IMG/VR virus record: IMGVR_UViG_3300030329_005293
Span: 1-52,683 of that record
Reading direction: 5' to 3' (one strand)
DNA length: 52,683 nt
Source: a virus
Each line of letters starts with the position of its first letter. Position 1 is the stretch's first letter. The notes under the pieces are model-generated. The model had not been told where the DNA came from. It saw only the letters and a program-made list of their open reading frames with translations, and ran no database searches. Shown here piece by piece: positions 1 to 52,683 of this stretch. Made by a program: the position numbers and the translations under genes.

Positions 1-99
1 TTACGCAAATGTAAGGATATTACGAATTTGAATAACGCCAGTCAAAACAGTTGCAGATCCATCACCATTCTGAGCAAGGATACCCACTTGAACAATGCT
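1..99. repeat. Terminal direct repeat, left copy
   Basis: Bases 1-99 are identical to 52585-52683. The duplicate holds the last 32 codons of the repeat-rich tail-fibre gene, so the linear record is a circle cut inside that gene. A 99-base overlap is what a fixed k-mer assembler leaves on a circular contig. The molecule is therefore complete and circularly permuted, or circular, and this is not a biological terminal repeat unless reads show otherwise. Confidence 0.9.
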
Positions 100-2358
100 G
101 CCAGAGGTGGGGGCAGTCAATGTACACATACCATCATTTGAACTGCTATCCAAAAAAATCGGTTGACCTACACCAACACCATTGGCAACAGCGTTTGCAA
201 ATTTAAATGCAACCACAGAACCTTGCATTGTCGCCACTTTTTTAGATTGATCAGCACCACTCGCGTCTTCTACTGCTATGCCGAAAACAATTGAGTCAGA
301 GACAGAAGATGAAGATGCTTTGAAAGTTTTGCCATTAGATTGATCAATGCGTAAACAACAACCAGAGTCATAAGCCTCCCCAGACGTCATTTTTAGGCCA
401 GCATAAATCCCAGCAGCATAACCATTTGCAGCCAATTGGATTGCCCCACCGGGATTGGCTTGAAATTTCGAGGCATTGGCTTCAATATCTACACTTCGAG
501 AGTCAGTGATAGAGATAACAGCAGCATTGTTTTCTTTGAAAACAAGCCCGTTCTCTCCTTCGACTACTAATGAATCCCCCGCACGATGAATTTTGTCTGT
601 TTCAAGATTTCTCAATCCAGACAAATCCTTATTCCCATCCACAACCAAGGCTTTTGAGTTTTCAGCTTGCCCAGGCGTGGTTACATCAACATAATTCAGC
701 TCTGCAGTTGAGGCAGTTAGTCCATCAAGTTTGTTGATCTCAGCAGCAGTAGAGGTCACGCCATCAAGAATATTCAACTCTGCTGCAGTGGAGGTCACGC
801 CATCAAGAATATTGAGCTCAGAAGTTGAAGCTGTTAGTCCAGTAAGTTTGTTAAATTCGGCAGCACTAGCAGTAAGATTCACTCCCGACAATTGCAGACT
901 TGTCGCATTGACTTGACCTGCTGATCCATAAATCACTGCTTTGGAATTGTTAATTGCGCCAGCACTACTGGTGTTGAGCAAATTCAATTCAGAGGTAGTA
1001 GTATCAACGCCATCAAGTTTGTTCAACTCAGCAGCAGTGGAGGTCACGCCATCGAGAATATTGAGTTCAGCAGCAGTAGAGGTCACGCCATCGAGAATAT
1101 TCAACTCAGCAGCAGTGGCTGTTACGCCGTCAAGAATATTGAGCTCAGCAGCAGTGGCTGTTACACCGTCAAGAATGTTCAACTCAGCAGTTGTAGAAGT
1201 AACTCCATCTAAGAGATTCAGTTCATCAGTTGAAGCTGTTACACCATCTAAGAGATTGAGTTCTGCAGTTGAGGCGGTCACGCCGTCAAGTTTGTTCAGT
1301 TCTGCAGTTGAAGCTGTTACACCATCAAGAATATTCAACTCTGCTGCAGTAGAAGTAACTCCATCGAGAATATTGAGCTCTGCTGCAGTGGCAGTCACGC
1401 CATCAAGAATATTGAGTTCTGCAGTTGTAGAAGTAACGCCGTCCAACAGATTCAGTTCTGCTGCAGTGGCGGTCACCAAAGCATTACCAAGCTTCAAACC
1501 TTGGCTTGACCCATTATGATTCGCAATTTTTACAAAGTTTGTACTGATTAATTCTACATCACCTTGATTAGAGGCGCTGATAGAGACTCCCGTGTGACCA
1601 TCGATTGATACAGTTGCTGCATTGGAATCAATTGTGATAGCACCCACAGAAGTTGTGAGGTTGACAGCACTATCACCAATAGTGAGATCATCAGATGCCA
1701 TTGAGTTGGCTGTGATGCTATCTGCTGAGGTCAACATTTGTCCAAATGACAGCGCTGCCGCATCGTCGCCAAATGCTACCAACATTTTGTTGGTAGCGGC
1801 ATCTGTTTTTAGGATACCTACCTTGACTTTTGTGACAGTAATTGTGTCGTCGTCACTGTTTACAGTCAATGATGTCAATACCAATCCTTCGATGGAAGAA
1901 GTTGGAGTATTGGTGCTGGCATCTTTAATCGTGATGGTAGATTTACTTGTGCCAGAAGAATAGGAGACTGAATGAATTTCATACAACCCATTGTTGCTGG
2001 AATCCGTTGCCGAGGTGACCAAGATAAAATCATTTGCACTCAAAGAACCGGTCACGTCAGCAGGGATCACAATTGTTGTGGCTGTTGTAGCTGAATTGTC
2101 CACTGAATAAGAAGCAGTGGTCGGATCAACTACCCAACAAATACCACCATCTTTGGCGGTATCATCAGCATAATTTGAATTCATTAGCATGAATCGGTCT
2201 GCTGTAAGGACCTCACTATTAATGGTAGTTGTTGTTCCCAAAACAGTCATGTTCCCATCGACTGTCAAATCTCCTGGAACACTTAAAGTATCGGAAGCTC
2301 CGGGGATAATAGTTCTAATGTTGGTACTGTCAAATCCAGTTACCTTATAAATAGTCAT
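1..2358 (-). CDS. Tail fibre protein with 13-residue repeats
   Basis: 785 aa. ATG at 2358 is preferred over the ATG 12 bases upstream because GAGG sits 6 bases before it, and because it then aligns with the related fibre gene ending at 52118 (both begin M-x-x-Y-K-x-x-G-F-D-S). The middle carries about 18 copies of a 13-residue unit with core E-L-N-(I/L/K)-L-D-G-V-T. The last 130 residues match the C-terminal half of the next gene (2388-2930), a domain with M-Q-G-S-V and N-D-G-(M/L)-C-T motifs. The role is inferred: an elongated virion appendage likely to contact the host surface. It is a late gene, downstream of the small fibre gene around the circle. The copy number of the repeat may vary between relatives or be collapsed by assembly. 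Confidence 0.8.
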   Translation of the reverse strand: MTIYKVTGFDSTNIRTIIPGASDTLSVPGDLTVDGNMTVLGTTTTINSEVLTADRFMLMNSNYADDTAKDGGICWVVDPTTASYSVDNSATTATTIVIPADVTGSLSANDFILVTSATDSSNNGLYEIHSVSYSSGTSKSTITIKDASTNTPTSSIEGLVLTSLTVNSDDDTITVTKVKVGILKTDAATNKMLVAFGDDAAALSFGQMLTSADSITANSMASDDLTIGDSAVNLTTSVGAITIDSNAATVSIDGHTGVSISASNQGDVELISTNFVKIANHNGSSQGLKLGNALVTATAAELNLLDGVTSTTAELNILDGVTATAAELNILDGVTSTAAELNILDGVTASTAELNKLDGVTASTAELNLLDGVTASTDELNLLDGVTSTTAELNILDGVTATAAELNILDGVTATAAELNILDGVTSTAAELNILDGVTSTAAELNKLDGVDTTTSELNLLNTSSAGAINNSKAVIYGSAGQVNATSLQLSGVNLTASAAEFNKLTGLTASTSELNILDGVTSTAAELNILDGVTSTAAEINKLDGLTASTAELNYVDVTTPGQAENSKALVVDGNKDLSGLRNLETDKIHRAGDSLVVEGENGLVFKENNAAVISITDSRSVDIEANASKFQANPGGAIQLAANGYAAGIYAGLKMTSGEAYDSGCCLRIDQSNGKTFKASSSSVSDSIVFGIAVEDASGADQSKKVATMQGSVVAFKFANAVANGVGVGQPIFLDSSSNDGMCTLTAPTSGSIVQVGILAQNGDGSATVLTGVIQIRNILTFA
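690..1480 (-). repeat. 39-bp tandem repeats in the fibre gene
   Basis: Roughly 18 imperfect copies of a 39-bp unit encode the 13-residue E-L-N-x-L-D-G-V-T repeat. Copies from about 1010 to 1480 are contiguous; a second block at about 690-850 follows a diverged interruption. Antisense open frames across this block are a by-product of the repeat and are not genes. Confidence 0.9.
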
Positions 2359-2387
2359 AAAAAACCTCAATTAGTAGGGTGAAAAAA

Positions 2388-2930
2388 TTAACGATTGGTT
2401 GAAATGTGTTGTATCTGTAGCAGGCATTTTCTTAATGTATTGCTCCCATCACCATCTTCAATGAGAATCCCAACTTGCACAACTTCTGTGCCTGCTAATG
2501 TGGGCGCAACCATTGTGCAAAGTCCATCATTTGTGTTGGTGTCCAAATAGACTTTTTTTCCACAACTGTTATCATTGGGCGGGGTACTAAATTTAAAATC
2601 TAAAACGCTTCCTTGCATTACTGCAATGAGCACACTTTGATTGGCACTGCTACATTCTTCATTTGATACGCCAATACACAACGCCTCGGTTGGGGCATCG
2701 TTGGCACTCTTATAAATTTTGCCATTGACATTCATTCTCACACAGGTCCCCTTGATAAAAGGCTCGCCTGATTGCAATGTTATTCCTCCAACCAATGCCA
2801 ATGTAGCCGTGTTGTTATTTTGCTGTCGGACTACAAATTTGGCAATATCTGTGGCACTGTATTCTTGATCGGACATTTGTAGTCCAGACACAGTGAAATT
2901 GGTTGAAGAAATAGTGGGGCGAGATGGCAT
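2388..2930 (-). CDS. Fibre-associated virion protein, shares C-terminal domain with fibre
   Basis: 180 aa. The start is ATG at 2930, which overlaps the stop of the preceding gene as TGATG and has GGGAG 5 bases upstream; a GTG 12 bases earlier is less likely. From about residue 50 to the end it matches the C-terminal domain of the large fibre: S-G-E-x-(F/Y), K-(I/T)-(Y/F)-K, M-Q-G-S-V-x-x-F-K-F, N-D-G-x-C-T and V-Q-V-G-I-L. It lacks the repeat stalk. It may be a short fibre, a base for the fibre or a decoration protein. Assignment rests on this internal paralogy and on its position in the late operon. Confidence 0.7.
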   Translation of the reverse strand: MPSRPTISSTNFTVSGLQMSDQEYSATDIAKFVVRQQNNNTATLALVGGITLQSGEPFIKGTCVRMNVNGKIYKSANDAPTEALCIGVSNEECSSANQSVLIAVMQGSVLDFKFSTPPNDNSCGKKVYLDTNTNDGLCTMVAPTLAGTEVVQVGILIEDGDGSNTLRKCLLQIQHISTNR

Positions 2931-3346
2931 CAACGCTCCCACGTAGGACGTAAAAAAATGTGGTGTGTAACACTTTCAGAGGTTGTTATCGCCAATCCAC
3001 TTTTCCCATACAGTTTCCCACTTGACGTGTAATAGACGGGGCTCACATTGGGTTGTTCGTCACACGTCACCGCTGCCGAGGAAAACATAAACACTGATTC
3101 TAGACTGGTGTCCGAAGGCAAATTGCTTGCACTCCAAGCCGCTCCGGTACTCTCTTCAGCCAGTAGGGGCTGCATGTTTGTGCTGGGAGATTTATTGTTG
3201 ATACATTTCCATCTGATAATTCTCCCAGCAGTTGGAACTTCAATCTCAAACAAATCTGTGGTCGCATTACCAGACTCCACCACAATTATATGCAACTCTC
3301 CATCTGCTGAAGCCTTATTTTTGGTAACTGTGTAACTGTATGCCAT
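2930..3346 (-). CDS. Probable virion protein, unknown function
   Basis: 138 aa, beginning M-A-Y-S-Y-T-V-T. No family recognised. The composition is beta-rich (many T, S, V, Y) with no membrane segment or signal peptide, as is common in small head or tail accessory proteins. It ends in TGATG overlap with the next fibre-associated gene and begins one base after the giant internal protein stops, so it belongs to the late structural transcription unit. A structural role is inferred from context only. Confidence 0.6.
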   Translation of the reverse strand: MAYSYTVTKNKASADGELHIIVVESGNATTDLFEIEVPTAGRIIRWKCINNKSPSTNMQPLLAEESTGAAWSASNLPSDTSLESVFMFSSAAVTCDEQPNVSPVYYTSSGKLYGKSGLAITTSESVTHHIFLRPTWER

Positions 3347-3347
3347 G

Positions 3348-6300
3348 TTATTCTCCTCTTGGGGGTCTCAATATCTGCCCCCCGGTTGTGAATCCCTTCA
3401 GATCCGCTTCTTTCATCATGAGTTTTTTAATTTTCTTCCGATGTATTTCCTCTGCCACTTGATCTGGAAGATCCTGTTTAATTTTTATACCACTCATTGC
3501 ATTTATCAAGCGCCATGTCAATGGTGTTCTGCTGATTACCTTCTCTCCACCCCTTGCCATCGCTCTTTCCGTTAAATTGGCCGTGTGGAATTCATCACTA
3601 ACTTTTGCTGCACCTGCAATATATCTGGTCCATGGTGATACATCATAAGCATATTTCCTTGCCATGAGCTTGGTGTCACTCAAATAATGGACGAGTTTGC
3701 CGCTGCGAGGATCTACAACACTGTGCATCGGGATGGCCTCTTCTATAGCATTGGCCATGTAAACAAATGGCAGGAAGTTGCTATTCTTTAGATGAACAAC
3801 CGTGGCGGCTATGTCCTGAACTTGGTGCGACCGAGGGTCGTCAAAGGGACGCTGATAGAACATGTACTCTTTGAGAACACCCCACTCTAAGAGAGCCCGT
3901 AAAGCAAAGTGAGATTGAGCCGCAGCATAATGGAATGTTGCCGGATTCTCTTGCAAACTGCTTAAATGAGACTTGGGCGTGTCGAAGCCAGCAAAGTTGA
4001 CAATCTCGGTAACAATACCACCAAGGGAAGCCACCTGTTGAGCAAAAGACTCAATGGGCAATCCAAAACCCTCAATGATGATATTGTTGTCTGGTTGAAC
4101 ATCCAGCCTGATTTTATATAGATTGTACTCTGGCTGATACTTTAGGTCTTCTGCTCTTTTCCTAGCTGCAATCACAGGGTCGGTGGGTCTCTGCTTTTCC
4201 TCATCTCGTATCGATTGGAACATCCTGGGAAGAAACTCATATGCGGTTCGATAGAACTGAGCAAAGAACTGGGGGTTCTTCTGCATCATGTCTAAATGTA
4301 GAATGAAGTTCTTATGGTTCCATGTGAAGAACGGAATGGCCAGCCTCATCCAGTCCCTTTGTGCAGGAGTCAGGTCACTGTAGTTCATCAGGAACTTGTT
4401 TGTATGCGCTGTGGCCTCTTCAACCGTTCCTCCTCGCTTCATGTTGGCGATGAAGTTGATCATCCTGCCTTGGTTCTCTGCACGTCTGGAGAAGGTTTGA
4501 CCCCATTTCTTTGGCATAGCTGTGAAAGCAAAGAATGATCCACTGGCAAAGCCCGACAAGGGACCAAGCGAAGTAATGACAGCATCTTCGACGTGAGAGA
4601 AAACTCTTTTAAACCGCGCACCCCCTCCTTTTGCTTCTGCGGTTCCAAGGGCATGAGCCATCTCCATGAAATCAGACTCAATCATATCGAGGTCAGCATG
4701 GAATGTACTGGAGCCTGAGATAACACCTCGGTCATGAAGCATACCCAGAGCTTCGTCCATATCGCGCAGTATGCCATCACCAAGGTCAATGGTGTTCAAC
4801 TTCTTCGGGTCATAGATATTTGAGAAGATAATCCCTTGCCGCTTTCGGTTGACATATTCCAAAGCCTTTTCCCCTGCTCGTCTGGGGGCTTTGTAGTATT
4901 CGTGAGCGTTTCTCAAGCTGCCATGACGGGCAAAGTGATCAGCTAGGTTAGAGATATGCAAAGACTTCAAGCAGGTGAATGGATTTAATGCACCACCCCA
5001 GCCAACATCAAGTGCATTTTGATATGTGTTACCAATCATGTTTCGCACTGTGAAAGCTGTAGCCATGACGGTCACACGAGTCTTCCACCAGTTGTTCCAC
5101 TGATGAAGTTTTTGCGCCCACCCCGGCATGTCCTTGGGGGTCAGCATTATTCTCATGCTCTCCTCAACCCCTTCTGGTATGTATTGTCGATACAATGGAC
5201 CACTTTTGTTCGGTTCAAAGAACATTTGCAGACTGTCTTTGCTGATATTGGGTAGTCTTTCATCAGCAAGTTCTGGGTGTCTCTTTCGATGAGAATTGAT
5301 GGCAGCTACGTGGGAGTTTATCTCCTCCGTCAAGTCGTCCCAAGCGTTCTTCTTTTCCTTTGCCTTTAGGATTCCATAGGCTTCACTGTCGGGGTTCTTC
5401 ATTTCCGTGAGTTTGTCTATCTGCTTCTGCTTCCCAACTATCTGAGGGAGAAACTTATCCTTGTGGTCAGGCTTCCCTCGCTTTTGAAGAGTGGCTATCT
5501 TTTTTTGACTTGCCTGAATCTGTTTCTCTAAATTCTTTGTGCCTTTATTCTCAGCTTGTTTCTTAGCGATGGTCTTTTTTAACTCGTTTATTTTAGCTTC
5601 GAGGTCTGCAATATCCTTCTGAAAACCTTGGAGAGATGCTGTCTTCTTTCCCTGAATAACTGCCAGTTCTTGGTAGGCAACCTTGATGTCATTATCAATC
5701 TTGGCAACCACCTTGGTCATTCTATCTTCCACAATCTCTTCAAGTCTGGTTTTTACATTGAACGCTTCATTGCCCACAAGTGGAACCACCGGGTCTTTTT
5801 GTGCTTTGGTGTATCGATACTGGTGCATCCGTATACCCATCACCGCTTGTTCTACGGTTTGGGTTTCATTGACTTGCTTGATGTCTCTCACCCATGACAT
5901 CAATGGATTAATCGATTCAACCTTTGCTCCTTCCTCTTGGGCTTCAAGCAAGATTTTATAGGCATCCTCAATCTTCCTCCCCTGTGCATCGATGAACTGC
6001 ATCTCTCCAAGGGTTCCAGACATCATGATCTCAAACTCTTTTTGTCTCTCTCCTCGGTTATACAGAGGCACATAGCCAGCTTTTGTTGCCTCTTCTAAAG
6101 TCGTGAAGGTTCGGATGACCCCCCCTTGGTTGAGAGACCACAGGAAGTCTACCGATGAGAGAGCTTTTGAGGAGTTGAAGAACTGAGCCATCAGCAATTG
6201 AGGACTGACAGCAAACTTCCAGTTTGAATCTTGGCTACCACCCCTGGGGAGAGCATTGATCTCTTCGATTGTACCAGACAACTTTCGCATCTTCTCTTGA

Positions 6301-9300
6301 TCCATATCGATGCTGAGTTGTCGATCAATGGCTCCTCGCTCCAAGGATTTAAGAATCTGTGCTTCATCCTGAATGGGCAAAGCCGCATCAAACCTCATGT
6401 GAGGTACATATCCCTCAACACCCCACAACATCCGTCGTTCATGGGGGGAACGCATAAAGGTGAAGCCATGTTGTTTATAGGCTTCTTCATAGGCTGCGTA
6501 TTTCTCACTCAACATTTCTACCAATGGTTTGATGTCTTCTGATATTTCAGCAGTGTATCGTTCACCAACCACCGTGGGGAGCTGAGACATCCCTTCCATT
6601 CGAGCTATTTGCTTTTCGTCCAGAGCCTTAGCTGCCGCTTGATATTCTTCTGGGGGTCCCTCTTTTCGTAATCGAGCTACCTCCCTTCTTTCTTCTTGGA
6701 ATTTTATTTCGTCTTCTTTACGACGCCCCTTCGGTAGTTTTGCTCTCCCCACTGGTTGACCCACAAACTTTTCCTGAAGAATTTTGAAGGTGTTTGCTCT
6801 CTCCTCAACCGACTTGGGGTCACCCAAATATTTCTTCGTTCCTTCCAAGGTTTTCATGATGGCTTGTAGAAACTCTTCTGTAGACACCGAGGTGCTATCC
6901 ATCAGTTGTCGAGCATCAACCCACAGGTCCTTCTCCCATTCCATCAGGTCTCTGACATAAGCCTCACCCTTGTGATTGGTAGTGATTCTCTCTGCCACCA
7001 TCTTGGGTGTTACCAACTCCAAGGCTTGCTGTTTTTTCTGCTGTTCGGTTATGATATTGGCGATTCTCTTATCGATTGTTTCAAGTTTAGCAACCGTGCC
7101 CTTGTCAAACTTACCAGCTTTTATTTTTTCCAATTGCTTGTTGGCGACTTCCTGCAACTTCTTTAAGTTGGCAAGGGGCTCCTCCCAGAATTTCTGTCTT
7201 GCCTTCTTGAATTCTCTCTTCTTCTGTCTTTTTGCCAATGTGGTCTCATGTTTGGCTGCTTTCTTGTCTTTTTTGGCCTCTTTCAAAATTGGTTTTGAAA
7301 GCTCAGCTTTTTTTTCAGCTACCCCTGCTTTTGTCTCTTCATCAAATTCAAGCAGCTTTTTTTCCAACGCTGCATTTGCCTTTTCAATCCGTTGTTCATG
7401 TTGAGCGATTGATTGTTTAGCTGCCTCTACCATGGATTTGGTTTCGGTTTGATGTTCTAGCAGTTTTGCTTTGGCAATCTCTTCTGCTTCCCCTTTCCCC
7501 GCAGCAGTTGCTTCATCTACCATTTTGGCAGTCTCATCATCAAACGCTTTCAATGCCTTGGTGGTATCAACCTTGGGTGCCTTGGGTGCTGCCTTGGGTG
7601 GGAAGTCTTTATTATCTTTCAACCAATTTAATCGTTGGATACGAGCATCATCTGGTTGGGCTTGTATCAGTCGCTCGTATTTATTCTTCGCTGCTGTTAG
7701 TTCTCTTCCCGGTCTAAGGATCTTGTCTCTTATCAGCCTTTGGTCTATCAACTCTTTGAGTTCTTCATCTTTTTTTAAGACTTGCTTGCCAGCATACATC
7801 AAACTTTGTCTTACTTGGTTTGCTGCCGTTCGCCTTTCAACCGCTTTCTCATGTTGCTTTCTGAGGTCAAAATCCTTCAGTGCTGCCTTGGGGGCTTTTA
7901 TCTCTGGTAAATTAGCCTCAAATGCTTTGTAATCTGAAGCGACTTCAGCATATAACTTGGCATATTCTTCGTTTAACTCTTTAGCGGTATCAACCTTGGG
8001 TGCTGCCTTGGGGGGAGTAGCATGGTGAATAAGATACTCAATAATTTGTTTAGAATCACCTGTTTCATAGAGGTCTAACTTCCTTCCTGCGTTGAATTTT
8101 TTGGCTGCCTTTTGGACCAACCAATAATTATCTAATGATGGGGTTCGCTGGTCTTTATCTAAGGCTTCATCCATCCATCGAAAATAATCCCGAATCACAT
8201 CTTGTATATTAAAATCCTTCTTAGATTCTTGTGCATATCTACTTAATATTGTTTCAAGAAACCTTCTATAATATTTATTAACATCAATAGAATTTTGGAC
8301 TTCATCGACGTCTGTACGGAAAGAAAGCTCGTTGTTCTTTCTTTCTTTCTTTAGCGACAGTAGTTGTTCATTGTATTTTTCAGCCCCTTCTTCTGTTGTC
8401 TTAAACTTTTTTCCAGATAACTTTCTTTTGACCTTCTGTTCAAGCTCAGCCAAAAGAGCCATTCTTTCATATATAGGAACGCTTTCCCAAGCGTTATACT
8501 CTTCCAAAACTATTTGTCTGTGTTCATCATCATATTTCAAAAAATCTGGATGTTGTTTTATAAAACGACTGACTTCTCTTGGGTTAGCCCAAGCATGCCT
8601 TGCATTGGTAAGTTGTCTGTGTTTTTTCTCTGATGTAAATACTTTGTCGGTGTGATAATAATATCCTTCATTTTCAGCTTTTTCTATTATCGATTTAATC
8701 TCGCTTGTTAGCTTCTTGTGCAGGGTTCTCTTCTCTTTTAACTCCCAAAGTTTTTTATCCATAGCGGTATCAACCTTGGGTGCTGCCTCTGCCTGTAGGG
8801 TCTTCTCTAACTCAACTCGTTCGGATGCTCGTTGGGCCTTGATAGTATCGATTGAAGTCTGGTCTATCTTAATTGGCTGCTGTTCAAGTTTCTTGTAATC
8901 TGCATCTCTACGGGCTTGTATCTCTTCTGGTTGTTCAAGTTTGACTGGTTTAATCTTTGCTTCTTTCTTTAATGCAACCTTTTGTTTTCTTCGTGCTTTT
9001 CTATAGTCAGCAGTGGTGGCAGCTAACTTTTGGTCCCTTAGTTTGTTGATTGCAGCAAGCCGTGCCGTTTGAGCCTTGTTCAGTTCTTTAATGGCTTTCT
9101 GGTGTTCTGCCTTTAAGATAGCCAGTTCTTCTGGCGTTGAAACACCTTCCGTGAAAGCCTTTTTTAAGGCTACACGAGCCTTTAGTCGATTGTTCAATGC
9201 CTCTATTTGGTCGGTTATTGCGGTCTTTACATTCTCAACAACATCGTGCTTTTCAATTTCAGCCTTTTTGATTGCCTTGGATAATTGTACCAAGGAGGCT

Positions 9301-11825
9301 TGGATGTCATTGGCGGCTTCAGGGTCTCCATGGCCATATCGATAGAGTGCCAACAAGGTTTGCTGTAGTTCATCAAAGCTTTTCCCTGTCTTAGCTTCCA
9401 TCATCTCCAGCATCTTTCTAATCTGGATGACCACTCCAGCTAGCTCGGGAGGAAACTGACCAGCTCCGCTTTCTCTGATGGCATGAACCTCATCCAAAAC
9501 CTGCATACCAGTGTAGTCCTGAGAGTACAGTTCTGGCTCCCTTGCTTTTCTATCTTCAGCTATATGTTGCGCCCGTTGAGATATACTCTGAAGGAAGTCT
9601 CGGATGTCTTCTCTGGCTGTTTTGATGTCAGTGAGATATTTCCCCAAAGCCTGTTGGTAGTTCTCCCAAAGCTCAGGACTGGTTTCTCGCAATCGAATCC
9701 AGTGCATCTCTGATGCTGTCATATGCTTACGCATTGCATGCCCAACGCCGCGTTGCTCAAAATACAACAAACCTTCAGCTTGTCTTCGTATAGCAAGTTT
9801 GGGTTGCAGCCACCGGGTTCCGAGTGTTTTTGCAAAGAAGTCCCACATTCTCAGAGGCACTTTCCCCAATCCCACTGGTCTCCCGGGGCGGAATATCTGA
9901 ATCAACAGTTCCTCTCCCATCGTTCTTTCCGCAGTCGGTTTTGCTGACAGGTTCCTCAGTCTTTGAGGGGCTTTCCATGCTGAGACCCAATCCTTGGCAT
10001 CACCAATTTTTCGGAGTATAGGGTGCGCTGACAATCCCTTGAAAAAACCAGATAGACCCGATGCTCCAAGAGCTACCGTGATTTTTTCACCTCTTGCTAT
10101 CTTCTGACTCAACCCCTCAATGGAAACACCGTTGAGCTTTGCCAAGTCAACCTGTTGGAGTCCTACCCTCTCTGCAATGGTTGCTGCCGTGTCGCCAAGT
10201 CCCAGTTTTGGTGTGATCTGGAATGTTGTTCTACCTAAGCCGCCTTTGATATTCAGTTGTCGCCGAGTCAATGGCACATGAAGAGTGAGCCACCCTTTGG
10301 TGTCGATCATGGACTTTTTTAGGTTATCGCCCAACTCCAATATGTTATCGATACGAGCTACGTCTGCTTCAAATATTGCTGCTTTTTTAAGTTCGGCTTT
10401 GTGGAGATGAGTGAGGTAATTCGTGGCATACTTCACGTCAGACATTTTCTCTAATTTTGTCGCTAAGACTTTCTCTGTTTTCCTCAATTGACCAAGTTTG
10501 GCTGAAGCCACCATGTTGTTGAAGTCGTCTAAAGCTTTCAAACCTGCTGGTGTATTTTCAAGGCCCATCGATTTTAGCAAGTTATCAGTGGGCTTCAACC
10601 TACCCCCACCAGCAGCGTAGTGTTTGATGGTCGTACCCAAAGCTCCTCTGATGGCTTCAATGTCCTCTTTGGCAGTCGCCATAACCTTGGCAGGGTCTTT
10701 CAAGTCCTCAGCATATCGAGCAGCCAAGGCGTTTGATTCGTTCATCTTCATGGTTCCAATGTGGCTCAGTTCCCTAAATGCAGCCACAGCCTCGTCTTGT
10801 CCCTCTATGACATCAATGGTCAAACGCCTTGCATTGTCGCTTCCAGTTATCTTCTTAAAGACCAATCCTTCGAGCTTTTGTGTCTCACTGATTCTGGATG
10901 CCGATGTTGCTGCCTGAGCCGCCTCTGGGGACATCATAATAACTTTGCCGCCCTTGTTTACCACCTGGCCCCCTTTCGCTGGCCCCAAGGCCCACAGGGG
11001 GTCTACAATGAACTCTGGTACGATGCCAGCTATAAACCTTGATGTTTCATTGGTGAAGACATCAAAGAAGTCAGCAGTGGTTTCATTTCCCTCAGCTCTG
11101 GCTGTATCTGCCATCTTCTTTGCCAGTGACCGAGGCAAAACATGATCAAGGATGACATCGCCAGTCACATTGGGTATGCCACCATAAACTCTCTCACCAA
11201 AATCCCAAGGCAGAACATCCCCATGAAACTCCCGTGCATTTTTATAGATGCTGCCATTGGCTATCTGGGAATACATGTACTCCCCAAGATTCTCAAAAGC
11301 ATCTCCTGTCTGCTTTCCTTCGGTGAGCATTTCACCACCAAAACGGGCAAAGTCTCCAGCAAAGCCTTGTAGGGCTTTTCCTGCCTCTGTGTCTGCGTCA
11401 GGTAAAACTGCCCCTGCTGCATATGCCAGTGCTGCCCAAGTTGTTCCTCTGGGATAATCAAACGGTTCCAGTTGTTTCAGAGCAGTTTGCCACCAAGCAG
11501 GTTCAAGCATCTTTTCATACTCTTCTCTGGTCTTAATCGGAGCTTGGGCACTGCGAAGAGACAATGCAGCATTGAGTGCTTCAGGGCTGCTGCTAGGTCG
11601 ATTGATTATTTGTTTTGTGAGGTATGGATCAGCTTTCTGTACTGGAACTTCACCACCGGGATAGCTGATGGTGGTTTTTTTCTCAGGAGCAAAGTCAGGA
11701 ACGCCACCATAATAGGGCTCAGGAACTGTGCGTTCTTGTGATTCGTCTAAAATTTCAGCAAAGCTTCTTGGCTTTTTTTGTAGTCCTTTTAGAATCTCAC
11801 TCAAATCTTCTGGCGGCTTACTCAT
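3348..11825 (-). CDS. Giant internal virion (ejection) protein
   Basis: 2825 aa, the largest gene, about 16% of the genome. AAGG lies 8 bases before ATG 11825. Residues about 900-1750 are highly charged Lys/Glu/Ala/Gln sequence predicted to form long coiled coils; three linkers carry a repeated A-A-P-K-V-D-T motif (DNA near 7560, 7985 and 8770). The C-terminal third is less charged and includes a segment ending in an aromatic run, F-F-T-W-N-H-K-N-F, that resembles the C-terminal region of large polyvalent or internal virion proteins. I see no lytic transglycosylase or RNA polymerase motif. Size, coiled coils and clustering with two smaller candidates fit a podovirus ejection protein that enters the host with the DNA. 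The function is inferred. Confidence 0.7.
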   Translation of the reverse strand: MSKPPEDLSEILKGLQKKPRSFAEILDESQERTVPEPYYGGVPDFAPEKKTTISYPGGEVPVQKADPYLTKQIINRPSSSPEALNAALSLRSAQAPIKTREEYEKMLEPAWWQTALKQLEPFDYPRGTTWAALAYAAGAVLPDADTEAGKALQGFAGDFARFGGEMLTEGKQTGDAFENLGEYMYSQIANGSIYKNAREFHGDVLPWDFGERVYGGIPNVTGDVILDHVLPRSLAKKMADTARAEGNETTADFFDVFTNETSRFIAGIVPEFIVDPLWALGPAKGGQVVNKGGKVIMMSPEAAQAATSASRISETQKLEGLVFKKITGSDNARRLTIDVIEGQDEAVAAFRELSHIGTMKMNESNALAARYAEDLKDPAKVMATAKEDIEAIRGALGTTIKHYAAGGGRLKPTDNLLKSMGLENTPAGLKALDDFNNMVASAKLGQLRKTEKVLATKLEKMSDVKYATNYLTHLHKAELKKAAIFEADVARIDNILELGDNLKKSMIDTKGWLTLHVPLTRRQLNIKGGLGRTTFQITPKLGLGDTAATIAERVGLQQVDLAKLNGVSIEGLSQKIARGEKITVALGASGLSGFFKGLSAHPILRKIGDAKDWVSAWKAPQRLRNLSAKPTAERTMGEELLIQIFRPGRPVGLGKVPLRMWDFFAKTLGTRWLQPKLAIRRQAEGLLYFEQRGVGHAMRKHMTASEMHWIRLRETSPELWENYQQALGKYLTDIKTAREDIRDFLQSISQRAQHIAEDRKAREPELYSQDYTGMQVLDEVHAIRESGAGQFPPELAGVVIQIRKMLEMMEAKTGKSFDELQQTLLALYRYGHGDPEAANDIQASLVQLSKAIKKAEIEKHDVVENVKTAITDQIEALNNRLKARVALKKAFTEGVSTPEELAILKAEHQKAIKELNKAQTARLAAINKLRDQKLAATTADYRKARRKQKVALKKEAKIKPVKLEQPEEIQARRDADYKKLEQQPIKIDQTSIDTIKAQRASERVELEKTLQAEAAPKVDTAMDKKLWELKEKRTLHKKLTSEIKSIIEKAENEGYYYHTDKVFTSEKKHRQLTNARHAWANPREVSRFIKQHPDFLKYDDEHRQIVLEEYNAWESVPIYERMALLAELEQKVKRKLSGKKFKTTEEGAEKYNEQLLSLKKERKNNELSFRTDVDEVQNSIDVNKYYRRFLETILSRYAQESKKDFNIQDVIRDYFRWMDEALDKDQRTPSLDNYWLVQKAAKKFNAGRKLDLYETGDSKQIIEYLIHHATPPKAAPKVDTAKELNEEYAKLYAEVASDYKAFEANLPEIKAPKAALKDFDLRKQHEKAVERRTAANQVRQSLMYAGKQVLKKDEELKELIDQRLIRDKILRPGRELTAAKNKYERLIQAQPDDARIQRLNWLKDNKDFPPKAAPKAPKVDTTKALKAFDDETAKMVDEATAAGKGEAEEIAKAKLLEHQTETKSMVEAAKQSIAQHEQRIEKANAALEKKLLEFDEETKAGVAEKKAELSKPILKEAKKDKKAAKHETTLAKRQKKREFKKARQKFWEEPLANLKKLQEVANKQLEKIKAGKFDKGTVAKLETIDKRIANIITEQQKKQQALELVTPKMVAERITTNHKGEAYVRDLMEWEKDLWVDARQLMDSTSVSTEEFLQAIMKTLEGTKKYLGDPKSVEERANTFKILQEKFVGQPVGRAKLPKGRRKEDEIKFQEERREVARLRKEGPPEEYQAAAKALDEKQIARMEGMSQLPTVVGERYTAEISEDIKPLVEMLSEKYAAYEEAYKQHGFTFMRSPHERRMLWGVEGYVPHMRFDAALPIQDEAQILKSLERGAIDRQLSIDMDQEKMRKLSGTIEEINALPRGGSQDSNWKFAVSPQLLMAQFFNSSKALSSVDFLWSLNQGGVIRTFTTLEEATKAGYVPLYNRGERQKEFEIMMSGTLGEMQFIDAQGRKIEDAYKILLEAQEEGAKVESINPLMSWVRDIKQVNETQTVEQAVMGIRMHQYRYTKAQKDPVVPLVGNEAFNVKTRLEEIVEDRMTKVVAKIDNDIKVAYQELAVIQGKKTASLQGFQKDIADLEAKINELKKTIAKKQAENKGTKNLEKQIQASQKKIATLQKRGKPDHKDKFLPQIVGKQKQIDKLTEMKNPDSEAYGILKAKEKKNAWDDLTEEINSHVAAINSHRKRHPELADERLPNISKDSLQMFFEPNKSGPLYRQYIPEGVEESMRIMLTPKDMPGWAQKLHQWNNWWKTRVTVMATAFTVRNMIGNTYQNALDVGWGGALNPFTCLKSLHISNLADHFARHGSLRNAHEYYKAPRRAGEKALEYVNRKRQGIIFSNIYDPKKLNTIDLGDGILRDMDEALGMLHDRGVISGSSTFHADLDMIESDFMEMAHALGTAEAKGGGARFKRVFSHVEDAVITSLGPLSGFASGSFFAFTAMPKKWGQTFSRRAENQGRMINFIANMKRGGTVEEATAHTNKFLMNYSDLTPAQRDWMRLAIPFFTWNHKNFILHLDMMQKNPQFFAQFYRTAYEFLPRMFQSIRDEEKQRPTDPVIAARKRAEDLKYQPEYNLYKIRLDVQPDNNIIIEGFGLPIESFAQQVASLGGIVTEIVNFAGFDTPKSHLSSLQENPATFHYAAAQSHFALRALLEWGVLKEYMFYQRPFDDPRSHQVQDIAATVVHLKNSNFLPFVYMANAIEEAIPMHSVVDPRSGKLVHYLSDTKLMARKYAYDVSPWTRYIAGAAKVSDEFHTANLTERAMARGGEKVISRTPLTWRLINAMSGIKIKQDLPDQVAEEIHRKKIKKLMMKEADLKGFTTGGQILRPPRGE

Positions 11826-11836
11826 TGAATTTACCT

Positions 11837-14272
11837 TTAATATTTTGCCCTATGTACTGCTTTTGTCTTTACTGACCCCAATATTTTTAACTTGTCAGTA
11901 TCTTTTACAGGCGCTCCAGTTTTTGCATTGTACCATCGGTTGTTTTTCCAAACAAACTGGTCTTTACCAATGCTTCTCTCCTTCATCCCCCAAACATCAT
12001 CTTTAGCAACAGGAGTATCAACCGTGGAGGGGGGCTGAAAGGATTCTGCTAATCTTTGTTGTGCTTTTTGTTGTTGTTTTTTAAAGGGAAGATAATTCCT
12101 TCCCGTAAATTCGAATTTCTCTTCATCACCAGAAATATCTGTAGGGAGTTTTTTCTTCCGCCGTGCATGTTTTTGTAATGCTTCTTTTGTATAGTCTCCT
12201 AATGGCCTACCTTGATAACGTACGTCTTTTTCAGCCTGTTCTTCTTGTTCAATAATCTCAGCTTGTCGTTTTTTATCCTCATCTAATCTTTGTTGTAATG
12301 TGCTTACATCAACAGATGCCTTTCTTCCGAAAGAAGGGCTCATTCCTAAGTCAAAAGCACTGGCTAATCGTTGCGCTCGTGTTGTCTGTTGCAATGGCTT
12401 TGGAAGCCCTTGTATTGATACTTCATCTTGTATTGATACTTCATTAGGAGTGGCCCTTGCCATTTCAAGAGCCGTTTTTCCCTTTTCAGGGGCGACAGTA
12501 GGGGCAGCATCAGTTTGTGTCCCGAACAATAGCTTTTGAGATTCAATTTGGGCGGATCTCATCTCGTTTAATTTTTTATTAACTGCCTTTACAGCATCAG
12601 TGTTCATATACTTATCAGGAAGCCTTTTCCATTGGTTGGCATCCTTTTGCTTATAATACAGATCCTCTCCAATATAACCCCAGTCTCCCCAAGTTTTATT
12701 GGCTGGATCTTCAACAGTTGTACTTGGCACACCAGCGGTGGTTTCTACACTTGGTGTAGTTCGGCCTCTTCCAGTAGGACGAGCAGGAGCAGGGGTTGTT
12801 GTGGGCGGTGCAGGGGCGGGTATTCTTGGAGTATCATCAACCTCTTGGCCTAATCCTTCAATGGCTTCTTGTCTACGAGGATCGGGTTCTGGAAGACTTA
12901 CAGGCACTTCCTCATATTTGGCAAGGTTCGCAATACCTTTTCTAATCCTGTGTGGTTGACCGCCAATACCCATACCAACTTGATTCTCCAGATAAGTGCG
13001 GATTGCACGAGGTCTTCCTCCGGGAACATGTTGGTATCTTGGATCACCTCTTGGTGGAATGGCTTGGACACCATCCTCCCAACCTTGCCCTTTTTTCAGC
13101 AAGTGTTCAGTCCAGAACCATCGGTCTGCTGTTCCATCTTGGGTCATGAATCTAACCATTTGGTTATCATCCATCTGGAGGGCTTTTTTCAATGGTACAT
13201 ACAGAGGATTCTCACTCATTATTGCAACGAATCTGTCTTTGTCACTAACGCCCAGAGCCCTGATGTCAGCTTTGGCGGCTTTTAGTTCATCAATTTCTGC
13301 TTGCAAAGATATATCAAGAGGGGTCTCTACTTCTAACAACTCCTTCGTATTTCTGACAATCTCATCAGCGTTCATACCGCCCAACATGGGCTTCATTTTT
13401 TTGAACCGACTTATTGCACTCCTTCCTGATGGTCCGAGTTTACCAAGGTTTGATTCTAATTCCAGCACCAATCGGTCTCTTTGCTCTCTCTGGTCATTGT
13501 AAGCAACAATATGATCTTGTGAGGCAGGAGGTATATAAGCTCTCGTTTCGGTCGGGTCCTTCATTTTTTGTTGCATCCAGTTTGCAAAGTTATGACTCGA
13601 CTGGGCTATCTCTTCATTTGTATATAATACTACTCCTGCCTCTTGGTTTGCCATATACAAAGCTGTCGCAAAGGCGGTTGCTCCTTTTCTTGATATATCA
13701 TCCCTTGCCCTTGCAGCAGCACCTAACCTTGCTGTACCTGATTCTGCCATAACAATACCCTTTATCGCGCCGTATGACTCGTGATTTGTTATCGTGTTAA
13801 ATATGTCATTTTGTAAATCTTCGAGCTGCCCCACTTTGATTTTGGGGTCTTGTTCCTTCGGAACATTTGCTTGTGCTGTCCAGTTACCTTTTTGTCGTTC
13901 CAAAATAACATCAATGTCTTGATAATTTTTTCCTACTTTTCTTAATAAAGACCGGCCCGTCAAATCACCGTCTATCTTATTGAGGTCAACCAAACCGTTA
14001 TAGAGGGCAACTTTTTCCTTCGATGCAGCCTGAATACCCGCTTTTTCAAGGTCGGTTAAAATCTTTAACACTTCAACGTGGGATTGAATTTCTTCGGCTT
14101 TTAGATCCTTCAATGCCCCCACTTTGGTGGCTTGATAATCAGCCTGCATTTGTAAAAGTTCTCTGATCTGCTGCCTGTTCAACATCATCAATTCATTAAC
14201 TTCTCGTGGAGACAAGGCCCTGTTCTCATTCAAAGCCGTGTAAAGTTGAAGCAGTTCTGTTAATAATGGCAT
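11837..14272 (-). CDS. Probable internal virion protein (811 aa)
   Basis: 811 aa. A strong AGGAG lies 6 bases before ATG 14272. The N-terminal 300 residues are helical and charged; a Pro/Thr-rich linker follows at about residues 485-530; then come a Gln/Lys-rich helical stretch and a tandem N-E-V-S-I-Q-D-E-V-S-I-Q. Two short W/K-rich segments, one after the linker and one at the C-terminus, look alike (W-G...Y/F-x-W/K...N-x-W-x). No enzyme motif was found. It sits between the 206-aa and 2825-aa genes, giving three adjacent internal proteins in the manner of T7 gp14-gp15-gp16, although I see no sequence match to those. Confidence 0.6.
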   Translation of the reverse strand: MPLLTELLQLYTALNENRALSPREVNELMMLNRQQIRELLQMQADYQATKVGALKDLKAEEIQSHVEVLKILTDLEKAGIQAASKEKVALYNGLVDLNKIDGDLTGRSLLRKVGKNYQDIDVILERQKGNWTAQANVPKEQDPKIKVGQLEDLQNDIFNTITNHESYGAIKGIVMAESGTARLGAAARARDDISRKGATAFATALYMANQEAGVVLYTNEEIAQSSHNFANWMQQKMKDPTETRAYIPPASQDHIVAYNDQREQRDRLVLELESNLGKLGPSGRSAISRFKKMKPMLGGMNADEIVRNTKELLEVETPLDISLQAEIDELKAAKADIRALGVSDKDRFVAIMSENPLYVPLKKALQMDDNQMVRFMTQDGTADRWFWTEHLLKKGQGWEDGVQAIPPRGDPRYQHVPGGRPRAIRTYLENQVGMGIGGQPHRIRKGIANLAKYEEVPVSLPEPDPRRQEAIEGLGQEVDDTPRIPAPAPPTTTPAPARPTGRGRTTPSVETTAGVPSTTVEDPANKTWGDWGYIGEDLYYKQKDANQWKRLPDKYMNTDAVKAVNKKLNEMRSAQIESQKLLFGTQTDAAPTVAPEKGKTALEMARATPNEVSIQDEVSIQGLPKPLQQTTRAQRLASAFDLGMSPSFGRKASVDVSTLQQRLDEDKKRQAEIIEQEEQAEKDVRYQGRPLGDYTKEALQKHARRKKKLPTDISGDEEKFEFTGRNYLPFKKQQQKAQQRLAESFQPPSTVDTPVAKDDVWGMKERSIGKDQFVWKNNRWYNAKTGAPVKDTDKLKILGSVKTKAVHRAKY

Positions 14273-14273
14273 G

Positions 14274-14894
14274 TTATACTCCTAATCCTTTCTTTCGGGC
14301 TGCTGCTAGGTCAAGGGCTGATTTTGTTTTGGCTCCTTCCCAATCTGCTAAACCTTTTCCTATCTTCTCACCTGATCCAGCAGCTATTGCACCTGCTTGC
14401 AGACCCGTTTGTAATGCTGCCTGTCTCCGTGCAGCAGACTGTTGAGCTACTTTGTATTGGTCCTGCATATGTTGAGCCAATTGCTTGGCATACAGGTCTA
14501 AGTCCTGCTGTCTGACATCACTTGAAATGGCTGCTCGTTGACCCATTGCCCCCCTCTGAAGTTGAGACATGGCTCTCTGTCTTGCCACCGGGTCTCTCAT
14601 TCTGGATATATCAGCTTGAGCTTGTTGCATTTGTGCTTGGAGCCTTTGCTGACCTTCGGCTTCCAATTGCTGCCGTTCTCCTGCACTCAAACCGCCTCTT
14701 GCTTTTCCTAATCGTTCAGCCTCTGCTTTGACTCTTTTTCTATAATCCCTTTCCGCTCTGGTCGGCACTAATGAGGCCACAACCGGGGCGGCAACACCTG
14801 CTGCCAATGCCCATGGAGCTACCGCTGATAGGGCTGCTCCACCTGCCACTTTTTTTGCTAATGCTGCTGTTGTTGCTGCTGTTGTTGCTGCCAT
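14274..14894 (-). CDS. Small Ala/Gln-rich internal virion protein candidate
   Basis: 206 aa. GAGGTG precedes ATG 14894 by 6 bases. Residues 1-45 are Ala/Val-rich and hydrophobic, possibly one or two membrane-active helices. Residues 46-150 are a long Arg/Gln/Ala amphipathic helix likely to form a coiled coil. The C-terminal 50 residues are Ala/Gly/Lys-rich. The combination of a hydrophobic N-terminus and long helix, next to two large helical virion genes, resembles the smallest podovirus ejection protein (T7 gp14-like role). This is inference from composition and order, not from a recognised domain. Confidence 0.6.
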   Translation of the reverse strand: MAATTAATTAALAKKVAGGAALSAVAPWALAAGVAAPVVASLVPTRAERDYRKRVKAEAERLGKARGGLSAGERQQLEAEGQQRLQAQMQQAQADISRMRDPVARQRAMSQLQRGAMGQRAAISSDVRQQDLDLYAKQLAQHMQDQYKVAQQSAARRQAALQTGLQAGAIAAGSGEKIGKGLADWEGAKTKSALDLAAARKKGLGV

Positions 14895-14898
14895 AATA

Positions 14899-15582
14899 TC
14901 ACCTCAATGCTAATACCCAGACCCCGCCAGTGGGGGTTTTGATTTTTGAATCACCGTTATCTTCTTTTAGGTTTGCCGATATATCTAACTCAAACGTGAA
15001 AAAACCTTTGTTTACACTTGTCAACATGCCTTGCTTATGGACATATCTCCATTGTTCTTCAGGCATGAAAGAAGTAACTGGATGCACACTGCTTCTCCCC
15101 CAAGGGAGTTTGCCTTGTAAAACAGTTTGCTCGTCTGCATTTTCAGACACATTCCCCAACACCCCTGTTGATTTTATCTTCAACCGCCAGTGCCAAGTTT
15201 CAAAAATGGGAGAGTCATAGTCTGCATCATGCTCAAACCAGGCTTGGAAACCATACATGACCACATTGGCATCCCATGGGAGGAACACCTTGGTTGATAA
15301 ACCAGCATGAACAATCCGGTGGGAATCCTTACTGGATGCCTGATACCCATACATATGCTCCCAACGATCAAAACCATGATAAAAGCCTTGTGCAAAGGTT
15401 CCATTCTGCACCATCCATGGCTCGATAGATTCCTTACCGCTTCCATAGTTACTGTCGTCTAAGCCACCATTGAGGGCTTCCAAAGAAGAAGCCAGTCCTG
15501 CATCTGGAGCATAGACACCCTTGTATATGTCTTCGAGATTCAAATTCGGATTGGTGAGTGATAGTGTTGGAATACTTGGCAT
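14899..15582 (-). CDS. Probable tail/virion protein, unknown
   Basis: 227 aa from ATG 15582, which overlaps the upstream stop as TGATG; a TTG one codon earlier is possible. It is Trp-rich (W-H-W, W-E-H-M-Y-G-Y, W-G-R, W-R-Y-V-H) and beta-type, with a G-G-V-W-V-L-A-L-R end. There is no membrane segment. It is the last of three consecutive 230-250-aa genes after the nozzle-like gene and probably belongs to the tail or fibre-attachment apparatus. No family recognised. Confidence 0.6.
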   Translation of the reverse strand: MPSIPTLSLTNPNLNLEDIYKGVYAPDAGLASSLEALNGGLDDSNYGSGKESIEPWMVQNGTFAQGFYHGFDRWEHMYGYQASSKDSHRIVHAGLSTKVFLPWDANVVMYGFQAWFEHDADYDSPIFETWHWRLKIKSTGVLGNVSENADEQTVLQGKLPWGRSSVHPVTSFMPEEQWRYVHKQGMLTSVNKGFFTFELDISANLKEDNGDSKIKTPTGGVWVLALR

Positions 15583-16289
15583 CAATCACCCCACAAGCCC
15601 AAAATGGTAAGTGTCGCTTGGTCTATTGTATACTTATCATTAGCCACATAAGGGGGGCTTGGTGCATTTCCTTTTATTTTAGATGCTATTGCCTTGACGT
15701 TGGTTAGCATCTGTTCATTGGACTCAAACTTCAAAACACAGCTTAAAGAGACAGTTATTTCTTGGGTCTTGGCATCCGAAACTGAGTCATACTCTTTGTT
15801 GTGAGGGAAATGAACACACCGAACACTCTCAGCTTTTAATTCGTCAGTTACAGTTGCGCCTGAGCTATTCACATAGGTATACAGAATTCCAAAGATAGCC
15901 ATCACCTCTTCTTCTGGATTCTTGTTTACACCAGCATTGGTTTGATATTCACCAACCCGGCAACTGAACTGGACCAGCACATAGATATTGCCGGTAAAAG
16001 ACAAGAATGATTGGTTCAGAGTTTTTGTGATTAAAACCTGATGTGATGCCTTAAAATTGGCTCCTTCATTAGTAGACTCGGTAGCCACCGAGGCGACAGA
16101 GAGTTCATTATTCACACTAGAAAACAGCACCAAGCCATTGGTTGATGCCTGAAAGTGTTGGTGACCAAAACAAGCTCTGGCTACATTGTCTTTTGTCATT
16201 GCATTGAGGCTATTCTTCACGGTGTCGTGCATAGCTGTAATATCAGTTTTGTCGATAGTGCTTCCCGAAGTTGGTCTTACAACTGCCAT
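15582..16289 (-). CDS. Probable tail/virion protein, unknown
   Basis: 235 aa. Its ATG at 16289 overlaps the previous stop as TAATG and its stop overlaps the next start as TGATG, so the three neighbouring genes are translationally coupled. The N-terminus (D-I-T-A-M-H-D-T-V-K-N-S-L-N) is helical, followed by beta-rich sequence with A-C-F-G-H-Q-H-F. No known domain. A virion role is inferred from its place in the tail block. Confidence 0.6.
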   Translation of the reverse strand: MAVVRPTSGSTIDKTDITAMHDTVKNSLNAMTKDNVARACFGHQHFQASTNGLVLFSSVNNELSVASVATESTNEGANFKASHQVLITKTLNQSFLSFTGNIYVLVQFSCRVGEYQTNAGVNKNPEEEVMAIFGILYTYVNSSGATVTDELKAESVRCVHFPHNKEYDSVSDAKTQEITVSLSCVLKFESNEQMLTNVKAIASKIKGNAPSPPYVANDKYTIDQATLTILGLWGD

Positions 16290-17035
16290 TATGCCTCCAA
16301 CATTTTGCCGCGGGCAAATCTAAGAATGGACATACTTCTATTGCCCACACACACACCGGGGGCAGGTGGTGTTGCCAATGGTTTGCTTACATATTCATTG
16401 TTGAAAGCATTGAGACCACGAGAGTCGGCTTGACCAACAACAGGTACAACTTTGTGATTGCCAGCAGGGAGCATACCCACATACGTGATACAAGCTGCCA
16501 TGCTTCGTCCTGCAAAACCTGTGCCTCTGACGGACCCATCATTGGACAGTTTGTAACATCCTGCCCCTTCTGGCTGATACCCATCAATGTCCAGTTTGAT
16601 AATAAATCGAACAATATTGTAATTGGTTAACAATCCAGAAGACCCAAAACCAGAGCGGTTTAGCCGACAATATTGGAATGAGAATATAATCTTTACAAGC
16701 TCAGGATATTTTGATGTCCATGTGAGTTCCATGTCATCAATTTTTGCCAATGACATGTTGTATGGAACTTGAACCAAGTCTGTATCATAGCCGCCAGAGG
16801 TGTCCTTTAAGATGGGTTCTCGGGCATCAGTGATATTTAACAATGCTGAAGTCTCAGACACCATGAATTTTACATGTGTGCTTTTCTCTAACAGGTTTCT
16901 GTCCTTAAATGTTTCTTCTGCCCATTGGTACTGGGTGGTAGAAGATGATATTTTTTTTGCCTCAACAAAGTCTCTGGCCAAAGCATCAGGATCAGCTACC
17001 ATTCCTGTTTGGGGAGCTTTGGGTAAGAAATACAT
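16289..17035 (-). CDS. Probable tail/virion protein, unknown
   Basis: 248 aa with AGGAG 5 bases before ATG 17035. Mostly beta sequence; contains aromatic-rich F-S-F-Q-Y-C-R-L-N-R-S-G-F and a Gly-rich segment. There is no membrane segment or enzyme motif. It lies directly downstream of the nozzle-like gene in the coupled tail block. I do not recognise the family. Confidence 0.6.
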   Translation of the reverse strand: MYFLPKAPQTGMVADPDALARDFVEAKKISSSTTQYQWAEETFKDRNLLEKSTHVKFMVSETSALLNITDAREPILKDTSGGYDTDLVQVPYNMSLAKIDDMELTWTSKYPELVKIIFSFQYCRLNRSGFGSSGLLTNYNIVRFIIKLDIDGYQPEGAGCYKLSNDGSVRGTGFAGRSMAACITYVGMLPAGNHKVVPVVGQADSRGLNAFNNEYVSKPLATPPAPGVCVGNRSMSILRFARGKMLEA

Positions 17036-17043
17036 TTGGTCTC

Positions 17044-19224
17044 CTAATCATCATTGGTGGGATTCCGAGAACCGCTTCCAGCTATCTTTGGTCCCCATAC
17101 GTCTACATTGTATAACGAATATGGGGAAGTTGTTTCAATATGTATACTGTGGTGAGATTCTGACGGCAAATCTACAGTCACCTTTTCGGTGTATGTTCTA
17201 TATGTTCTCCACACATCACTGCCATAGGTGGCCGAGCCATATATGGCAATGGTGCTGGATTCTGGATGGAGAGCATTGGTAGAGACAGGAGAAACGCCCC
17301 CATCCAAAATCCAGTCTTGAAACATTTTGATGTCAACATTGCCCGAAGATTTCTCTTCCGAGGTAAGCACCAACTGAGCCGCTCGGAAAGACTCTGTTCT
17401 TCTTGGCCCTTTCCCAAAACTCATCCAACCTGACTTGTATGTTGCTGTACGTGCAATGGGAGGATTGATCATCCCAGGGAACTGTCTATTGATTGCAAAC
17501 ACACCCTTTTTTGCCACTTGGCTTGGCCCCACACCTGATTGATATGTGCCAGCAACCAATACCGTGTTGATTTCTGGCAGATATGTAGATCCACCAGTGA
17601 CGGTCAATCCTGTCTGTATCCGAAAACCTTGCTCGATATAATCCCACACGAATTGCACATTGGGGACATTGCTGTCATCGAATGGCAGTATGAACACGGC
17701 TTCTCTGTGTTCCATATCGATCCATGAGTTACCCATGTGGGCTTTTACGTTGTTGACTCGTTGCAAGCGCTTTCGGATATTACCACCAACATCTTGTACC
17801 ACTCCGTTGGGAGTCATCAACCAGAAGGTGCTGTTGCCATACCATAGCACGGCACCATCAGGAAGCACTTGGGCCAACGATGGGCCAGCACAACCAGCAG
17901 AGTGGTGTAGAGTCCCATATTGCCATGAGTCATACTGGCCGCCCACATAATGTGCAGCCGTTGACTTGAAGACAAGCATGACTGGCAATCTTCCATCGCC
18001 CAAAGATGCCGATATTGCACCTGTTATGGGTCCAGTGTCAGGGAAGAGATCAGTCCAATGGTTTTGTAGAACACTCTCAGGTATGGGTCCAGCCGTGGAT
18101 TGTTCGCTCCACCATATCCGAGCTGGATTGGCATCAGTTCTCATCATCCATACACTGCCACCATGAGCTACCAAAAAGTAGAATCCCAAAGGGGTGGATT
18201 CACGGTGAAGCCAAGCAGGGCCGAGTTCTCCATCAGGAACATTATCAATATACTCGGTGGCAATGTTGTTTGGGATGCGATGAAGAAAACGAACATCGCC
18301 ATCATCGCCAGATGGGAGTCTTTTGAGGTTCCGAGTTCTGAGCAGAATACGAGCTTTTACCTCATCAGGTCCAATGGGTATGTCCTTGACTTTGAACAAC
18401 CGAGTGAGGCTCTTTACGTCTATCGGATCGGCGCGTTTGAACGACACGTTAACCACCCCGCCGTGGGGGGAGGTTGCACTATAGGCTCCATCGGCATTTT
18501 CATACGCTACTGCATAGGTCCATTCCCCATCGTCAATAGCTCCTTGGCCTTTTGGCTCATTTGCATCAGAGTCAAAATACAGATCCGATATAGTTGTCCC
18601 CACTCGACCTCTAGCTGAGAAGCCTCCTTCGTTTTCTCCAGTGGTTATGTCTCGCGGTCCATCAGCATTGGGGGCTGCTGGCACCATTGTCAGTCCAAAT
18701 GGTCTGAGTCGATTCCCATCCCAGACCCATGCTTGACCGCCATCACAGAAAGTGAAATATATTCTGTTGTTCATCGCCACCATCTGAGGGGGGAACTGGA
18801 TTCTGCCTTGTGGCTTTACGCTGCTTTTTGCTGCGGTGAGGCCATATTGGTATTGCTCAGTAATGCCTTTGTCGACGCTTGATGAGTTACGAGTCCAAGG
18901 TGTGAATTGAAACACACCCGAGTAGGTGAGCAACAATATCTCAGGTGTGTTTGCATCAAACTCGGCATACTTCAAACCGATCACGCCTGATTGAGCATTT
19001 CCGCCAATATCATCAGAAGTCGTAAAGGCAGACGGTTGAGAATTGTTTGTTTTCCATTCATCTGGGATAAATGGCATTATCCGATAGGTAGACTCCAGAT
19101 AGTCCTGTTCATCGAGAGTCCAGTTCTCGATCAGCAGAGCTGTGGTCCCATCGCTGTATGGATTCTCAGACATAATCCGAGCCAGCCCAACGCTTTGGCC
19201 TTTATAGTCTCTCCATCCAGGCAT
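17044..19224 (-). CDS. Tail nozzle-like beta-propeller protein candidate
   Basis: 726 aa; the ATG at 19224 overlaps the adaptor stop as TAATG. The sequence is beta-rich with repeated short strands and Trp/Gly turns (V-W-D-G-N-R-L, V-W-M-M-R-T-D-A-N, L-W-Y-G-N-S-T-F-W-L-M-T-P-N-G-V, F-V-W-D-Y-I-E-Q-G), the pattern of propeller-type tail nozzle proteins (T7 gp12 role). Order supports it: portal, capsid, adaptor, then this gene. It would cap the adaptor ring and form the DNA channel. Fold and role are inferred; no signature motif is decisive. Confidence 0.6.
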   Translation of the reverse strand: MPGWRDYKGQSVGLARIMSENPYSDGTTALLIENWTLDEQDYLESTYRIMPFIPDEWKTNNSQPSAFTTSDDIGGNAQSGVIGLKYAEFDANTPEILLLTYSGVFQFTPWTRNSSSVDKGITEQYQYGLTAAKSSVKPQGRIQFPPQMVAMNNRIYFTFCDGGQAWVWDGNRLRPFGLTMVPAAPNADGPRDITTGENEGGFSARGRVGTTISDLYFDSDANEPKGQGAIDDGEWTYAVAYENADGAYSATSPHGGVVNVSFKRADPIDVKSLTRLFKVKDIPIGPDEVKARILLRTRNLKRLPSGDDGDVRFLHRIPNNIATEYIDNVPDGELGPAWLHRESTPLGFYFLVAHGGSVWMMRTDANPARIWWSEQSTAGPIPESVLQNHWTDLFPDTGPITGAISASLGDGRLPVMLVFKSTAAHYVGGQYDSWQYGTLHHSAGCAGPSLAQVLPDGAVLWYGNSTFWLMTPNGVVQDVGGNIRKRLQRVNNVKAHMGNSWIDMEHREAVFILPFDDSNVPNVQFVWDYIEQGFRIQTGLTVTGGSTYLPEINTVLVAGTYQSGVGPSQVAKKGVFAINRQFPGMINPPIARTATYKSGWMSFGKGPRRTESFRAAQLVLTSEEKSSGNVDIKMFQDWILDGGVSPVSTNALHPESSTIAIYGSATYGSDVWRTYRTYTEKVTVDLPSESHHSIHIETTSPYSLYNVDVWGPKIAGSGSRNPTNDD

Positions 19225-20729
19225 TAGCTACTCGATGTTATGGGTTGATTCCTACGAATGGGTGGTCTTCTGCGTCTGCCGCTGATGCCATTACCGAAAG
19301 ACCCTACCTGATGTCCAGCCACATTGTATGTTCGTCGCAGTCGAGACAGGTGTTCTTTGTATTCACCATAGTACATACTCTTTCTGTCTGGAGACCCGTC
19401 ACGATCACCTACCAGATAGGATGCTGTGAGGGCATACAAGGCATCGTAGCACTCTGGGGGTATGCGAGGACTGTCTGTATCGTATTTCAAGCTGGGAGGC
19501 CGTTTGAAGGTCCTCATGAGTACAGGAACAGCAGTGGTGGGTTGTTTGTCAAACCGGATATGGAAATGCCCATGAAAGGGTTCTAGTGATATTCGCTTGT
19601 CCACCGGGTCTTCTTGGCCATAATCATAGACAGTGGTGGTATAACCACTTGTGACCTTCCACAGATAATAGATTTTATCATTCTCCACGTCTGTCCCATA
19701 CGCAGATGCAGTGCTTGCTTCTGTTGCATGTCGAGCCCGAAAAATCCATTTCTCAACACCATAATGCTCACCGCTCAATACAGAGGTGTCTCCATACCCA
19801 TTGACATAATCAATATTTGGTGTGGTGATTTTAATGGCACCTTGGCCCCATTGTGTTGTCATTTCAGGACTAGCTGAACTTGGAGCAGATTGGTAGTATG
19901 GCTTCAAAAGACCTTCGTTTGTTTTCTCATACCCTGTCCATCTACCCCACACATGAATGACACGATAACTGAATGTCCCAGCAGGACCATAACTTGTATT
20001 CAATGTTGGCGGTGTCAACATTGGGGTTTCTGAAGGAGTGAATCCCCATGTGTAGCCCTCCCCGCCTTGCCGTACCTTCTCTGACCATGGTGTGGTTATC
20101 TTTGTTTTTGGAGCATAGTTTGGAGAGGGAAGTTGGAAGAAGTCGCCTCGGGTATAATAATCTGGTATACCGGATGAGCGAAAACCAATGGTGCTTCGGT
20201 ATTGATGCACTTCACCAGAAAAAGCTGATTCCACCAATGGGTGGGGAGAAGTGTCTGGATCTCTAACAACATCCAGAATTTGTTGTACATTGGAAGTGTA
20301 CGGATATTCTGGAGTAAATATTCGATAGGTTATGCCGCTGCCGGAAATTTCCAGAGGGCTGTCAATTGTGAGGTATTGATCTCCAGATTCAGTCCAAACG
20401 TCTTGAATCTTACGATAGTAATAGGTCCCATCCTTTAGTAGTTCGATGGTTCTGGCCCGAAGAGTCCCATCAGTGGCCCAAGCCGTTCCAACACCTTTGA
20501 GGACCAAGGGGTCTGATTGGAAATTAACAGTTCCGGTGGAGTATGGAACCTCCAACCGAAACCTCATCTCTTCAGAAAGCAAAGCCTTTGGCATCTCTGA
20601 CCAACATTGTCGCAGAGCCATATTTATCGCAATATTGAGTCTCGTGTCGCCAGAGGTTCCCCGGTCAGGGAGCCCCAAGCGAACACGAAGCTCAGTGCGA
20701 ATATCAGCCAGAGTGCCGTAAGTTGCCAT
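19224..20729 (-). CDS. Head-to-tail adaptor-like protein
   Basis: 501 aa. The first 50 residues form an amphipathic helix set typical of portal-adaptor proteins (T-L-A-D-I-R-T-E-L...L-N-I-A-I-N-M-A-L-R), followed by beta strands with a Y-Y-Y-R-K-I-Q-D-V-W turn and a conserved-looking L-T-I-D-S-P-L. The last 100 residues return to helix (C-Y-D-A-L-Y-A-L-T-A-S-Y-L, E-H-L-S-R-L-R). The central 200 residues are an inserted beta-rich domain, which makes it longer than a T7 gp11-type protein (about 200 aa). Position just after the capsid and decoration genes supports a connector role. Confidence 0.6.
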   Translation of the reverse strand: MATYGTLADIRTELRVRLGLPDRGTSGDTRLNIAINMALRQCWSEMPKALLSEEMRFRLEVPYSTGTVNFQSDPLVLKGVGTAWATDGTLRARTIELLKDGTYYYRKIQDVWTESGDQYLTIDSPLEISGSGITYRIFTPEYPYTSNVQQILDVVRDPDTSPHPLVESAFSGEVHQYRSTIGFRSSGIPDYYTRGDFFQLPSPNYAPKTKITTPWSEKVRQGGEGYTWGFTPSETPMLTPPTLNTSYGPAGTFSYRVIHVWGRWTGYEKTNEGLLKPYYQSAPSSASPEMTTQWGQGAIKITTPNIDYVNGYGDTSVLSGEHYGVEKWIFRARHATEASTASAYGTDVENDKIYYLWKVTSGYTTTVYDYGQEDPVDKRISLEPFHGHFHIRFDKQPTTAVPVLMRTFKRPPSLKYDTDSPRIPPECYDALYALTASYLVGDRDGSPDRKSMYYGEYKEHLSRLRRTYNVAGHQVGSFGNGISGRRRRPPIRRNQPITSSS

Positions 20730-20733
20730 CTAC

Positions 20734-21210
20734 CTAGAGAAGATTGATGTAAGCAGAGGTAGAACTTTCTAACAGAACACCAAGGGCTTTTTGATCAACA
20801 TGGCTGCTGCCAGCCATTTGCCCCGCACTTCCCGAAGACCCATAAGAGGCCAAGGTTGATCCTTCAGAACCTGAACCGGCAGCTTTAATGGTGCATACAC
20901 CTCGACAAATAGCAAACCCATATTCACCTGATGCGATAGCAGTTTCGCAAACACCATAAATTAAAGATTTTACAGTATCATCAGTAGCCACTGGAACTAC
21001 CTGACCGGTATTGTGCATTTCTTCCATGTTGGCTGCAACGCAGCCAACTAAATCTCCAGCAGCAATAGCAGATCCTGCTTTTACCATGCGATAATACCGG
21101 ACTGTGGTATTTCCAGAAGAGTCAGTATTTAAGTCTTCGTAGACCTTTCCTGGCACTCCGCATTGTTCGGGACCTGAGTAGGCAATAGAATTTTTAATAA
21201 CATTACTCAT
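20734..21210 (-). CDS. Capsid decoration/stabilisation protein candidate
   Basis: 158 aa. Gly/Ser/Ala-rich and beta-type, with A-G-D-L-V-G-C-V and a Y-G-V-C-E-T-A segment, as seen in small capsid-stabilising proteins that follow the major capsid gene. GGAG lies 9 bases before ATG 21210 and the gene is 24 bp downstream of the capsid gene. Several Cys residues (C18, C56, C87, C103, C107) are unusual for the size. The role is inferred from position and composition. Confidence 0.6.
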   Translation of the reverse strand: MSNVIKNSIAYSGPEQCGVPGKVYEDLNTDSSGNTTVRYYRMVKAGSAIAAGDLVGCVAANMEEMHNTGQVVPVATDDTVKSLIYGVCETAIASGEYGFAICRGVCTIKAAGSGSEGSTLASYGSSGSAGQMAGSSHVDQKALGVLLESSTSAYINLL

Positions 21211-21234
21211 TTTTCATTTCTCCAGAATAGAATT

Positions 21235-22314
21235 TTAGGTATTAGCGGTGCAACCTTGAATGACAAGATTGGGTACAGCAAACTGAATTTCGAGGAAAAC
21301 ATAACCAACGTCAGCATCCATGTTTCCGTGCTGGAGATGATCAGAAAATTTCGATACTCTGAATTCATTATTGGCATTAACCCAAAGTTGCATACCATTG
21401 GGGTTCAACAAATAGATATATTCATTTCCAGCACTGGATGATACTGCATCCATTCTGGTTTCTGTCATAAAACGATTGGAGAAGTATTTGATACCGCCAG
21501 CAACATGCACAGTTTTATGAGCTTTGCCAGCTTCAAGATCATCTGGGCGATACACGATTCCTGCGATGGAGCCTGCTCCGCCATATGTTCTAAGAGCATC
21601 ACCAATAGCTACATGATCTGCGATAGAACAAATACCAATAGATATACCTTCATCATCTTCTGCATAACTGTCAGCAGTGATTTTTACTGTTTCAGCACTG
21701 GTAAAATATGTACCACCTGCAATACCGTTATGGTCTACAAACTGATTGTACCAATTGTTTTCATCATTGGTTGCATCTTCGGTTCGGGCAAGATTCATAT
21801 ATGATCCAGTTTGGGAGCCGGGAAGAAGGAATTGCAATGCACCAGCTTCAAATCCACTAGTAGCCAAACCAGTTTTGTATCCATTTAATGTTCCCAAGCC
21901 AGCAAGGGCTGCAACATCACCAACATAAAGTTGTCGAGATACGTTGTTTCGGAAACTTTGAAGCACGGCCTGAGTGGTGTCCTGAACCCATCGCTTCTTG
22001 TCAGCATTTGACTGCATACGGTCTCGGTCAAGATGCGGAAGGATAATAGGCTTGACATATCGTGCCCAATCCCCATAAATGTAGTCGAAAGTATCCTTCT
22101 TGGCCAATGGGATCTCGATATTTGATGCTGAGATTTCGCTAATATCAGAGTGGCCAGATTTTATCCGAGGCACACGGACATTGGTTCCGCCAGAGCGGAC
22201 AACCTTGTTTCGGGAACGCAAGGCGTCCAAAACAGGATCTTTTGCGTAAAATGAGGGGATAGATTTCTTTACTACGTCAGGAACGGTAAAATTGGTAAAT
22301 TCGAGCAAGCCCAT
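21235..22314 (-). CDS. Major capsid protein (HK97-fold)
   Basis: 359 aa, AGGAG 6 bases before ATG 22314. The N-terminal helix and V-P-R-I-K strand, a central E-loop-like stretch, a D-T-T-Q-A-V-L-Q-S-F-R spine-like helix and a C-terminal beta domain ending in G-Y-V-F-L-E-I-Q-F fit a capsid protein of the HK97 fold. Position is diagnostic: portal, small proteins, scaffold, this gene, then a small decoration gene. It forms the icosahedral shell. No prohead protease gene was recognised nearby, consistent with a podovirus-like unprocessed capsid. Confidence 0.8.
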   Translation of the reverse strand: MGLLEFTNFTVPDVVKKSIPSFYAKDPVLDALRSRNKVVRSGGTNVRVPRIKSGHSDISEISASNIEIPLAKKDTFDYIYGDWARYVKPIILPHLDRDRMQSNADKKRWVQDTTQAVLQSFRNNVSRQLYVGDVAALAGLGTLNGYKTGLATSGFEAGALQFLLPGSQTGSYMNLARTEDATNDENNWYNQFVDHNGIAGGTYFTSAETVKITADSYAEDDEGISIGICSIADHVAIGDALRTYGGAGSIAGIVYRPDDLEAGKAHKTVHVAGGIKYFSNRFMTETRMDAVSSSAGNEYIYLLNPNGMQLWVNANNEFRVSKFSDHLQHGNMDADVGYVFLEIQFAVPNLVIQGCTANT

Positions 22315-22323
22315 TATGTACTC

Positions 22324-23190
<867 letters not shown>

Positions 23191-23558
23191 TGATAAATTC
23201 CTCAAGTTGGTCTTGGTCATTTAGGTCATACAAACCCGGATCGATTTTATCCGCAGCGGCTTGCAACTTGGTTCGTAATTCAGGGGTAATTTCGGAAGCT
23301 GCCTTGTCGAGCATGCCTGCTTCAACCAGCATTGAGGTGGCCTCTTGGATGACTGCTGGAGTCAATTCTTCCATCATATCCATTTCCTCTGGCGGAGGCG
23401 CTGCAGCCTCTTCCATTGGGGCTTCTTCCATCAATGCTTCTTCTTCCATCATAGGTTCTTTGGGCATAGCTCCTCCAGCCAATGTTTGTTCTGCACGTTG
23501 CAATTCCATTTCGAGCATGGCCTGAAGCTCAGGCAAACTCATGTTTTCGATTTCTTCA

Positions 23559-24041
23559 TCACTTAGAGTCTCTAAGTCGTTGCTCCTCTGCATCGGTAGC
23601 TCCTTTCCATCTGGTGTATTGAGTTTCATTCCATCCCGTCACTTCTTTGATGGCGTCTTTATCCTTCTTCTTATGGTACGCATCAGCCCCTTGGGATCTG
23701 ACTATCCGGTCCTGCTCGAAGGCATCTTCCGCTGCTTTTTCTCTGGATATTCGTGCTTCCTGAGCGGTACAAACGGTCAGTCCATTGTCACGCTCCCACC
23801 TCTCGATGTCTTTTTTGCCTCTGAGTCTCTTGCCAGCTTTCAATCCTTGATTGCCTAGGAGTCGTTCTTCTGCTGCCATTAAGTCCTCGAAGACTGGTCC
23901 AATGTGACGGAATTTATGGACAGCAAGTTTCCTCATGTAGTGACCACACGAGCACGGCATAGTCTTTGCTGCTGGCAAATCATATACCAGTTCTTCAGAA
24001 TGAGCATCACACTCATCACAAACATAATCATACAGAGGCAT
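23559..24041 (-). CDS. Zinc-ribbon protein, FmdB-like N-terminus
   Basis: 160 aa. The third of three adjacent possible starts (ATG 24041) is chosen because AGGG is 5 bases before it and because the family begins M-P-L-Y-D-Y. Residues 1-37 form a zinc ribbon: C8-x-x-C11 and C31-x-C33 within an FmdB-type regulatory-domain pattern. The remainder is charged helix with K/E/R-rich sequence and a W-N-E-T-Q-Y-T-R-W-K segment. It sits between portal and scaffold genes, where FmdB-like ribbons occur in some phage head modules. A DNA-binding or assembly role is possible; unproven. Confidence 0.65.
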   Translation of the reverse strand: MPLYDYVCDECDAHSEELVYDLPAAKTMPCSCGHYMRKLAVHKFRHIGPVFEDLMAAEERLLGNQGLKAGKRLRGKKDIERWERDNGLTVCTAQEARISREKAAEDAFEQDRIVRSQGADAYHKKKDKDAIKEVTGWNETQYTRWKGATDAEEQRLRDSK

Positions 24042-24339
24042 CATCACCCTTTAGTTGGCCGGAATTGATAGCGTCATAGATAACCTTACATATTTCCATG
24101 CGGATGTCATCTGGCATGGGGATTGGTTCGAGCAGACCCAAAATAGATTCCTTCAAAGGATCATTTTTCTCATCTTCATCTTGATCTTTTCCATAGGACT
24201 CATCTACCATCTGGGCCGCATACTCCTCTGGAGATGACCCGGACATTTTATGGTCTTTCCCTCGGTCGGGGGCTTCAAGGAGAACAATGGCAATCGATTC
24301 TTTATCGCCAGCTTTTATTTTTTGCATCATATCGTGCAT
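24028..24339 (-). CDS. Small acidic protein in the head module
   Basis: 103 aa; GGGAG 6 bases before ATG 24339, inside the end of the portal gene. Acidic (K-D-Q-D-E-D-E-K-N-D) with a C-terminal helix containing I-C-K-V-I-Y-D-A-I-N. It overlaps the next gene by 14 bp. No family recognised; placement suggests a head-assembly accessory protein. Confidence 0.55.
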   Translation of the reverse strand: MHDMMQKIKAGDKESIAIVLLEAPDRGKDHKMSGSSPEEYAAQMVDESYGKDQDEDEKNDPLKESILGLLEPIPMPDDIRMEICKVIYDAINSGQLKGDDASV

Positions 24340-24340
24340 G

Positions 24341-26044
24341 TCATGCTCCCGGGAATTTAGCTAAACTTGGCATCCCAGCCATTTCTGGTGGTAATTCTGG
24401 TGGTAATTCTGGAGCCATTTCTGGCTCCTCTTCCATTTCTTCCTTAACAATCGATGGCCGAACGTCAAATAAATCAATAAGCTCTCTTGTGATTTCTCGC
24501 CAATTGATTTCCTCCACCGTGGGGGCTGATGCAAGCTGGCCCAACAGAGCTACCAGTTGTTCTCGTCGGACATGTTTATCTTCCATCAATGGCGAGAATG
24601 GCAGCACTCTGAAGTGGTGCATGGATTGAATATCTTGTGCAACCACAGAAGCATCAGCATCAACTTGTGTAGCAGCGACAATGTATGGCAGATCGATACC
24701 GCTGGCTCCATCATTTTCTACAGCCCAGCGAAGTACCTCAGAGGCTGTATCGAAGCCTCGTTTGACAAACTTGGTGAGCAATCTGAGCCTTACATTCATC
24801 CGGCCTTGGACGGAACTTTGAATCATATTTGCTTCAGCAGCCGTTCTAATATTTCGGACCTCGCCACGCTGGAAATCGCCCAAACCAGCTATGTTTTTGA
24901 TGCCATATTCTGCTGCTTCCAGATGCCGATTAAAGTCGAAAGTTGTGGGCATTTCTGGTGTGACAAAAATCATATCTCCAACCAGAGCTTGGCCATCGGT
25001 TTCGATAGGTATAGGTTCCCAAGTTGTGCTGTTCATCCAGCGCATGGCATCATCCTCATTGGGGAACATCGCCTTGTCGTAGAACATTCTTCTTGGGAGT
25101 CTGCGAACAATCTCTCTGCGAGCTGAAACTAACTCATTGATGTCCTGCTGGAGCGGAGCGATGAGAGAGGTGTCTGGGATGCCTCGGATACGGCCAATAC
25201 CGGAATGGAATGTAAGTTGGTCGTAAGGATTGCCATACGGTATTTCTGCTTCCATGAGAATCTGTTTTGTACCCATGTGTATATGATACAACTTCCCTCG
25301 TCGGAAGTCCCAATATTCATGGACAGTCACGTATTCTTTTAGCCCCTCTCGTCTTCTTTCACGGCTCTCATCATATCCCATATGCTCATCGATAAGTTCT
25401 CTGGGATACGTATCTGCACGGACATGTTTATTTGCGGAGGGCTCGTAGTATTCATTTTCTATACGAGCGCGGACTTCTGACTCATGCAGAATGAATCTTT
25501 CCGAGATCCAGGAGCAATCTTTGACTCGTCGAGCGGTGGGGTCGAAGAAGACTTCCCATGGCATCTTTAGCCGCCATATAACCCTGCCTGCTTCTTTCGA
25601 CCACGTGATTTTGCGGATGGCACCTTTGCCAAAAAGCATGGAGTGAAGGGTGGCTTCTCTGGTGGTCTCATCGTAGTCATCCTTCTCAGCCATCCAGTTG
25701 AGAATGGCTGCTATTCTTCGGCCTGAGAAGGTATCGTCTTGATGTCTGTTTGGAATATCATACGACATTTGCCGATGGTCGAGAGCTTCCACTTGGGGGA
25801 GGTCCATTGCCAGTGCAGATGCCATCGAGTCTAAGATCGGGAAGACTTCATTTTGTTGGGCATTGTATCCAGACAGTTCTGGGAATGGTGAGTTTCCATC
25901 TCCCTCCCAAAAGTTGCCCCGCCAGTAGGCTAGGTTCCGAGCATCTTCAGCAGCCACTTGTTTTCTGTAGCTTTCCTCGGAGAATTCGATCCTTTTGAAT
26001 ATCTTGGCTCGTTCTTTGAGTTCAGCTTGTTTCTCATCAGACAT
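24341..26044 (-). CDS. Portal protein
   Basis: 567 aa from ATG 26044 (GGGG 5 bases upstream), 8-bp overlap with the terminase gene. Portal features visible: an N-terminal helix, a W-R-G-N-F-W region, G-K-G-A-I-R-K-I (core strand), W-E-V-F-F-D-P-T-A-R (wing), Y-W-D-F-R-R-G-K followed by the long stem helix S-L-I-A-P-L-Q-Q-D-I-N-E-L, and a C-terminal crown-like helical and Pro/Glu-rich tail. The dodecameric ring is the DNA gate to which terminase docks. The terminase-portal order supports the call. Confidence 0.85.
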   Translation of the reverse strand: MSDEKQAELKERAKIFKRIEFSEESYRKQVAAEDARNLAYWRGNFWEGDGNSPFPELSGYNAQQNEVFPILDSMASALAMDLPQVEALDHRQMSYDIPNRHQDDTFSGRRIAAILNWMAEKDDYDETTREATLHSMLFGKGAIRKITWSKEAGRVIWRLKMPWEVFFDPTARRVKDCSWISERFILHESEVRARIENEYYEPSANKHVRADTYPRELIDEHMGYDESRERRREGLKEYVTVHEYWDFRRGKLYHIHMGTKQILMEAEIPYGNPYDQLTFHSGIGRIRGIPDTSLIAPLQQDINELVSARREIVRRLPRRMFYDKAMFPNEDDAMRWMNSTTWEPIPIETDGQALVGDMIFVTPEMPTTFDFNRHLEAAEYGIKNIAGLGDFQRGEVRNIRTAAEANMIQSSVQGRMNVRLRLLTKFVKRGFDTASEVLRWAVENDGASGIDLPYIVAATQVDADASVVAQDIQSMHHFRVLPFSPLMEDKHVRREQLVALLGQLASAPTVEEINWREITRELIDLFDVRPSIVKEEMEEEPEMAPELPPELPPEMAGMPSLAKFPGA

Positions 26045-27668
26045 GCTTGCCCCAGGGAGTATTGTTTTCTTCCACCATACCACGATTTTCTAAACGCGCA
26101 ATTAACCGCCGTACAGCGTCTTCGGCCACCCTTGATTCTTTGTGGCGAACAGAGTGTCGCCAATAGGCACCTCTGTGCTGCATATATGCCCATGCAGCGA
26201 TGCCCCATGCTGCCGCTAAATCATAGTGGCCTCCAAAGACATCCCTATCTTTTTTGGACCCCCATTGACCGCGATAGTTCATCAGTTGTCGCAAGGATCT
26301 TGGGCTACGTATCAGGATGGATTCTTCATCGATCATCTGCTGGAGATACCCTTCGGCCTCTTTTTTTGTTTTGACGCTTGACCACCATCCTGCGATGCGT
26401 TGCCGAGACCTGCCATATCGTGATGGTTTTCTTCTAAAGACCTTGCGATATGAGATATTGGGATTGTCAACCAGATGACTAAGAACGGATTCACCGATAC
26501 CGTTGGCTTCGACATATATTATTGCATCATTGTATTGTCGGCCCCACTCAGCTAGATTAGTGGCCATCTGATATGCAGACATATGGCCCAGATATTCAGC
26601 CACCTGTTCGCATGATGATATATCGAGTATGACCACACCATAGTTGTCTCGTTCAGCCCATGAGCCAGCAGGGTCACATGCAATGATATACTTGTGTTCT
26701 GGGTCAGGTTCTTGATATTTCACCCATGGGTCCGGTTCCACGGCAAGCCCTGTCCCACCATCGAGGGCTTCCAGCATCATTCGCAGGGTTTCCTGATTGT
26801 AGACCGCATCCCCTGTCATTGCCCAACACTCGAAGTCATTGATTGGGTATTCTTGTTTGAATTTCTGGATGTTTCGAGCGCATTTTGGCAGTCCAGAGAC
26901 TTGCATCCAGTATGCCTGTTCAGGGCTCAGACTAGGATAGGTATCCCAGTATTCTCGGACCTGTCTTGATGGTATCCATTTTGGTGCTGGCTTGATTTTG
27001 TATTCTTCTACAGCCGTCCACGGTAGGAATACCTTCAGCCATTTTGAGTCCACTTTCTCGGAGTCCAAACAGAGCATGTGGAGTTGGTCTCCATGATGCT
27101 TTGGGGTACTCTCGGCCATAAAGAAGCCACCATTTTCTGGCACGGCATTAAGTATCGATGCCCAAACCTCATCACCACCAGTTGAAGCCCAGCTTGATAT
27201 TTCTGTACCCAGAGCTACCTGCACGGTTTCTCCACGCAGTGGTTCATCATCTTGACATGATGCCACATCCAATTTTGAGTCTATTTGAGGGAACTGTAAA
27301 CTTTTGAGAACCCGTCCTTGGCGATGGGGCCGAAGTCCCTTCGGCGTTGACTTATAGAATCGATTGGCTATCTCAGCTAGGGATTTTGCTGTCTGCTTCT
27401 TGTGGCCGATGATGGCCACCTGACATCCAGAGCGAAAAGCTGCATGTTGATATGCAATGCCCGTGAAGAATGTTGAGGAGCCCTCCTGACGGGGCTTGAC
27501 ATGGACTATCCATTTTCCAAGTGCGTATGCTTGCATCACCGCAGCAGCCAACAACTTCTGGTGGTCCCAGAGTTTGAATGGTTGGATGCCATGGCTCTTT
27601 GTTCTGATCGATAACAGAGGCAGAAAATAATTGGGGTCCCAGAATTCTTGTGCGCTTGGATCAATCAT
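26037..27668 (-). CDS. terL: Terminase large subunit
   Basis: 543 aa. Packaging ATPase plus nuclease. Walker A is the phage-type K58-P-R-Q-E-G-S-S-T66. The Walker B position reads V-Q-V-A-L-G-T-E156: the catalytic Glu is present but the usual Asp is Thr. E-S-T186-188 fits the coupling motif. The RuvC-like nuclease shows C-D332-P-A-G, V-E388-A-N-G and H-Y-D483. The start overlaps the previous stop as ATGA, coupling it to the likely small subunit. It cuts concatemers and pumps DNA through the portal encoded next. Confidence 0.92.
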   Translation of the reverse strand: MIDPSAQEFWDPNYFLPLLSIRTKSHGIQPFKLWDHQKLLAAAVMQAYALGKWIVHVKPRQEGSSTFFTGIAYQHAAFRSGCQVAIIGHKKQTAKSLAEIANRFYKSTPKGLRPHRQGRVLKSLQFPQIDSKLDVASCQDDEPLRGETVQVALGTEISSWASTGGDEVWASILNAVPENGGFFMAESTPKHHGDQLHMLCLDSEKVDSKWLKVFLPWTAVEEYKIKPAPKWIPSRQVREYWDTYPSLSPEQAYWMQVSGLPKCARNIQKFKQEYPINDFECWAMTGDAVYNQETLRMMLEALDGGTGLAVEPDPWVKYQEPDPEHKYIIACDPAGSWAERDNYGVVILDISSCEQVAEYLGHMSAYQMATNLAEWGRQYNDAIIYVEANGIGESVLSHLVDNPNISYRKVFRRKPSRYGRSRQRIAGWWSSVKTKKEAEGYLQQMIDEESILIRSPRSLRQLMNYRGQWGSKKDRDVFGGHYDLAAAWGIAAWAYMQHRGAYWRHSVRHKESRVAEDAVRRLIARLENRGMVEENNTPWGKHV

Positions 27669-27934
27669 TTTTGTGGTTTTAGCAATCTTGGAAAAGGCCC
27701 ATGGCTGGTAACACCTGGTGTTACATTCACAGTAAGAGCTTCATTTGACATGCGTTCCACCCGTTCTGCGGTTAGAATTTGCCTTGCCTCACGGATGAGA
27801 GCAACAGCTCCGTGGATCTTGTCTTTTTCAATTTGATCTTTCATGAATTTATTCAGCAGATCATTCAGGGCCATCTTCTGTCCCTGATATGTATCGATGG
27901 CATATCTGACATCAATTTCAAATTCATTCGACAT
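27665..27934 (-). CDS. Small terminase subunit candidate
   Basis: 89 aa from ATG 27934 (GGAG 6 bases upstream; the ATG at 27946 contains that site). It is short, helical and charged, with a D-L-L-N-K-F-M-K-D-Q-I-E-K-D-K helix, and coupled by ATGA overlap to the large terminase. It is first in the late operon, the normal place for a small terminase, but it is shorter than most and no DNA-binding motif is obvious. The identity is inferred from position. Confidence 0.5.
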   Translation of the reverse strand: MSNEFEIDVRYAIDTYQGQKMALNDLLNKFMKDQIEKDKIHGAVALIREARQILTAERVERMSNEALTVNVTPGVTSHGPFPRLLKPQK

Positions 27935-27996
27935 ATTTTGCTCCATGTGGTATTTTCTGTGAGTTTACACCAACCTTTTTGGAGCATAGCACAATT
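27935..27996. promoter_or_regulatory. Divergent intergenic region, late operon start
   Basis: This 62-bp gap separates the start of the roughly 31-kb minus-strand late operon from a plus-strand gene, so it should hold the late promoter. The two ribosome binding sites form a 7-bp inverted repeat (TGCTCCA at 27939, TGGAGCA at 27980). No consensus sigma-70 boxes are clear; a phage-specific activator may be needed. Confidence 0.4.
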
Positions 27997-28236
27997 ATGG
28001 CAAAAAAACAAACTGAGACCAAAACCGAAAACACCCGAAAAAAATATGCCACCATTCATATTGCCCATGGCAGTGGCATGGAAAAAATTGAAATAGCCAC
28101 AGAAAATCATCTTAAAGTGTTTGAGCAGAATGTCACAAAGAGAGATTTACAAGCCTACCCTTGGAAATTTTCCGACATGCACGGCAACGAATATATCTTG
28201 CGCCAATTTCTGTTTGCCAAGATTGTGCGTCATTAG
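27997..28236 (+). CDS. Small basic protein, unknown
   Basis: 79 aa from ATG 27997; a TTG at 27979 in frame is an alternative. Lys/Thr-rich N-terminus (K-K-Q-T-E-T-K-T-E-N-T-R-K-K) and a mixed C-terminal domain with Y-P-W-K-F-S-D-M-H-G-N-E-Y. GGAG lies 12 bases upstream, which is long, so the start is uncertain. It ends convergently, overlapping the minus-strand gene stop by 4 bp. Divergent from the late operon; it could be a small regulator. No family recognised. Confidence 0.5.
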   Translation: MAKKQTETKTENTRKKYATIHIAHGSGMEKIEIATENHLKVFEQNVTKRDLQAYPWKFSDMHGNEYILRQFLFAKIVRH

Positions 28237-28655
28237 AGTGGACCACTTAGGTCAGGGTGCTTTGATAGCAGAGTGAGATATTTTTCTCCACTATTCGCAG
28301 CATAGTATAAGGCTTCTGCCATTGTTGATTTTGCTAATCTGGCTTTGTGGTGAAGTTCCCGGCAAATGGAAATGAATTTGACCATGATGTCTGGTCTTTT
28401 GGGGTTGACGACTTTTCGCCATTTTCCACAGTCGTTCCACTCGAAGTGGTTTGATTGCGAGTTCCATTGAAAGGTGAGTTCTTCCTCTGTCGTGATTGAG
28501 GCAGCTTGAAAGAGTTTCTCACCGCGAAACCATTGCTCCAGTCGCTGGATGACGCTGATAAGCCGTTTGGCTTCCTTTGCATAGTCGTAACCTTCGATTT
28601 CATTCTGGATTGCAATATCTTTGAGAGAACTTCTTCGTCGCGCCACTGTAGCCAT
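28233..28655 (-). CDS. Unknown helical protein next to an out-of-frame HTH segment
   Basis: 140 aa. ATG 28655 has GAGG 5 bases upstream. Charged helices (Y-A-K-E-A-K-R-L-I-S-V-I-Q-R-L-E-Q-W-F) followed by a strand region with W-N-D-C-G-K-W and a final helix (S-T-M-A-E-A-L-Y-Y-A-A-N-S-G). The DNA just upstream encodes a Cro/CI-like helix-turn-helix, but in the frame displaced by one base, so this may be the C-terminal domain of a regulator whose N-terminus is shifted out of frame. Alternatively it is a complete separate protein. Confidence 0.5.
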   Translation of the reverse strand: MATVARRRSSLKDIAIQNEIEGYDYAKEAKRLISVIQRLEQWFRGEKLFQAASITTEEELTFQWNSQSNHFEWNDCGKWRKVVNPKRPDIMVKFISICRELHHKARLAKSTMAEALYYAANSGEKYLTLLSKHPDLSGPL

Positions 28656-28797
28656 GTGATCCTCATGTATTGTAATAGTTTCGATTGGTATTTGGGATGG
28701 GGAGTATAATGTTGTCTGCGCCAAGTGATCCATTGTTTCCAGTCTGCGCCCACTGCTGCACACATATCTCTTTGATCAATATCGAGTAGATCAATGA
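28656..28797 (-). other. Cro/CI-like HTH coding segment, start and end unclear
   Basis: One minus-strand frame here reads I-D-L-L-D-I-D-Q-R-D-M-C-A-A-V-G-A then D-W-K-Q-W-I-T-W-R-R-Q and P-H-P-K-Y-Q-S-K-L-L-Q-Y-M, matching the spacing of a lambda-repressor-type helix-turn-helix (Q-x-x-x-A-x-x-x-G, W-x-x-x, P-x-x-x-x-x-x-x-L). No canonical start with a ribosome site is found, and the frame does not stop before 28334. A -1 shift would join it to the 140-aa gene. Possible causes are a frameshift, a pseudogene or chance. Confidence 0.3.
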
Positions 28798-30032
28798 CCA
28801 GAAAAAGTTTTGATGCAAAATTGTTTGAGGAGCCTAACAAGTTTGTTTTCCCAAATTTTAGCACACCAAAGAATTTGTCTTTGGACATCAAACATGGCTG
28901 GGATTTCCGGCCATTGCCTGACAATATAGACATACATGGGTTTGGCGATTATGGCAAACCCAAGGAGAAAAAAGTGAGCCAGCAAGATGTTGTTTTTACC
29001 AAACCCCAGGATTACTGGGAGGATGGAAAAATATGGGTGTATCGAAGATACAGAGAAGGGCTTATCGATGCACTAGGCCGCAGAAATATTGGATCTTCTG
29101 TCGGGTCTCTGTGTACGACTCTACCAAGGCAATATGGCGGTGATCCACAGCAGGTATATGCTTCCATGATGCTGGCTGGACCGATGGACTTGGGCATGGA
29201 GATTCACGACCTGATTGTGGTGCCGCGAAAGAGGTTTGTGTTTCTTGGCCGGAATGGGCAGATATGGCTTTGCGAGAACTTTAAGTTGCCAAGGAAATGC
29301 CCAAAGGTTTCTCAGTTGACTTTGGAGGGGCGACAGATATGGGGGATGACCCTGTGCCAGCAGGTGATTGATGCATTAACCCCACACAATATCATGAGCC
29401 CGTTGATGCAAGCTAAGACGAGATATAGGCGCTTGTGTCGTGAGGTTGCCAGAGAGAGAGTCATCGCGGCCACGGCTCACGGGCGTCATCGTAGCTTGCA
29501 GGATTTTGCGCGAGGGGTCTCACCCAACTGGAATGATACAGACTTGGTATCTCCCAGACAGCCTACCATCAGGCATGCTGTTTTGTTCAGCTTGGTTTTA
29601 GCATTGGAGGCAAACTTGGCTGCGGATATTATCGAGCTCGCTGGCTTCATTGAGATGAAGATGCCTGTTATGAATCGGGCAAGCTCGTTGGCCGTGTACC
29701 AGTCATCGGTGGAGTTGTTGAGCCGATTATGCCCAGCTTGGTGGGCTCAGAGTTACATGACAAATTGGAAAAAAGTTGGCAGCATCGATACGTTGATGCG
29801 CCGCCAGTTCATCCGTATCATGAGCCATGCTTGGTCAGCCAACATACCTGCTGAAGCTGCCACTGGGATTGAGTTGCAACCTAAGCGGTCTGACCCTGAG
29901 TTCCAGTTCATGGCAGAAGCGATGGACATTAGGTTGCCAGTGTGGGATACGGAAAGAGAGGCACCGGCAGAAATGTTTGAGTTTCCACCAAAAAAGCCCC
30001 TCCCGGAAACACCAGAAGAGGCAAAAGATTAG
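28794..30032 (+). CDS. 412-aa protein of unknown function
   Basis: 412 aa from ATG 28794, preceded by a weak GAG 7 bases upstream; there is no nearby in-frame ATG alternative. The N-terminal 80 residues are aromatic and polar; the middle has L-I-V-V-P-R-K-R-F-V-F-L-G-R-N; the C-terminal half is helical with Arg-rich R-Y-R-R-L-C-R-E-V-A-R-E-R and several Trp residues; the tail is Pro/Glu-rich. No enzyme motif recognised. It faces the Sak4-like gene and is divergent from the 140-aa gene. Codon-level integrity over 1.2 kb makes it a real gene. Confidence 0.65.
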   Translation: MTRKSFDAKLFEEPNKFVFPNFSTPKNLSLDIKHGWDFRPLPDNIDIHGFGDYGKPKEKKVSQQDVVFTKPQDYWEDGKIWVYRRYREGLIDALGRRNIGSSVGSLCTTLPRQYGGDPQQVYASMMLAGPMDLGMEIHDLIVVPRKRFVFLGRNGQIWLCENFKLPRKCPKVSQLTLEGRQIWGMTLCQQVIDALTPHNIMSPLMQAKTRYRRLCREVARERVIAATAHGRHRSLQDFARGVSPNWNDTDLVSPRQPTIRHAVLFSLVLALEANLAADIIELAGFIEMKMPVMNRASSLAVYQSSVELLSRLCPAWWAQSYMTNWKKVGSIDTLMRRQFIRIMSHAWSANIPAEAATGIELQPKRSDPEFQFMAEAMDIRLPVWDTEREAPAEMFEFPPKKPLPETPEEAKD

Positions 30033-30043
30033 AGTGAAAAAGT

Positions 30044-30958
30044 CTAAGCTGAGACAGCTTTTGGGTTGGTTTTCAGAAAAGCCATGAGTTTGATGCGTTG
30101 GCCAGTGGTCATGCCAGAGGGACGAGGACGTTTGTTGGCTTCGCACCATTTAGCCACATCATCATATTTCAGTTTCAGTTCTCCTAGAGAAGCACAGAAC
30201 TTTTTTCTTTCGTTGTCGTTGAACGAGGGATGATGCTCTGCTGGCAGTTTTTCCACCGCATCAATTTGGGCTGCTTCAGATGCTGGCATGAGGGTTCGGC
30301 CATGGGCAGAGTCAGGCAGGAATTCTGTGAACTCCACCATGGGCATACGCTCACCAGTTTTTTTCGTTCCTGTTCGGTCTTTGATGATCAAGTCTCCATC
30401 TCTGCGAGATTCAATCACAACATTGGCAAGGAATGGAGTAGACTTTTCAAACTCACCTGAATAGCCTTGTTTGACTCCATTGGGGTCAGTCACGTCTTTC
30501 CCCCGAGCGGTCATGATAACATGGCATTTGGCAGACATAAGTTTGGCCATAATATCTTTGTAATTTCTTTTGAGTTTGCCCCAAGTGCCTACGTCGAAGA
30601 ACACGTCTTCTGGCTGACATCGTTTCTTACGACACATTTTTTCGATGTGGCCTTGTTGCAAAGAAGCCCAGATCATGCTGATGGGATCAATGACCAGAGT
30701 GCCTACCCGTCCTTTTGGGAGAGAGCAAACCTCACGGATGGCTTTTTGTGCCTCGATGTGGCTACTGGTGCAGATGATATATGCCTCTTTTCCGGCCACC
30801 AGGTCTGAATAATCAGTACTCCCATTTTCCATGTCGATGATGTATACTGGAGAGGGCATACGCAGAGCTCTGCGTGTTTTTTGTGTGCCAGGATCGCCAT
30901 ATACCAATAGTTTGAGATAGCCCCTAGTTGGGGGAAATTTCTTAAATACAGATGCCAT
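30044..30958 (-). CDS. Sak4-like RecA-fold ATPase (recombinase)
   Basis: 304 aa; GGAG 5 bases before ATG 30958. The N-terminal ATPase has Walker A G21-D-P-G-T-Q-K-T28 and Walker B L-V-I-D91, the layout of the phage AAA_24/Sak4 group, RecA/Rad51-fold proteins used in single-strand annealing or strand exchange. The C-terminal 60 residues add a small helical domain (K-Y-D-D-V-A-K-W-C-E). It lies beside RusA and primase genes but on the opposite strand. No separate single-strand binding protein was recognised nearby. Confidence 0.75.
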   Translation of the reverse strand: MASVFKKFPPTRGYLKLLVYGDPGTQKTRRALRMPSPVYIIDMENGSTDYSDLVAGKEAYIICTSSHIEAQKAIREVCSLPKGRVGTLVIDPISMIWASLQQGHIEKMCRKKRCQPEDVFFDVGTWGKLKRNYKDIMAKLMSAKCHVIMTARGKDVTDPNGVKQGYSGEFEKSTPFLANVVIESRRDGDLIIKDRTGTKKTGERMPMVEFTEFLPDSAHGRTLMPASEAAQIDAVEKLPAEHHPSFNDNERKKFCASLGELKLKYDDVAKWCEANKRPRPSGMTTGQRIKLMAFLKTNPKAVSA

Positions 30959-31025
30959 GATAACTCCATGTTTAGTGTGGCCTGAATAGTGTATCTCTTA
31001 GTTTATAAGAATGTCAAGGAGAAAG

Positions 31026-31466
31026 ATGAAATTAGTTCTAGATATACCCCTAAAGGGACGAGCTTGCCCCCGACCCAGACGATCAGGGAAGGGGGGTGTC
31101 TTTATGCCCAAGGCATATAGAGACTGGAAAGAAGAGGCCATACAATTGCTTCAAAACGCCACTGATATTAGGGGCATCGAGCTCTGCGAGATTGAGATGA
31201 CTTTTTTGTTCAAAAAACCCAAGCGCTTGAAGAAAACCACTGGTCGTGTTCCACGTGGAACCGCTCCAGATACAGACAATTTGGCGAAGGGAATTCTTGA
31301 CAGCTTGGAGCAATCAGGAATTTTGATCAACGATAAATTTGTGTACAAAATAACAGCCTCAAAATGGTGGAAAAGTTCCTCGGAGTCGGAATCTATACAA
31401 ATAATTATAAGCACAGAAAAAGAAAAGTCTTGCACTTCTAATAACAATCTCTTACTATTCTCTTAG
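31026..31466 (+). CDS. rusA: RusA-type Holliday junction resolvase
   Basis: 146 aa from ATG 31026, with AAGGAG 4 bases upstream; ATG 31011 is less likely. RusA signatures are present: basic N-terminus P-R-P-R, then P-D82-T-D84-N-L-A-K-G-I-L-D92-S-L and I-N-D103-K, matching the catalytic acidic residues that cut four-way junctions. The Lys/Ser-rich C-terminal tail is longer than needed. It probably resolves recombination and replication intermediates before packaging, with the neighbouring Sak4-like protein. Confidence 0.85.
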   Translation: MKLVLDIPLKGRACPRPRRSGKGGVFMPKAYRDWKEEAIQLLQNATDIRGIELCEIEMTFLFKKPKRLKKTTGRVPRGTAPDTDNLAKGILDSLEQSGILINDKFVYKITASKWWKSSSESESIQIIISTEKEKSCTSNNNLLLFS

Positions 31467-31502
31467 TGTTCTCTTACTTTTTAGAGGCACAAGGAGTTTA
31501 AC

Positions 31503-31853
31503 ATGAGTACGACAGGACGAGTTAGCGTCAACCACGGAAGGTTACGCGCATGGATAGCTGAGAACTACGGTCAGAATTGGAGAGGTAAGCCCACCACCTC
31601 TGCTTTGGATCATTTTCGCATTGACCTCAACAAAGCTGGCTCATCGGCGGTGCCGAAGTTCCGCAAAATTAAAACCACGACCAGTATTTTTTACTGGCTT
31701 GACACTTCTCGAAGTCCAACCACACCAAAGGATGCGACGAAGAGAGCTATCCATACCCTGACTGGCGGTGCCGTGAATCGGGATGACTGGACAAAAATCA
31801 TCCATATCATCGAGCGATACGACCTAGCTGGCTGGACCCCCCCAAAAATATAG
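31503..31853 (+). CDS. Small basic protein upstream of primase, unknown
   Basis: 116 aa; AAGGAG 6 bases before ATG 31503. Basic and helical, with N-H-G-R-L-R-A-W-I-A-E-N-Y-G and S-I-F-Y-W-L-D-T. The W-I-A-E-N-Y-G and later helices could be nucleic-acid binding, but no motif is conclusive. It lies directly before the primase in the replication operon, 9 bp apart, so a replication accessory role is plausible. Confidence 0.5.
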   Translation: MSTTGRVSVNHGRLRAWIAENYGQNWRGKPTTSALDHFRIDLNKAGSSAVPKFRKIKTTTSIFYWLDTSRSPTTPKDATKRAIHTLTGGAVNRDDWTKIIHIIERYDLAGWTPPKI

Positions 31854-31862
31854 GAGTTGATA

Positions 31863-32723
31863 ATGTTTGATGTACACACTTGGAACATACCCCATATGTC
31901 GATGCACCCTTGCCCACGCGAGGGGTGGAAGGTGACCAACACTATTCCACAATGGAGTCGCAACACAGACTTTCCCATGAGACATTTTATCAATGTACAC
32001 GAGGTTGTAGAGCAGAAAGAGGATGTCATGCTCTGGACGCCAAACCAGTGGAAAGAGGGGAACAAGCCCACCAACGAGAATGTTCATGAGACACACGCAT
32101 TTGTTTGTGACTTTGACAAGATATCGGTGATGGATGCCAAGGTTATTTTTGCCAAGCTGAAAGGTTTTGCCTACATTGCTCATGCGAGCTACAGCCACAA
32201 ACCTTTACTGCCAAGTTTTCGGGTTATCTTACCAGTATCTCGGCCCATTAAGCCTGAAGAGTTCAAGCGAGTCTGGTGGGAGGTACAAGCCATTTTTCCA
32301 AAACTCGACAAGTCGTGCAAGGACCCCAGAAGATTGTGGTATCTGCCATCGTGCCATTCCGAGCGGAAGCGGTTCTACTGGAGCTCAGCAAAGAATGGAG
32401 ACATTTTTGTTGATGTCGATGCGTTGTTGCAACAGTCATTGAAGCGTAAGCCTCCTAGGAAGAAAGCACCTCCACCAAAGTTCTCCAACACCGAGGATGC
32501 TCTGAATTATGGTATCAGCAAAGATAAGTTTGTGAGAATTCAGATAGCCGAACAACTAGGCGCAAAGATAATGGAGCGAGGGGTGGCAGTGGGCGTGAAA
32601 TGCCCAAATTGTCATCGCAACAGTGTATGGTTCACACTACAGCCAACGGATGGTGGTTGGGCTCGGTGCAACCACCTTAATAAGTGTGGATGGTTCGGAC
32701 AACTAACAGAATTCATGGAGTAG
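31863..32723 (+). CDS. Primase (archaeo-eukaryotic type) with zinc ribbon
   Basis: 286 aa from ATG 31863 (AGGAG 6 bases upstream). An acidic pair F-V-C-D83-F-D85 and a downstream H107-A-S-Y-S-H-K with F-R-V-I-L-P-V-S-R-P match the catalytic pattern of AEP/RepB-like prim-pol domains. A basic linker (K-R-K-P-P-R-K-K) leads to a C-terminal zinc ribbon C-P-N-C-H...C-N-H...C-G-W. It would make primers for phage replication, next to the VapE-like helicase. The palm assignment is from motifs, not alignment. Confidence 0.7.
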   Translation: MFDVHTWNIPHMSMHPCPREGWKVTNTIPQWSRNTDFPMRHFINVHEVVEQKEDVMLWTPNQWKEGNKPTNENVHETHAFVCDFDKISVMDAKVIFAKLKGFAYIAHASYSHKPLLPSFRVILPVSRPIKPEEFKRVWWEVQAIFPKLDKSCKDPRRLWYLPSCHSERKRFYWSSAKNGDIFVDVDALLQQSLKRKPPRKKAPPPKFSNTEDALNYGISKDKFVRIQIAEQLGAKIMERGVAVGVKCPNCHRNSVWFTLQPTDGGWARCNHLNKCGWFGQLTEFME

Positions 32724-32725
32724 AA

Positions 32726-34108
32726 ATGAGCAAGAAACCACAAAACACACAAAAACCCAATATCAGAGTGGTCAAGCGAGATGACCTGGTGGTGCCTGAG
32801 AAGCTGATTGACCCTGCATTGAGACCCGACAAGGATGTCTTGGCCCAGCTAACCTTGAATCCGGTCAAGTTCACGGCTGATGGTGAACGCAAGGGAGGCA
32901 ACCCCAAGCGCATCAAACTCAACCTTAGACGTATCATCATGAGTGATCCACGCATCAAAGACAAATACAGATTCAATCTCTTTTCCGGGATGCTCATGGA
33001 AGGGGACAAACCAATGCCAAAGTATGGGTACACGGACTTACAGTTGTGGGTATCCGAGGTGTATGGGCTGGAGTATGGGCTGGAGACCATCATCGCATTG
33101 GTGGACTGGTACGCTGAGAAGCATCGCAGTTACAATCCAATCCGAGAATACTTGGAAGCATTGGATTGGGACCCGAAGACAGATAAACCCAATCTGCATA
33201 TGTTGTTCCCAAAATATTTTGGTGCGAAAGATACAAAATTGAACCGTGTTTTAGGTATGCGTTGGATATTGGGTATGGTAGCCAGAGGGTTATTGCCCGA
33301 TGATGACACTGAGGGGATCAAGGTTGATCACATCACAATTTTTTGTGGCAGACAAAACCAGTACAAGGGTCGAGCATTAGAGGCATTGGCATCGGCTGAG
33401 TTCTTCTCTGATTCCAAGCTGGAGATTGACAAGAAGGACTTGTATGAGAGTATTCATTCTGGCATTTGGTTGTGGGAGATCCCTGAACTACACAATCTGT
33501 TTGCCAAGGGTGACAATACGACCAAAGCCGTGCTGAGTTCTAAGAGAGATAGATGGAGGCCCCCTCATGCTCGTGGAGGAGTGCAGCGCGTTGCTCCCCG
33601 GCGGGGGTTGATTGTGGGCACCAGCAATGACACTGAGATATTGACTGATCCTACTGGGGCTCGACGGTACTGGCCCGTCACGGTAGAAAGGAAATGTGAT
33701 GTAGAAGCAATCAAACGCGATAGAGACAAACTTTTTGCCGAAGCGGTCTACTTGCTAAAGGTGAAAAAAGAGCAAACTTGGCTGACTGAAACAGAGGAGG
33801 GATGGTTGAAAGATTCACAGATTGAGTACACGCTGAGTGATTCATGGGAAGATGGAGTATCGAAAGCATTGGAGCGTTTTCCTCATGGTATCAGTTTGGG
33901 GGATATTCTGAAAGGCGAGCCGAAAAATGATATTAACAGCCGACCCCAGTGGGGAGTAGGTCTGCCCATCGAGAAGCATCATTCTGGATATATCAGAAGG
34001 GTAGCTGGTATTTGTCAGAAGTTGGGAGCTTCCAAGTTTAGGAAGACAATCGACGGTCGGAAAGTCACTTTGTGGAAGTTGCCAGCGGTGGGGCAACCAG
34101 AAGAGTAG
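32726..34108 (+). CDS. VapE-family superfamily-3-like helicase
   Basis: 460 aa from ATG 32726 (GGAG 5 bases upstream). The C-terminal domain carries the virulence-associated-E signature G-T-S-N-D-T-E-I-L-T-D-P-T-G-A-R-R-Y-W-P-V (residues 298-318). The Walker B-like strand is I-W-L-W-E-I-P-E-L (247-255). The P-loop position reads F-C-G-R-Q-N-Q-Y-K-G-R (206-216) and lacks the usual G-K-(S/T). It is the likely replicative helicase acting with the upstream primase. Whether the odd P-loop still binds ATP is unknown. Confidence 0.8.
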   Translation: MSKKPQNTQKPNIRVVKRDDLVVPEKLIDPALRPDKDVLAQLTLNPVKFTADGERKGGNPKRIKLNLRRIIMSDPRIKDKYRFNLFSGMLMEGDKPMPKYGYTDLQLWVSEVYGLEYGLETIIALVDWYAEKHRSYNPIREYLEALDWDPKTDKPNLHMLFPKYFGAKDTKLNRVLGMRWILGMVARGLLPDDDTEGIKVDHITIFCGRQNQYKGRALEALASAEFFSDSKLEIDKKDLYESIHSGIWLWEIPELHNLFAKGDNTTKAVLSSKRDRWRPPHARGGVQRVAPRRGLIVGTSNDTEILTDPTGARRYWPVTVERKCDVEAIKRDRDKLFAEAVYLLKVKKEQTWLTETEEGWLKDSQIEYTLSDSWEDGVSKALERFPHGISLGDILKGEPKNDINSRPQWGVGLPIEKHHSGYIRRVAGICQKLGASKFRKTIDGRKVTLWKLPAVGQPEE

Positions 34109-34132
34109 TTATCTGCGGTGTTTTAGAATATT

Positions 34133-34161
34133 AAGGCAGTCTTTATGGCTGTCTTTTTTTT
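34133..34161 (+). terminator. Terminator after the helicase gene
   Basis: A 7-bp stem AAGGCAG/CTGTCTT, one G-U pair, with a 9-base loop is followed by eight T residues, 25 bp after the VapE-like stop. A modest intrinsic terminator for the plus-strand replication operon. Confidence 0.55.
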
Positions 34162-34370
34162 GCTTTGGACACCATAAGTGGACACCATGGACATGATAGA
34201 CCACCATCTTTCATAACTTCCAGTAAGGTGCTCTCTGCCTCATTCCCCTCTATATATACTATATACTATATATATAGTTGTCCTGTATAGTACGTATAGG
34301 GCAGACTGGGAATCGTAGACTGGACAGGATAGAGGACACCCAAAATATTTTGCCTGTCCCGTGTCCCCTT

Positions 34371-34412
34371 AAAAACAAAAAAGGGGGAGAGCCGACCAAC
34401 AGACTCTCCCCC
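34371..34412 (-). terminator. Strong terminator after the 75-aa minus gene
   Basis: On the minus strand GGGGGAGAG (34404-34412) pairs with CTCTCCCCC (34383-34391) around a 12-base loop, then a T-tract TTTTTTGTTTTT. A perfect 9-bp GC stem makes this a strong intrinsic terminator, 39 bp beyond the minus-strand stop. Confidence 0.8.
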
Positions 34413-34450
34413 AACGTACACAAACCGAGTTGAAAACTCATGGCAGTATA

Positions 34451-34678
34451 TCACTTTCTGGGAAGCCGTAACAGCCAGTTCATCTTGTCCACTTTCTTCC
34501 AGAGGTAGTACATTCTTAGCATCAATCGTTCGGGTGACTGGGCTCCTTCGTTTTTCCCGAAAATAACGGCAAGGTAGATGGCCACGTCTATTAGTTCCTC
34601 AGTGGGGACCCCTTTTTGCTCCAGTTCATAAAAGAATTTGATTGCTGATTTTGCTGTGTCAAGGCTTTTGTCATCCAT
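34451..34678 (-). CDS. Small helical protein, unknown
   Basis: 75 aa from ATG 34678 (GAGG 5 bases upstream). Helical, with D-T-A-K-S-A-I-K-F-F-Y-E-L-E and P-T-E-E-L-I-D-V-A-I-Y-L-A, ending in a basic W-L-L-R-L-P-R-K. It is a single-gene transcription unit with its own strong terminator, divergent from the BhlA-like gene across an operator-like dyad. That layout suggests a separately regulated early gene. No family recognised. Confidence 0.55.
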   Translation of the reverse strand: MDDKSLDTAKSAIKFFYELEQKGVPTEELIDVAIYLAVIFGKNEGAQSPERLMLRMYYLWKKVDKMNWLLRLPRK

Positions 34679-34695
34679 ACCATCCTCGAGATAAT

Positions 34696-34719
34696 GTGAT
34701 AATAGAATAGTATTACCAC
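34696..34719. promoter_or_regulatory. Operator-like dyad in a divergent promoter region
   Basis: GTGATAATA (34696-34704) and TATTACCAC (34711-34719) form a 9-bp inverted repeat with one mismatch around a 6-base centre, in the 53-bp gap between two divergent genes. Its size suits a dimeric repressor, perhaps the XRE protein encoded at 36576. No second copy was found. Confidence 0.4.
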
Positions 34720-34731
34720 ACGGAGAAAACA

Positions 34732-35124
34732 ATGGAAGAATTTTATTCTTACTTCTTTGACTACGGTGCTATGGGTCTTTTTGCAGCTTGGTTGGCGTAT
34801 AACAATTTCCAACAAAAAAAGGCAGAGGATTCTAGAGTAACAAAATTCCAAGATCAACTAGACAAAATACGATTGGAGTCAAAAGAGGAGGTCGAAAAAA
34901 TACGAGCAAGATATGATGGTGTGTTGGATGAGTACCGGGAGGAACGCACCATGGTTCGGGAGCGCTTGGGAGCCAATATCAAAGAGGTTTCTCGTCAAGT
35001 GGAGGGTATGGAGTCAACCATGCGAGGCATTGAGACAGTCTCATCCGAGATTCGGACGATAATGAGAGAATATCAGGAGCATCGCAAGTTGGAGGCGATG
35101 ATAAAAGCCAAAGGAGATTCTTAG
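34732..35124 (+). CDS. Membrane-anchored coiled-coil protein, BhlA/holin-like
   Basis: 130 aa; GGAG 6 bases before ATG 34732. One N-terminal membrane helix (G-A-M-G-L-F-A-A-W-L-A-Y, residues 12-23) is followed by about 100 residues of charged heptad sequence predicted to be a coiled coil. The layout recalls BhlA/UviB-type holin-like or membrane-tether proteins, but it lies far from the lysis genes and is longer. It could be an inner-membrane exclusion or signalling protein. It ends convergently, overlapping the W...WP repeat gene by 4 bp. Confidence 0.55.
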   Translation: MEEFYSYFFDYGAMGLFAAWLAYNNFQQKKAEDSRVTKFQDQLDKIRLESKEEVEKIRARYDGVLDEYREERTMVRERLGANIKEVSRQVEGMESTMRGIETVSSEIRTIMREYQEHRKLEAMIKAKGDS

Positions 35125-35528
35125 CGTTTGTACTTGTGTTTATATCTTCGATAAGAACTGTTTTCCCAAGGCTTCCTCTTCCGTGGAGGCCATCTTTTTT
35201 TATGGGTCCTGGCCCATCCTCTGGCTGTGTTTTGTGCTGCGCTGGGTGAGCACCCAAAGTCGAGCCCAATATCTATCCAGGACTCTCCTGAGTGGTATGC
35301 AGCGTAGAACATGGCTCCTCTGGAGAGGATGAGTACTGGCCATTTGAGTTTTTCTCTAATGGCGTATCGTTTTGCTGCACTTCGGGCTCCTTCGATGGAT
35401 TTATATTCGAGTCGTGTAGCAATAATTTGCCATGACACTCGGCATCTTTGTCGCATCCAGTACGCTGCAGCTCCGCGAGTCTGCCAAGTTGTCTTATTTG
35501 GTCTCGGTCTGTGTTGATCGTTGTCCAA
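35121..35528 (-). CDS. W...WP repeat protein 1 (two units), DNA-binding candidate
   Basis: About 135 aa if it starts at TTG 35528 (weak GGA upstream); ATG 35456 would give a shorter form that loses the lead-in. Two copies of a roughly 50-residue unit: S-W33-Q-I-I-A...A-R-S-A-A-K-R-Y-A...K-W63-P and S-W84-I-D-I-G...A-A-Q-N-T-A-R-G-W-A...R-W113-P-P. The unit has the look of a helix-turn-helix (W-x-x-I-A, short turn, A-x-x-x-A-x-x-Y-A). The basic C-terminus (K-R-K-P, Y-R-R-Y-K-H-K-Y-K-R) fits nucleic-acid binding. Three plus-strand paralogues follow within 2.5 kb. The family is not one I can name. Confidence 0.6.
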   Translation of the reverse strand: MDNDQHRPRPNKTTWQTRGAAAYWMRQRCRVSWQIIATRLEYKSIEGARSAAKRYAIREKLKWPVLILSRGAMFYAAYHSGESWIDIGLDFGCSPSAAQNTARGWARTHKKRWPPRKRKPWENSSYRRYKHKYKR

Positions 35529-35619
35529 AATTTGTCCATTTATTCAAACTCGTTGTAATTTGTATGTATTTAGCAGAAAAAGCCAAAAAAAACACACAAA
35601 TTGCATCAAATAGGTTAAT

Positions 35620-35632
35620 CTTATTTAATAAG
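35620..35632. promoter_or_regulatory. Palindrome over a ribosome-site region
   Basis: CTTATT-T-AATAAG is a perfect 13-bp dyad directly before GAGGAGGG and ATG 35643. It also contains a TTTAAT box 17 bp after TTGCAT (35601). It may be an operator for the plus-strand operon or a small RNA hairpin limiting ribosome access. Confidence 0.35.
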
Positions 35633-35642
35633 AGGAGGGTAT

Positions 35643-36083
35643 ATGCAGCCCATCAGAACAACAAACAGAATGTTGGAGACAACCTTGGTTGTTTCGAGAC
35701 ATACCGAGCTTCCAAAGCTGTTGGTAGAGCGAGAAATATTGGCTCCAAGGCGTTATCACAAGATAGATTTCCCCACCCCTAACTGGATGCGAGTAATTCA
35801 CACTGCTCCAGAGTATGTCCGGGGCAGAAACTTGATAACAACGCAGAATGAGCTCCCCTTATTCATGGCAGTGTTGGCCCGGTCGGTAACTGTCATTCCT
35901 TTGTCGATGACTTGGGATGATCGCAGGGCTCGGTTCATCCCCTTGGATCGGTTGAGAGAGATAGCTGGAGACCCGATTTACTTCTCGGTCTTGCAGCATC
36001 CAGAGAGTGTAGACAAAAAGCGAATCTTCGCGGAACTGCTGGATGAAAAAGTGCCATGTTGCTGGAGAGAAGATGTCACGTAG
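35643..36083 (+). CDS. Unknown protein, first gene of the repeat-protein operon
   Basis: 146 aa; a very strong GAGGAGGG site precedes ATG 35643. Mixed alpha/beta, with P-I-R-T-T-N-R-M-L-E-T-T, an R-R-A-R-F-I-P-L-D-R-L-R-E-I segment, and C-C near the end. No family recognised. Its last 11 bp overlap the next gene, so it leads a coupled operon of repeat-protein, repressor and membrane-peptide genes. Confidence 0.6.
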   Translation: MQPIRTTNRMLETTLVVSRHTELPKLLVEREILAPRRYHKIDFPTPNWMRVIHTAPEYVRGRNLITTQNELPLFMAVLARSVTVIPLSMTWDDRRARFIPLDRLREIAGDPIYFSVLQHPESVDKKRIFAELLDEKVPCCWREDVT

Positions 36084-36579
36084 GCGTTTAGATGGCAAAA
36101 GAATTTACCGAACTAGAAAAAACACAAGGGCCAGTTGGGATGCGATTGGTAAAAAATACAAATGTGGCAGCAAGTCAGCGTTACGTGCCGCCAAGAGATA
36201 TGCAATAGAGAACAAACACCCGTGGCCGATTCACCGTCTTTCTGCCGCTGAGATGGCATACGAAGATCGTGTGCAGGGTTATTCGTGGGCTGAGATAGCC
36301 AAGGGGTTAAACATGCAAAACCCTGATTCAGCTCGACGAGCCGCCTATCGATATGCAGCCCTTAATGATTTAAATTGGCCGCCTGGAGAGGATGGAAAGC
36401 CGATACCAAAAGAGAAGCCGGAGACATTGTACAGCATGGCTTTATCGGTGTACCAGTATCGATTGGCCACCCAAAAAACTTGGGGAGAAATAGGAAAACA
36501 CTTTGGATTGAAGCATACGTATGCTTACACAATGGTAAGGCGCTATGTTCGGGAGAACAATTTGCCATGGCCCATATGA
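36073..36579 (+). CDS. W...WP repeat protein 2 (three units), DNA-binding candidate
   Basis: 168 aa from ATG 36073 (GGAG 5 bases upstream), overlapping the previous gene by 11 bp. Three units: S-W22-D-A-I-G...A-A-K-R-Y-A...P-W-P52; S-W72-A-E-I-A...A-A-Y-R-Y-A...N-W-P-P104; T-W137-G-E-I-G...V-R-R-Y-V...L-P-W-P167. Each is led by an A-x-Y-like helix (M-A-Y-E-D-R at 61). The first two W positions are 50 residues apart and the next pair is 65 apart because of a Pro/Lys linker. A tandem helix-turn-helix array reading extended DNA is the likeliest role. Ends in ATGA overlap with an XRE repressor. Confidence 0.65.
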   Translation: MSRRRLDGKRIYRTRKNTRASWDAIGKKYKCGSKSALRAAKRYAIENKHPWPIHRLSAAEMAYEDRVQGYSWAEIAKGLNMQNPDSARRAAYRYAALNDLNWPPGEDGKPIPKEKPETLYSMALSVYQYRLATQKTWGEIGKHFGLKHTYAYTMVRRYVRENNLPWPI

Positions 36580-36833
36580 GTGAATTTGGAATGTGGTTGC
36601 ACACAGAGACCAAGCGCAGTGGTTTGATCAAGCGCGACTTGGCCTTTCATTCTGGGGTTACCCCTCAGATGATAAGTTCGTATGTACGTGGCAAGGCATC
36701 CCCCACGATGTTGACTTTCCGTTGTATTTGTGAAGCCTTGGCATATTTCCAAGGTCGTTTGGTAGGTTTAAGTAAAAGTGAGATAGAATTGTTATCAGCC
36801 GAGTTGATGGTGGCTGGATTGAGGCGAATATGA
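36576..36833 (+). CDS. XRE/Cro-CI family regulator
   Basis: 85 aa from ATG 36576 (ATGA overlap with the previous stop). A lambda-repressor-type helix-turn-helix is clear: G-L-I-K-R-D-L-A-F-H-S-G-V-T-P-Q-M-I-S-S-Y-V-R-G, then A-S-P-T-M-L-T-F-R-C-I-C-E-A-L at about residues 16-55. There is no C-terminal cleavage domain, so it is Cro-sized. It is likely to control nearby promoters such as the dyads at 34696 or 35620. Coupled on both sides by ATGA overlaps. Confidence 0.8.
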   Translation: MSEFGMWLHTETKRSGLIKRDLAFHSGVTPQMISSYVRGKASPTMLTFRCICEALAYFQGRLVGLSKSEIELLSAELMVAGLRRI

Positions 36834-36925
36834 ATGACATTGAATTTTGGGAAAACTGGGGCTTAGTGATTGGATTGTGTCTATTTTTTAGCTCATTCTA
36901 TATTTGGTCGTGGGTACTGCCATGA
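36830..36925 (+). CDS. 31-aa single-pass membrane peptide
   Basis: ATG 36830 overlaps the repressor stop (ATGA) and its own stop overlaps the next ATG (ATGA). After M-N-D-I-E-F-W-E-N-W comes a hydrophobic helix G-L-V-I-G-L-C-L-F-F-S-S-F-Y-I-W to near the end. Coupling on both sides and a clean membrane helix support a real micropeptide of the inner membrane. Function unknown. Confidence 0.6.
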   Translation: MNDIEFWENWGLVIGLCLFFSSFYIWSWVLP

Positions 36926-37209
36926 GGTGTATTTGTGGCCAGTCCCTCAGCAGCAGCTTTGCAGAACGGTTGGGAAAGCCGACTTTGCAAGAGGGTCATC
37001 AAAAAATATGGGTATTGGGAGCCGTTGCGAGTCGAACAACCCCCCCTCGATGGTTGTGCCATATCTATTCAACAGGTCGTTGTATCCATTCCTTAATGGT
37101 GACCAATGGCAAACTGTGTGAGACCCCGGACCAAGCCGAGACCGCAGCCTTGGCTTTGGCCAAACAGATGATAAGACCTATAAAACCTCAACAACTAACC
37201 TTATGGTGA
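36922..37209 (+). CDS. Small protein with N-terminal Cys pair, unknown
   Basis: 95 aa from ATG 36922 (ATGA overlap with the membrane-peptide stop). It begins M-R-C-I-C-G and has further Cys at 45, 54 and 66, so a small metal site is possible. The C-terminal third is an Ala-rich helix (A-E-T-A-A-L-A-L-A-K-Q-M-I). Overlaps the next repeat-protein gene by TGATG. No family recognised. Confidence 0.55.
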   Translation: MRCICGQSLSSSFAERLGKPTLQEGHQKIWVLGAVASRTTPPRWLCHIYSTGRCIHSLMVTNGKLCETPDQAETAALALAKQMIRPIKPQQLTLW

Positions 37210-37538
37210 TGAGAATGAAAGATGCAGACCGAGCTTACCATCTTCGTCGGATTGGTAGATTAAAGTGGAGAGAGATAGCTGAAAAGACCCAGTATTCTTC
37301 AAAGGAGGGAGCGAACATGGCTGCTGCCGCCTTTGCCAAGAGGCACAATTTAGAGTGGCCTTTACCGTTACCATTGAGCAATGGTGAGCTGGCGTATTGT
37401 TTTGCTCGTGAGTCAAAAGAGTGGGATGACATTGCAGAGATGCTGCACATTCCCAGTGTCAAGCGTTGTCGCAATGCGGCTAGACATTATGCTTCTAGAC
37501 ACAAACTCCCATGGCCTCCAGCTTGGATTAAAGAATGA
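37209..37538 (+). CDS. W...WP repeat protein 3 (two units), DNA-binding candidate
   Basis: 109 aa from ATG 37209 (TGATG overlap with the previous stop; ATG 37203 and 37215 are alternatives). Two units: K-W20-R-E-I-A-E-K-T-Q-Y-S...A-A-A-A-F-A...L-E-W-P51 and E-W72-D-D-I-A-E-M-L-H-I-P...A-A-R-H-Y-A...L-P-W-P103. Each is preceded by a helix with A-Y (A-D-R-A-Y at 6, E-L-A-Y at 60). Spacing W to W is 52. Same family as the genes at 35121, 36073 and 37535, and coupled to the last by ATGA overlap. Confidence 0.65.
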   Translation: MRMKDADRAYHLRRIGRLKWREIAEKTQYSSKEGANMAAAAFAKRHNLEWPLPLPLSNGELAYCFARESKEWDDIAEMLHIPSVKRCRNAARHYASRHKLPWPPAWIKE

Positions 37539-37864
37539 AGAAGAAACAGCGCATCGAAGCCCAAGAGAAAGCCTATAAAATGCGAAAGCGAACCCGCATG
37601 TTTTGGTCTCAGATTGCGACCCACACTGGATATGGTTGTGCCAGTAGCTGCCATGCGGGAGCGAGAGCTTATGCCCTTAGAAACAAACAGCCGTGGCCAT
37701 TACCTGGAGCCTTAACAAAAGCAGAAATGGCTTATGAAGACTTGAAAGATGGTGATTCTTTTGAGGAGATACGTAAAACCTTGGGATTAGCCACCAAAGA
37801 AAGGGCTTTAAAGTACGCATGGTCATGGGCCATGAGCAACAATCTACCATGGCCTCCTAGGTGA
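37535..37864 (+). CDS. W...WP repeat protein 4 (two units), DNA-binding candidate
   Basis: 109 aa, ATG 37535 in ATGA overlap. Units: F-W24-S-Q-I-A-T-H-T-G-Y...A-G-A-R-A-Y-A...Q-P-W-P55 and S-F76-E-E-I-R-K-T-L-G-L-A...L-K-Y-A-W-S-W-A...L-P-W-P107. In the second unit Phe replaces the first Trp. Lead helices contain E-K-A-Y and E-M-A-Y-E-D, the latter nearly identical to protein 2, so unit duplication and shuffling is likely. Same length as protein 3. Basic N-terminus (K-K-K-Q-R). Confidence 0.65.
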   Translation: MKKKQRIEAQEKAYKMRKRTRMFWSQIATHTGYGCASSCHAGARAYALRNKQPWPLPGALTKAEMAYEDLKDGDSFEEIRKTLGLATKERALKYAWSWAMSNNLPWPPR

Positions 37865-37906
37865 AAAGCCCAAACCACCACCAAAGGGCCAGCTAGGACT
37901 CTTCAA

Positions 37907-38509
37907 ATGACTTTTCTAACAAACGATGCTGTCTTATTTTCCTCCAAGGACGATGCTTGGAGAACACCGCCACACGTCTTTGATTACTTCAACAAAATAT
38001 ACAAATTCAATGTTGATGCAGCTTGCACGACTGAGAACGCTCTGTGTTCTACCCATATCACCAAAGAACAAGACGCCTTGACCCAGTGTTGGTCGGATTA
38101 TGGAAACAGAGTCTTCCTCAACCCCCCATACAGCCGTAAGTGGATTGGCCAATTCATGCACAAAGCAAAGTCTTCGGCATGTGTCTGGATGAAAAAACAC
38201 AGGGCAAAAAAGAATCCAGACCCGCTGGAATACTATCTTGTTGGAGCTTTGGTTTACGCCAGAACCGACACCTCTTGGTGGCATGACACAGTTATGAATG
38301 GAGCCTCAGAAGTATGGCTTCTCCGTGGTCGTCTTCACTTCAACAAGTCCGATGGTTCAGGAAAAAGTTCTGCGGCACCTGCACCAAGTGTTTTTGTTAT
38401 ATGGCGAACAAACGACCACCTGAGAAACCCAGAAATGCCCGTATACCCACCCGTCTTCAAAAGCATTGATCTAAGAACCCCTAGCCCAAAACAACTTAAA
38501 CTCTTCTAG
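37907..38509 (+). CDS. Phage adenine-N6 DNA methyltransferase (Dam-like)
   Basis: 200 aa; AGGA 8 bases before ATG 37907. Matches the compact phage N6-adenine methylase family: W18-R-T-P-P near the start, F-N-V-D-A-A (SAM-binding strand) at 34-39, and the catalytic N72-P-P-Y75. A basic W-M-K-K-H-R-A-K-K segment follows. It methylates adenine in phage DNA, probably shielding it from restriction. It is convergent with the DnaQ-like gene, the two stops overlapping within CTAG. Confidence 0.85.
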   Translation: MTFLTNDAVLFSSKDDAWRTPPHVFDYFNKIYKFNVDAACTTENALCSTHITKEQDALTQCWSDYGNRVFLNPPYSRKWIGQFMHKAKSSACVWMKKHRAKKNPDPLEYYLVGALVYARTDTSWWHDTVMNGASEVWLLRGRLHFNKSDGSGKSSAAPAPSVFVIWRTNDHLRNPEMPVYPPVFKSIDLRTPSPKQLKLF

Positions 38510-39075
38510 TGAATAATCCCATGTTGCCCTTTGGTAGCCAAAAGAGCTGACATCTCGTTATACCAACTCCGACGAATCAAAGCGTGATACAACCGTCGGC
38601 AGTCTTGTGCATCAACCAAAGCTGTATGAGCCCCATCACAGGGCCACCCCATGTACTTGCGAATCGCGTTCATTCCAACGCTTCGGAGACCCACTGGTAG
38701 TAAATGCTCATGGGCCAACGTCATCGTATCCACCTTCGCATACGAACACTTTGAAAACCCATAGCGCTCCAACTCAAAGTCAATAAACAGGCAATCAAAC
38801 CCTACATTGTGACCCACAATAATGCCCTTACGCAATCTATTCCAAATATCCCCAATCACCTCGGACATATAAACCGCGTTTTGCCATTTATCTTCACTGT
38901 AACCATTTACCTCCAGAGCTTTTAACTCCGCAAACTCCAACCGGACTGGCTTAATCTTCTTACAATAACGATCAACACGACCATCACCATGCTCCGTAAT
39001 AATCGCTATCTCAATAATCTCCTGACCATCCCAAGGACGCAACCCGGTGGTCTCTACATCAACAAAGTGCATCAT
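38506..39075 (-). CDS. DnaQ-like 3'-5' exonuclease
   Basis: 189 aa from ATG 39075 (GGAG 6 bases upstream); the longer open frame has a Cys/Leu-rich, unlikely N-terminus. DEDDh motifs are complete: D6-V-E8-T-T-G (Exo I), H-N90-V-G-F-D94 (Exo II) and H150-T-A-L-V-D155 (Exo III). Such proteins trim or proofread 3' ends; with no phage polymerase visible, this one may assist the host enzyme or process DNA or RNA. Its promoter must lie in the 39.1-kb non-coding region next to the long hairpin. Confidence 0.85.
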   Translation of the reverse strand: MMHFVDVETTGLRPWDGQEIIEIAIITEHGDGRVDRYCKKIKPVRLEFAELKALEVNGYSEDKWQNAVYMSEVIGDIWNRLRKGIIVGHNVGFDCLFIDFELERYGFSKCSYAKVDTMTLAHEHLLPVGLRSVGMNAIRKYMGWPCDGAHTALVDAQDCRRLYHALIRRSWYNEMSALLATKGQHGIIH

Positions 39076-39229
39076 ATCTAACTCCAGCTTGTGTACAAAC
39101 TGGCATCCAAGGCTTATGTGCAAAAATATGCGGAGCTTGAATACCAGCCTAGTACAACATAGCCAGAACACATCACCCAGCAAGCCAATTTCTGTCCGAA
39201 AATCCCGCTGGCTACAACAAATCGTGCTG

Positions 39230-39288
39230 GTTTCGTAATGGGTGGCGGGTTGTGAAACTCGTTTCCAACCCGCCACCCATTACGAAAC
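39230..39288. repeat. Long near-perfect hairpin (27-bp stem)
   Basis: 39230-39251 is the exact reverse complement of 39267-39288 (22 bp). Pairing continues inward with G39252-C39266, one bulged T, then GAAA/TTTC, leaving the loop CTCG. There is no following T-tract on either strand, so it is not a standard terminator. It could be an origin hairpin, a protein-binding cruciform, or a structured RNA leader of the exonuclease gene, which starts 155 bp away. Confidence 0.85.
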
Positions 39289-39517
39289 TACCACAGTTTG
39301 TTTCGCTTTGCAGACTTCAAAAATGATAATAGCTGCCAAAGACTACCAGAACGGCTGCACTATAGAATGTTCAAATATGTTGTAATTTCTGTGTCGAGTA
39401 ATTGGTCAAAGTGATAATTTCCCAAATTCTGGAAAATTCTTTTAGGGGTCTAAATGTTAATTACCCCACCCATCGGGGGGGGAGCTCAGGGCCGGATTTC
39501 GAGCTCGAGATTCAGCA

Positions 39518-39622
39518 GGAGGGGGCTATCCTTCTATTATGGCGGTGCTGTCGGCATCCTAGGAGACTCGATGGGGTAGGGGGATTTCCTCAGAATGGGA
39601 GGGGGGGATTCCTCTATTATCC
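39518..39622. repeat. G-rich direct repeats (iteron-like)
   Basis: Three related 25-bp segments begin at 39518, 39575 and 39598, with pattern GG(A/T)(A/G)GGGG then ATTCCTC or CTTC and ATTAT. Copies 1 and 3 are most alike. Several runs of five or more G occur, so G-quadruplex formation is also possible. Spacing between copies is 57 and 23 bp. Confidence 0.5.
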
Positions 39623-39954
39623 CGTGAGACTGGGAACAATCGGACCAAATCCCCATCAAATACCGAACACTGTTAGGTAAAATCCTGACCCTTAGAGGCT
39701 GATCAATTGAGAAGAATGGCCTTTGGTGGTCTCCTCAATTGGTGTGCTTCCATCTCCTTGGCTTGGTAGTGATGGCATTGGTGCCACGATAAGAGTGCAA
39801 AAAATAGTTACATATTATTACAAACCTTGAACTATTAGCCTGTCGCCGATGCTTTCCATGGCTATCAGATAGCCGTATACACTGGGCATTACTTGGCCAT
39901 ATAGAGAGATAGAGATAGGGGAATGATTCACCCTACAACCACGGACAAAACACA

Positions 39955-40050
39955 ATGACGCTCTACTCTCTCTTAGATTGGCTCTTGATCGAGACCCCCT
40001 GCGGCCTCATCATCCTTGGCATCGCTGCCCTAACCCTTCAATATCAATAG
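39955..40050 (+). CDS. 31-aa membrane peptide, first gene of early operon
   Basis: M-T-L-Y-S-L-L-D-W-L-L-I-E-T-P then a hydrophobic helix C-G-L-I-I-L-G-I-A-A-L-T-L. The stop TAG begins the AGGA ribosome site of the next gene, the same stop-AGGA-start spacing used through this operon, which supports translation. Its own ribosome site (GGA, 9 bases away) is weak. Function unknown. Confidence 0.5.
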   Translation: MTLYSLLDWLLIETPCGLIILGIAALTLQYQ

Positions 40051-40058
40051 GAAACAAC

Positions 40059-40340
40059 ATGAAAACGACACAAAACAACGAAAACACCGGATATCAGGTA
40101 GCCGTAGGAGATATTCGGCATGTGATCATCTTGATCAAACTGGAGGCATACAACGCCCCGCGCGGGATCTCACACGGATTATTACTGCCCTACCTCGACA
40201 ATTGGGCTGAACATCGCGCTGGCTATCTCGCTGCTCTCATGGCAGAGAGAGACCGCAAACGACATCTCAATACCCGCGCGCAAACTGATATTTTTAGGGC
40301 TGCTTTGGCTCTCTCAATCTCAATACTCAACCAAGGATAG
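40059..40340 (+). CDS. Small protein with R-A-G-Y-L-A-A-L motif, copy A
   Basis: 93 aa from ATG 40059 (TAGGA 5-6 bases upstream). Helical, with H-R-A-G-Y-L-A-A-L and a final N-Q-G. The following gene shares R-A-G-Y-L-A-A-L, a similar C-terminal helix and N-N-Q-G end, so the two are tandem paralogues. No membrane segment. Function unknown; it belongs to a plus-strand operon of short genes. Confidence 0.55.
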   Translation: MKTTQNNENTGYQVAVGDIRHVIILIKLEAYNAPRGISHGLLLPYLDNWAEHRAGYLAALMAERDRKRHLNTRAQTDIFRAALALSISILNQG

Positions 40341-40345
40341 CAACC

Positions 40346-40630
40346 ATGAAAAAGACACAAAATGACCGCGCGCTGGGTAGAAGCCAAGGCCGATCGGATA
40401 TTCAACAAGCAAAATTTTTGATGACGGAAGCGGGCTGGCTTCCAACCTACACCGCCAAAAACATCCTGAGACTCGGTAGAGTTAGTGATTCTTTTCGCGC
40501 GGGCTATCTCGCTGCTCTCAGATTAGAACTCGAAAATCTTCAAAAAGACCCTGAGGCTCGATATTTTGATATTATTGAGTGGGCAATAATTCATGCCATC
40601 GAAATCAACCACCCAAACAACCAAGGATAA
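40346..40630 (+). CDS. Small protein with R-A-G-Y-L-A-A-L motif, copy B
   Basis: 94 aa; AAGGA 7-8 bases before ATG 40346. Paralogue of the preceding gene through R-A-G-Y-L-A-A-L-R and the C-terminal helix I-I-E-W-A-I-I-H-A-I-E-I. N-terminus charged (D-R-A-L-G-R-S-Q-G-R-S-D). The nucleotide context around stop and next start is almost the same as for copy A, consistent with tandem duplication. Confidence 0.55.
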   Translation: MKKTQNDRALGRSQGRSDIQQAKFLMTEAGWLPTYTAKNILRLGRVSDSFRAGYLAALRLELENLQKDPEARYFDIIEWAIIHAIEINHPNNQG

Positions 40631-40635
40631 CAACC

Positions 40636-40818
40636 ATGAAAAACAACGACAAAACCGCAACAATCGAGAGATTGCGACGCCAAATTAAAACTGATACAGC
40701 CCTCCTTCGAATTGGTGGCCTCGCATGGCCAGAGGATCACAAAATTTTGCGCTCTCGAATTCGCGAAAACCTCGCTAAACTCGATGCTTTAACCACAACC
40801 ACAACCCCAACCAAATAG
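40636..40818 (+). CDS. 60-aa basic helical protein
   Basis: 60 aa; AAGGA before ATG 40636. Helical and charged: I-E-R-L-R-R-Q-I-K-T-D and L-R-S-R-I-R-E-N-L-A-K-L, with a Thr-rich tail. Possibly a small nucleic-acid-binding protein. No family recognised; supported by its operon position and ribosome site. Confidence 0.5.
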   Translation: MKNNDKTATIERLRRQIKTDTALLRIGGLAWPEDHKILRSRIRENLAKLDALTTTTTPTK

Positions 40819-40826
40819 GAAACACA

Positions 40827-41144
40827 ATGAAAAATTACAAAACCCTGAAAAGATCCCGCGTTATCGCAAAACTTGATGAATTTGTAGCACGTCACAACAA
40901 ATTCAAAAATTGCTTCTTCTGGTCGCCAATCTCCCCAGCATCACGGCGTCGTCAGTTGGAAGAGGCCAACGAATTAGAATTCGAATTCGTTCTCAATGGT
41001 GATCGATATCGATTCTCTCAGCATGTCCGAGTATCCTGCAAAAATACCTACTATTACGCTATCATCGAGAAGAACGGCGATTCAAGGGACATCCGACTCG
41101 CTAAAAAATTGATCAAACTCTACGCCCCACAACCCACAACCTAG
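40827..41144 (+). CDS. Unknown small basic protein
   Basis: 105 aa; TAGGA before ATG 40827. Lys/Arg-rich with F-K-N-C-F-F-W-S-P, a strand-rich centre (E-L-E-F-E-F-V-L-N-G-D-R-Y-R-F) and a basic C-terminal helix. No recognised family. It directly precedes the gp88-like gene. Confidence 0.5.
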   Translation: MKNYKTLKRSRVIAKLDEFVARHNKFKNCFFWSPISPASRRRQLEEANELEFEFVLNGDRYRFSQHVRVSCKNTYYYAIIEKNGDSRDIRLAKKLIKLYAPQPTT

Positions 41145-41155
41145 GAACTATGGCA

Positions 41156-41929
41156 ATGAAAACCACGACACAAAACACACAATTTCTCTCTCTCCTCACC
41201 CTTGTAAAAGCCCGACTTTCCCAAGGACTTACAGTAAAAGAGGCCAAAAAAATCACCGGTGGAGATATAACCGGTGCAAATTCAAAAATGCCTAGCTATA
41301 CCTTTGGTATCTCCGCATTTTGGTGCAACGTCGGCGGAAACCTCTCAAAAATTGCGGGCTCAATTTGCTTCTTCTGCTATTGCAAAGACAAAGGAAATTA
41401 TCTCTATCCTTCCGTGAAAATGGGCCTTGAGCGACGCGCGCGCGCTGTTCCTACCTCTCTAGATATTTTTGCTCCTGAATGGGTAGACTATACGGCTGCT
41501 CTCGTCGTTCTAGTCCGTCGGGCTCCTAAAATGGTAGGAGGAGGGCCCGAATTTCGCTGGTTCGATTCTGGTGACCTTCAATCCATCAACCATCTCGTTT
41601 CAATCGCTACGATAGCCGAATTGACGCCATCTATGACACACTGGCTTCCAACCAAAGAGAAGGGAGTATTGATTCGATTCTCACGGGCTTTCGTGGTTCC
41701 TAGCAATTTGATGATCAGATTATCCTCTCCCATGATTGACAAAAAAATCACCATGCCCAAAGCCCTTGAGGGGATCGCCGGTATCGGGCTCTCTCATGTC
41801 CTCAAATCCCCCCCCGCCGAGGAGATAGGCAAAAGCGTGTGTCCTGCTTACACTCAAGGCGGGGCGTGTCTAGATTGTCGCAATTGTTGGGATCGCTCAA
41901 TCCCAGCCGTTTCCTATCCTCTACACTAG
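41156..41929 (+). CDS. Gp88-like Cys-rich phage protein
   Basis: 257 aa from ATG 41156; ATG 41150 is too close to AGGA. It resembles the phage gene-88 family (as in mycobacteriophages): N-terminal Cys cluster C57...C71-x-x-C74-x-C76-K, central F-R-W-F-D-S-G-D-L-Q-S (133-143), H-W-L-P-T-K (162-167), and a C-terminal C-P-A-Y...C-L-D-C-R-N-C-W. The Cys pattern suggests a metal or iron-sulphur site; the family's reaction is not established to my knowledge. Penultimate gene of the operon. Confidence 0.65.
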   Translation: MKTTTQNTQFLSLLTLVKARLSQGLTVKEAKKITGGDITGANSKMPSYTFGISAFWCNVGGNLSKIAGSICFFCYCKDKGNYLYPSVKMGLERRARAVPTSLDIFAPEWVDYTAALVVLVRRAPKMVGGGPEFRWFDSGDLQSINHLVSIATIAELTPSMTHWLPTKEKGVLIRFSRAFVVPSNLMIRLSSPMIDKKITMPKALEGIAGIGLSHVLKSPPAEEIGKSVCPAYTQGGACLDCRNCWDRSIPAVSYPLH

Positions 41930-41938
41930 GATATCGAT

Positions 41939-41992
41939 ATGTGTACTCTAGTCATCATCCTCCTGATTTTGTATTGCCTACTGAGAAGATAG
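41939..41992 (+). CDS. 17-aa hydrophobic peptide
   Basis: ATG 41939 follows TAGGA with 7-base spacing, the same arrangement as its neighbours. The peptide M-C-T-L-V-I-I-L-L-I-L-Y-C-L-L-R-R is one short membrane helix with a positive end. It is the last frame before a strong terminator. Its brevity means chance cannot be excluded. Confidence 0.4.
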   Translation: MCTLVIILLILYCLLRR

Positions 41993-42017
41993 CCCCCCCC
42001 TCTTTCAGTAGTTCTTC

Positions 42018-42047
42018 AAACCCCTCAATTTTTGAGGGGTTTTTTTT
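42018..42047 (+). terminator. Strong terminator of the gp88 operon
   Basis: AAACCCCTCAA pairs with TTGAGGGGTTT around a 3-base loop and runs into eight T residues (42040-42047). A textbook intrinsic terminator 26 bp after the 17-aa frame. Confidence 0.9.
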
Positions 42048-42532
42048 GTGCTTGTCCTCAAAACCTCTCAAAATGCCCCGTGTTCTATTTTGATGGGGTG
42101 CAGCCTTGTCGATATACATAACTTGCCTACAAAATGGATTCTAAAGCCTTTCAGGGGGATGCAATCGCTATATTTGATCATTGCCTATAGTGTACAGAGC
42201 AGAGCCAGCAAAATAGGCTATCGATCCACATGATGAGAGAGAGGCAGCGCCAAACCATCAAGCAAATTTGGCCACTCCTCAAAATCCTGTTTTCCAGACA
42301 TGCCCAGTTTGGCGGGCTTTTCCTTGGAAAAGTCTTGACACGATAACAATCGATTGGCCTCTCATGGCCTCCAAGGGCTTCGAGCCATCATCGAAAAGCG
42401 CCGACAGTGGGGGCGTTTTAGGCTGTAATCTCTCCTGAGGATTTTTACGTGTGCTCATGCCTCTAACCCTTGGGATGGATTCTGGGGCCTCTCAGGGCCC
42501 TAAAATTGGACAATCGATATCGGCGCAAAAAC

Positions 42533-42562
42533 TTGACACGTGCCAAGCCAGCAAACTATTTT
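42533..42562 (+). promoter_or_regulatory. Sigma-70-like promoter candidate
   Basis: TTGACA at 42533 and TATTTT at 42557 are separated by 18 bp. The -35 box is perfect and the -10 is 4 of 6. It would read into the ends of minus-strand genes, so its product would be a non-coding or antisense RNA. Confidence 0.35.
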
Positions 42563-42806
42563 CAAATTTTCCCTTGACAAAATACAGATCCCTACAACGT
42601 GAATTTGGGTGGTCAATAGCGTAGCTCATGCGCTATCTAAGGTTTGTTTTTGGGTGGTCTCTCCTCTGTTCTCTGTTCTCTCTCTCTGCACTGTCAAGAC
42701 CTGATGATAGAATTTACCTTAGAGGTAGTTTCGAGCTCGAGTCTTGACGAGCTCTGCCCAAGGAATCCGCGACCAGATGACGCCTCCGGCGTCATAGATC
42801 GATGGT

Positions 42807-42836
42807 GGCTCCGGCTGGCTCCGGTTGGCTCCGGTT
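42807..42836. repeat. 10-bp GC-rich tandem repeat, left flank of modification cassette
   Basis: Three copies of GGCTCCGG(C/T)T in tandem, preceded by the hairpin TGACGCC-TCC-GGCGTCA (42778-42794). The same unit is repeated at 45431-45470 in the same orientation, on the other side of the minus-strand cassette 42906-45229. Confidence 0.8.
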
Positions 42837-42847
42837 ACCCCCAACGC

Positions 42848-42880
42848 AAAACCCCCCCCCAGCCGTAGCCGAGGAGGGGT
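42848..42880 (-). terminator. Possible terminator of the modification cassette
   Basis: On the minus strand CCCCTCC (42873-42879) can pair with a G run (42852-42860) around a 12-base loop, followed by TTTT. It lies 26 bp beyond the stop of the last cassette gene. The stem is short and the T-tract brief. Confidence 0.4.
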
Positions 42881-42905
42881 ATGGGATCAGGAGATACTAG
42901 GCTAT

Positions 42906-43262
42906 TTAGAATTCTGTGAATCCGAAATCGTCTATACGAAATTTTTGTCCGGATGCCAGACGGATAACGTCGCCGATGCTGGTGGAACGGGCATCCGAGC
43001 CCCCCCAAACCCCACGATTATTCGTCCAATGGGATTCGATCGAATTGGTCATCTGGAAACAAGAATCTAACATGCCATATATACAGGTTGCAATTGCGTT
43101 TTGTTTCACGTCCTCGTATTCCAATACAGCGACAAGTTCATAATTATCAGGTAGAAAATCGGGAATAACTGTGCCTGCCGAACGAGCAAAGGCGTTTTTC
43201 GCGTCAGTTTTCATATGCCAAATTTGAATCAGGTCAAGGTCGATGATGTGGTCATTTTTCAT
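42906..43262 (-). CDS. Small conserved-type phage protein, unknown
   Basis: 118 aa; AGGA 7 bases before ATG 43262. N-terminal part is mixed, with I-Q-I-W-H-M-K and Y-E-L-V-A-V-L-E-Y; the last 30 residues read R-S-T-S-I-G-D-V-I-R-L-A-S-G-Q-K-F-R-I-D-D-F-G-F, a pattern (S-x-G-D-V-I...G-F) I recognise from small phage proteins of unknown role. It is the last gene of the minus-strand cassette. Confidence 0.6.
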   Translation of the reverse strand: MKNDHIIDLDLIQIWHMKTDAKNAFARSAGTVIPDFLPDNYELVAVLEYEDVKQNAIATCIYGMLDSCFQMTNSIESHWTNNRGVWGGSDARSTSIGDVIRLASGQKFRIDDFGFTEF

Positions 43263-43271
43263 GGTTTTATC

Positions 43272-44213
43272 CTATTGTGTTGTGGTTGTGGTTGTGGTTA
43301 TTTCTTGGAGGGCTTGGAGCGAGGCTTTGATGAACTCCGCCGCGACTTGGGGAACAATTGCATTGCCGCAACCCCGCAGGATAGCCACTCTTCCACCGGA
43401 TAGCCCATGAGCCAGAGGGTAAAGGCTGGATTGAGTCGGTATCCGGCGGCGCTTGCCATCTCTGCACTCATGCCATCGGGTATCGGCCCAAGGTGCTGTG
43501 GCCCCTGCTGGCGTTGGTTGTGGGCGGGGTCGCCCACCGAGGGGTCGGCGGAATTGGCTCTGGGGCAGTGTGGTGTGGGCCATCCGGCCAGTTTGCTCTG
43601 CACCCCCAGAGGCATCCCTGCTCCGTTTCCGTTGCCATGCTTGGCTTTGAGTCGAGCCAGTCGGCGTAGGTGATTCTCCACCTTGCTGCCGTCGTTGATC
43701 ACTCCCGCATCTGGTGTAGCCCACCCACCAAAGACGCTGGCGGATCTGCGGTGCGCCGACGCTCGCAGCGCACATATCTGCCGCTGCTCCGATATATCCC
43801 ATCGTTTCCATTTCATCGAGTACTCCGGCGAGCCAAGACCTTCCAGATTTGCTTGCAACCTGCTCTCCAAACACCGTTGCAGGTTTACACTGCTCAATGA
43901 GTCGAGCCCAGACGGGCCAGAGGTGTCGCTCATCGTCGGTGCCTCTCCGTTTGCCTGCGTTGGAGAATGGCTGGCAGGGGCATGAACCTGTCCATAGTGG
44001 GGTGTCTGGGCTGACTCCTGCGAGTTGCAGGGCGAGAGGCCATCCGCCGATACCGGCGAAGAAGTGGCATTGGGTGTAGCCTCTGAGGTCTGAGGCGGGA
44101 ACATCGGTAATTGAACGTACATCTATGTGTCCTTTTGGTATGTGGTTTTTGTTCATCAGTTCTCGCAGCCATGCGGCTGCTTTGGGGTCTTTTTCATTGT
44201 AGTAGTGTGTCAT
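43272..44213 (-). CDS. DNA cytosine-5 methyltransferase
   Basis: 313 aa. Cytosine-5 methylase motifs: F52-A-G-I-G-G (I, SAM binding), G-S-C-P-C80-Q-P-F-S (IV, catalytic Cys), G-E117-Q-V (VI, normally E-N-V), Q-I-R-Q-R160 (VIII) and G-N-A-I-V-P-Q-V (X, 283-290). The target domain between VIII and X is short and Arg/Gln/Gly-rich. A second open gene is completely nested in another frame, which may constrain that region. A GGGA site precedes ATG 44213. It presumably protects phage DNA against restriction. Confidence 0.88.
   Translation of the reverse strand: MTHYYNEKDPKAAAWLRELMNKNHIPKGHIDVRSITDVPASDLRGYTQCHFFAGIGGWPLALQLAGVSPDTPLWTGSCPCQPFSNAGKRRGTDDERHLWPVWARLIEQCKPATVFGEQVASKSGRSWLAGVLDEMETMGYIGAAADMCAASVGAPQIRQRLWWVGYTRCGSDQRRQQGGESPTPTGSTQSQAWQRKRSRDASGGAEQTGRMAHTTLPQSQFRRPLGGRPRPQPTPAGATAPWADTRWHECRDGKRRRIPTQSSLYPLAHGLSGGRVAILRGCGNAIVPQVAAEFIKASLQALQEITTTTTTTQ
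43298..44122 (-). CDS. Nested methylase-associated protein in alternative frame
   Basis: 274 aa entirely inside the cytosine methylase gene, one base displaced. It has its own site, AAGGA 7 bases before ATG 44122. The frame contains G-W-A-T-P-D-A and G-W-P-T-P motifs and ends with L-N-P-A-F-T-L-W-L-M-G-Y-P-V-E-E-W, a motif known from a separate group of phage proteins annotated as DNA methylase-like. Thus both frames read as recognisable phage protein families. The N-terminus M-Y-V-Q-L-P-M-F-P is also typical of that group. Function unknown, perhaps an accessory to modification. Confidence 0.6.
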   Translation of the reverse strand: MYVQLPMFPPQTSEATPNATSSPVSADGLSPCNSQESAQTPHYGQVHAPASHSPTQANGEAPTMSDTSGPSGLDSLSSVNLQRCLESRLQANLEGLGSPEYSMKWKRWDISEQRQICALRASAHRRSASVFGGWATPDAGVINDGSKVENHLRRLARLKAKHGNGNGAGMPLGVQSKLAGWPTPHCPRANSADPSVGDPAHNQRQQGPQHLGPIPDGMSAEMASAAGYRLNPAFTLWLMGYPVEEWLSCGVAAMQLFPKSRRSSSKPRSKPSKK

Positions 44214-44216
44214 GAT

Positions 44217-44648
44217 CTATCCCAACAATTCTTGGATGATTTTGATGGCCTCTGGGCCGTGGCCCCCAACATTCCATCGTCGGATTGTGTCGAGTGGCTG
44301 GCCATCCTCACCCCACGAGGGGCCGTTCTTCCAATTATAGATGGTGCAGATGGCACCATCGATATCGATTGTCCAGTGGGCATCGATTTTGTGTGAGTAC
44401 TCGCAAGGGTCTGGCTCACCCAGAACGGCGATCAACTGGTCATAGGTGGCCGTCAGGCTCCCTTGGCCATGCGTACCGTCGATGCTGTGGCCAGCATTTA
44501 TGCTCACAATTCGCCAGTCAAAATTGGCGAAGTCAACGGCGTTTTCGATGACAATTGCCTCTGCATATGTGCTATCTGTGGTTGTGGCGTGGGTATGCCA
44601 TCCACCCTCAAAAGGGGCCGTTTCTCGGTATTGTAGTAGAATTTTCAT
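44217..44648 (-). CDS. Small acidic phage protein, unknown
   Basis: 143 aa; AAGGA 7 bases before ATG 44648. Contains T-A-T-Y-D-Q-L-I-A-V-L-G-E-P, W-T-I-D-I-D-G-A-I-C-T-I-Y-N-W-K and a final W-N-V-G-G-H-G-P-E-A-I-K, a layout I associate with a widespread phage hypothetical family. No catalytic residues assigned. It sits between the Mom-like and methylase genes in the modification cassette. Confidence 0.6.
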   Translation of the reverse strand: MKILLQYRETAPFEGGWHTHATTTDSTYAEAIVIENAVDFANFDWRIVSINAGHSIDGTHGQGSLTATYDQLIAVLGEPDPCEYSHKIDAHWTIDIDGAICTIYNWKNGPSWGEDGQPLDTIRRWNVGGHGPEAIKIIQELLG

Positions 44649-44662
44649 GTGTGTGTCCTTGG

Positions 44663-45229
44663 TTATAGGTGTATGATGAATTTGTGCTTGGCAAATGGGC
44701 CAATGCGGTTGTATAGGCGGTCCATTTCGGAAGCCCGTTTTTTCTTACCATCGCAGTAGGCAGATACCAGTTTGCCGGTATCATCTACCCACATGTAGGA
44801 TGCCTTGGTTTTCCCGCAGTACTCCCAGTTGGTGGCTCTGTAGATAGCACCGGTGTGCTGCTGATAATCGTCAGCAAATGTCATGAGCAGTTTGATGTGT
44901 GGGTAGTTTTTCTTGATGTGTCGGATGCTCCAGCCAATCAGATAGGATGCCCCATTGGTGGGCACGTCAGGATGGATGGCCAGACGGGAGAGGGTGAGAA
45001 CCTCTCGTGGCCCCATGTTGTGTTTCCTGACTGCCAGTAGTGGTGCGGGCATCCATAGAGATGCCCCCATAATGTCGTCGTTCCAGAGAGAGCCTGCCCG
45101 ATAGAGAGCAGTTCTCACCACTGATGTGTTGCTCGTGCCCCGAGCATAGTGGTGCTGCCTGATAAATGCGGCAGCATCGCGGTGGGGAACGGTGCAAACC
45201 GTCCAGTCGCGTTTTCTGAATTTGTCCAT
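44663..45229 (-). CDS. Mom-like DNA-modifying acyltransferase
   Basis: 188 aa; GGAG 5 bases before ATG 45229. It resembles the phage Mom family, GNAT-fold proteins that add a carbamoylmethyl group to adenine: L-T-L-S-R-L-A-I (78-85), G-W-S-I-R, and F-A-D-D-Y...H-T-G-A-I-Y-R-A-T-N-W (118-135). First gene of the minus-strand cassette with a cytosine methylase, so hypermodification of phage DNA against restriction is likely. A generic GNAT acetyltransferase is the alternative. Confidence 0.7.
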   Translation of the reverse strand: MDKFRKRDWTVCTVPHRDAAAFIRQHHYARGTSNTSVVRTALYRAGSLWNDDIMGASLWMPAPLLAVRKHNMGPREVLTLSRLAIHPDVPTNGASYLIGWSIRHIKKNYPHIKLLMTFADDYQQHTGAIYRATNWEYCGKTKASYMWVDDTGKLVSAYCDGKKKRASEMDRLYNRIGPFAKHKFIIHL

Positions 45230-45531
45230 GTGTACTCCATTTTTGGTGTGGGCTCATCCAATAACGCACCCCTCTATATATGCCAAGTTTTTTTCGCAAA
45301 ATAATTGTCGCTATGTTTGCGCTGCTATCGGCATCATATGCCAATCCGATGGGGTTTGCTCAAAAAATAATCGCAAAACGAGCTTGCAACATGGCAGCTC
45401 CGGGAGTATGCTGTTGGGGTAGGCCACTCTGGCTCCGGCTGGCTCCGGCTGGCTCCGGCTGGCTCCGGCTGGTTCGGCTCCGGCGGCTCCGGCGGCTCTG
45501 CACCACACACACACATATATATAGGACACAC
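45230..45531. other. Divergent intergenic region with GC repeats
   Basis: 302 bp between the minus-strand cassette and the plus-strand operon, so it should hold both promoters; TATATA steps at about 45274 and 45516 are candidates. It contains the 10-bp repeats at 45431-45470 and a segment (45320-45355) resembling 39537-39576. A frame open from 45280 begins like a signal peptide (F-F-R-K-I-I-V-A-M-F-A-L-L-S-A-S-Y-A), but it has no ribosome site and runs through the repeats. Confidence 0.5.
45431..45470. repeat. 10-bp GC-rich tandem repeat, right flank of modification cassette
   Basis: Four exact tandem copies of GGCTCCGGCT, then degenerate copies to about 45500. Same unit and orientation as 42807-42836. 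Located just before the ribosome site of the plus-strand operon. Confidence 0.9.
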
Positions 45532-45996
45532 ATGACTAAAACTAAAACACACTATCTGTGCTTGAATTGCATCAGTTGGTGGACAAAACGAACTGGCTGT
45601 AAATGCAGTCCAGTTCTCCCCAAGAAACCCAAGCCCCCCCGTGGCCCCCGATACGAGTGGGAGATCCAAGTCTCCACTGGTTTTGGTTCGATTTATTACT
45701 ATGACATGTCGCAGCCTGATTGTGCTGAACGCGCAATCTCCGATCTTGTTGATGCTTTGGAACAGCATCAACAAGATACCGAAAACGCAGACCACCTCCC
45801 GTGGTTTGAGATTGTTCGTTTTGATCTGCGTCCAAAGGATTACGGTCAGGATCGAGATGAGTTTGATTACCCATTCGAGTTGCCAGCTAAGCGTATGCAA
45901 AAACACGCTCAAAAACTAAATGACTGGCGATTTGCCAATTCCTCGGCGTTTGACAAACTCCACGACAAATTCTACCCCGAAGGAGAAGGGCAATGA
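45532..45996 (+). CDS. Small zinc-knuckle protein, unknown
   Basis: 154 aa from ATG 45532 (AGGA 5 bases upstream). N-terminal Cys set C10-x-x-C13...C22-x-C24 suggests a metal knuckle, followed by a Pro/Lys linker and an acidic alpha/beta domain (S-D-L-V-D-A-L-E-Q-H-Q-Q-D). Its stop overlaps the next methylase start as ATGA, so the two are coupled. No family recognised. Confidence 0.55.
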   Translation: MTKTKTHYLCLNCISWWTKRTGCKCSPVLPKKPKPPRGPRYEWEIQVSTGFGSIYYYDMSQPDCAERAISDLVDALEQHQQDTENADHLPWFEIVRFDLRPKDYGQDRDEFDYPFELPAKRMQKHAQKLNDWRFANSSAFDKLHDKFYPEGEGQ

Positions 45997-46550
45997 TCAT
46001 CACTAGAAGTTGGGCCATGTCCAACAAAGAAACATTTCGGATCAAGCCCATCAACGAGGTGATCCAACGCTACCTCAATGGTGGCGTGTGGGTTGACCCG
46101 TTTGTTCGGGCTTCGGTTTTCAAGGACCAAATGACCTTCACCAATGACCTGAACCCTGACTTTGAAGCGACTCACCATATGGATGCGCTGGAGTTCTTGA
46201 AAGCTCTCAGTGACTCCTCTGTAGATGGGGTTCTATTTGACCCTCCCTACAGCCCCAGACAGATTACTGAGTGCTACCAAGGGGTTGGTCGGAAGACAGT
46301 TTTCGCTGACACCAACGCCAGTTTTTGGTCCAATCTCAAAAAAGAGATCAGTCGGATTCTAAAACCCGGTGGCGTGTGCATCACATGCTGCTGGAACAGC
46401 GGGGGCATTGGAAAAAAATATCAATTTGAAATTGAAGAGGTTCTGATTGTACCCCACGGATCGTGGAAACACGACACCATCTGCACCGTAGACAGAAAAC
46501 AACCCACACTACCCACACTATTTAACTACAAGGACACTACCAATGAGTAA
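45993..46550 (+). CDS. DNA methyltransferase with DPPY motif
   Basis: 185 aa, ATGA overlap. Phage amino-methylase signature: V-D-P-F-V-R-A at 34-40 (SAM region), N-D-L-N-P-D (51-56), G-V-L-F-D83-P-P-Y86-S-P-R (catalytic), and I-S-R-I-L-K-P-G-G-V-C-I-T-C-C-W. D-P-P-Y indicates N6-adenine or N4-cytosine methylation. It is the third DNA methylase of the genome and differs from the N-P-P-Y enzyme at 37907. No recognisable target-recognition domain, so specificity is unknown. Confidence 0.8.
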   Translation: MIITRSWAMSNKETFRIKPINEVIQRYLNGGVWVDPFVRASVFKDQMTFTNDLNPDFEATHHMDALEFLKALSDSSVDGVLFDPPYSPRQITECYQGVGRKTVFADTNASFWSNLKKEISRILKPGGVCITCCWNSGGIGKKYQFEIEEVLIVPHGSWKHDTICTVDRKQPTLPTLFNYKDTTNE

Positions 46551-47349
46551 AACCACACTACCCACACATAAGCAAGCCATTCTGGATGCTTTCGATTTCG
46601 TGGGCCTGTTCCACGAGTACATTCAGGCCCACGGGAATATCTGGAACCGAGTGGAATTCCATGTAGAGGATGGAGAGGTAACTCTCTACGCTCTCGGCTC
46701 CAACGAATCTCTTGCAGGTGATGGCTCCACCTGCTTTTACGAAGAGCAACTGGCAGAGGACGATAGCTGGCTTTGGGCTGACTGGGCTGCCTGCACTGAT
46801 GATGATGAGTACATCATTGAAAACCCCGAGGGCGTTGGTGACGTAACCATATCAGAGACTGCTCTGCGTCGCCTCTGCCTCGACAACACCGACTGGTACG
46901 AGAGTACCTACTATCACTGGGTTGATCAGCTAGAGAAGTGGCTGCTGGGAGCAGACATCAAATCCACTGCTCAGAAAATTGCTGCTCAGTTTGGCGATGA
47001 CGGCCAAATTTTTGAGGATGACAACGGCCAGACATTGCATGATGTCTGCTCGGAGCATGGCAGCACCTATGTCCAGCACATGCCGTACCGAGTGCTGGAC
47101 AAGGACGGTGATCCTGCTGGACATGTGGATGGAACCTTTGACGAATACTACGAATTTGACGACGGCTCCTATATCGCTGTCAGTGGTGGAGGATGGGACC
47201 TGAGCGACGATAATGGAGGCTCTTGGACCGATAGCGGATTCTCATGTTTTCCCATCGATGAAGATGACCCCACCCCCGACTACGATTACGAGGAGCGCTG
47301 TGAACGACAGGTATCGAGATTCCTCTTCTGGGGATCTGACGACAACTAA
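46543..47349 (+). CDS. Highly acidic protein, unknown (DNA-mimic candidate)
   Basis: 268 aa; AAGGA 8 bases before ATG 46543, overlapping the methylase by 8 bp. Very rich in Asp and Glu throughout, with clusters such as E-D-D-N-G, D-E-D-D-P and Y-D-Y-E-E, and many Tyr/Trp. Few Lys or Arg. Such composition is found in DNA-mimic anti-restriction proteins, and it follows a methylase, but many acidic phage proteins have other roles. No family recognised. Confidence 0.6.
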   Translation: MSKTTLPTHKQAILDAFDFVGLFHEYIQAHGNIWNRVEFHVEDGEVTLYALGSNESLAGDGSTCFYEEQLAEDDSWLWADWAACTDDDEYIIENPEGVGDVTISETALRRLCLDNTDWYESTYYHWVDQLEKWLLGADIKSTAQKIAAQFGDDGQIFEDDNGQTLHDVCSEHGSTYVQHMPYRVLDKDGDPAGHVDGTFDEYYEFDDGSYIAVSGGGWDLSDDNGGSWTDSGFSCFPIDEDDPTPDYDYEERCERQVSRFLFWGSDDN

Positions 47350-47408
47350 CCTAAACAACCGACAGAGCAGCGGTGGTCTGCTCATTTCACACACACATGG
47401 AGCACACA

Positions 47409-47726
47409 ATGAACCCATACAACTACATCAACAACATCGTCAAAAAGGCGATGGCTACCACCAACGCAGATATTGTCGAACAATGCCTGCGTAATTTGCG
47501 CTCGTGCTACGGGCACTATGATGAGCGCACATCAGCAAAGTTAGAGTCTCATCTCGACAATGCCTATGATGCCGTTTTTAAGCATCTTCTCGGTCTTGCA
47601 CTAACCAGACAAGCGAACCCCCACAAAAAGATTGATCTACCTACCGAGGACATCAAGGCTATCACGTTTTTTGATGGCAATGGTAACGAAGTACCACAGG
47701 AGAATACAGGAGAATACAATGAGTAA
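47409..47726 (+). CDS. Unknown small protein
   Basis: 105 aa from ATG 47409 (GGAG 6 bases upstream). Helical, with Y-I-N-N-I-V-K-K-A-M-A-T-T and R-T-S-A-K-L-E-S-H-L-D-N-A-Y-D-A-V-F-K. Acidic tail. Overlaps the next gene by 8 bp. No family recognised. Confidence 0.5.
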   Translation: MNPYNYINNIVKKAMATTNADIVEQCLRNLRSCYGHYDERTSAKLESHLDNAYDAVFKHLLGLALTRQANPHKKIDLPTEDIKAITFFDGNGNEVPQENTGEYNE

Positions 47727-48099
47727 CCTAACCAAACAAGCGAACCTACTGGTGGGGCTTGGGCAGATCCAGCCCATCCCCCTAACCGTCTGCAACCCCC
47801 ACGAAGCTGCTACCATGGCTGCTGCGCTGGAGTTTGTGATGCAACAACATGGCATTGATTCTGAGGTGATCGAGGCCTATCTGGGCCATACGATGTTCGA
47901 GCACATCAAAGACTTGTTCCTCCCCCACGGGGGGACGTGTTCTAGTTGTCCCTTGGCTGCTGATGGTGGAGACAAACTACTGGAGGGAGCTCTGCGGAAG
48001 TGCAGAACAAAACTCTTCCCACCTTGTGCCCTCGAAGCAGACCATCTCGATGCTCAGGTGATGAGCCTATACTTCAAACTACTACGGAGCGAATCATGA
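47719..48099 (+). CDS. Unknown Cys-containing small protein
   Basis: 126 aa from ATG 47719 (GGAG 6 bases upstream). Mostly helical, with a C-S-S-C pair in the middle and two more Cys in K-C-R-T-K-L-F-P-P-C, so a four-Cys metal site is possible. Ends in ATGA overlap with the next gene. Function unknown. Confidence 0.55.
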   Translation: MSNLTKQANLLVGLGQIQPIPLTVCNPHEAATMAAALEFVMQQHGIDSEVIEAYLGHTMFEHIKDLFLPHGGTCSSCPLAADGGDKLLEGALRKCRTKLFPPCALEADHLDAQVMSLYFKLLRSES

Positions 48100-48341
48100 A
48101 CATTCAAAAAGGATATTGGGAGTATGACAGTACTCCTTTCACAAACAATTTCGGTTGGTATTTTTATCTTCATACAGGCGGATACTTCTACCTGTCGGAA
48201 ATGCAATATGTTGGCACCCATGAGAAAGGTGGGGAGGTCATCGGTATAGAGGTTAAGTACCCAGACTACAATCCAGTCATCCTCCCTCCCTTGCCCCAGG
48301 GAGTCGACCTGACCAATGCCCTAAAAGGAGGTGAGGTATGA
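48096..48341 (+). CDS. Unknown small aromatic protein
   Basis: 81 aa from ATG 48096 (ATGA overlap, GGAG upstream). Tyr/Phe/Gly-rich beta sequence (F-G-W-Y-F-Y-L-H-T-G-G-Y-F-Y-L), with a Pro-rich C-terminal half. Ends in ATGA overlap with the next gene. No family recognised. Confidence 0.5.
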   Translation: MNIQKGYWEYDSTPFTNNFGWYFYLHTGGYFYLSEMQYVGTHEKGGEVIGIEVKYPDYNPVILPPLPQGVDLTNALKGGEV

Positions 48342-48958
48342 TTGACAAAGAAATGCTTAGAGCGTTGGTCTCTAACCACCTAAAACTTGAACACCTGTAT
48401 CTTGCGACCAGATTCAAGGGGAACAGCAAAAAACTGGTCAGAAAACAATGGTCAGTGATGCAGGTTCGCACCAGACAATATTACTATGACGTGATGGTCT
48501 GGACCCGAGCGGAGGTTTATCTGCGCGAGAAGCGCCCAGATTGCGACCACCGTGTTTTTGTGACCGTGTATGGAGAGATCATCCCCAAGCCCGTCACTGG
48601 GCGTACAGTCAAGCAGAAAAGCCTAACATCGATGCGCGTCTACATTGGGTTGGCCAAATACATCCATGACCTGTGGGTGCGTGTCCCCATGATCCTCAAT
48701 GTTCGTCCCAAAGTCGTCCAAAAGGCAGCTTTGTCAGAGTATGCCTACAAGTGGTCTCTGCGCCAAGCCAAAGGGGACTACGGTATCTACGCTCACAAGT
48801 TGTACGACCATGACCGCACGTACAACGGTTGGGTGATCTGCTACAGCGATGGGACCCAAATCACACAGACTCCATGCCAACACGAATGGGAAGCATGGAG
48901 CCACGCCTATCAATCCATGATCCATGGGATTGTCGAACCGTTGATGCTTGACGGCTAA
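48338..48958 (+). CDS. Unknown basic protein, last gene of the operon
   Basis: 206 aa; GGAGG before ATG 48338. Lys/Arg/Tyr-rich (R-T-R-Q-Y-Y-Y-D-V-M-V-W-T-R) with a C-terminal domain containing several Trp and His. It could bind nucleic acid. No recognised family. A terminator follows at 49011. Confidence 0.55.
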   Translation: MIDKEMLRALVSNHLKLEHLYLATRFKGNSKKLVRKQWSVMQVRTRQYYYDVMVWTRAEVYLREKRPDCDHRVFVTVYGEIIPKPVTGRTVKQKSLTSMRVYIGLAKYIHDLWVRVPMILNVRPKVVQKAALSEYAYKWSLRQAKGDYGIYAHKLYDHDRTYNGWVICYSDGTQITQTPCQHEWEAWSHAYQSMIHGIVEPLMLDG

Positions 48959-49010
48959 ACCAAACCCAGATATACTGCCGCATGGGTTTTTGTGTCCATG
49001 TGTGGTACCT

Positions 49011-49036
49011 CCCCTGTCCAACAGGGGGGGTTTTTT
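49011..49036 (+). terminator. Terminator of the 45.5-49.0-kb operon
   Basis: CCCCTGT pairs with ACAGGGG around a CCA loop, extra G residues follow, then six T. It also separates this operon from the convergent end of the late transcription unit. Confidence 0.8.
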
Positions 49037-49056
49037 GCTTTCTGGACCCCGCTGGT

Positions 49057-49296
49057 TCAGCGTTTTCTGCGCGAAGAAGCAGCCTTCTTACGGTTATAAG
49101 ACCGTGAGACCACCCTGAGATTGGACCTGCCATTGCTGCCACCTTTGGACATGGGAACCTTGTGGTCAACCTCTCTGGGGTCTCCGGGGGAAAGTCCCAT
49201 CATTTTCCTAGCCCTGCGTCTGGGGGACCGGCGATTCTTTTGAGCTTGTGTTCTCTCCCGATATTCCTTACGATAGTTCCGACTCTTCTTGGGCAT
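49057..49296 (-). CDS. HNH endonuclease
   Basis: 79 aa; AGGAGG lies 4 bases before ATG 49296 and only 1 base before ATG 49299. A basic N-terminus (K-K-S-R-N-Y-R-K-E-Y-R) precedes the HNH core E-V-D-H-K-V-P-M-S-K-G-G-S-N-G-R-S-N-L-R (43-62). Small HNH nucleases often work with terminase in packaging. It is the last gene of the late unit. It lacks the CxxC zinc pairs of longer HNH proteins. Confidence 0.8.
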   Translation of the reverse strand: MPKKSRNYRKEYRERTQAQKNRRSPRRRARKMMGLSPGDPREVDHKVPMSKGGSNGRSNLRVVSRSYNRKKAASSRRKR

Positions 49297-49304
49297 CATG
49301 CCTC

Positions 49305-49682
49305 CTATGTCATCAGCATTTTGACGAGAACAGCATTGTTCGGGCCAGTCGTTCCGCCCGTTCCTGCTGCCGTGACCACAGCTACATACGTTCCAGTGGC
49401 CAGTGTGGAAGCTGGATCAAACATAAAGTCCGCCTCAGATGATGCAGCACAAGGCAAGATAAAATCTGGACTGTTACTCCCCAATGTTGGAGGAGAACTG
49501 CTATCAAAGTTGTATATCTTCAAATACACTGCGTGAGTGTTCGCGGTGTTGTCAATTTTCACTGCATCTACGGTTCTGGAGTTGTCAGTGACATTGACCA
49601 ACGCCCCCGTATCGATACTGAGTTCAACCCGACGAGCTGATATTTGAGTGGTGGTAGCTGATTCTGATATTGTGTTTGCCAT
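49305..49682 (-). CDS. Virion protein, paralogue A
   Basis: 125 aa; GGGA 7 bases before ATG 49682. Beta-rich, with I-D-N-T-A...Y-L-K-I-Y-N-F and an I-L-P-C-A-A-S-S strand. The neighbour at 49685 shares I-D-N-T-(A/S)...(Y/F)-L-K-(I/L)-Y, P-x-F-x-(L/V)-P-(C/V)-A-A-S and the Gly/Thr-rich end, so they are tandem paralogues. Such proteins are usually virion components; a fibre or decoration role is inferred. Confidence 0.6.
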   Translation of the reverse strand: MANTISESATTTQISARRVELSIDTGALVNVTDNSRTVDAVKIDNTANTHAVYLKIYNFDSSSPPTLGSNSPDFILPCAASSEADFMFDPASTLATGTYVAVVTAAGTGGTTGPNNAVLVKMLMT

Positions 49683-49684
49683 TT

Positions 49685-50047
49685 TTATGTCCCAAATATT
49701 CTATAGGCGATGGTGCCGCCCGGAGCAGACCCCCCAGTGGCAGCACCATCACTTGCACAAACGCTGAGGGCAGAGGAGATTGTAATACCCTGCTTCATGT
49801 ATACCCTCATCCTAGCTGATGCTGCCACTGGCACACAGAACACGGGGTCCGTTGTGCCATGCGTCACAACGCTGGTGTCATACAGTTTCAAAAAGTTTGT
49901 GCTGCTACCCGAGGTGTTATCAATGAATATGGTGTGAACAGAACCAGTAGTCCCTGTTAGCAAATTCTTGTCTGGGTTGGTCCCCGCCGCAGTTTGCCGA
50001 ATAAATGAATTAAAATCTGCTTGTGCATCGTTTGTTGTGATAGCCAT
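49685..50047 (-). CDS. Virion protein, paralogue B
   Basis: 120 aa; GGAGG 4 bases before ATG 50047. Paralogue of the following gene (shared I-D-N-T, F-L-K-L-Y, V-P-V-A-A-S and a C-terminal G-G beta hairpin). The N-terminus is helical (D-A-Q-A-D-F-N-S-F-I-R-Q-T). Located after the lysis genes, with the other fibre-type genes on the opposite side of them. Confidence 0.6.
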   Translation of the reverse strand: MAITTNDAQADFNSFIRQTAAGTNPDKNLLTGTTGSVHTIFIDNTSGSSTNFLKLYDTSVVTHGTTDPVFCVPVAASARMRVYMKQGITISSALSVCASDGAATGGSAPGGTIAYRIFGT

Positions 50048-50377
50048 CTATCCTCCCATATGGTGTTGCAATTCACTGGATGATAAAACCTCCAGTTTTC
50101 CTCTCAGGGTAGCCATCTCCTCAGTCACTGATCTCAGCTCCGCATGCAGTTTTCTTATCTCATCATCCTTCGCATCCAACCGTTGTTGGAGTTGGATGAT
50201 CTGCTGCTGAAGAGTCGATCGAAAATCAATTTGCTCCTGCACATGGGCATCCTGTTGCTTGTGGACAATACCTGAGCGTGTCTGCATACGCTTGGTCCAA
50301 AAATCCCAAGCCTTTGCACTGGTCAGTGCGGTGAACACACTGATCAAAACCGTGTATATGGTTGCCATCGTTGTCAT
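50048..50377 (-). CDS. Membrane-anchored coiled-coil protein, lysis cluster (spanin-like)
   Basis: 109 aa from ATG 50377 (GGAG 7 bases upstream; ATGA overlap with the previous stop). One N-terminal membrane helix (A-T-I-Y-T-V-L-I-S-V-F-T-A-L) is followed by a long Gln/Glu/Leu coiled coil to the end. The layout is that of an inner-membrane spanin (Rz-like). The partner could be the previous gene. The spanin role is inferred. Confidence 0.55.
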   Translation of the reverse strand: MTTMATIYTVLISVFTALTSAKAWDFWTKRMQTRSGIVHKQQDAHVQEQIDFRSTLQQQIIQLQQRLDAKDDEIRKLHAELRSVTEEMATLRGKLEVLSSSELQHHMGG

Positions 50378-50754
50378 TTTGCTGCTCCAGATATAGCATA
50401 GCCTCCAAATACAACAGCAGCACCTCCAATTACCACTCCGAGGCCAGCCCACAGCAATGGTCTTTCTGTTAATGGCACCGGCCGTCTCGCTTCTTCAAGT
50501 AGAGTTTGTGTGTATTGTAATTTAAATTCCAACGCCCCCGTATCAATCCGATACAAATCCTCCACTCTGGTGGCATGTACCCCCAGTTTTTCATAGTCTG
50601 CCATCCAAGAGGTTGGCAGCAATATGCCTCGGCAATCTGATTGAGATCCTACTCTCATTGCAATGGCTCTAATGCACTGCCCCTCAACGTGCGGTGTAGG
50701 AGGAGGTCTTGGAGGGGGCTCCGCCGCCATTAGAGTCGATACCAAAAGCCACAT
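50374..50754 (-). CDS. Exported protein with C-terminal membrane helix, lysis cluster
   Basis: 126 aa; GGAGG 9 bases before ATG 50754. An N-terminal hydrophobic segment (M-W-L-L-V-S-T-L-M-A-A) resembles a short signal peptide, then a Pro-rich linker, a helical centre and a C-terminal membrane helix (L-L-W-A-G-L-G-V-V-I-G-G-A-A-V-V-F-G-G-Y). TAATG and ATGA overlaps tie it to its neighbours. It probably spans the envelope in lysis. Confidence 0.5.
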   Translation of the reverse strand: MWLLVSTLMAAEPPPRPPPTPHVEGQCIRAIAMRVGSQSDCRGILLPTSWMADYEKLGVHATRVEDLYRIDTGALEFKLQYTQTLLEEARRPVPLTERPLLWAGLGVVIGGAAVVFGGYAISGAAK

Positions 50755-50987
50755 TAGAGTGGGCCTCCTCGTCTGTTTATCATGTCAGCAAGTTGATCTT
50801 CAGCATTATCTGAAGCGACAGCTTGATCTATGTCCTCAGTCTCTGCATCAAATGTGTTCTCAACAATATCTCTTGCAGTATTCGATGATTCATCTGTTTT
50901 TTTTACGTTTAGAGTTTTATTTTCTCGCCAGTAAAACAACACAAATACCCCCATGGTCAAGATGGCAAACAACATTAATGGTTCCAT
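50754..50987 (-). CDS. Single-pass membrane protein, lysis cluster
   Basis: 77 aa from ATG 50987 (GGAG 5 bases upstream). Membrane helix M-L-F-A-I-L-T-M-G-V-F-V-L-F-Y-W (residues 5-20) with an acidic cytoplasmic-type tail (E-S-S-N-T...D-A-E-T-E-D-I-D-Q). Start and stop are both in TAATG overlaps. It may be an antiholin or holin accessory. Confidence 0.5.
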   Translation of the reverse strand: MEPLMLFAILTMGVFVLFYWRENKTLNVKKTDESSNTARDIVENTFDAETEDIDQAVASDNAEDQLADMINRRGGPL

Positions 50988-51235
50988 TATTTCTCCAATT
51001 GATGTGCAAAAGAAGACTTCTCTTTTGCACCCCAATGCCTACCGCCGAGGGAGAGAGTTCCTCCTGTTGCAACAGAAGCGATGGCGATGGCCAAGGTTGC
51101 AACAACATCTCCCATGGGTTCCATCGCATCTGGTCTCCACAACATGCAGATCAGTACCTCGACAGATAATACCATGAGGGCGATCATTCCCAGCTTGGCC
51201 GACTCCAATGTTCTCGATGGTTTTGCTTTACTCAT
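50987..51235 (-). CDS. Holin candidate
   Basis: 82 aa from ATG 51235, overlapping the end of the amidase by 8 bp. Two membrane helices: L-G-M-I-A-L-M-V-L-S-V-E-V-L-I-C-M-L-W and V-V-A-T-L-A-I-A-I-A-S-V-A-T-G-G. A short charged turn lies between them and the C-terminus is basic. Size, topology and coupling to the amidase make it the best holin in the genome. Confidence 0.7.
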   Translation of the reverse strand: MSKAKPSRTLESAKLGMIALMVLSVEVLICMLWRPDAMEPMGDVVATLAIAIASVATGGTLSLGGRHWGAKEKSSFAHQLEK

Positions 51236-52121
51236 TGCTTAGGGTCTCCATAAAATATTTTAGGTCCAGACCAGCACAGTCTATCTTTTCTCTCTTCAGA
51301 TGGTAGTGATGGACAAAGCCCTTGAAGTCACCCCTCCAAGCCTCTGGAGAGCCGTTTGTGGACATTTCCCCATCTTCCATGGGACATTGCAGGGGTATAC
51401 CCAAACCCTTGTGTATGGCTCTCATAAGGGCCAGCAAAGCTCCGCGTTGGATATAATAGAATCCAAGGAAAGGATCGAGTTTTTGCCCATGGACAATGGC
51501 ATCCTTCACGATGGGCCGAGCCCCAAAGTCTCTGTCCATGTACCACTGGTTGTACTTCAGATAGTACGGGTTGTTTATCTCAACCCCCACTGACCAGTCA
51601 TTTAGGTGCCTAGCTCCAGCATGGAACGCTACATGCTTTGTATCCATGGTCTGGTGTATGGTCCCATCGTAATCGATCATGAAGTGTACCGACAACCCTC
51701 TCTTCTCAACTACCCGGAAACAAGACCGGCTGGTTAAGCAGACATCCCAGTGGGTGACAAACTGTTTGATCTCCCGAGGCTCACCCAGAACCGGACGGTA
51801 GTTTTCCTCGGATGCTTCAAAACCTTCTGGCTCCGACCACAATACAACTTTGTGCCAACGGATGGGGATAAAGCTCCCATTGCAAACGATGGCATTGCCA
51901 TTCCGAGTGCGAATCTTAGCTGGCTTGTACTCGTCAATCTCGCTCTCTCTCTTCAGGAACACCCTGCGATATGTTGATGGGCCACACATGCCATCCGGTT
52001 TGAGACCATGCTCAGCTTGGAAAGCTGCTATCTTTGCTATCAATTCCATACCAAATTCAGTGCAACCAAACCATTCTGGAGTCCAGCCATATTTTTCAGC
52101 ACTTTTTTGATTATAACTCAT
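51228..52121 (-). CDS. Endolysin: N-acetylmuramoyl-L-alanine amidase
   Basis: 297 aa. Residues 25-55 look like a peptidoglycan-binding repeat (A-A-F-Q-A-E-H-G-L-K-P-D-G-M-C-G-P-S-T-Y). The amidase_2-type catalytic domain follows: T-H124-W-D, F-H167-A-G, V-G-V-E181-I-N-N and H-H-Y-H with a downstream Asp near the C-terminus, giving the zinc ligands and Glu. ATGA overlap with the fibre gene. It cleaves cell-wall peptide from muramic acid once the holin opens the membrane. Confidence 0.85.
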   Translation of the reverse strand: MSYNQKSAEKYGWTPEWFGCTEFGMELIAKIAAFQAEHGLKPDGMCGPSTYRRVFLKRESEIDEYKPAKIRTRNGNAIVCNGSFIPIRWHKVVLWSEPEGFEASEENYRPVLGEPREIKQFVTHWDVCLTSRSCFRVVEKRGLSVHFMIDYDGTIHQTMDTKHVAFHAGARHLNDWSVGVEINNPYYLKYNQWYMDRDFGARPIVKDAIVHGQKLDPFLGFYYIQRGALLALMRAIHKGLGIPLQCPMEDGEMSTNGSPEAWRGDFKGFVHHYHLKREKIDCAGLDLKYFMETLSNE

Positions 52122-52531
52122 GGAGAATATTTACTGATGACAAGCCAAGTGGTTCCTGTGCAGCAAAAAACCACGGCTGATTTTGGGGTGTTGAGAACAA
52201 AATTTGTATTTCCATCAATCATATCGGTCCCCGATCTATTGATAGTAATGTTATTTGTGTTTGCATTTCCTGTTTCATCTTTGATGATGATCATCCTGCC
52301 AGCGTTGGTCGACGCTGAGGGTAATGTCACAGAGTATGCCCCTTGTGACGTGTTGACAGCAATCATATAATCTGTGCTCACAATGTTGTAATTACCATTG
52401 ATGTCTCTAGACTTCAATCTAATCCCACCCTCAATATCTAATGTGGATGATAACGCACACGTGTCAGAAGCACTAGGAATAACAATTCGAGTGTTGCTGC
52501 TGTCAAAACCAAATAGTTTGTATACGGCCAT
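52118..52531 (-). CDS. Short tail-fibre paralogue
   Basis: 137 aa from ATG 52531 (AGGA 7 bases upstream; aligns with the large fibre start). The N-terminal 25 residues (M-A-V-Y-K-L-F-G-F-D-S-S-N-T-R) match the start of the large fibre gene, so both probably attach to the same virion site. The rest is beta-rich: Y-S-V-T-L-P-S-A and I-I-I-K-D-E-T-G-N-A, typical of trimeric fibre caps. Coupled to the amidase by ATGA. Confidence 0.7.
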   Translation of the reverse strand: MAVYKLFGFDSSNTRIVIPSASDTCALSSTLDIEGGIRLKSRDINGNYNIVSTDYMIAVNTSQGAYSVTLPSASTNAGRMIIIKDETGNANTNNITINRSGTDMIDGNTNFVLNTPKSAVVFCCTGTTWLVISKYSP

Positions 52532-52552
52532 AAATGGGTCCTGCAAATTTAT

Positions 52553-52574
52553 GGGGAGAGGTTGCCCCCTCCCC
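52553..52574 (-). terminator. Weak hairpin between the two fibre genes
   Basis: GGGGAG and CTCCCC form a 6-bp stem around a 10-base loop in the 53-bp gap between fibre genes. On the minus strand it is followed only by ATAAATTT, so it may attenuate rather than end late transcription. Confidence 0.35.
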
Positions 52575-52584
52575 ACTTTAAGTA

Positions 52585-52683
52585 TTACGCAAATGTAAGG
52601 ATATTACGAATTTGAATAACGCCAGTCAAAACAGTTGCAGATCCATCACCATTCTGAGCAAGGATACCCACTTGAACAATGCT
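52585..52683. repeat. Terminal direct repeat, right copy
   Basis: Exact duplicate of bases 1-99; contains the end of the large fibre gene. It should be removed to give a circle of 52,584 bp. Confidence 0.9.

Follow-up and report, generated by a model that had tools for sequence, protein, structure and literature searches.

Within 2.7 kb, a tailed phage genome carries four small genes (A-D) whose products are built from repeats of a single unit, which raises the question of what kind of proteins these are and what they recognize. The DNA analyzed here (the window) comprises the complete IMG/VR virus record IMGVR_UViG_3300030329_005293 (52,683 bases) and is assigned to a tailed phage by its gene content. 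In addition to the genes listed below, it encodes a Sak4-like protein, Dam-type and other methylases, a Mom-like protein and an endolysin. A DNA modification gene cluster lies at 43272-46550 (methyltransferases at 43272-44213 and 45993-46550, the Mom-like protein at 44663-45229). No integrase was recognized among the window proteins scanned, no Rfam families or tRNAs were found in the window, and PADLOC returned nothing on it. The main comparison is with L005 (IMGVR_UViG_3300025112_005397), a viral contig from the same phage group with 74% DNA identity over 9 kb. The genes of the window that matter here are the following:

26037-27668 (-), terminase large subunit
within 31011-34108 (+), RusA-like resolvase, primase piece and VapE-like helicase
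35121..35528 (-), gene A, 135 aa, two helix-turn-helix (HTH) units and a basic C-terminal tail, pI 10.9
35643..36083 (+), 146-aa gene, first in the operon divergent from A, 77% in L005
36073..36579 (+), gene B, 168 aa, three HTH units, pI 10.1
36567..36833 (+), XRE-type HTH protein whose translation is coupled to that of B, starting at ATG 36567 or ATG 36576
36830..36925 (+), 31-aa membrane peptide, ATGA-coupled
37215..37538 (+), gene C, about 107 aa, two HTH units, other possible starts at 37203 and 37209
37535..37864 (+), gene D, 109 aa, two HTH units, ATGA overlap with C

The operon divergent from A begins with the 146-aa gene, which has no match in Pfam or PHROG, and goes on to include B, C, D and a Dam-type methylase gene. 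The ATGA couplings of the XRE gene and the 31-aa peptide, described in the original prediction, are borne out on the sequence, and so is that of D. The 31-aa peptide stays between B and C in both phages while neighboring genes vary. For C, the start at 37215 is favored because of the L005 relative. For gene A, no ATG lies in frame upstream of the units, and of the usual start codons only TTG 35528 is available. A conserved ATG (35539) lies just upstream in another frame (MDKFW...), and the bases there form no standard slippery site in that frame from which a frameshift start of A could be derived.

All four ORFs are present where they had been placed from the sequence alone, and they carry 2 + 3 + 2 + 2 = nine units of ~48 residues each. 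When a profile of the nine units was run against the six-frame translation of the whole record, exactly nine copies were returned (E 3e-20 to 5e-24 each) and no tenth unit was found in the 52.7 kb, the next six-frame match having an E-value of 0.7. That the units form one family far beyond chance is confirmed by profiles from which a protein's own units were excluded, which still find A (7e-22), B (5e-31), C (9e-23) and D (6e-25), beyond which the first unrelated frame scores E 0.2-1. Aligned directly to A, C and D, B gives E-values of 1e-10 to 2e-19. The predicted spacing of ~50 residues between units holds generally, the exception being B2 to B3, which are 64 apart. As located by the unit profile, the units are:

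35331..35477 (-), A1, type 1
35181..35321 (-), A2, type 2
36091..36234 (+), B1, type 1
36244..36384 (+), B2, type 2, its L005 ortholog above the Pfam HTH_23 gathering threshold
36436..36576 (+), B3, an extra unit resembling type 1, sigma region 4-like in structure
37221..37367 (+), C1, type 1
37380..37520 (+), C2, type 2
37559..37705 (+), D1, type 1
37718..37861 (+), D2, type 2

In the nine-unit alignment Y6, I18, W45 and P46 are invariant (numbered by the first row), and the conserved aromatics at unit positions 6, 16, 38 and 46 are spaced by 10, 22 and 8. Two types of unit can be separated: A1, B1, C1, D1 and B3 (type 1) have an extra residue before the central W and end in WP[VIL], and A2, B2, C2 and D2 (type 2) are one residue shorter and end in WPP. 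Since the two types alternate, an origin by duplication of a two-unit gene is indicated; the pattern points to a two-unit ancestor (type 1 + type 2) of A-D, with a type-1-like unit added later in B. The proteins are all basic, with pI values of 9.7-10.9 and net charges from +7 to +23, and consist of HTH units only, no other domain having been found with Pfam or PHROG.

The suggestion that the units are tandem HTH modules is supported by two AlphaFold models, by structural alignments and by a Pfam match in an orthologous unit. The models of B (mean pLDDT 87.9) and A (mean pLDDT 76.0) have three helices per unit, and in every unit of both proteins these form a trihelical bundle (helices 8-18/22-28/33-46 and equivalents) in which helices 2 and 3 make the HTH. 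The pTM values of 0.53 and 0.55 mean that the placing of the units relative to one another is not fixed in the two models. In structural alignment of B, nearly all top matches are DNA-binding HTH domains, the best being sigma region 4 bound to the -35 element (1.3 Å over 44 residues), followed by domains of the LuxR/GerE type (1.8-2.0 Å over 48 residues) and the Cdc5 Myb pair. A matches RcsB, sigma and TraR-type structures (up to 3.5 Å). ParB/Noc is also among the matches of A and B, and the LuxR/GerE/RcsB matches overall lie at 1.8-3.5 Å over 48-50 residues. VIA Z scores of 6-7 fall in a range that is common for helical bundles, so weight is placed on the uniformity of the match list together with the sequence evidence. 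Foldseek alone gave no significant PDB match and only poor superpositions in BFVD, as expected from the uncertain placing of units in the strings. Sequence searches of solved structures gave no match with the full-length profile and weak matches with the unit profile, Myb first (1h8a_C, E 0.023). Unit 2 of the L005 B protein reaches 30.3 bits against Pfam HTH_23 (cut-off 24.6); the window's own units are all under Pfam cut-offs and are tied to HTH_23 via the unit profile. Taken together, we put the probability that A-D are tandem HTH DNA-binding proteins at roughly 85%, the HTH fold being well supported and DNA binding being inferred. Of the two targets originally proposed, DNA or RNA, the modeled fold favors DNA, and the RNA option is left unsupported.

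The units are encoded on three other viral contigs, L005, L006 and L007. In L005 the four genes are all present and ordered as in the window, L006 has one A-type two-unit protein (46% identical to A), and L007, a different phage, has one 234-aa protein with four units. In a tree, the A proteins of both phages group with that of L006 (95/93) and the two B proteins group together (100/98), with weak placements for C and D. Because the four genes are shared with L005 in order, the set is older than the split between the window and L005. The expansion within 2.7 kb, which had been read as recent, is not: the four genes were already there before the split, and synonymous sites have reached or nearly reached saturation between the two phages (dS from about 1 to beyond measure). 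Identity to the L005 orthologs is 75% for A, 45% for B, 51% for C and 42% for D, with 87% for the neighboring helicase. Recognition-helix residues are identical between orthologs at 16 of 33 positions (48%) versus 41 of 146 other exposed positions (28%; Fisher p = 0.037), a weak test in that random position sets reach the same result in 13% of draws. L005 lacks the XRE gene and a 101-aa gene. The XRE gene, thought at first to be part of the system, is therefore no fixed partner of it. At L005:7010-7996 a PAPS-reductase-domain gene stands between C and D, and it is missing at the equivalent place of the window.

Beyond these contigs, 50,697 annotated phage records gave no match for the window's B and D or for the L006 and L007 proteins (E limits 1e-2 to 1), and weak partial matches only for L005 B. 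PLSDB gave none for B. Pattern scans of GTDB genomes, which need a conserved short peptide and may miss distant copies, found no relative, and a scan by the helicase yielded no more than a 99% copy of L005 ending before gene A. The family is thus, provisionally, rare. It also remains without a name, as first reported, since Pfam, PHROG, NCBIfam and PADLOC hold no entry that describes A-D well, and no account of it was found in the literature on phage proteins made of tandem HTHs. A-D would then be a new and apparently rare family of a familiar DNA-binding kind, the HTH module type itself being well known.

Known systems share parts of this design. Like HTH_23 and other homeodomain-like HTHs (PF13384; HTH_28, Sigma70_r4_2, Myb_DNA-bind_6), A-D have a three-helix unit, with an SW-x-E-I-A second helix and an S-x-x-x-A start of the recognition helix; unlike them, they have their own aromatic Y/W pattern, an LPWP end and tandem copies that form the whole protein. 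The DNA-binding domains of sigma-70 region 4 and LuxR/GerE (NarL/RcsB) have the same single-unit fold, but they are single C-terminal domains of larger proteins and are only 4-20% identical to the A-D units. A sigma-70 factor was rejected, as no region 2 match was present in Pfam or PHROG and A-D are HTH units only. Two or three consecutive trihelical HTHs in one chain are also found in Myb R2R3/Cdc5, paired, AraC and Tc3-type bipartite domains; compared with the Myb-type systems, sequence similarity is low and the orientation of the pair is not fixed in the A-D models. A Myb R2R3 repeat as such was rejected, its W-x18-19-W-x18-19-W spacing being absent from the units. TnsD/TniQ proteins of Tn7-like transposons carry a C-terminal array of multiple HTH domains for target selection (PMC10293859), but A-D have no TniQ core, zinc finger or transposon, and their HTH strings are free-standing.

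If A-D bind DNA, a candidate site lies next to gene A. A and the 146-aa gene are divergent and 114 bp apart, and an inverted repeat sits in the gap:

35551..35608, candidate operator, inverted repeat of CGTTGTAATTTGTATGT (35551-35567, +) and TGATGCAATTTGTGTGT (35592-35608, -)
39378..39394 (+), third half-site copy TGTTGTAATTTCTGTGT, in noncoding 39.2-39.9 kb, suggestive only

A 55-bp noncoding block that starts at 35551 is 93% identical to L005 versus a mean of 72%, in the top 1.9% of 55-bp windows compared across the 9.5-kb alignment of window and L005. The arms of the repeat are 41 bp apart and agree, at best, at 14/17 positions (window) and 15/17 positions (L005); equally good arms arose in 2 of 200 shuffles (window) and 0 of 200 (L005), two tests that are not independent as the phages are homologous. 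The half-site, GTTGT-N5-GTATGT, is made up of two G/T-rich blocks that resemble each other and are separated by one helical turn, a layout that would fit a pair of tandem HTHs. Copies of one motif are present both at 35.6 kb and at 39.2-39.6 kb, regions that the original prediction had singled out, the first copy lying in the conserved inverted repeat. The copy at 39378 matches at 14 of 17 positions, with three mismatches, where 0.11 such copies are expected by chance. The surroundings of the L006 and L007 genes yielded no copy of the motif, and a scan of viral contigs for the palindromic-operator pattern returned only L005 and an unrelated match inside a coding gene of another contig (L025).

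Two further features of the downstream noncoding DNA deserve mention. About 650 bp (39300-39950) are without convincing genes and contain one candidate half-site copy, and a near-perfect hairpin at 39205-39310, noncoding and upstream of an exonuclease-like gene, has arms CAACCCGCCACCCATTACGAAAC that do not occur a second time in the window. As RNA, the hairpin has a folding energy of -61.9 kcal/mol (z -9.8).

As to which protein reads the repeat, an XRE/CI-type repressor switch was considered and rejected: the XRE gene is internal to the operon, and L005 retains the inverted repeat without having that gene, so the XRE protein cannot be the general reader of the repeat. That A acts at the 35.55-35.61 kb repeat is a tentative pairing. 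The block at 35551 could also serve as a promoter alone, or be read by a host factor.

Other roles for A-D have to be weighed against transcription regulation. Like small nucleoid proteins, they might bind DNA to coat, compact or mark it, or to protect sites against host nucleases or the phage's own methylases. Their strong basicity and several paralogs would suit this, as would the Dam-type methylase in the operon and the further methylase and Mom-like genes in the phage. However, the orthologs stay distinct from phage to phage and have position-specific residues, and a specific site is suggested by the strong conservation of the repeat next to gene A, so we consider a coating role unlikely. 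It is a little less probable still that the units target proteins rather than DNA and, as appropriators or anti-sigma-like proteins, dock on the RNA polymerase of host or phage. Sigma region 4 is the structure closest to one unit (1.3 Å over 44 residues), and there is a weak match to the positive-control-sigma-like PRK06930 (0.027); against this reading, domains of the LuxR/GerE and Myb types do just as well (Z values tied to within 1) and the strong basicity fits nucleic acid better.

RNA binding, either as first suggested or under the 'RNase E' label of PHROG 645, appears very improbable. The phrog_645 profile matches weakly in 7 of 10 members (up to E 1.5e-5), but it also matches in 14 of 14 control genomes, and the fold matches are DNA-binding HTHs. 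Membership of PHROG 645 itself was rejected, with about 30-70 of 196 profile positions matched and the nuclease domain absent. We give even less credence to the idea that A-D are remnants or accessories of mobile elements, that is, DNA-recognition arms of a transposase or homing endonuclease that have lost the catalytic part. Weak matches to HTH_23/HTH_Tnp_4 and the IS66 accessory TnpA, and phage endonucleases among the BFVD structure matches, point that way; the absence of a catalytic domain and the four intact ORFs, kept in order under constraint in a diverged relative, argue against it.

We return to transcription regulation, which we think is probably, though by no means certainly, the role of A-D in the phage. 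In the mechanism that we propose, each protein would be two or three consecutive homeodomain/sigma-region-4-like HTH units and nothing more, every unit placing its third helix into the DNA major groove, so that a protein of 12-20 kDa could read a longer site than a single HTH. The family may have arisen by whole-gene duplication of a two-unit protein, with B gaining one unit. The two HTHs of A would bind one half-site and two A molecules would fill the inverted repeat, from where A could control its own promoter and that of the divergent operon. B, C and D, which change faster, may act on other sites that also change faster.

If A does bind the conserved repeat, it would represent a compact type of regulator, 100-230 aa of HTH units only, that has no name in current phage annotation libraries. 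A broader reading, which we regard as speculative and rather unlikely, is a phage-specific modular form of DNA reading. Independent strings of two to four HTH units, having been duplicated together, would each read a long site by adding up the specificities of their units, alongside a deeply conserved divergent operator; evolution might then recombine such units into new specificities. If A does bind the repeat, the locus would also offer a small system for asking how HTH strings add up to specificity, and why A has been kept (75%) while B-D diverge (42-51%).
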